Source: a virus. From it: 22,943 nt of DNA. How positions within the stretch are numbered: position 1 is the stretch's first letter; every line of letters starts with the position of its first letter. Positions 1-22,943 of this stretch are shown here, in pieces. The notes beneath the pieces were generated by a model. That model made no database searches. It saw nothing but the letters and a program-made list of their open reading frames with translations, and had not been told where the DNA came from. A program made the position numbers and the translations under genes. The stretch covers positions 1 through 22,943 of IMG/VR virus record IMGVR_UViG_3300032285_005256; one strand, written 5' to 3'.

Positions 1-361
1 GTTCGCAGGCGATGCTGAGGCGTTTGCTAAAGTCGAGGGTCCACAGTCTTTCGGCATTATGAAGATGGGCACGGTCATGTCACGTTACATGGCGTACAAG
101 GATCCGTACTTGGTCGCGAACCAGGTGGTGATGGGGTATAAGGGAAATTCATTTATAGATTCTGGATATATTTGGGCTCCTTATGTACCTCTCCAAATCT
201 CGTCCACCTTTTTAGACCCAAATGATTTCAAATTCCGTAAAGGAATCAGGACTCGTTACAGCAAGCTTCTCGCACGCTCAGAATTCTATGGCGTGTTGAA
301 CTTGACTGGGTTGTCAAGCTTGTCTGCAGGGTCCTTCGGTCCTGGCAGCACTCTGTACTAA
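1..361 (+). CDS. Major capsid protein, C-terminal part (T4 gp23-like), partial
   Basis: The reading frame is open from base 2 to a TAA at 359-361, giving the last 119 residues of a protein that begins outside the window. It matches the end of T4 gp23-type HK97-fold capsid proteins: a DPY...VGYKG-like stretch (here DPYLVANQVVMGYKG), then a YVPLQ motif, then a segment of the form DP..F..R.GI.TRY. In this family the subunits form the hexameric capsid shell. An internal ATG at 59 exists, but conserved sequence upstream of it (GPQSFGIMKMG) shows it is not the start. A rho-independent terminator follows 26 bases after the stop, as expected for a highly expressed head gene. Family assignment is by recognition of motifs and is fairly secure; only the C-terminus can be seen. 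Confidence 0.85.
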   Translation, partial: FAGDAEAFAKVEGPQSFGIMKMGTVMSRYMAYKDPYLVANQVVMGYKGNSFIDSGYIWAPYVPLQISSTFLDPNDFKFRKGIRTRYSKLLARSEFYGVLNLTGLSSLSAGSFGPGSTLY

Positions 362-386
362 TTAGGTTTTTTTAAATTCGTCTAAG

Positions 387-423
387 CGGCTGTGGCTCAT
401 AAATTGGGTCACAGCCGTTTTTT
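387..423 (+). terminator. Rho-independent terminator after the capsid gene
   Basis: A perfect 8-bp stem (CGGCTGTG at 387-394, CACAGCCG at 410-417) with a 15-nt loop is followed directly by six T residues (418-423). A G-T wobble can extend the base of the stem. It lies between the capsid stop codon and the endonuclease gene, so it should separate capsid transcription from the accessory cassette downstream. Confidence 0.85.
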
Positions 424-487
424 ATTTAAGGTTTTCTATAGCCACCTTCTCTTTTTTTTTTGTTTTCGGTGTGATAAGCAAAACAAA

Positions 488-1669
488 ATGTCAAGACTTG
501 AAGAAATCAAAAAAATTGCCCAAGGTTCAGGCTGCACGGTTTTATCAAACGTCTATCAAGGATTGGACGTAAAGCATTTGTTTCAATGTCGGTGTGGGAA
601 TACTTTTAACAGAAGTATACGGTTGGTAAGACAGATGAAACCGGGTGCCATCCTTCAATGTAGGCCCTGCAGGTATAAGGATCAGATCAATAAACAAATT
701 AAGCCGATTGATTCTGATGATCTTAATTCAATTGTAGCAGGATTTGGAGGTCAAGTATTAGATTGGCCTACACCTATCTTGATCAATAGTTATGTCAAGG
801 TACGTTGTGATTTACATGAAAACATTTTTACCAGCCGCGTTTGGAATCTGAAGGCAGGTCACTGGGGGTGCTTAAAGTGTGCGGATCGGTATCTATTAGA
901 TTTACATGAAATTAAAGAATTAATTTCTAAGCGGGGGGGATCTTTAATTTCTAATTCCGTAACAAGTGCAAAAGAATATTTTGATATTTTATGTGGAGAT
1001 GGACACTTATTTAAAATCAATCTCAATAAAATTAACCAAGGACGTTGGTGCCCTCGATGTTCAGATTCTCGTTTAATTGGGGAAGAAATTACGAGACAAT
1101 TTGTTGAGTACTTATTTCAAAAGAGATTTGTTAAATGCAAGCCAGAATGGCTTACATTTCAAGATAAAAGGCTTGAGTTAGACGGTTATTGTGAAGAAAT
1201 CGGTATTGCGTTTGAGCATGATGGCGATCAGCATTTTCGGCATATTAAGAGATTTCATAATTATTTTACTCTTGATCAATTACAAAGCATGGATCGAGCC
1301 AAAGATTCATTATGTAAACAAAAGGGTATTATTTTACTTCGTTTTAAAGAACACAAAAATGGCCAGCTTTTGTGTCAGCAACTTCGCGCTCAAAGTTCTC
1401 TTTTGGAAGGAAAGACATTCAAAGATCCAGAACTTTTTGTAGTGGATGTAAAAAAGGCTTATTCAGGAAGAAACGTAAAATTAAAGGAAAGTCTTTCTGC
1501 TGTTTTGTTGAGCGTTGGTTGGAAGTTGATTGATGTTGAATATGGATCATACGCGATGGCTATTGTTCAGTGTGACAGAGGACATACCATTAGAAGAAAT
1601 AGCGCCAGCATCAGGTTAAAAAAAATATTCTTCTGCAAGGAGTGTCATGTCCAAAATCGAGGATATTGA
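488..1669 (+). CDS. Putative Vsr-like (EDxHD-type) endonuclease with four zinc-knuckle modules
   Basis: The product is 393 residues from the ATG at 488; a more upstream GTG at 392 lies inside the terminator and is unlikely. Three zinc-binding modules of about 60-80 residues come first (C34/C36...C58/C61; C107/H110...C128/C131; C169/H173...C188/C191), resembling the DUF723-type treble-clef fingers of phage endonucleases. A nuclease-like core follows: LELD (E230, D232), FEHDGDQHF (E243 to H249), then D269 and K272 before a hydrophobic LLRF strand. This is the pattern of the Vsr-like, EDxHD-type homing endonucleases. A fourth finger (C362/H366...C383/C386) closes the protein. It probably acts as a free-standing, site-specific DNA endonuclease. 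No strong ribosome binding site is visible. The stop overlaps the next gene by 23 bases. Codon and base use are much more AT-rich than the structural genes: 961-1020 has 15 G/C of 60. Confidence 0.65.
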   Translation: MSRLEEIKKIAQGSGCTVLSNVYQGLDVKHLFQCRCGNTFNRSIRLVRQMKPGAILQCRPCRYKDQINKQIKPIDSDDLNSIVAGFGGQVLDWPTPILINSYVKVRCDLHENIFTSRVWNLKAGHWGCLKCADRYLLDLHEIKELISKRGGSLISNSVTSAKEYFDILCGDGHLFKINLNKINQGRWCPRCSDSRLIGEEITRQFVEYLFQKRFVKCKPEWLTFQDKRLELDGYCEEIGIAFEHDGDQHFRHIKRFHNYFTLDQLQSMDRAKDSLCKQKGIILLRFKEHKNGQLLCQQLRAQSSLLEGKTFKDPELFVVDVKKAYSGRNVKLKESLSAVLLSVGWKLIDVEYGSYAMAIVQCDRGHTIRRNSASIRLKKIFFCKECHVQNRGY

Positions 1670-2285
1670 AAATTTACTATCTGAATTTTTAGACGAGTTG
1701 AGTTTTGAGCAAAAAGTGGAGGCTTCAAATCGAATTAAATCTCTTCTTATCAAAAAAAGCCCGTTTAACAAGGAACCAGTTGAATGTGTGCAATGGATTA
1801 AATCAGAGTTAGTCGTAGCTAACGATTATAACCCTAATGCGGTTGCTGCAACTGAAATGAAATTGCTAGAAACTTCTATTTTGAATGACGGATATACTCA
1901 ACCCATTGTGACCTGGAAGCATGATGGAAAGTATGAAGTGGTTGACGGATTTCATCGAAATATAATTGGCAAAGAATCAGAGTCAGTTCGGAATAGGATT
2001 TTTGGATATTTACCTGTCGTAGTGATCAATGAACAGTCCGCTGATCGTTGTAATCGTATTGCAGCAACAGTACGCCACAATCGAGCACGCGGCAAACATA
2101 AGGTTTCCACAATGTCCGATATCATCGTTGAGCTGCGAAGAAGGCGGTGGAGCTATGAGAAAATTGCAAATGAACTGGGAATGAAAGAAGATGAGATTAT
2201 CAAATTGTCCCAAATTTCCGGAATTGCTGATTTATTCAAAGATCGAAAATTTTCTCAATCATGGGAACCTTCGTCATCAGAATGA
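1647..2285 (+). CDS. ibrB: IbrB-like ParB/sulfiredoxin-fold protein
   Basis: The product has 212 residues. The ATG at 1647 is preceded by AAGGAG at 1637-1642. A ParB-like domain spans roughly residues 45-130, with an NPN...L..SI...G..QPI segment and the signature DGFHR at 100-104, followed by RHNRARG at 143-149 and a helix-turn-helix-like stretch (about 168-190). Proteins of this type occur beside PAPS-reductase-like IbrA, and that partner is the next gene. In E. coli, IbrA and IbrB are known as regulators of immunoglobulin-binding Eib proteins and lie on prophage-related DNA; their biochemistry is not established to my knowledge. The start lies within the endonuclease gene and the TGA stop shares bases with the ibrA ATG (ATGA), so the three genes look translationally coupled. 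Confidence 0.75.
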   Translation: MSKIEDIENLLSEFLDELSFEQKVEASNRIKSLLIKKSPFNKEPVECVQWIKSELVVANDYNPNAVAATEMKLLETSILNDGYTQPIVTWKHDGKYEVVDGFHRNIIGKESESVRNRIFGYLPVVVINEQSADRCNRIAATVRHNRARGKHKVSTMSDIIVELRRRRWSYEKIANELGMKEDEIIKLSQISGIADLFKDRKFSQSWEPSSSE

Positions 2286-3490
2286 AACGTAAATATCAAT
2301 CGCAAGATGTATTGTATTCAGCTAAAAATAGAATTCGATTTGTTTTTGATCACTTCGAGAAAGTAATGGTAGCCTTTTCTGGCGGTAAAGACTCAACGGT
2401 ATTGACTCATTTAGTAGCTGAAGAGGCTCGCATGAGGGGACGCAAATTTGGGTTAATGTTCATTGATTGGGAGTGTCAGTACGACCTCACAATCAAATTC
2501 GTCGGTCAAATTTTTAAAGAGTATGAAGATTGCATCATTCCCCTCTGGCTTTGCATTCCTTTAATAACACCCAATGAAACATCGTGCGTAGAACCAGTCT
2601 TTAAGGCATGGGATGAGTCAAAAAAAGAGCTATGGGTAAGAAATCTGCCTGAAATTGCCCTAACCCAAAAAGAAGTAGCTTGTTTCAAAGAAGGAATGAG
2701 CTTTGAACAGTTTGTTCAAGAAGTCTCTGAATGGTACGGTGGTGGTAAACCGTGTGCGAATTTTATTGGGATCAGAACTCAGGAAAGCCTTAATCGTTAT
2801 CGAGCAGTTGCGAATCGAAAAAAGGAACTTTTCAAGAATCAATATTGGTCCACAAAGGATTCGGGTGGGTCTTGGAAGTTTTATCCTCTTTATGATTGGG
2901 AGAAAGAGGACATTTGGACGTATTTGGGAAAATTTAAAAAAAGTTACAATCCTATTTATGACCGCATGTACCTAGCAGGGGTTCCTATTTCTTTAATGCG
3001 AGTGGATGAGCCATTTTCGGAACAATTTAGGAGACAACTTTGGCTTTTCTCTGTGATTGAACCTGAAACTTGGTCAAAGATCACTGCGAGAATTGCAGGA
3101 GTTCACACGACAGAATTATATGGTCGTGAACCTGCTGTATTTGGCTCTGGTAGACTTGCTCTTCCAGAAGGTTATTCTTGGAAAAAATTCGCTCATTTAA
3201 TTCTTAATTCAATGCCACACACTACATCTGAACATTATAAGACCAAAATTGCTGTATATCTTAAATGGTGGAAAGAGCATGGGTATCCTGATGATATTCC
3301 AGAGACTGCATCCAAGACTCAAGAACGTTTAGACGAAATTCCAAGCTGGAGAAAAATCTGTAAAACCTTGCTTCGTAATGATTATTGGTGTGTTTGGTTA
3401 GGTTTCCAACAAACTAAGTCAAATAGTTATGAAACGTATATGTCGCTAATGAAAAAAAAGAGGCAGGAGTGGGGTATTTTTCAAGATTAG
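2282..3490 (+). CDS. ibrA: IbrA-like PAPS reductase / PP-loop family protein (DUF3440)
   Basis: The product is 402 residues from the ATG at 2282, which overlaps the ibrB stop as ATGA. This start is preferred over an ATG at 2261 because the family begins close to the conserved V..A..RI..VF segment seen here. The PP-loop motif SGGKDST is at residues 33-39, followed by the FIDWE motif. Later segments (GIRTQES, YPLYDWEKEDIWTYL, YNPIYDRMYLAGVP, R..EPF, and RIAGVHT) are hallmarks of IbrA/DUF3440 proteins. The family resembles PAPS reductases and DndC, enzymes that bind ATP-like substrates or activate sulfur chemistry, but the reaction of IbrA is not known to me. It has the usual partner ibrB. The TAG stop is followed by a 128-base gap before the next structural gene. 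Confidence 0.85.
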   Translation: MKRKYQSQDVLYSAKNRIRFVFDHFEKVMVAFSGGKDSTVLTHLVAEEARMRGRKFGLMFIDWECQYDLTIKFVGQIFKEYEDCIIPLWLCIPLITPNETSCVEPVFKAWDESKKELWVRNLPEIALTQKEVACFKEGMSFEQFVQEVSEWYGGGKPCANFIGIRTQESLNRYRAVANRKKELFKNQYWSTKDSGGSWKFYPLYDWEKEDIWTYLGKFKKSYNPIYDRMYLAGVPISLMRVDEPFSEQFRRQLWLFSVIEPETWSKITARIAGVHTTELYGREPAVFGSGRLALPEGYSWKKFAHLILNSMPHTTSEHYKTKIAVYLKWWKEHGYPDDIPETASKTQERLDEIPSWRKICKTLLRNDYWCVWLGFQQTKSNSYETYMSLMKKKRQEWGIFQD

Positions 3491-3512
3491 CACTCATGCC
3501 CAGAGGATGAAA

Positions 3513-3528
3513 GGCGTCGTGAGACGCC
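3513..3528 (+). other. GC-rich hairpin with GTGA tetraloop
   Basis: GGCGTC at 3513-3518 and GACGCC at 3523-3528 form a perfect 6-bp stem closed by a GTGA tetraloop. No T-run follows, so it is not a typical terminator. It lies in the 128-base gap between ibrA and the next gene and may be an RNA-processing or stabilising structure at the edge of the accessory cassette. Its role is unknown. Confidence 0.45.
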
Positions 3529-3565
3529 AGCTTGGAGAAGGACTCACGTCCACGTCCTAATCGTC

Positions 3566-3594
3566 TTGTCGTCCGCTTTTAATCGCGCTATTCT
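3566..3594 (+). promoter_or_regulatory. Candidate sigma70-like promoter upstream of the acidic protein gene
   Basis: TTGTCG at 3566-3571 and TATTCT at 3589-3594 each match 4 of 6 consensus positions and are separated by exactly 17 bases. Transcription would start near 3601, just before the GGAGAG ribosome binding site at 3602-3607. This could restart transcription of the head/neck genes after the inserted cassette. The match is moderate and unproven. Confidence 0.4.
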
Positions 3595-3618
3595 CAACGC
3601 ACGGAGAGTTATGCGCGA

Positions 3619-4047
3619 ATGCCAAACATTGAACAAATTGTAAAGAGTGTGAAGGATCTGCAGGAGCGGTTTTTAGAGGCTGAGGTGGATACTGGAGATC
3701 CAGCCGATGATGTGGATACTGGCCCGTTGGGGGATGGGCAGGTCGATGAGTTGGATGCTTTTGTGGCAGTGGCTCAGAATTCAGCGATTTCGTGTTTAGT
3801 GGCCATTGATCAGATGGTGCGCTTCCATAAGATGGAACTGACGAAATGGTTTGGGGATGAGGCAGAGGCGGTTTTAAGTGACGCAAAAGAGGCGCTTCAG
3901 AGTATTGCTGATCTCCTGAATTTACCCTACGCTGAGGACGAATCAGACGAATTAGAGGATTCAGAGGAGTCAGATGAGGACTCAAAGAACTCCGATGAGG
4001 ACTCTGAGGATGCTCCTTCGGATGATCAAGAAAAAGAAGAGGAATAA
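3619..4047 (+). CDS. Acidic protein of unknown function, head-region gene
   Basis: The product has 142 residues. The ATG at 3619 has GGAGAG (3602-3607) upstream. Residues 1-105 are predicted to be largely helical from their hydrophobic spacing. The C-terminal third (from about residue 108) is an almost continuous run of Asp, Glu and Ser, probably disordered and strongly negative. I do not recognise a family. It lies between the capsid gene (after the accessory cassette) and the gp13-like neck gene, and its TAA is immediately followed by the neck gene's ATG. A head-associated or assembly role is likely by position only. Confidence 0.75.
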   Translation: MPNIEQIVKSVKDLQERFLEAEVDTGDPADDVDTGPLGDGQVDELDAFVAVAQNSAISCLVAIDQMVRFHKMELTKWFGDEAEAVLSDAKEALQSIADLLNLPYAEDESDELEDSEESDEDSKNSDEDSEDAPSDDQEKEEE

Positions 4048-4782
4048 ATGGGTACGCCTACCTCTGTTTTAAAACAGGAAGTTTTTGATGAGTTGGGAGG
4101 CGGCACAGGTGGGTTTGTCACCGTGGAGCTCTCGGATGAGGCATTTACCAGTGCCATTCGGATGGGGAAGCGGTGGTTTAATTCAAAAAAGGGTTTTGTC
4201 ATATTTAGACCCATTCCGATTGTCGATGGGGTGCTGGAGTATAAGATGAAGCCTGACACCCAGCAGGTTTTAGACGTGGTGTTTCAGGTGCCCTCGGATG
4301 TGGCGGCTTTTTTCACCTTAGGGTTTTTTGATATCATTCCTTATGGGCCGAATACGCTTTTATCTATGGGATCAGGGCTGACGAATTACTCAGGCTTTGC
4401 TCAGCTCTTGGAGTTCACGGAGAATAGAAAGCGCATCTTTTCGGTCGAACCTGAGTGGTATTATGAGCAACAAACTCAGATTCTTCACATCACGGCTCGG
4501 GGGGGGACTCCGGCTGGGATCATGCTCGTTCAGATGAAAACGATGACGTTTGACCCTCAGAACTTAAATGACAAGGATGATGAGTTGTTTGTCAGGTGGG
4601 TGAAGGCCAAGTGTAAGGAGATTGTGGGACGAGTGAGGAGTAAGTATGACTCGCTCCCAGGGGCTGGGGGTCCAGTGGCGTTGGATGGTCAACGGTTAAT
4701 TGAGGAGAGCAAAGAGGAGTTTGAGCGGTTGAACGTTGAGATTTTTGCTTCTCAGGGGCCTGATACCCCGATTGTAGGTTAG
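4048..4782 (+). CDS. Neck protein, T4 gp13-like head-tail connector
   Basis: The product is 244 residues, starting directly at the base after the previous stop. The overall pattern matches gp13-type neck proteins of T4-like phages and cyanophages: an N-terminal V.LSDE.....I..G.RWF segment, a central beta-rich part (..PIVDGV.EY.M...), then D.LF.RW.KA.CKEI..RVRSK near residues 180-210. It ends with a P.AGGPVALDGQRLIEESKEEFERL stretch, whose GG-DGQ-I-EE-EE-L pattern closes many gp13 homologues. In T4, gp13 and gp14 form the neck that seals the portal of a DNA-filled head and receives the tail. The TAG stop is part of TAGGAG, which supplies the ribosome binding site for the next gene. Confidence 0.65.
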   Translation: MGTPTSVLKQEVFDELGGGTGGFVTVELSDEAFTSAIRMGKRWFNSKKGFVIFRPIPIVDGVLEYKMKPDTQQVLDVVFQVPSDVAAFFTLGFFDIIPYGPNTLLSMGSGLTNYSGFAQLLEFTENRKRIFSVEPEWYYEQQTQILHITARGGTPAGIMLVQMKTMTFDPQNLNDKDDELFVRWVKAKCKEIVGRVRSKYDSLPGAGGPVALDGQRLIEESKEEFERLNVEIFASQGPDTPIVG

Positions 4783-4791
4783 GAGAGTCGG

Positions 4792-5058
4792 ATGATTGAT
4801 TCATGGGGAATTCCTCTTTTAGAGCGTAACGTAATTAATCAGAAAGAGATTGATCAGTTTTTGTCTCAATTTAGGGCAAAAAAGCCTGAGACTCAAAAGT
4901 GGTTGAAGGCGAATTTAAGGAATTTTCTAATCTCTGATCATGAAGAGGTCGAGAAGGTGAGTCGGATTCCCTCGGATGCACCTCAATGGTTAAAGAATGC
5001 TTTTACTCGGGGAGATGAATTATTCACGGTTTCATTTTCAAAAGAATTTAAAGATTAG
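4792..5058 (+). CDS. N-terminal part of an amber-split PcfJ-like protein
   Basis: The product is 88 residues from the ATG at 4792, with AGGAGAG at 4781-4787 as ribosome binding site. Residues 3-8 are DSWGIP, a peptide that recurs in several other proteins of this window. The C-terminal half (APQWLKNAF.RGDELF...FKD) resembles the segment that precedes the catalytic-looking core in phage PcfJ-like proteins. The frame ends in TAG at 5056-5058, and the very next base begins the following open frame in the same phase. The sequence therefore reads as one long gene interrupted by a single amber codon. Whether the fragment is made alone, or as a readthrough fusion, cannot be told from sequence. Confidence 0.65.
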   Translation: MIDSWGIPLLERNVINQKEIDQFLSQFRAKKPETQKWLKANLRNFLISDHEEVEKVSRIPSDAPQWLKNAFTRGDELFTVSFSKEFKD

Positions 5059-6102
5059 ATGGATCATGTGATGGATTATTTAGATTCTGAGGCAGCTCAG
5101 TTTGATTTTAAAAGCTTAAGTGTCCCGGATGCGATTAAAAAAGCAGAGATGTGGTTAAAGAGCCTCACGCGTGGAAAGGCTGCACGAGAGGTTCCTGGTG
5201 AGATTCCTGTAAAGACCTATTCGGATGGTTTTAAGTGGTTGAAGCTGACTTCTCGGGAATCCTTGGATCGTGAGGGAAAACTCATGGGTCATTGCGTGGG
5301 TTCTTACTATGAGAAAGTAGCTGAAGAAGGTACAGAGATTTATTCACTCAGAGATCCTAAAAACGAACCTCATTGCACGATTGAAGTGACGGATCGAGAA
5401 ATTCAACAAATTAAGGGCAAGCAAAATAAAGAGGTAGTGTCTAAATACCATTCTTACGTTCAGGATTTTGTGAATACACAAGGCTTTGAACTCGGTGATG
5501 GAGGAGATCACGATTTAACTAAGGCTGGAATGATTCGGATTGGCAAACAGCTCATGACTTTAGATCAGTTTCAAGCATCTAAGAATCTAAAAGTAGATGG
5601 GAGTTTGGATCTCCGTCGCACGAAGGTCACGTCCTTACCTAAGGACTTAAAGGTGGGTGGATATTTGGATCTCAATGGCACGAAGGTCACGTCCTTACCT
5701 AAGGACTTAAAGGTGGGTGGGGGTTTGTATCTCAGTGACACGCCGATCAAGTCCTTACCTGATGGCTTAGAAGTGGGTGGAAATTTGGATCTCCGTGGCA
5801 CGAAGGTCACGTCCTTACCTGATGGCTTGAAGGTGGGTGGGTATTTGTATCTCAGTAACACGCCGATCACGTCCTTACCTGATGGCTTGAAGGTGGGTGG
5901 GAGTTTGGATCTCCATGGCACGAAGATCACGTCCTTACCTGATAACTTGAAGGTGGGTGGGAATTTGGATCTCCATGACACGAAGATCACGTCCTTACCT
6001 GATAACTTGAAGGTGGGTGGGTATTTGTATCTCCGTCGCACGAAGATCAAAAAGGATGATTTCAAAAAGCCTCCTGGAGTGAAGGGTGAGGTGTTCAATT
6101 GA
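5059..6102 (+). CDS. PcfJ-like core plus leucine-rich repeats, C-terminal part of amber-split gene
   Basis: The product is 347 residues. The frame opens with ATG immediately after the in-frame TAG, and no convincing ribosome binding site precedes it. Residues 1-45 continue the helical segment begun upstream (MDHVMDYLDS...DAIKKAEMW). The PcfJ-like core (about 55-145) has LTSRESLDREGKLMGHCVGSYY, then YSLRD, PHCTIEV and QIKGKQN motifs. In PcfJ-type proteins the H-C and downstream residues are conserved, but the activity is unknown to me. Residues about 175-335 are eight 20-residue leucine-rich repeats of the form LKVGGxLDLxxTKxTSLPDx, encoded by a 60-bp DNA repeat. This suggests a protein-binding solenoid. 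It overlaps the next gene (TTGA). Confidence 0.7.
   Translation: MDHVMDYLDSEAAQFDFKSLSVPDAIKKAEMWLKSLTRGKAAREVPGEIPVKTYSDGFKWLKLTSRESLDREGKLMGHCVGSYYEKVAEEGTEIYSLRDPKNEPHCTIEVTDREIQQIKGKQNKEVVSKYHSYVQDFVNTQGFELGDGGDHDLTKAGMIRIGKQLMTLDQFQASKNLKVDGSLDLRRTKVTSLPKDLKVGGYLDLNGTKVTSLPKDLKVGGGLYLSDTPIKSLPDGLEVGGNLDLRGTKVTSLPDGLKVGGYLYLSNTPITSLPDGLKVGGSLDLHGTKITSLPDNLKVGGNLDLHDTKITSLPDNLKVGGYLYLRRTKIKKDDFKKPPGVKGEVFN
5581..6060 (+). repeat. Eight-copy 60-bp in-frame tandem repeat encoding leucine-rich repeats
   Basis: The sequence repeats with an exact 60-base period for eight units from 5581 to 6060. The strongest conservation is in the ACG...TCCTTACCT and TTGAAGGTGGGTGG blocks at the unit ends. 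Each unit encodes one 20-residue LPx-type leucine-rich repeat. Differences between units cluster at a few codons (the residue after GG, the two after LDL, and the D/K after LP). The first and last units are the most divergent, as in arrays that grow and shrink by unequal recombination or slippage. Confidence 0.95.
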
Positions 6103-7037
6103 AAGATCCCATTTTAGAATTAATCCATGAGTCATTTGATCTTTTCGAAGCAGATCAGCCATCGGTTCAAAAGATTTTAGGGTTTCCCTACCCTGAGTAT
6201 GTTTCGCTTCTGATGTTTGTGGATGCGTTTGCTGATGCAGCGATTGCAGACAGTCCCACGGTGGCTGAGAAGTTTCAGACACCGGGTCGGGATTTACTTG
6301 AGAATGTCATGGATTATTTTGAGGACCTTGGGCTTGATATTTTCAAGTACGCCCGTGAGTCGCTGGGTCTTGATTTAATCGACCGATTAAATGAGCTTTG
6401 GGGTGAGAATTTCTCAGTGGATCAGCTCATTCAGTATGACAAGGACGCACTCGGCATAGTGGTTTTGATTGCTCTGGGTCATCGCGTGAGATTGGATGCG
6501 GATGTGCGTCGGGTTTTAAAAGATCACGATGCGAAGGAACCCACGGCTGAGAATCTGGGCATTGAGCAGAATCAAGCCCGTTATGATCAAGCTTACCAAG
6601 CCCTTTCCGATATTCATGCGATGAAAAATGAATCGCGTGACAATTTGTCTGAGTCTTTTCTCAGCTTCTTTGGTTTTCAGGATGAGAAGGATAAAAAGCA
6701 TCAATCGGAGAAGGTGGAGGAAAAAGCTCTTAAGCTCGTGGAATCAATTTTAAAACAGCTTAAGATTAAGTACACTCTTCACAAAGAGAAGGGCTCTGAG
6801 GGTACGGTCTTTCGTCACCGATTTAAGGTTGGAAAAAAGGCGTACTGCTTGAAGTCGTATGTGATTCACGAATCCACTCACCTCTCGTCGGTTCTTTGGG
6901 ATGAGGATGAGGATAATTTTTTTGTAGTTGTGACGATTGGTTATTTGAAGGACTTTTACGCATTAATTGCCTTTGGGCGACAAAGGCTGAAGGCATTTTT
7001 GGAGAAAGAAGAACATGGAAGCACCCGATCAGAATAA
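6099..7037 (+). CDS. Protein of unknown function (312 aa)
   Basis: The start is TTG at 6099, with GGTGAGG at 6085-6091 as ribosome binding site; the start overlaps the preceding stop as TTGA. The N-terminal 130 residues are helical and rich in acidic and hydrophobic residues. A charged linker (about 150-220) leads to a C-terminal alpha/beta region (about 225-305) with alternating hydrophobic strands (FRHRFKVGKKAYCLKSYV, NFFVVVTIGYL). I recognise no family. It lies between the gp13-like and gp14-like neck genes and overlaps the next gene by 23 bases, so the two are probably co-translated. Confidence 0.75.
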   Translation: MKDPILELIHESFDLFEADQPSVQKILGFPYPEYVSLLMFVDAFADAAIADSPTVAEKFQTPGRDLLENVMDYFEDLGLDIFKYARESLGLDLIDRLNELWGENFSVDQLIQYDKDALGIVVLIALGHRVRLDADVRRVLKDHDAKEPTAENLGIEQNQARYDQAYQALSDIHAMKNESRDNLSESFLSFFGFQDEKDKKHQSEKVEEKALKLVESILKQLKIKYTLHKEKGSEGTVFRHRFKVGKKAYCLKSYVIHESTHLSSVLWDEDEDNFFVVVTIGYLKDFYALIAFGRQRLKAFLEKEEHGSTRSE

Positions 7038-9012
7038 GGTCATTGGTAAGGAAATAGCTGTTTCAAAGGCGTTTTATGTCGATGAAAAATCGGGATATGC
7101 TTTGAAGGAAGTTCTAACGATTGATCCGATTGTGATGGATTTGAATGCAGTCTCAAATGAGGCGCTTCAGGATTGTTTGAAGCAACTGCAAGCGATGGGC
7201 ACTTATGATGAAGTGGCTCAGAAGCAGGGCTATCACGGAGAAGGCCATAAGATGACGGGCTTGGTGATTACCTCTTCTTTAGACCCTCGCGTTTGTATGT
7301 CCGTTGAGTTTGGTCGCAGGTGGAATAAGGATTCTGATTCTCAAGCTGAAAAAACGGGTGAGAAGGACGTGACTTTAAAGTGGTTTTTGAATGACGAGCC
7401 AAAGGATCAGTTTGGAGTGAAGGGCGTGATGCCTGAGCATCCAGCCTCGGAAGAAGAATTGGATATCATCTCAAAACTCAGAGAGATGACCTCGGGTCAG
7501 AAGACGGAGAGCCGTCAGCCAGTGCTTGCTGCCATCAAAAAAGGATTCCGGATGCTGGGGGAAGCTGATGAAGAGGGTAGAAAACCTATTGAACGAGAAG
7601 TCACAATCAAACTGTCCTTGAAAGAGGCTGCTCAAGCATTAGGTCATAAAGATTGGCTGAGAGTAAGTGATTATCTCGATGCAGATGAACACGAAGATGT
7701 TTACCACCCTGGCTACTCGGTGAATGATGTTCAGAACATCCTTGCCCCAAAAGGCATGGATAACGTTGAGAAGATCTTTCCAACGGAGGTTGCTGGTGCC
7801 TTAGAAGACGCTGAGAGAGAAGCTTACGCTGGAGCAATCAAAAAAGAGCGTTATCATGCCATTGAGCAGGCGTTTGAAAAAATTCAACCCACTGGAGAAT
7901 ATCAAAGTGGAGATGGGGAATGGATCTCGGTTCGTGGATGCGGAATTGTATCTTGCACTTTAAATGCTCCAAAAGACGAAGTCATCCTTAAGATCAAAAA
8001 CCCAGAGCATCTGATTAACGATATTGTAAATGGCGTAGGTCTTTTTGCTCCAGAACTTGATCCTTATCAAGCTGCTTCGGATGCTGAGATCAAGTCTGGA
8101 ATTATAGCAACGGCTGATGACTACTTTGACGTTTACGGTGATAAGCCCAAAGAAGCAGAATTGAGATACGTTCCTGAAATTAACGATGATTTTTTTGCCG
8201 AACGACTAGAATATTACATAAGCGAAATGTCCAGCGATCAGATCGCTGATGCCGTAATTGATGCGGTAGATTCGGGTCGGATTGAAGACGAACAAGAAGC
8301 GATTGATTTGGCTTCAAAACTCTCTAAGAAGTCTAAAGCTGAAATTGCAAAAGCAGTGAAAGCTTCTCACTTAACTTCTGCAGAGAAGTATCAAAAAAGA
8401 GCTGGATCAGTTCGTGAGGAATCGGTGAAACGAAGTGGCAGAAAAATAAATGAGTCTAAACATTTAAAAGGAGCAGCGATGAGAAAGATCGAAGAAGGCG
8501 TGTTTAATGATTGGGAAGCAGTAGATTTTTTCGGACTCCCTAAGATGGAGTCTGAAGAATTCAAGCCTGCGTCCGCTCCTCATGTGGCCTCAGTGGAGAA
8601 GAAAGACAAAGAATTAGATAAAAAAGTCTCTGAACTGGGTGGCGATGGTGAGCCTAACAAGGCGGGTGAGGCGATTGCAAAGCCTGCTTCTGAAGTGAAA
8701 TTAGGAGTGAAATCTGGCGAATCTGAGCATAAAGAATCCGACATCAAGGTAGGAGATGCTGAAGATGGCCACGGTGAGCATGTGAAGGGTCAGGGCAAAT
8801 CAGATTCCCAGCAAAAGGCACTTCCTGCTGCTCAGGTGAAGACGGGTGATGCTGAGGAGGGTCGTGGCAAGGTCATGTCTGATTCCAGACGAATGGCAGG
8901 AAAATCCATGAGCGAGGAGATGAAGGCTCGTTTAGTGGAATGGCGTAAGAAGAAAATGGCCGAGCGCATGGGTCAGAAGAAAATCGGCAAGAAGGTTCCT
9001 GCTCGGAAGTAA
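7015..9012 (+). CDS. Large protein of unknown function with disordered, lysine-rich C-terminus (665 aa)
   Basis: The ATG at 7015 overlaps the previous gene; GGAGAAAG just upstream serves as ribosome binding site. Residues 1-475 are mixed alpha/beta with no motif I can name. Residues about 500-515 contain DFFGLP, a variant of the [DN]x[WF]GIP peptide seen in other proteins here. From about residue 520 the chain is low-complexity and probably disordered, with a partly repeated VKxGDAExGxG element, and it ends in a basic tail (KKKMAERMGQKKIGKK). The basic C-terminus could bind DNA or a virion partner. It sits between neck genes, so a structural or head-injected protein is possible, but this is only position-based. 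Confidence 0.75.
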   Translation: MEAPDQNKVIGKEIAVSKAFYVDEKSGYALKEVLTIDPIVMDLNAVSNEALQDCLKQLQAMGTYDEVAQKQGYHGEGHKMTGLVITSSLDPRVCMSVEFGRRWNKDSDSQAEKTGEKDVTLKWFLNDEPKDQFGVKGVMPEHPASEEELDIISKLREMTSGQKTESRQPVLAAIKKGFRMLGEADEEGRKPIEREVTIKLSLKEAAQALGHKDWLRVSDYLDADEHEDVYHPGYSVNDVQNILAPKGMDNVEKIFPTEVAGALEDAEREAYAGAIKKERYHAIEQAFEKIQPTGEYQSGDGEWISVRGCGIVSCTLNAPKDEVILKIKNPEHLINDIVNGVGLFAPELDPYQAASDAEIKSGIIATADDYFDVYGDKPKEAELRYVPEINDDFFAERLEYYISEMSSDQIADAVIDAVDSGRIEDEQEAIDLASKLSKKSKAEIAKAVKASHLTSAEKYQKRAGSVREESVKRSGRKINESKHLKGAAMRKIEEGVFNDWEAVDFFGLPKMESEEFKPASAPHVASVEKKDKELDKKVSELGGDGEPNKAGEAIAKPASEVKLGVKSGESEHKESDIKVGDAEDGHGEHVKGQGKSDSQQKALPAAQVKTGDAEEGRGKVMSDSRRMAGKSMSEEMKARLVEWRKKKMAERMGQKKIGKKVPARK

Positions 9013-9020
9013 TTGCTTCG

Positions 9021-9569
9021 ATGGGAACACTCTTAGGTTCAGGCGAGCAGCCGTTTTTCGATAGTATTGCCTTGGAGGTTTTAAAACTCGCAGGCACGGC
9101 CTCGCCTATTTTGTGGAAATTCTCAAACACGGGCAATGCCAAGCCTAACACGATCTCAGAGGTTTCGGGTTTAGTGGATTTCTTATATGAAGAGCCTAAG
9201 ATCCCGCAGGGTTTACCTCGGTCCTCAAAACTCAAGCTTTACTCCCCGTTTCAGGTCTTGTGTTTTTTTGAGCGCCCGAATCACACGATGGACGCGCAGG
9301 ACAATGGGTTAGTGGATCGCACGGAGGGAAAATTTTGGTTCTCTCGTGCGGATCTGGAGGCTCGTAAGGTGCCTGTGAATCAGTATGGGTATCATGTGCA
9401 TCCGGGGGATGTGGTGGAGCTCTGGTCGAAGGTCACGAATAAGTATTGGTATTTTGAGGTGATCAGCGTGGAGCGCGATGGGTTTGAGCATGACTCCGAG
9501 GTGTGGACTCATTACGAGTGTGAAGCGATTCGAAACGAGTCGTTTTCACCGGAGAGAAAGTTGGGTTGA
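9021..9569 (+). CDS. Possible neck/head-tail connector protein (gp14-like)
   Basis: The product is 182 residues from the ATG at 9021. The final third (residues about 115-175) reads HPGDVVELW...KYWYFEVISVE..., then a Y-E-C-E segment. This resembles the end of gp14-type neck proteins, where a PGD..., FEI..VE and L.CE pattern is seen. The middle includes LYSPFQVLCFF. The position after a gp13-like gene and before tail genes agrees with T4 gene order, though here about 4.2 kb of other genes intervene. The assignment rests on a weak pattern and synteny; another connector or head-closure protein is equally possible. A beta-rich virion protein is the safer statement. Confidence 0.45.
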   Translation: MGTLLGSGEQPFFDSIALEVLKLAGTASPILWKFSNTGNAKPNTISEVSGLVDFLYEEPKIPQGLPRSSKLKLYSPFQVLCFFERPNHTMDAQDNGLVDRTEGKFWFSRADLEARKVPVNQYGYHVHPGDVVELWSKVTNKYWYFEVISVERDGFEHDSEVWTHYECEAIRNESFSPERKLG

Positions 9570-9570
9570 G

Positions 9571-10122
9571 ATGTTATCAGAAGAGGTCAATGAGTGGGGT
9601 ATTCCGCAGAAGCCTGTTTCAAAGAAAATCTCTCCTGAGAGGCCCCGAGTGAGTCAGGAGGAAGCCTTCACGCCGTTTGAAGACGTTCAAATGACGATTC
9701 GTTATTTATCTGAGGTCGTGGAGCCTGAGCGGTTTGAGGTGATCTCCTCCTCTGAGGAGGAGCCTGGGGTTTTTACCCTGAAAGTGCGATTGAATGCTGG
9801 GAATTTATCCTCGATTGTTCAGGCTGCTCAGGATGTGGCTGATCAAGAGGATGAGGACCTTGAATCGGTGTTGAATGAGATTTTGGATTTGTCTCAGATT
9901 GAAAAAGAGTTAGATCGGCAGTTTTGGGATTTAATTCGGGCGAGTGGGAATTTCTCAGGCTCACGGGTTGAGATCACGGGTTATCCTCAAAAGCCCTCGG
10001 ATTTTAAAAAAGCTCAGTTTGAATTTGAATTTCAGACTCGCTTTGAGCATCCTGACACGGATCATTCGATTGAAGAGATAGTAAAAAAGGTTTTAAAAAA
10101 CTCGATGAAATGGTGGGTTTGA
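9571..10122 (+). CDS. Protein of unknown function with N-terminal VNEWGIP peptide
   Basis: The product is 183 residues from the ATG at 9571. The frame is open from 9478, but the upstream part overlaps the preceding gene in another phase, and GGAGAGAAAG at 9551-9560 fits the ATG at 9571. Residues 7-12 are NEWGIP, the recurring peptide of this window. The rest has an acidic, partly helical middle (E/D-rich at about residues 85-110) and a beta-like C-terminal part (FEFEFQTRFEHP). I recognise no family. It starts 1 base after the previous stop, and its own stop is 4 bases before the next gene, which indicates a tight operon. Confidence 0.75.
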   Translation: MLSEEVNEWGIPQKPVSKKISPERPRVSQEEAFTPFEDVQMTIRYLSEVVEPERFEVISSSEEEPGVFTLKVRLNAGNLSSIVQAAQDVADQEDEDLESVLNEILDLSQIEKELDRQFWDLIRASGNFSGSRVEITGYPQKPSDFKKAQFEFEFQTRFEHPDTDHSIEEIVKKVLKNSMKWWV

Positions 10123-10126
10123 ACAA

Positions 10127-10528
10127 ATGGAAATCTTAAAGCGTATTGAAGAACTAGAATCAAAGATGAAAAAACTGATTGGGGGATCATCCGCTCCCGT
10201 TTCTGAGGCTGAAGCTCGGCCTGAGATGGATGACGCTGAGGGTGAGGATGAAGCACCGCTTGAGATTGACCAGAAGCTTTCTCCTGAGATTTTAGAGAGG
10301 GTTTACGAGGGGGTTTTAACGATCTTAGGGGAGTTGGAGTTGGAGGGTCAGATCCCAGCCTTAGACACTCCTGCTAAGACACGCCAGGCATTACTGGCCG
10401 TAGTGCGGCAGATGTACATTAAAAAGTCCATGATCTCAAAAATGGGTAGGAAATTTGCTCGGTTTGGGGCAAAACGGTTCCTACGCAAACAAAGAGTGGC
10501 CTTAGGAAAAGCAGTCAACCAAGGCTAG
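10127..10528 (+). CDS. Small protein with coiled-coil N-terminus and basic C-terminus, unknown function
   Basis: The product is 133 residues from the ATG at 10127. Residues 1-18 (MEILKRIEELESKMKKLI) form a short coiled-coil-like heptad segment. A disordered acidic stretch comes next, then a helical region (about 45-95). The C-terminus (about 98-133) is strongly basic (KSMISKMGRKFARFGAKRFLRKQR) and could contact DNA or RNA. I do not recognise the family. The TAG stop is followed by 57 bases without another in-frame stop before the next ATG in the same phase, but the next gene has an independent start. Confidence 0.7.
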   Translation: MEILKRIEELESKMKKLIGGSSAPVSEAEARPEMDDAEGEDEAPLEIDQKLSPEILERVYEGVLTILGELELEGQIPALDTPAKTRQALLAVVRQMYIKKSMISKMGRKFARFGAKRFLRKQRVALGKAVNQG

Positions 10529-10585
10529 GAGTTACGGGTTTCAGGTTTTTTAAGGTCCCTAGTTGAGAGAGAGTTGAGGGAGTGT

Positions 10586-10852
10586 ATGGAAACGGAAGCA
10601 ACGACCAGTGTTGAGATCGTGAGCCTATCTGCAAAATCATTGATGAATGAGATTAGAGAGTTAGGTTTAGTCAGAGATACGATGAAGCGGCTGAAGGAGA
10701 ACTTCGAGTCCGTGAGTCTAGCTCGTGACATTAGGCATCTTCAGGAAGCCTCAAGGATTCAAAATATCAAGCCAGAGTTGAGGGATATGCTCTTAAAAGA
10801 GCTTCAGCGCAGGAAAATCATTAAGCAGGTGATTGACGGCGATTTCTCCTAG
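10586..10852 (+). CDS. Small helical protein of unknown function
   Basis: The product is 88 residues from the ATG at 10586. A TTG at 10574 is also possible; the purine-rich GAGAGAG/GAGGGAG tract at 10565-10583 could serve either start. The sequence is almost entirely helical and charged, with heptad-like spacing of Leu and Val in residues 20-50 and a basic C-terminus (LLKELQRRKIIKQVI). I recognise no family. It is in the same reading phase as the preceding gene, separated by one TAG and 57 bases. Confidence 0.6.
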   Translation: METEATTSVEIVSLSAKSLMNEIRELGLVRDTMKRLKENFESVSLARDIRHLQEASRIQNIKPELRDMLLKELQRRKIIKQVIDGDFS

Positions 10853-10883
10853 TTCAATCTTAGCAAATATTCCAGGGTGATGT

Positions 10884-11738
10884 GTGAATGCAATTGTCAT
10901 TGGGGGCTCGGGGAACTTAGGTCAGGCTTTAATCACAACGATGGTTCGTGCGGGAGCAAATGTGCTCTGCCCCTCCCATCAGGAGATGGATCTCACGAAC
11001 GAGATTGCCGTCAGAAAATTCATCACCAGCGCAAATCCTACTTATGTGATTAACGCAGCAGCGATGACGGATGTGGATCGCTGCGAGAGGGAGCCTGATC
11101 TGGCCAAGCTCATTAATGGCCGGGCTGTGGGTTTTGCAGCTTCTGCTGCGCGTAAGGTGAAGGCCAAATTCATTCAAATCAGCACCGATTATGTGTTTGA
11201 TGGCAGATCGCTTGATCCTTACTCGGAGTACAGTGTGCCTCACCCACTTCAAGAGTATGGAGCCTCCAAGCTCTTAGGCGAGCAGTACGCGCTTGAGAAG
11301 GGTGGCAGTGTGTTTCGGGTGCAGTGGTTGTTTGGTCAGATTAAAGGAAATTTCATTGATTGGGTGGCCCAGAGTCTGATGGAGGGGAAAAAAATTCCCA
11401 TCTTTGATCAGGTGGGCTGTCCTCACTCGGCTTTTTTTGTGGCCAATCTTTTAGTCCTATCGCTTCAGGCGTGCCGAAGTGGGGTGTATCACATCGCTCA
11501 TGATCAGGCGACGAGTCGGCAACAAGTGGCTAAGTACATTTTAGGGTATTTTAGGAAAGATCCCAAAGAGTGGTTAGTTGAGCCCATTCCACAAGCCAGT
11601 TGGGTGGCTGAACGGCCTCGTTCGGTTGCTCTCGGTACGCAGGAGTTGAAGAGCTTGCTTGGGGTAAAAACGTTTGGAACCTGGGAGGCTGATGTTCTGG
11701 CTTATCTCTCGTCGAGGTATAATCGGTGGAATCGTTAA
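10884..11738 (+). CDS. rmlD: dTDP-4-dehydrorhamnose reductase (RmlD) homologue
   Basis: The product has 284 residues. The GTG start at 10884 has AGGGTGAT at 10873-10880 upstream. This is an extended short-chain dehydrogenase: GGSGNLG (residues 7-13) is the nucleotide-binding loop. NAAAMTDVDRCE, the IST101DYVFDG motif, and Y125xxxK129 (YGASKLLGE) complete the catalytic Thr-Tyr-Lys set. In the rhamnose pathway RmlD reduces dTDP-4-keto-L-rhamnose to dTDP-L-rhamnose in the cytoplasm. Length is normal for the family. It overlaps rmlC by 13 bases and is followed by rmlA, giving a D-C-A order without rmlB. The related RmlD-like reductases of other sugars cannot be excluded. Confidence 0.8.
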   Translation: MNAIVIGGSGNLGQALITTMVRAGANVLCPSHQEMDLTNEIAVRKFITSANPTYVINAAAMTDVDRCEREPDLAKLINGRAVGFAASAARKVKAKFIQISTDYVFDGRSLDPYSEYSVPHPLQEYGASKLLGEQYALEKGGSVFRVQWLFGQIKGNFIDWVAQSLMEGKKIPIFDQVGCPHSAFFVANLLVLSLQACRSGVYHIAHDQATSRQQVAKYILGYFRKDPKEWLVEPIPQASWVAERPRSVALGTQELKSLLGVKTFGTWEADVLAYLSSRYNRWNR

Positions 11739-12247
11739 CGGGATGTCAGATCTTTAAAAACATTTGCTTTTCGGATGAGCGGGGTCATTTCATTGAGGCT
11801 TATAAGAGATCGAGTTTTTCGATCCCCCCCATCCGGCAAACGAATATTTCAAAATCCACGAGGCATACGGTGCGTGGGCTTCATTTTCAACGCAATCGTC
11901 CGCAGGGAAAACTCGTGCGCGTGGCCGATGGAATGGTCTTGGATGTGGTTGTGGATTTAAGGGTGGGCTCACCGACTTATGGCAAGGTCGAGCAGTTCTT
12001 ACTCACGCCTGAGGGGATTTCCGTTTATGTGCCGCCTGGGTTTGCTCATGGGTTTTGGTGTTTAAGTGAAACGGCTATTTTTCATTATGGGTGTACGGAG
12101 GAGTGGGATTCTGAGAGTGATTCAGGGATTCACCCCATGGACCCGGAGCTGAGTCTTCCGTGGAGGAATCGCTCGAATTTAATTTTCTCAGAAAAAGATC
12201 AAAAGCTTCCTTTCTTAAAAGATTTCAAATCTCATTTCAGATTCTAG
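11726..12247 (+). CDS. rmlC: RmlC-like dTDP-sugar epimerase (cupin), altered active site
   Basis: The product is 173 residues; the start is GTG at 11726 with GAGGT upstream. The cupin core is clear: RHTVRGLHFQ (H53 is the catalytic base position), GKLVRV, DVVVDLRVGSPTYG and YVPPGFAHGF. RmlC converts dTDP-4-keto-6-deoxyglucose to the L-rhamno isomer by epimerising C3 and C5. In classical RmlC a Y-K-x-T-[DN]-Y-Y segment carries the catalytic Tyr; here the aligned segment (residues 121-127) is YGCTEEW, with both tyrosines replaced by Glu and Trp. The enzyme may therefore epimerise only one centre, act on a different sugar, or be inactive. The TAG stop is embedded in the ribosome binding site of rmlA. 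Confidence 0.75.
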   Translation: MESLTGCQIFKNICFSDERGHFIEAYKRSSFSIPPIRQTNISKSTRHTVRGLHFQRNRPQGKLVRVADGMVLDVVVDLRVGSPTYGKVEQFLLTPEGISVYVPPGFAHGFWCLSETAIFHYGCTEEWDSESDSGIHPMDPELSLPWRNRSNLIFSEKDQKLPFLKDFKSHFRF

Positions 12248-12256
12248 GAGAATTTT

Positions 12257-12976
12257 ATGCGTTTTATTGTCGCTGCCGGTGGGAGTGGGACGAGGATGCT
12301 GCCTTCGACTCGGTTTATTAATAAGCATCTTATTGCGCTTTTAAATGGGGAGTTGATGATTGATAAGCCCCTTCAGTTTTTAAGACTCCATGCGGTGGAT
12401 GAGATCACGCTGGTGACGGGTTCCAATCATGCGGCTCAGATGGTGGAGTATGTGGGGGATGGCTCTCAGTATGGGTTTAAGAAAGTGGGCTATGCCTTTC
12501 AGCCTAAGCCTGCTGGAATTGCCGATGTTCTTAACCGGATCTCTCAGGAGGGAAGTGAGCAGGGGGTGCTGATGATTTTGGGGGATAATTATTTCTCATC
12601 GCTCCAACCTACGTTATTGAATTTAGGAGACGCTGATCATGCGGCTGCTTGGGAGTTTGATTTAGGCAATCCTGAGATGGCCAAGCGGTTTGGACAAGTG
12701 GAGAGGGATTTGAATAACAATCCGTTATTCATTACAGAAAAACCCAAAAACCCTATTCACGGAAAAGTTTTAACTGGGTTATACTTCTTTCCGTCGGATG
12801 TTTTTAAAAAAGTTCAAGAACTCGCACCTTCGCAGAGAAACGAACTTGAGATCACGCATCTTTTAGGGATGTATTTGACTGAGAATCGTTTAGCAGTCCA
12901 TGAGGTTGAGGGAAAGTGGGCTGACTTGGGTGAATGGAATGAAATCAGAAAGTTTGTCACGAATGATCTGTCCTAA
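12257..12976 (+). CDS. rmlA: Glucose-1-phosphate nucleotidylyltransferase (RmlA-like)
   Basis: The product is 239 residues from the ATG at 12257, with AGGAG at 12246-12250. The signature AAGGSGTRMLPST (residues 6-18) with K23 is the nucleotide-binding loop. LGDN (108-111) carries the metal-binding Asp; EKPKNP (161-166), TGLYFF (173-178), ELEIT (196-200) and WADLG (221-225) follow in RmlA order. RmlA makes dTDP-glucose from dTTP and glucose-1-phosphate. The protein is about 50 residues shorter than tetrameric RmlA and lacks the C-terminal regulatory helices, as in the short nucleotidylyltransferases. The usual KPMI segment reads ELMI. The exact nucleotide and sugar are not certain. Confidence 0.8.
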   Translation: MRFIVAAGGSGTRMLPSTRFINKHLIALLNGELMIDKPLQFLRLHAVDEITLVTGSNHAAQMVEYVGDGSQYGFKKVGYAFQPKPAGIADVLNRISQEGSEQGVLMILGDNYFSSLQPTLLNLGDADHAAAWEFDLGNPEMAKRFGQVERDLNNNPLFITEKPKNPIHGKVLTGLYFFPSDVFKKVQELAPSQRNELEITHLLGMYLTENRLAVHEVEGKWADLGEWNEIRKFVTNDLS

Positions 12977-13208
12977 TTGTAAAAAAGAACAAGCAACTCT
13001 CATGAAGATTTTCTTAAAGGATCGCAATCAGGAGCGATCCGAGGCGGTGGAATGGTGTGGGGAGTGTGAGGGGGAAATTGAGAGACCGTTTGTGGTTTAC
13101 ATCAAATCCAAGATTGCCCGTTCCTTTATTCAGGCCGTTCATGCCAGGGGTGGTTTTGTGAGAGACACTGTGGTTGAACTGATGAGAGAGTTTGTTCAAA
13201 AACGTTGA
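12963..13208 (+). CDS. Small zinc-ribbon protein with ribbon-helix-helix-like tail
   Basis: The product is 81 residues from the ATG at 12963, inside the last codons of rmlA (14-base overlap). CPNC (C3, C6) and CGEC (C32, C35) form a zinc ribbon. Residues 43-80 (a short strand PFVVYIKSK, then two helices separated by RGGFVRD) have the spacing of a ribbon-helix-helix DNA-binding unit. A small DNA-binding or protein-adaptor role is possible. The frame continues upstream to 12900, but that part lies in another phase of rmlA and is not likely to be used. Family not identified. Confidence 0.6.
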   Translation: MICPNCKKEQATLMKIFLKDRNQERSEAVEWCGECEGEIERPFVVYIKSKIARSFIQAVHARGGFVRDTVVELMREFVQKR

Positions 13209-13224
13209 AGAAAGGTTGAAAGAC

Positions 13225-13644
13225 ATGTCGCGAGAGCAGCAAGAGTATGAAGAGTATTTAGAAAAAATTCAAAGCAGAGAAGCTGAGACGGGTGTCAGCT
13301 CAGTGATTCACACGAATGCTGGGATTTTTCAGATGGGTGATATTTTTGAAGCCGAAACCGTGAAGGGGGGGAAAAACTACATCGTGTTTTTCTTCACCCG
13401 TGATCACCACGTTTATTACTGCCATGGGGACCGAGCGAAAAAAGTCAGGGAAGATCGGTTTAAGGCATTAATTGATTACGGTGATTTGGTTCCTGTGCCT
13501 CGTGAGAAGGCTGATCCTGAACGGCTGGCTTTATCTGTTTTGGGGTTAAAGGCCATGAGTCAGGGTTTAGCCTTTAATGACTACATGCAGATGATCTGGG
13601 GTTACGGACAGGGAAGCGAAGCGCGAGACTTAGCTCGGGTTTAA
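13225..13644 (+). CDS. Protein of unknown function (139 aa), tail-region gene
   Basis: The start is the ATG at 13225 with AAAGG about ten bases upstream; a TTG at 13192 in the same frame would add 11 residues. Residues 1-20 are a charged helix (MSREQQEYEEYLEK). A compact beta-rich domain (about 25-80) contains YIVFFFTRDHHVYYCHGDRAKKV, suggesting a small barrel. The C-terminal part is helical. I recognise no family. It lies between the sugar-nucleotide genes and the next virion-region gene, with AAGGGAGA linking the two. Confidence 0.65.
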   Translation: MSREQQEYEEYLEKIQSREAETGVSSVIHTNAGIFQMGDIFEAETVKGGKNYIVFFFTRDHHVYYCHGDRAKKVREDRFKALIDYGDLVPVPREKADPERLALSVLGLKAMSQGLAFNDYMQMIWGYGQGSEARDLARV

Positions 13645-13653
13645 GGGAGACAC

Positions 13654-14454
13654 ATGCTATCCATTCGCCCTGATGCGGCTTTCAAAAGAATGAATCGCAT
13701 TTATGGGTCTAAGGATATCGTGAGGCGCTATGAGTGGTTCTTGTTTGAATATGGCAAGAGGGCTTCTCGGTTATTCTATAAGCATTTGCTTCAACAGATC
13801 TCAGAGATTCCTGGCACTAAGAATTATAAAAAAGCCCTGATGTTGGCTGAGATCAGAGATCGAGGGAGAAGGGCTTGGTGGGCGATTGTGGCCTCGGCCA
13901 AACCCATGGGTGCTGCTCAGTACTCTCCTAAAACTTCAATCTTTCAGGTGAGCAGTCGTTTCACGGTGGATGAGGATCCGGTGAGGGAGATTTTAGATGA
14001 GATGGGTCCTTGGACGGTGGAGACGATTCCGTTTGTTCCATCGCCTCGGGCGGGCCAGGTGGTTTTAAAAACCGTCTCAGAGGAGCAGGTGAAGGCTGTG
14101 AAGGAGATGAATCTCAGGAACGGGGAGAAGACGAATCAGGCGATGATTCGGCATGGGATTTCTTACACGCCTCGGCATGTGGTTTACCAGAAGCTCAGGG
14201 TGATTGAGGACATTGAGATGAATGCGCTTCGGATTGAGTTTGGGTTAGCAGAAAAATCCAAGGCTCATTGGAGGCCAAGCATTCGATGGATTAAGCGCGT
14301 GGGGTATCGACAGCTTGAACGGGATCAGGATTTAATTCGCGTGTGGATGGATGCAACGTTTGCCAAGTATCGCTTGCTGAGACATTTTGGTGTAAAGTTA
14401 ACGCCTGAGGAGTTGAAGAGAATTCAATCTTTTCAGGACAAATTTAAGGGATGA
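13654..14454 (+). CDS. Protein of unknown function (266 aa), tail-region gene
   Basis: The ATG at 13654 is preceded by AAGGGAGA (13643-13650), a strong ribosome binding site. The N-terminal half is helical and basic/aromatic (YEWFLFEYGKRASRLFYKHLL; RDRGRRAWWAIV). Next comes a beta-rich middle, and the C-terminus is again helical and basic (IRWIKRVGYRQLERDQDLIRVWMDATFAKYRLLRHF). I recognise no family. Its place directly before the tail completion, sheath and tube genes suggests a virion or assembly protein, which is an inference from position only. Confidence 0.7.
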   Translation: MLSIRPDAAFKRMNRIYGSKDIVRRYEWFLFEYGKRASRLFYKHLLQQISEIPGTKNYKKALMLAEIRDRGRRAWWAIVASAKPMGAAQYSPKTSIFQVSSRFTVDEDPVREILDEMGPWTVETIPFVPSPRAGQVVLKTVSEEQVKAVKEMNLRNGEKTNQAMIRHGISYTPRHVVYQKLRVIEDIEMNALRIEFGLAEKSKAHWRPSIRWIKRVGYRQLERDQDLIRVWMDATFAKYRLLRHFGVKLTPEELKRIQSFQDKFKG

Positions 14455-14460
14455 GAGAGA

Positions 14461-14757
14461 ATGTTAAATGAAAAAGAGATTCCAAAAGAAGACATCGTGG
14501 ATGAAGCGTTTTTACAAATTGTTCATGAAACCTTGGGCGAAAATCTTCCAGAAGAAGACCTTGATGGAGCTCTGGATGTGCTTTTCCAGATCATAGAGGA
14601 ATTCATTGAAGAGGACGGGATGGCTGAGATCCCTGAGAACGAGGAGAGGGATTCAGAAAAGCAGCAATGGCTGAATGAGAATCTTGAGAAAATTCGGGAA
14701 AAATTTAAATCCTCTGTGTTTTTAGAAACTCCTGAAGGGGCTTCTGAAAGTGATTAG
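14461..14757 (+). CDS. Small acidic protein of unknown function
   Basis: The product is 98 residues from the ATG at 14461, with GAGAGA immediately upstream. It is strongly acidic and helical (for example ENLPEEDLDGALDVLFQIIEEFIEE). The C-terminal end overlaps the next gene's GTG start by 8 bases. Small acidic proteins in this position can be assembly chaperones, but nothing in the sequence proves that here. Confidence 0.65.
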   Translation: MLNEKEIPKEDIVDEAFLQIVHETLGENLPEEDLDGALDVLFQIIEEFIEEDGMAEIPENEERDSEKQQWLNENLEKIREKFKSSVFLETPEGASESD

Positions 14758-15418
14758 AATTTTTAATCAGAGAACAGGGAATGTATTTTTAAGGAACTTT
14801 GATGAAGGGGTGTTTGCGACCTTAGGAGCGACGCCTGACCCAACGAGTGTGCCTGATCCCTGCTATACGCTGCCGATTTCGTTTGGCAATGCGATGAAGA
14901 AGGTGCCTGTTTATTTCACGCAGCCTGAGCAAATTTTTAAGAAGATGATCTATCCCTTCATTACGGTTCATCGCGATGAGGTGAGTGTGGCGATGCACCG
15001 TTGGATGGGTGTTGGGCAATTGGAGTACCGTGCAGGCGTATCGGGTACACAAATGGTCATCGGAGGAGTGAGTGGATTTGCTCAATATGAGAGTAAACCC
15101 CAGGCGATTCCGCATGACATAACGTATACTGTGTCGGTGTGGGACCGATATGAAGCTTCTGCACAGATGATCCTTCAAAATGTATTGAAGGCAATGCATC
15201 CTATTGGTAGATTAATGGTGTACGATAGTTTGAACCTTCAGCGGTCTTATGAATATTACTGGGAGGGTTCGATTGCGTCTTTGCAAGAATTGATAGACCC
15301 TGTAACACGAGTGAGGGGTTATGCTTTAAGCCTTCGAGTGGAAGGTGAGCTTGATCTGACTCAGCCGGTTTCAACGGATGCAGTGACCGGGATGAATTTG
15401 TATTTGAACGGTTTTTAA
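14750..15418 (+). CDS. Possible tail completion / tail terminator protein (gp15-like)
   Basis: The product is 222 residues; the start is GTG at 14750 with AAGGGG at 14735-14740. The central and C-terminal parts recall gp15-type tail completion proteins. There is an AIPHDITYTVSVWDRYEASAQMILQ-like strand-helix unit, followed by beta strands and a YALSLRVEGEL segment near the end. In T4, gp15 caps the top of the tail and stabilises the contracted sheath, and its gene lies upstream of the sheath gene, as here. I recognise the pattern rather than an exact motif, so the call is tentative; it is almost certainly a tail structural protein. Confidence 0.5.
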   Translation: MIRIFNQRTGNVFLRNFDEGVFATLGATPDPTSVPDPCYTLPISFGNAMKKVPVYFTQPEQIFKKMIYPFITVHRDEVSVAMHRWMGVGQLEYRAGVSGTQMVIGGVSGFAQYESKPQAIPHDITYTVSVWDRYEASAQMILQNVLKAMHPIGRLMVYDSLNLQRSYEYYWEGSIASLQELIDPVTRVRGYALSLRVEGELDLTQPVSTDAVTGMNLYLNGF

Positions 15419-15470
15419 AAAAAATGGCTTGGCCTGAACTTCAGGCGTGAGAAGTCAAGGAGGGGTTTCA

Positions 15471-17261
15471 GTGGCACCAGAGTTTCTGTCACCAGGAGTA
15501 TTCATTCAAGAAGTGCAAGGGAAAAATGGCCAGATCCCGATTGCTTCCACATCCACCTTTGCGATGGCAGGGTATTCGCCTCGTGGGCCTGAAGGACGAG
15601 CGTATTCTCATGGATCGCTCAAGGAGTTCTTTGATCGCTTCGGTGGTTTTTCAGCCAAATCGTTCAATGCTTATGCAGCAGCGGCATTTTTTGCCAACGG
15701 CGGCTCTCAGCTCGTTTTCGTCAGGCAGCTTCACAGTGATGCGACCTCAGCGACTGCGACCTTCCCAGGTTCATGGACGGTCCATGCTTCGGGTCGAGGC
15801 ACTTGGGCAAATCAAGCGGTGATGACCTTAACGGGTAATCCTAATTTTTATCAGCGATCAACGGCTACTTACTCACGCTTTGATGTGATGATTGAGCTGG
15901 TGGATTCCTCCACTGGGCTTTTAGCCTTGAGTGAGTCTTATGAAGCCCTCGTCTTGGATGACCCAAGCCACCCAGATTATATTCTCAGTGTCTTGAAGGA
16001 AAACTCAGAGGACGTGGTGCTTTTGGCCACAGGCAATGGGGTTCCCTCTGCTCTGACACCGACTCCGGCTCTGGGGTTAGCCGTTGGAACAGGCGATGGC
16101 TCGAAGACTTCCTTCTCGGCGATCTTAGGTGGTCCGATTGCTGTGACCACACTTCAGGTTTTAGTCAGTGGCGTAGTCGTGGCAGCCGACGATGGGAATG
16201 GGAATTTAGTGGGAGTGGGTGCGAGTGGTACGATTGAGTACGCAACGGGTGCGTTGAATTTAGTTCTCTCCAGTGCTCCTGCTGCCTCAGCTCCATTGAC
16301 CGCCAATGCTCTGATCGCTCCTCAAACGAGCGTGTCAGTGACGCTCACGGGTGGGACGGATGGTTCCGCACTGGAGTCCTCAGACATTGTGGGAGCGAAC
16401 CTGGCTCAAACGAACTCAGGCATTTATGCTTTGAACACGTTTGATATTCAGATGTCGCTTGCTCTTCCTGATTTCATCGGGGATGTAGCCACGGACACCT
16501 CGCTTTTAGCTTATGCTGAGAGCCGGGGGGATGTGGTGGTTTTACTTCAGCCTCCTTTGGGAAGCACCGCTCAGGCGGCAGTGAATTATAAGAGACACTC
16601 TCTCGCATCGACCTCCTCTTTTGGTGCGATGTACTGGCCTTGGGTGAAGGTCCCTGACCCACTCAATCGCAATCGCTCGAAGGTGGTTCCTGCGGTGGGT
16701 CATGTGGCAGGTCGATTCGCGTACACGGATCAGAATGAGAACGTGGGTAAGGCTCCTGCGGGCGTGTCGCGTGGACAGCTTGCGATGATTATGGGGCTTG
16801 AGCGAGATGTTCCTAAGTCGGATCGAGACATCGTTTATCCGGCTCAGATTAATCCGATTCGCTCGGATGCTGAGGTGGGAACTTCGATCTGGGGCAATAA
16901 GACGCTTCAAGTGATTGGGGATTTCACGGATGTGAACGTGAGAAGAACCTTCATTTTCTTAGAGAAATCTCAGAAGGCTGGCTTAGTGGATATCGTGTTT
17001 GAGAACGTGGGTCCGGTGACGTTTGGGCTCATCAAATCACGGCTGGATTCATTCTTAGAGAATTTGTTCTTACAAGGTGTGATTGGGTCGGGAGTGCCGG
17101 ATAAGAATCAGGCTTATAAGGTCATTTGTGACTTAACGAACAATCCTGCTTCTGTGTCTCAACAGAAGATGATTGTGATTGATCAATTTATTAAACCGAA
17201 TTTGGCGGCTGAATACATTTATCTCAGAATCCAAAAGGTTTTTGACGCGAGTCAGGCTTAA
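15471..17261 (+). CDS. Contractile tail sheath protein
   Basis: The product is 596 residues from the GTG at 15471, preceded by AAGGAGGGG (15457-15465); the frame also contains a GTG at 15447, which would place the ribosome binding site inside the gene. The N-terminus (PEFLSPGVFIQEV, then IPIASTSTFAMAGYSPRGPEG and the G...F...FGGF segment) is the classic phage sheath signature. The C-terminal domain has WGNKTL, DVNVRRTFIFLEKSQKAGL, and a run ending in FDAS, matching the conserved sheath C-terminus that interlocks neighbouring subunits. A variable beta-rich insertion occupies about residues 190-310. The protein polymerises around the tail tube and contracts to drive DNA injection. Confidence 0.95.
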   Translation: MAPEFLSPGVFIQEVQGKNGQIPIASTSTFAMAGYSPRGPEGRAYSHGSLKEFFDRFGGFSAKSFNAYAAAAFFANGGSQLVFVRQLHSDATSATATFPGSWTVHASGRGTWANQAVMTLTGNPNFYQRSTATYSRFDVMIELVDSSTGLLALSESYEALVLDDPSHPDYILSVLKENSEDVVLLATGNGVPSALTPTPALGLAVGTGDGSKTSFSAILGGPIAVTTLQVLVSGVVVAADDGNGNLVGVGASGTIEYATGALNLVLSSAPAASAPLTANALIAPQTSVSVTLTGGTDGSALESSDIVGANLAQTNSGIYALNTFDIQMSLALPDFIGDVATDTSLLAYAESRGDVVVLLQPPLGSTAQAAVNYKRHSLASTSSFGAMYWPWVKVPDPLNRNRSKVVPAVGHVAGRFAYTDQNENVGKAPAGVSRGQLAMIMGLERDVPKSDRDIVYPAQINPIRSDAEVGTSIWGNKTLQVIGDFTDVNVRRTFIFLEKSQKAGLVDIVFENVGPVTFGLIKSRLDSFLENLFLQGVIGSGVPDKNQAYKVICDLTNNPASVSQQKMIVIDQFIKPNLAAEYIYLRIQKVFDASQA

Positions 17262-17272
17262 GGGAGTAGACC

Positions 17273-17800
17273 ATGGCAGAAACAGCGAGATCTCAGAGTA
17301 CTGATCCATTTTCAATGCACCGTTTTCATGTCACGGACACGGGTGGGTTTTTAAACCTCTCCACTCCTGCTGCTGGATTCAACACCTTGGTGGCTCCTGA
17401 GATGAGCGTGGGCTCGGTGGAGTACCAAGAAGGCACGATGCTTTATCGCCGAAAGTATCCGGGTGAAGTGACATTCGCTCCGCTTACTCTGACGAAGGGT
17501 GTGGTGAAGAATGACACGAGCTTTTATTCCTGGATGCGTGCGTGTGCTGAGAATCAGATCTACCGAACGAACATCATCATCAAGCATTTTCACCGAGATG
17601 ATGTGACGGGTTTAGTCGATTATCAGAAAGCCACTCCTTATCGGGAGATTCATTGCTTCAACGCGTTTGTCACGCGGGTGAAGATGGGCTCTGATTTTGA
17701 CTCGATGTCGGCTGAGATCTCCATTGAGGATTTGGATATTGAAATTGAGTATTTCCGCATGTTTGAAAACGGTGTGGAGATTAAGGCCACCGGAGCGTAA
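17273..17800 (+). CDS. Tail tube protein, first of three paralogues (gp19-like)
   Basis: The product is 175 residues from the ATG at 17273, with AAGGGAG upstream. It has the T4 gp19-type tube pattern: FHVTDTGGF near the start, AGF...PE, VEYQEG...YRRKYPGEVTF, TLTKGVVK, FYSWM, YRTNIIIKHFHRDD, and DFDSMSAEISI near the C-terminus. These proteins stack as hexameric rings to form the inner tube under the sheath. Following the sheath gene directly is the usual order. Being the most canonical and shortest of the three, it is the likely main tube subunit. Confidence 0.85.
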   Translation: MAETARSQSTDPFSMHRFHVTDTGGFLNLSTPAAGFNTLVAPEMSVGSVEYQEGTMLYRRKYPGEVTFAPLTLTKGVVKNDTSFYSWMRACAENQIYRTNIIIKHFHRDDVTGLVDYQKATPYREIHCFNAFVTRVKMGSDFDSMSAEISIEDLDIEIEYFRMFENGVEIKATGA

Positions 17801-17803
17801 AAA

Positions 17804-18352
17804 ATGGCTGTCACCCCAGGCTCTAGGCAGGATCAATCCACGGATTATTATCACTCATTTCGCTTCGGAGTGAGTGATGAGGTGGGGTATATTCAGAAAT
17901 CGCTCGTAGCAGGGTTTTCTCAATGCTCTCTGCCTGAGCGTAACGTGGATCACATTGAGTACTCTGAGGGGACTTGGACTTACTCAAAGATGTATCCGGG
18001 CCGATCCACGTTCTCGACGGTGACCTTATCGCGTGGGTTGGTGAAGGGGTATACTCAGTTTGCTGATTGGATTGTCAAGGTGTCTGAGGGAGCTGATTAC
18101 CGAACGAACGTGACGATTCATCAGTTTCACCGTTCGGATTTAAATGGGCGCTCCAGCGGACCTGAGTTCTCAACGAGTGGTCTGCCTGCATCACGAAAAA
18201 TCGTTTGTTATAACTGCGTGCCGATTCGTTTCCGTCCGGGTCATGATTTTGACGCAACCGCAAGTGACATTTCGGTTCAAGAAATTGAGTTTCAGCCTGA
18301 GTATTTTAAGGTGTTTCAGGTTGATCCTGGAAATGATGCTCCAACGTCCTAA
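17804..18352 (+). CDS. Tail tube-like protein, second paralogue
   Basis: The product is 182 residues from the ATG at 17804, with GGAG seven bases upstream. It aligns clearly with the preceding tube protein: IEYSEG...YSKMYPGRSTF, TLSRGLVK, YRTNVTIHQFHRSD and DFDATASDISV. A longer insertion lies between the FHR and CYN segments (GRSSGPEFSTSGLP). It may form tube rings at one end, such as the tube-baseplate or tube-terminator junction, as in contractile injection systems with several tube paralogues. This specific role is inferred. Confidence 0.8.
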   Translation: MAVTPGSRQDQSTDYYHSFRFGVSDEVGYIQKSLVAGFSQCSLPERNVDHIEYSEGTWTYSKMYPGRSTFSTVTLSRGLVKGYTQFADWIVKVSEGADYRTNVTIHQFHRSDLNGRSSGPEFSTSGLPASRKIVCYNCVPIRFRPGHDFDATASDISVQEIEFQPEYFKVFQVDPGNDAPTS

Positions 18353-18367
18353 TGCGAGGAGAGTTTA

Positions 18368-18961
18368 GTGGCCAGTCCAGGGACTTTAATCAACCGGCAT
18401 TTACGACTCTCTGATTATTTATCGACTCTTCACTTTCACTTAATTGATGTGAGCTTTCAGATTCCAGCCGTGTTTAATCTCGCTTTTGGATTTAGGTACT
18501 GCTCAGGCCCTGAGATCACGGTGGATACGAAGGAGATCAAAGAGGGCACTTACGAGTACCGAAAGTTCGTGGTTCATGGAGCCTCAGCCGGAGCCATCAC
18601 GCTTCATCAGGGAGCTCAGTTTTTTAATAGTGATTTCTATTCCTGGGTCCGATCTGCGGTGAAGGGGACAAAATCCTATAGGCGAAATTTCATGCTCATT
18701 CAATTCTCAGACGTATCCCCATTTGGAGTAGGCTCAAGCGGACAGGGGTTTTTGGGTGGAGTAGGTGGGGATCTTCTCAATGCTGCAATTCCTCTGAACG
18801 ACCTAGTTTCTCGGGTTCCGGCTAGGTCTTGGATGCTGAGCGGTTGTATTCCAACTCATTATAAAGCTGCCAGTGATTTTGATCCCATGAGCAGTGATAT
18901 CTCAATCATGGAGCTTACCCTTCAGCCCCAGTCGATTGAAGAATTCAGCATGGGAGTTTAA
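18368..18961 (+). CDS. Tail tube-like protein, third and most divergent paralogue
   Basis: The product is 197 residues; the start is GTG at 18368 with AGGAGAG (18356-18362). Shared tube features are FHLIDVS at the start, KEGTYEYRKF, ITLHQGAQF, YSWV, YRRNFMLIQFSD and DFDPMSSDISI. A glycine-rich loop (about residues 120-135) replaces the usual connection, and the N-terminus carries an extra 15 residues. A specialised baseplate hub or initiator ring is a reasonable guess, since tube-like hub proteins are found in contractile machines. It is followed 3 bases later by the SWIM-type gene. Confidence 0.7.
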   Translation: MASPGTLINRHLRLSDYLSTLHFHLIDVSFQIPAVFNLAFGFRYCSGPEITVDTKEIKEGTYEYRKFVVHGASAGAITLHQGAQFFNSDFYSWVRSAVKGTKSYRRNFMLIQFSDVSPFGVGSSGQGFLGGVGGDLLNAAIPLNDLVSRVPARSWMLSGCIPTHYKAASDFDPMSSDISIMELTLQPQSIEEFSMGV

Positions 18962-18964
18962 TTC

Positions 18965-19459
18965 ATGGTTTCACTGTCTAAGCTCGTGAACGCAACGCCT
19001 CAGGAAGTCAGGAACCGCTCACGCGAGGTGACGGCTGTGGTCAACGGCGTGACGATGGGGAGTAAGACTTCCGATCAGGTGAAGATTGCAACGATTGTTT
19101 TCACAGGAAAGGGTCGGGCTAAGACTGAGAACGATTGGTATGCGTTTTCAATTGAGCTTTATCCCACGGAGATCCATCAAAACATCTTCTCTAAAGTCTC
19201 GCTTGCGAACATGGCCTGGGTGAAGTGTGATTGTCCGTATTTTCATTTTTATTTAAAACATGCGCTCTGGAGTGTGGATTCAACCTCAATTACGACCTCA
19301 TTTGATAAAGGAGCGATGGCTCCTGCAACGATCAAAAATCCTGGGAAGGCGAAATACTTGTGTAAGCACCTATTTGCAGCTCAAGCGGCTGTAGTGAAGC
19401 GAGCGCAAGAGCTGGCTCGTGCAAACGCCAAGAAGGCGGGAGTGAAATTCACGGGTTGA
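18965..19459 (+). CDS. SWIM-type zinc-finger protein
   Basis: The product is 164 residues from the ATG at 18965. C88-x-C90 (VKCDCPYFHFY) and C133-x-H135 (YLCKHLFAAQ) form the CxC...CxH pattern of SWIM zinc fingers, with a YF-type aromatic segment and NPGKAK between them. Similar proteins are common among T4-like and large phages, where their role is unclear to me. The C-terminus is helical and basic (VVKRAQELARANAKK). SWIM domains bind DNA or proteins. No terminator is visible after the TGA, before the next gene's promoter-like element. Confidence 0.6.
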   Translation: MVSLSKLVNATPQEVRNRSREVTAVVNGVTMGSKTSDQVKIATIVFTGKGRAKTENDWYAFSIELYPTEIHQNIFSKVSLANMAWVKCDCPYFHFYLKHALWSVDSTSITTSFDKGAMAPATIKNPGKAKYLCKHLFAAQAAVVKRAQELARANAKKAGVKFTG

Positions 19460-19464
19460 TGATA

Positions 19465-19493
19465 TTGTAAACGTCATGATTTCATGGTATCCT
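19465..19493 (+). promoter_or_regulatory. Extended -10 promoter-like element, leaderless gene 1
   Basis: TTGTAA (19465-19470), a 17-base spacer, and TATCCT (19488-19493) with TGG just before it (extended -10). Exactly 6 bases separate the -10 from the ATG at 19500, so transcription would begin at or next to the start codon. The gene has no ribosome binding site. Two similar elements lie before the next two genes. Confidence 0.55.
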
Positions 19494-19499
19494 GGCTAA

Positions 19500-20030
19500 A
19501 TGAAAAGCATTCAGTTTAAATTGAGCGAAAACGAGTTTAACCGAGTCAAAGCCCGGCTTGCGGAGCGGGGTTTAACTTGGCAAACCTGGGCTTCTTCTAA
19601 AGCATTAGAGATCTTGGAGGAGAGCACGGATGATTTTGGAATTCCTCTCACCGAGATGGCTTTTGATCGTTCGGCTTTTCAGAACAAGATTGCTGAGAAA
19701 TTAGTTGGTGCATTAGGAGAGTATGCTTTTATTCAGCTAGCTCGCGCAAACCAACAGCGCAAATGGGTTACTCATAAACAAACTGAGGTTCAAAATCTTT
19801 TGTTTCAGATGGTTTTATTTTTGGATCTGCCCACGAAAGGTAGGTTTGATAAAAAGAAAGCCGCCCTTGAGATGATTGAATTTTACGAAGATAAGCTTCA
19901 AAAATTTGCTACCCGAGCTAAGAATGCCTATGCTGTTTATTATAAGGAAAAGCCAAAAAAAGATATCAGCCCTGATGATCTTTTGGATCTTCTTGAGCAG
20001 GCCAAAAAAATGATCAAATTGTCTGACTAG
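19500..20030 (+). CDS. Possible ribbon-helix-helix DNA-binding protein with DDFGIP peptide
   Basis: The product is 176 residues from the ATG at 19500; no ribosome binding site is present and the promoter-like element suggests a leaderless message. Residues 1-40 (a strand KSIQFKLS followed by helices separated by ERGLTWQTW) have the spacing of a ribbon-helix-helix/CopG-like unit. DDFGIP occurs at residues 44-49. The remainder (50-176) is helical and charged, with a basic stretch around residue 150 (YKEKPKKD). It ends in TAG at 20028-20030, with an in-frame TAA five codons later. A small regulator that acts on nearby promoters is possible; the family is not identified. Confidence 0.6.
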   Translation: MKSIQFKLSENEFNRVKARLAERGLTWQTWASSKALEILEESTDDFGIPLTEMAFDRSAFQNKIAEKLVGALGEYAFIQLARANQQRKWVTHKQTEVQNLLFQMVLFLDLPTKGRFDKKKAALEMIEFYEDKLQKFATRAKNAYAVYYKEKPKKDISPDDLLDLLEQAKKMIKLSD

Positions 20031-20031
20031 A

Positions 20032-20040
20032 TGTTATCTT
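20032..20040 (+). promoter_or_regulatory. Extended -10 promoter-like element, leaderless gene 2
   Basis: TGT followed by TATCTT (20035-20040) and exactly 6 bases to the ATG at 20047. This matches the layout seen at 19488-19500. A good -35 hexamer is not visible at the usual distance. No clear ribosome binding site precedes the gene. Confidence 0.4.
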
Positions 20041-20046
20041 TCTAAG

Positions 20047-20373
20047 ATGAGATTAATGGAAGACGTAAACGAGTTTGGAATTCCTGACTTAGAAGAAACG
20101 AGAGTGAACTGGAGAAATCTTCTTGAAAAGCTTTTAGCTGCATCAGAACTGCATCTAGCCATCTTAGATGGCTCGGCTGACGAGGGAGAAGAAGATCCGC
20201 TTTCAGCAACCGTTTCAGAGGTCAAAGCAGCCTTAGAGCCTGAGGCTCAAGAGGAGGCTGCTGCTCCTGCAACTACTCAATCCTTCACTTCAACGGCGAA
20301 CGTGGCAAAATACCCGATTCCGTTAGGCAGTGCTCTTCGGAGTGACGGCTGGAGAAAAAAGAAGAAATCTTAA
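20047..20373 (+). CDS. Small protein with VNEFGIP N-terminus, unknown function
   Basis: The product is 108 residues from the ATG at 20047; an internal ATG at 20056 (residue 4) would start at MEDVNEFGIP. The NEFGIP peptide near the start matches those at 9571 and 4792. Residues 15-45 are helical, 45-85 are acidic and alanine-rich and probably disordered, and the end is basic (WRKKKKS). I recognise no family. The likely leaderless start and position between two ribbon-helix-helix-like genes place it in the same small unit. Confidence 0.6.
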   Translation: MRLMEDVNEFGIPDLEETRVNWRNLLEKLLAASELHLAILDGSADEGEEDPLSATVSEVKAALEPEAQEEAAAPATTQSFTSTANVAKYPIPLGSALRSDGWRKKKKS

Positions 20374-20435
20374 TTCTCGTTACAATTTGTTATGCCGTAT
20401 TGCATGATTTTTGAGATGTGCAAATTATCCCCCGA

Positions 20436-20444
20436 TGTTACTCT
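20436..20444 (+). promoter_or_regulatory. Extended -10 promoter-like element, leaderless gene 3
   Basis: TGT followed by TACTCT (20439-20444) and exactly 6 bases to the ATG at 20451, the same layout as the two elements upstream. TTGAGA at 20411-20416 is too far away to be its -35. A weaker match than the first element. Confidence 0.35.
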
Positions 20445-20450
20445 CCTCCC

Positions 20451-20636
20451 ATGCATGATCCCGGTGATGCCGACGAAACTCCCATGGGCCCTATTCGAAT
20501 GAATGTTTGGTTCCCGAGAAAAGTGTACGATCAGATTTGTGCGATTGCAGATCTCGACGGAAGGTCAATGTCTGACGTACTGAGGGAAGCCGCACGCGAT
20601 TATATCGAAAAACACAAGGAGCGAGTGGAGGGATAG
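20451..20636 (+). CDS. Ribbon-helix-helix (CopG-like) DNA-binding protein
   Basis: The product is 61 residues from the ATG at 20451; a GTG at 20418 would add 11 residues, but the promoter-like element sits in between. The residues from about 17 to 57 are a textbook ribbon-helix-helix: strand IRMNVWFPRK, helix VYDQICAIADLDG, turn RSMS, helix DVLREAARDYIEK. Such proteins act as dimers and insert the strand pair into the DNA major groove, usually as repressors. It may regulate the small genes upstream or late genes downstream. The TAG stop is 3 bases before the next GTG start, in the same phase. Confidence 0.75.
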   Translation: MHDPGDADETPMGPIRMNVWFPRKVYDQICAIADLDGRSMSDVLREAARDYIEKHKERVEG

Positions 20637-20639
20637 AGT

Positions 20640-20954
20640 GTGGCAACAGTTTCCGTGAGTAAATCGAGTTGGCTCAATCGAACGAAACTTCTTCAATTCC
20701 AAGGAGCTTTGTTTTGGGATCAGACGGAGTACCCGTCGATTGATTTCTCAGATCAGGATTTCTACCTTCAGTTGACGGACATGCAGGCTAAGAGAATTGA
20801 TTTAGTGGCTTATCAGTATTATGGGGATTCTGAGCTTTTGTGGGTTTTGATGCTGGCAAACGATAAGGATTTGCCAAATCAGTTCTTAGGTGGAGAGACC
20901 ATTAGGCTCCCTGCACGAGAGACGATTAATTTATTGCTTCAGGAAAAATCCTGA
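20640..20954 (+). CDS. Baseplate wedge-like protein (gp53/LysM-like)
   Basis: The product is 104 residues; the start is GTG at 20640 with GGAGGG (20627-20632) upstream. After a short N-terminal part, LVAYQYYGDSELLWVLMLANDKDLPNQFLGGETIRLP (residues about 60-95) has the LysM-like pattern of a YYGD followed by W..M.AND and G..I.LP, typical of T4 gp53-type baseplate proteins and of LysM tail proteins of contractile injection systems. It probably helps join baseplate parts or the hub. The gene sits just before the tail chaperone and tape measure genes, which fits a baseplate assignment. Confidence 0.65.
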   Translation: MATVSVSKSSWLNRTKLLQFQGALFWDQTEYPSIDFSDQDFYLQLTDMQAKRIDLVAYQYYGDSELLWVLMLANDKDLPNQFLGGETIRLPARETINLLLQEKS

Positions 20955-20993
20955 AACCCGTAATTCAGTTTTAAAAACGTTGAGGAGGTTAAG

Positions 20994-21713
20994 ATGGAAG
21001 GCGCTAAGGCAGCAGTTGGAAGTGTGGAGTTACCTACCGGAGTGAAGATGGGGGATGTCGTGCATCGCTCGGTTAAGTTTCGGGAGCTGGCTGGTCCTGA
21101 GGAGGATGTTTTGGCCTCGGGGATGAGTGCGGGTCAAAAAATGGCTCAAGTCATGGCGAATTGTACGCTTGAGCTAGGGACGATCACCTCGCCTGCTGAA
21201 ATCAGAAAAGCGATGGACAAGCTCGTGGTGACGGATCGGTGGTTTTACTTGGTTCATCTCAGAATTTTGTCCTTAGGCGCGTCTTATCATTTCGAAACGA
21301 CTTGTCCTCATTGTTCAGCTCTCGATAAAATCACCTATGATTTAAGAACCGTTCAGGTTCAAAACCCTCCGAACGCAGGGGAGTTATTCGGTGAGGTCAC
21401 GCTCCCTCGGACGGGCTCTCGCGTGCGATGGAAAGTGGCTGACGGAGAGACTGAGGCCAAGATGGAGAAGATGGCTTCTGGGGGTCGTGAGGCTTCGGTT
21501 GCTTTGTTTGCCCGAGTTACGGAGGTGAATGATCGGCCTGCTTCACTTTCTGATATCATTCAGCTTCCTCTGGCGGATCGCTCGGCTTTAAGAAAAGCGA
21601 TGGATGAGAAGGAGGGGGAGTTTGATGACACGTTTGAGAGAAGTTGTGGAAAGTGTGGACAAACTTATCAAGGTCAGCTTCAGTTGGATGGTAAAACTTT
21701 TTTCTCCCTATAG
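20994..21713 (+). CDS. Tail assembly chaperone, zinc-containing (gp26/PF12322-like), zero frame
   Basis: The product is 239 residues from the ATG at 20994, with GAGGAGG (20982-20988) as ribosome binding site. Two CxxC pairs (CPHC at 104-107 and CGKC at 218-221) form a probable zinc site. VTDRWFYLVHLRILSLG (about 80-95) and the L..ADRSALRKAMD segment resemble the T4 gp26-type family. The gene lies just upstream of the tape measure gene, where contractile-tailed phages keep a chaperone made in two forms by frameshifting. A slippery heptamer in the last codons and a hairpin downstream support that here. The zero-frame TAG is at 21711-21713. In T4 terms it might instead be a hub assembly protein; the two roles may overlap. 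Confidence 0.65.
   Translation: MEGAKAAVGSVELPTGVKMGDVVHRSVKFRELAGPEEDVLASGMSAGQKMAQVMANCTLELGTITSPAEIRKAMDKLVVTDRWFYLVHLRILSLGASYHFETTCPHCSALDKITYDLRTVQVQNPPNAGELFGEVTLPRTGSRVRWKVADGETEAKMEKMASGGREASVALFARVTEVNDRPASLSDIIQLPLADRSALRKAMDEKEGEFDDTFERSCGKCGQTYQGQLQLDGKTFFSL
21698..21704 (+). promoter_or_regulatory. Slippery heptamer T TTT TTC for -1 ribosomal frameshift
   Basis: In the zero frame the bases 21698-21704 read T TTT TTC, the X XXY YYZ type on which both tRNAs can re-pair one base back. Slipping moves the ribosome into the frame that is open to 21907. The heptamer is 6 bases before the zero-frame stop and 7 bases before a perfect hairpin stem, the usual spacing for a stimulator. Confidence 0.8.
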
Positions 21714-21907
21714 GCTATCTCAAGAATTTTGAAGAGGAGATAGCCTTCCTGATAGAGAGCCTAAGCATGAACTATCAGGACGTATACTCAATGCCTTACG
21801 GTAGGAGGCAAAGGCTGATAGAGTGGAAGGTGGATCGACTTCAGAAGGAGCAAAAAGCTCGGCAAGAGTCTGAAAGTCGAATGAGGTCGCAATCAAGGAG
21901 GCGCTAA
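21704..21907 (+). CDS. Frameshifted C-terminal domain of the tail assembly chaperone (gp51/T-like)
   Basis: After a -1 slip, 67 codons follow in this frame up to TAA at 21905-21907, giving a fusion of 304 residues with the zero-frame protein. The extension reads GYLKNFEEEIAFLIESLSMN, then YQDVYSMPYGRRQRL, and then a charged coiled-coil tail rich in K, E and R. A Y..V..MP..RR...I pattern is what I expect of chaperone T-domains and gp51-like proteins that recruit the tape measure protein. An ATG at 21767 with a GAGAG upstream could also start a free 46-residue product. The stop is directly followed by the tape measure GTG. Confidence 0.7.
   Translation, partial: LPIGYLKNFEEEIAFLIESLSMNYQDVYSMPYGRRQRLIEWKVDRLQKEQKARQESESRMRSQSRRR
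21712..21746 (+). promoter_or_regulatory. Perfect 10-bp hairpin, probable frameshift stimulator
   Basis: AGGCTATCTC (21712-21721) pairs perfectly with GAGATAGCCT (21737-21746) around a 15-nt loop. The stem starts 7 bases after the slippery heptamer and overlaps the zero-frame stop codon. This is the standard place for a structure that pauses the ribosome on the slip site. Confidence 0.8.
21747..21780 (+). promoter_or_regulatory. Second adjacent perfect 9-bp hairpin, start codon in loop
   Basis: TCCTGATAG (21747-21755) pairs perfectly with CTATCAGGA (21772-21780) around a 16-nt loop that contains the ATG at 21767. It abuts the first hairpin with no gap, so the two could stack coaxially. It may strengthen the frameshift or hide the internal start. 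Confidence 0.65.
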
Positions 21908-22943
21908 GTGCCAAACAAGAGATTTCTAGGACTTGGATTTACCTTCTCGGCCACTGACCGAGGGCTGGAGAAAAAGCTCTTAGGCGTTAAAAAAGCGTTA
22001 TCTGGGATCGCCTCCTCTTTAGACGATGTAAATGCGGGAGCAGCCTCCGCGAGTGCTTCTTTTTCTCGGATGAAAAGACCTAAACTCTCTGCTTCAAAAT
22101 CATCCGCTAGTAGCCAGGGAAAAAGCCGTCCTCTTTCTCTTGAGAAAACACAACTTAAAATCCTCTCTCATACAGGCAGAATGATTACGCTCATGCGTCG
22201 GAATCCTCTCACCTCGGTACTTCCAAAAGAGCAAAAAGTGGCTGAGGCTCCTCGTGAGAAGACTCAAGCCTCCACTCACCCTGCCTCCGAGCGTTTAGGC
22301 TCAGTATTTCGAGAGCGAGATCTGAGAAACTCTTTTAGATGGGGTGATTCCAACTTAAAAGACGTGATGTCGAAATTGTCTGATGAGTCTAAAAAAACGG
22401 TTACGGACATTTCAAAATCAGTGGAAAAAGTGTTGGGCAAGGACTTATTAGGCGCATGGAAAAAACAATCTGAAGGCATCCGAATCGAGATGGATTCTTT
22501 GGGAAATATGTCAGATCGCTCGGCTCAAAAGCTCTTGGATCTTGCCAATAACTTAGCAACAGTAGCCTCTGAATCAGATGAGTTTGCCAAAAATCTCTCT
22601 CTGCTTAAGACCGTTTTTGAGATGACGAAGCATTGGTTTGCTGATGTCAAAGGAGCTGCCACTCAATTCTTAAACACGATTGGAGTGGATTTCTCAAAGA
22701 TGATCCCAGAACAACTCAAGGCCCTTTATGGGGTTTTAGATGCGGCTCTTTTGAAGCCTCTTAAGAGTGGTCTAGGAGCATTAGGCAAGAACCTTTTTGG
22801 TAGAGTGGTGAAATCTCGAACCGAGAAGTACCAGGAGCAATTGCTAAAATCCATTGGGACGGATCAATCGAAAAATAGCTCAGTTCAGGCTCTCTTAGCC
22901 AAGATGATCAAAGAGTTAGAGGAGAAGAAAGAGAAACCCAGTA
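21908..22943 (+). CDS. Probable tape measure protein, N-terminal part (partial)
   Basis: The GTG at 21908, with AAGGAGG (21895-21901) upstream, opens a frame of 345 codons to the window edge. The start (LGLGFTFSATDRGLEKKLLGVKKALSGI) resembles the N-terminus of tape measure proteins. A serine/alanine-rich stretch and a long, mostly helical region with regular hydrophobic spacing (TKHWFADVKGAATQFLNTIGV..., LKSGLGALGKNLFGRV) come next. Tape measure proteins set tail length and lie inside the tube. The position directly after the frameshifted chaperone pair is diagnostic in tailed phages. The protein continues beyond the window, so its total length, and with it tail length, is unknown. Confidence 0.75.
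   Translation, partial: MPNKRFLGLGFTFSATDRGLEKKLLGVKKALSGIASSLDDVNAGAASASASFSRMKRPKLSASKSSASSQGKSRPLSLEKTQLKILSHTGRMITLMRRNPLTSVLPKEQKVAEAPREKTQASTHPASERLGSVFRERDLRNSFRWGDSNLKDVMSKLSDESKKTVTDISKSVEKVLGKDLLGAWKKQSEGIRIEMDSLGNMSDRSAQKLLDLANNLATVASESDEFAKNLSLLKTVFEMTKHWFADVKGAATQFLNTIGVDFSKMIPEQLKALYGVLDAALLKPLKSGLGALGKNLFGRVVKSRTEKYQEQLLKSIGTDQSKNSSVQALLAKMIKELEEKKEKPS

Follow-up and report, generated by a model that had tools for sequence, protein, structure and literature searches.

The DNA analysed here, called the window throughout, is an entire IMG/VR record of 22,943 bases and represents a fragment of a contractile-tailed phage. The source phage is uncultured and T4-related, and belongs to a remote, little-sampled lineage. 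Toward the end of the window, a plus-strand open reading frame (20994 to 21713), preceded by an AGGAGG ribosome-binding site, encodes a protein of 239 residues assigned as the short form (TAC-N) of a T4 gp26-type tail-assembly chaperone. The protein matches the Pfam family PF12322, T4_baseplate, with an E value of 2e-6 (28.1 bits against a cut-off of 24.5), and the baseplate hub family phrog_150 with an E value of 1.6e-9. Its close relatives are found on two IMG/VR contigs, L005 (75% identity) and L006/L009 (56% identity), in which the arrangement of the locus is identical, and the L005 and L006 proteins score 34.5 and 43.5 bits (the latter with an E value of 3.9e-11) against PF12322. Identity to cyanophage gp26 is about 14-19%, and the AlphaFold model of the protein (pLDDT 53, pTM 0.41) is too poor for a fold test or a structure search. 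The family matches, together with the homologues, back the tail-chaperone identity proposed in the initial annotation, and they support the reading of this protein as a T4 gp26-type hub-assembly or tail chaperone with a presumed chaperone role. That annotation had also regarded a zinc-binding protein in this position as unusual. The protein does contain two Cys-x-x-Cys pairs (C104/C107 and C218/C221), but comparable clusters are carried by T4 gp26 and gp51 and are usual in the family.

The surrounding genes are consistent with a tail-chaperone reading. Profile matches to Pfam and PHROG families place a tail sheath gene, three tail-tube-like genes, and a baseplate-wedge-type gene upstream of the chaperone gene, giving the order sheath, tubes, wedge, chaperone, and long gene. 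The last of these begins immediately downstream (21908 to 22943, plus strand) and is truncated where the record ends. It probably encodes the tape-measure protein, judging by its position, length, and hydrophobic segments; profile searches with this gene returned no tape-measure family match. The counterpart in L005 is 746 amino acids long with two hydrophobic segments, and the counterpart long gene is annotated as a tape measure in Bacillus phage SP-15, Listeria phage LIS04, and Flavobacterium phage immuto.

Several other features of the window may be recorded. The three tail-tube-like genes are consecutive (17273-17800, 17804-18352, and 18368-18961); the first matches T4 gp19 and all three match phrog_4542. 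The Vandenendeviridae have likewise been reported to carry a triplicated tube locus (PMC12846349). In the phage structural region, the open reading frame at 5059-6102 contains tandem leucine-rich-like repeats of approximately TKVTSLPDGLKVGGxLDLxG. A PAPS-reductase/DUF3440-type gene (2261-3490) adjoins an open reading frame that appears ParB-like by eye (1647-2285), a pair reminiscent of DNA-modification genes. Within the virion gene block, positions 10884-12976 hold three sugar-nucleotide genes, which by eye are dTDP-4-dehydrorhamnose reductase-like, epimerase-like, and nucleotidyltransferase-like.

The slip site and its twin hairpins

The chaperone gene ends in a candidate -1 shift site. The slippery heptamer T_TTT_TTC lies at 21698 to 21704 (plus strand) in the frame of the gene, and it is followed by a spacer of 7 nucleotides (21705 to 21711) and by the zero-frame stop codon TAG (21711 to 21713), which overlaps the foot of the first hairpin. 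Spacer and stop are both invariant in the window, L005, and L006. Hairpin 1 (21712 to 21746) has a 10-bp stem formed by 21712-21721 and 21737-21746, and hairpin 2 (21747 to 21780), which directly abuts it, has a 9-bp stem formed by 21747-21755 and 21772-21780. From the slip site onward, the -1 frame runs open to a TAA at 21905-21907, so that the -1 extension (21704 to 21907, plus strand) amounts to 67 amino acids and a stop; in the long form it would supply the C-terminal domain (TAC-C), which resembles gp51 in its position. The predicted products are thus 239 residues in the zero frame and 237+67, or 304, residues after a shift to -1. Recomputation reproduced exactly the heptamer, the 7-nucleotide spacer, the 10-bp and 9-bp stems, and the -1 frame to 21907 that had been described initially.

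This combination stands out from the rest of the window. Across 32 genes there are 42 zero-frame slippery heptamers, and a perfect stem of at least 6 bp starting 4-10 nucleotides downstream follows just one of them (1/42), the heptamer at 21698-21704, which also has the longest -1 opening of the 42. Perfect stems of at least 10 bp at that distance occur at 2 of 6563 codon positions in the window.

RNA folding of 21698-21800 yields exactly the two stems at -27.9 kcal/mol (z -2.9), a stability reached by 2 of 200 shuffles. A second comparison is provided by a codon null, in which the amino acids of the -1 frame are held fixed while synonymous codons are redrawn in 2000 random versions. Against this null, 0-1 of the 2000 versions were as stable as the two-hairpin region of the window (z about -4.5), and the null was exceeded in all three sequences, with z values of about -4.5, -4.0 to -4.5, and -2.7 to -3.6. 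Pairing is retained in 98.2% of pair cells across the three sequences, counting both hairpins. In hairpin 1, 8 of 10 pairs are invariant, one changes from U-A to U-G, and one is mismatched in L006. All 27 cells of hairpin 2 are paired (27/27), with one compensatory change from A-U to G-C and two G-U changes. Taken alone, covariation is supportive and not decisive, and it is compatible with chance in the shuffle control, since its score over three sequences with a single compensatory pair was reached by 178 of 500 shuffles. Hairpin 1 is likely to act as a frameshift stimulator, to judge by the distance, stability, and conservation of its stem.

A probable frameshifted chaperone gene and its alternatives

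Comparison within the lineage rests on the window, L005, and L006; searches found no close relatives beyond the two contigs in IMG/VR and none in GTDB genomes, and a first alignment of five sequences had diverged too far to support a pattern search. In the three-sequence alignment, nothing in the locus is better conserved than the slip site: a stretch of 18 nucleotides that starts at the heptamer, takes in the stop, and reaches into hairpin 1 is the same in the window, L005, and L006. Four sequence marks of -1 frameshifting are present: a zero-frame heptamer, a downstream stem, an overlapping and conserved -1 open reading frame, and conservation in homologues. Because the homologues keep heptamer, spacer, stop, and stems, a ribosomal frameshift, the chaperone identity, and the short and long products are all supported. 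The comparison of homologues suggested in the initial annotation therefore favors its reading: heptamer, spacer, stop, and both stems recur in L005 and L006 with the one compensatory stem change, and neither relative encodes the 46-residue protein separately with a conserved ribosome-binding site. Its proposal of a short and a long product gains further support from more distant homologues, including marine T4-like phages, in which the heptamer is found in 79 of 79 gp26 genes. The locus is thus very probably a tail-assembly chaperone gene of the T4 gp26 type in which programmed -1 ribosomal frameshifting yields short and long forms.

Under this mechanism, most ribosomes would terminate at the TAG (21711-21713) and release the 239-residue short chaperone. 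A minority would pause at one or both hairpins, either of which may contribute to slippage, and on T_TTT_TTC the tRNA-Phe molecules in the P and A sites would re-pair in the -1 frame. Translation would then continue for 67 more codons, to 21907, to yield a long form of 304 residues. If the system works like lambda G/GT, the tape-measure protein would be bound by many copies of the short chaperone and few of the long one, and these would bring in the subunits of the tail tube.

An improbable alternative is that the -1 open reading frame is a separate small gene translated from an internal ATG. Such an arrangement has precedent in annotation, as cognate gp51-type open reading frames are annotated separately in KVP40, Bellamy, Melnitz, and SP-15. 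The pattern of conservation in the extension argues against it. The -1 peptide shows 59-67% identity with those of L006 and L005, its conservation sets in at the very first codon beyond the slip, and the conserved segments LPIG, EEE, and AFL begin upstream of nearly every candidate start. Within the -1 frame, second positions of codons also change least in the 21 codons that precede the ATG in the loop of hairpin 2 (21767 to 21769, plus strand). This ATG, which lies in the -1 frame and opens the 46-residue open reading frame, had been singled out initially as a notable feature, but it is not a conserved start: the aligned codon is not ATG in either L005 or L006, and the best upstream Shine-Dalgarno match is 3/6. 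Another candidate is the ATG at -1 residue 30, which is common to the window, L005, and L006 and has AGGA-like letters 8 nucleotides upstream (matching AGGAGG at 5/6, 4/6, and 4/6 positions in the three sequences). However, a perfect AGGAGG site is found before each flanking gene and before none of the internal starts, and the methionine at residue 30 belongs to a protein motif, so that this ATG needs no start function. A separate gene would also leave the invariant choice of codons at the slip site unexplained. A small internal product may nonetheless be made alongside the fusion.

The two remaining alternatives are both very improbable. RNA polymerase could join the frames by slipping on the run of six T, which is indeed present. 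Six T make a short run for transcriptional slippage, however, and both the conservation of T TTT TTC in codon phase and the presence of two stems at ribosomal spacing, more stable than the codon null, fit translation better. That the stable tandem stems form a terminator or other RNA element beside an incidental heptamer is hard to reconcile with the lack of a T run after either stem, their position inside a conserved coding frame, and the slip site being the most conserved part.

Predicted shift direction within the family

By sequence, the closest named relatives are the SP15-like phages, represented by Bacillus phage SP-15, Listeria phage LIS04, and Streptococcus phage GXN1, together with about 30 IMG/VR loci. 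These share with the window a homologous gp26-type gene whose overlapping extension lies ahead of the tape measure. The extension of the window is in the -1 frame, whereas theirs is in the +1 frame, usually with TTT_CGN at the same Phe-Phe position. A +1 extension is found in SP-15, LIS04, GXN1, two uncultured jumbo phages, and the Flavobacterium phage immuto, as well as in the majority of 35 other IMG/VR loci. Those combining a +1 extension with a conserved TTT_CGN at Phe-Phe-Arg are L100-L131, L135, L002, L003, L004, L008, L012, and L013. A +1-type chaperone gene is also present on an uncultured Erysipelotrichaceae genome contig (L135), which is probably a prophage or phage contig.

At the Phe position of the +1 group, the site reads TTT_CGT in 16 loci, with CGC in 2 and CGA in 1. 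GXN1 is among the relatives with TTT_CGT, and SP-15 has TTT_CAC in this region. Other arginine codons in these genes are mostly AGA (249/352), with CGN accounting for 62/352. Because CGN is used at the site whereas arginine elsewhere is mostly AGA, frameshifting at UUU_C in the +1 direction is likely, in which tRNA-Phe would move from UUU onto UUC. Where the preceding codon is TTC, a -2 slip is a poorer fit.

The position of the window in this family is best considered on a tree. The window clade sits on a long branch on the +1 side of a split (100/100) from the T4/cyanophage side. On the best tree, the three direction labels have to change four times, and the well-supported branches demand that the -1 label change at least twice. 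The direction of the shift has therefore probably changed within the family, although the exact history is unsure. One tentative reading, which we regard as possible but rather less than probable, is that a single family uses the same Phe codons for opposite shifts, with -1 at T_TTT_TTC in cyanophages, KVP40, and the window lineage, +1 at TTT_CGN in SP15-like and some jumbo phages, and gene duplication in T4. The window lineage may then have switched direction and gained the twin hairpins as a -1 stimulator. The family data suggest that the direction of a shift can change while its product is kept.

Profile searches with the -1 extension gave no match to phrog_634, the gp51 C-terminal family, and its profile comparison with cyanophage gp51 was not significant. 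A weak match was obtained to the SP15-type extension profile (E value 4e-4, probability 34%). Homology of the -1 extension to gp51 is suggested by position and a loose motif.

Comparison with T4-like phages and lambda

The likeness to T4-like gp26/gp51 lies in the PF12322 short form, in the position of T_TTT_TTC (shared with cyanophages, KVP40, and Atu_ph07), and in the predicted addition of a gp51-type C-terminal part. All marine T4-like gp26 loci for which enough sequence is available (79/79) have the same T TTT TTC one codon before the stop, and in each of these 79 the -1 frame that encodes gp51 runs open through the slip site. The choice of codons is specific to this point, as the terminal Phe-Phe of marine T4-like gp26 is encoded by NNT TTT TTC in 80/80, whereas internal Phe-Phe is encoded by TTT TTC in 0/79. 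The equivalent point reads T TTT TTC in KVP40 and Atu_ph07 and T TTT TTT in Melnitz. Unlike the cyanophages, whose slip site is invariant, the remote window lineage has two strong hairpins; no hairpin geometry common to the cyanophages was found when one was sought, and structure is only mildly favored in them (median z -1.7).

The T4-like tail-chaperone system (TAC-N/TAC-NC), including its poly-T slip sites, was reportedly published by Vladimirov, Gautam and Davidson in 2022 (Virology 566:9-15). Two papers cite that work: one mentions poly-T slippery sequences in T4-like short-form genes (PMC12846349, citing Vladimirov 2022), and the other mentions that some T4-like phages have one short and one long gene in place of a frameshift (PMC10885494, citing Vladimirov 2022). 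A size difference in cyanophage gp51 had been remarked in 2010 (PMC3037559), and a 2016 review singles out T4 as the exception where the G-T frameshift is otherwise widely conserved (PMC5009743). The idea of presenting T4-like phages as an unexplained exception on this basis was dropped, as Vladimirov et al. 2022 reportedly addressed it already.

T4 itself keeps gp26 and gp51, both listed as hub assembly chaperones in a T4 review (PMC3004832), as products of separate, paralogous genes on opposite strands. Both proteins fall in PF12322, gp51 having an extra C-terminal part (phrog_634). Where T4 uses two genes, the window locus looks like one frameshifted gene. The wider family data indicate that the gp26 and gp51 genes which many phage annotations keep apart are probably better annotated as a single frameshifted gene. 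The -1 frameshifts of lambda G/GT and P2 E/E' are comparable by analogy, as a short form with a frameshifted C-terminal domain that at the window locus is predicted from sequence; lambda uses a slip site other than T_TTT_TTC. Frameshifted tail chaperones of T4-like phages are therefore already known, and the likely +1 shift at TTT_CGN in the SP15-like relatives may be less known. The window extends the -1 type to a remote uncultured lineage, with a clean and testable signal in which two hairpins follow the slip site.
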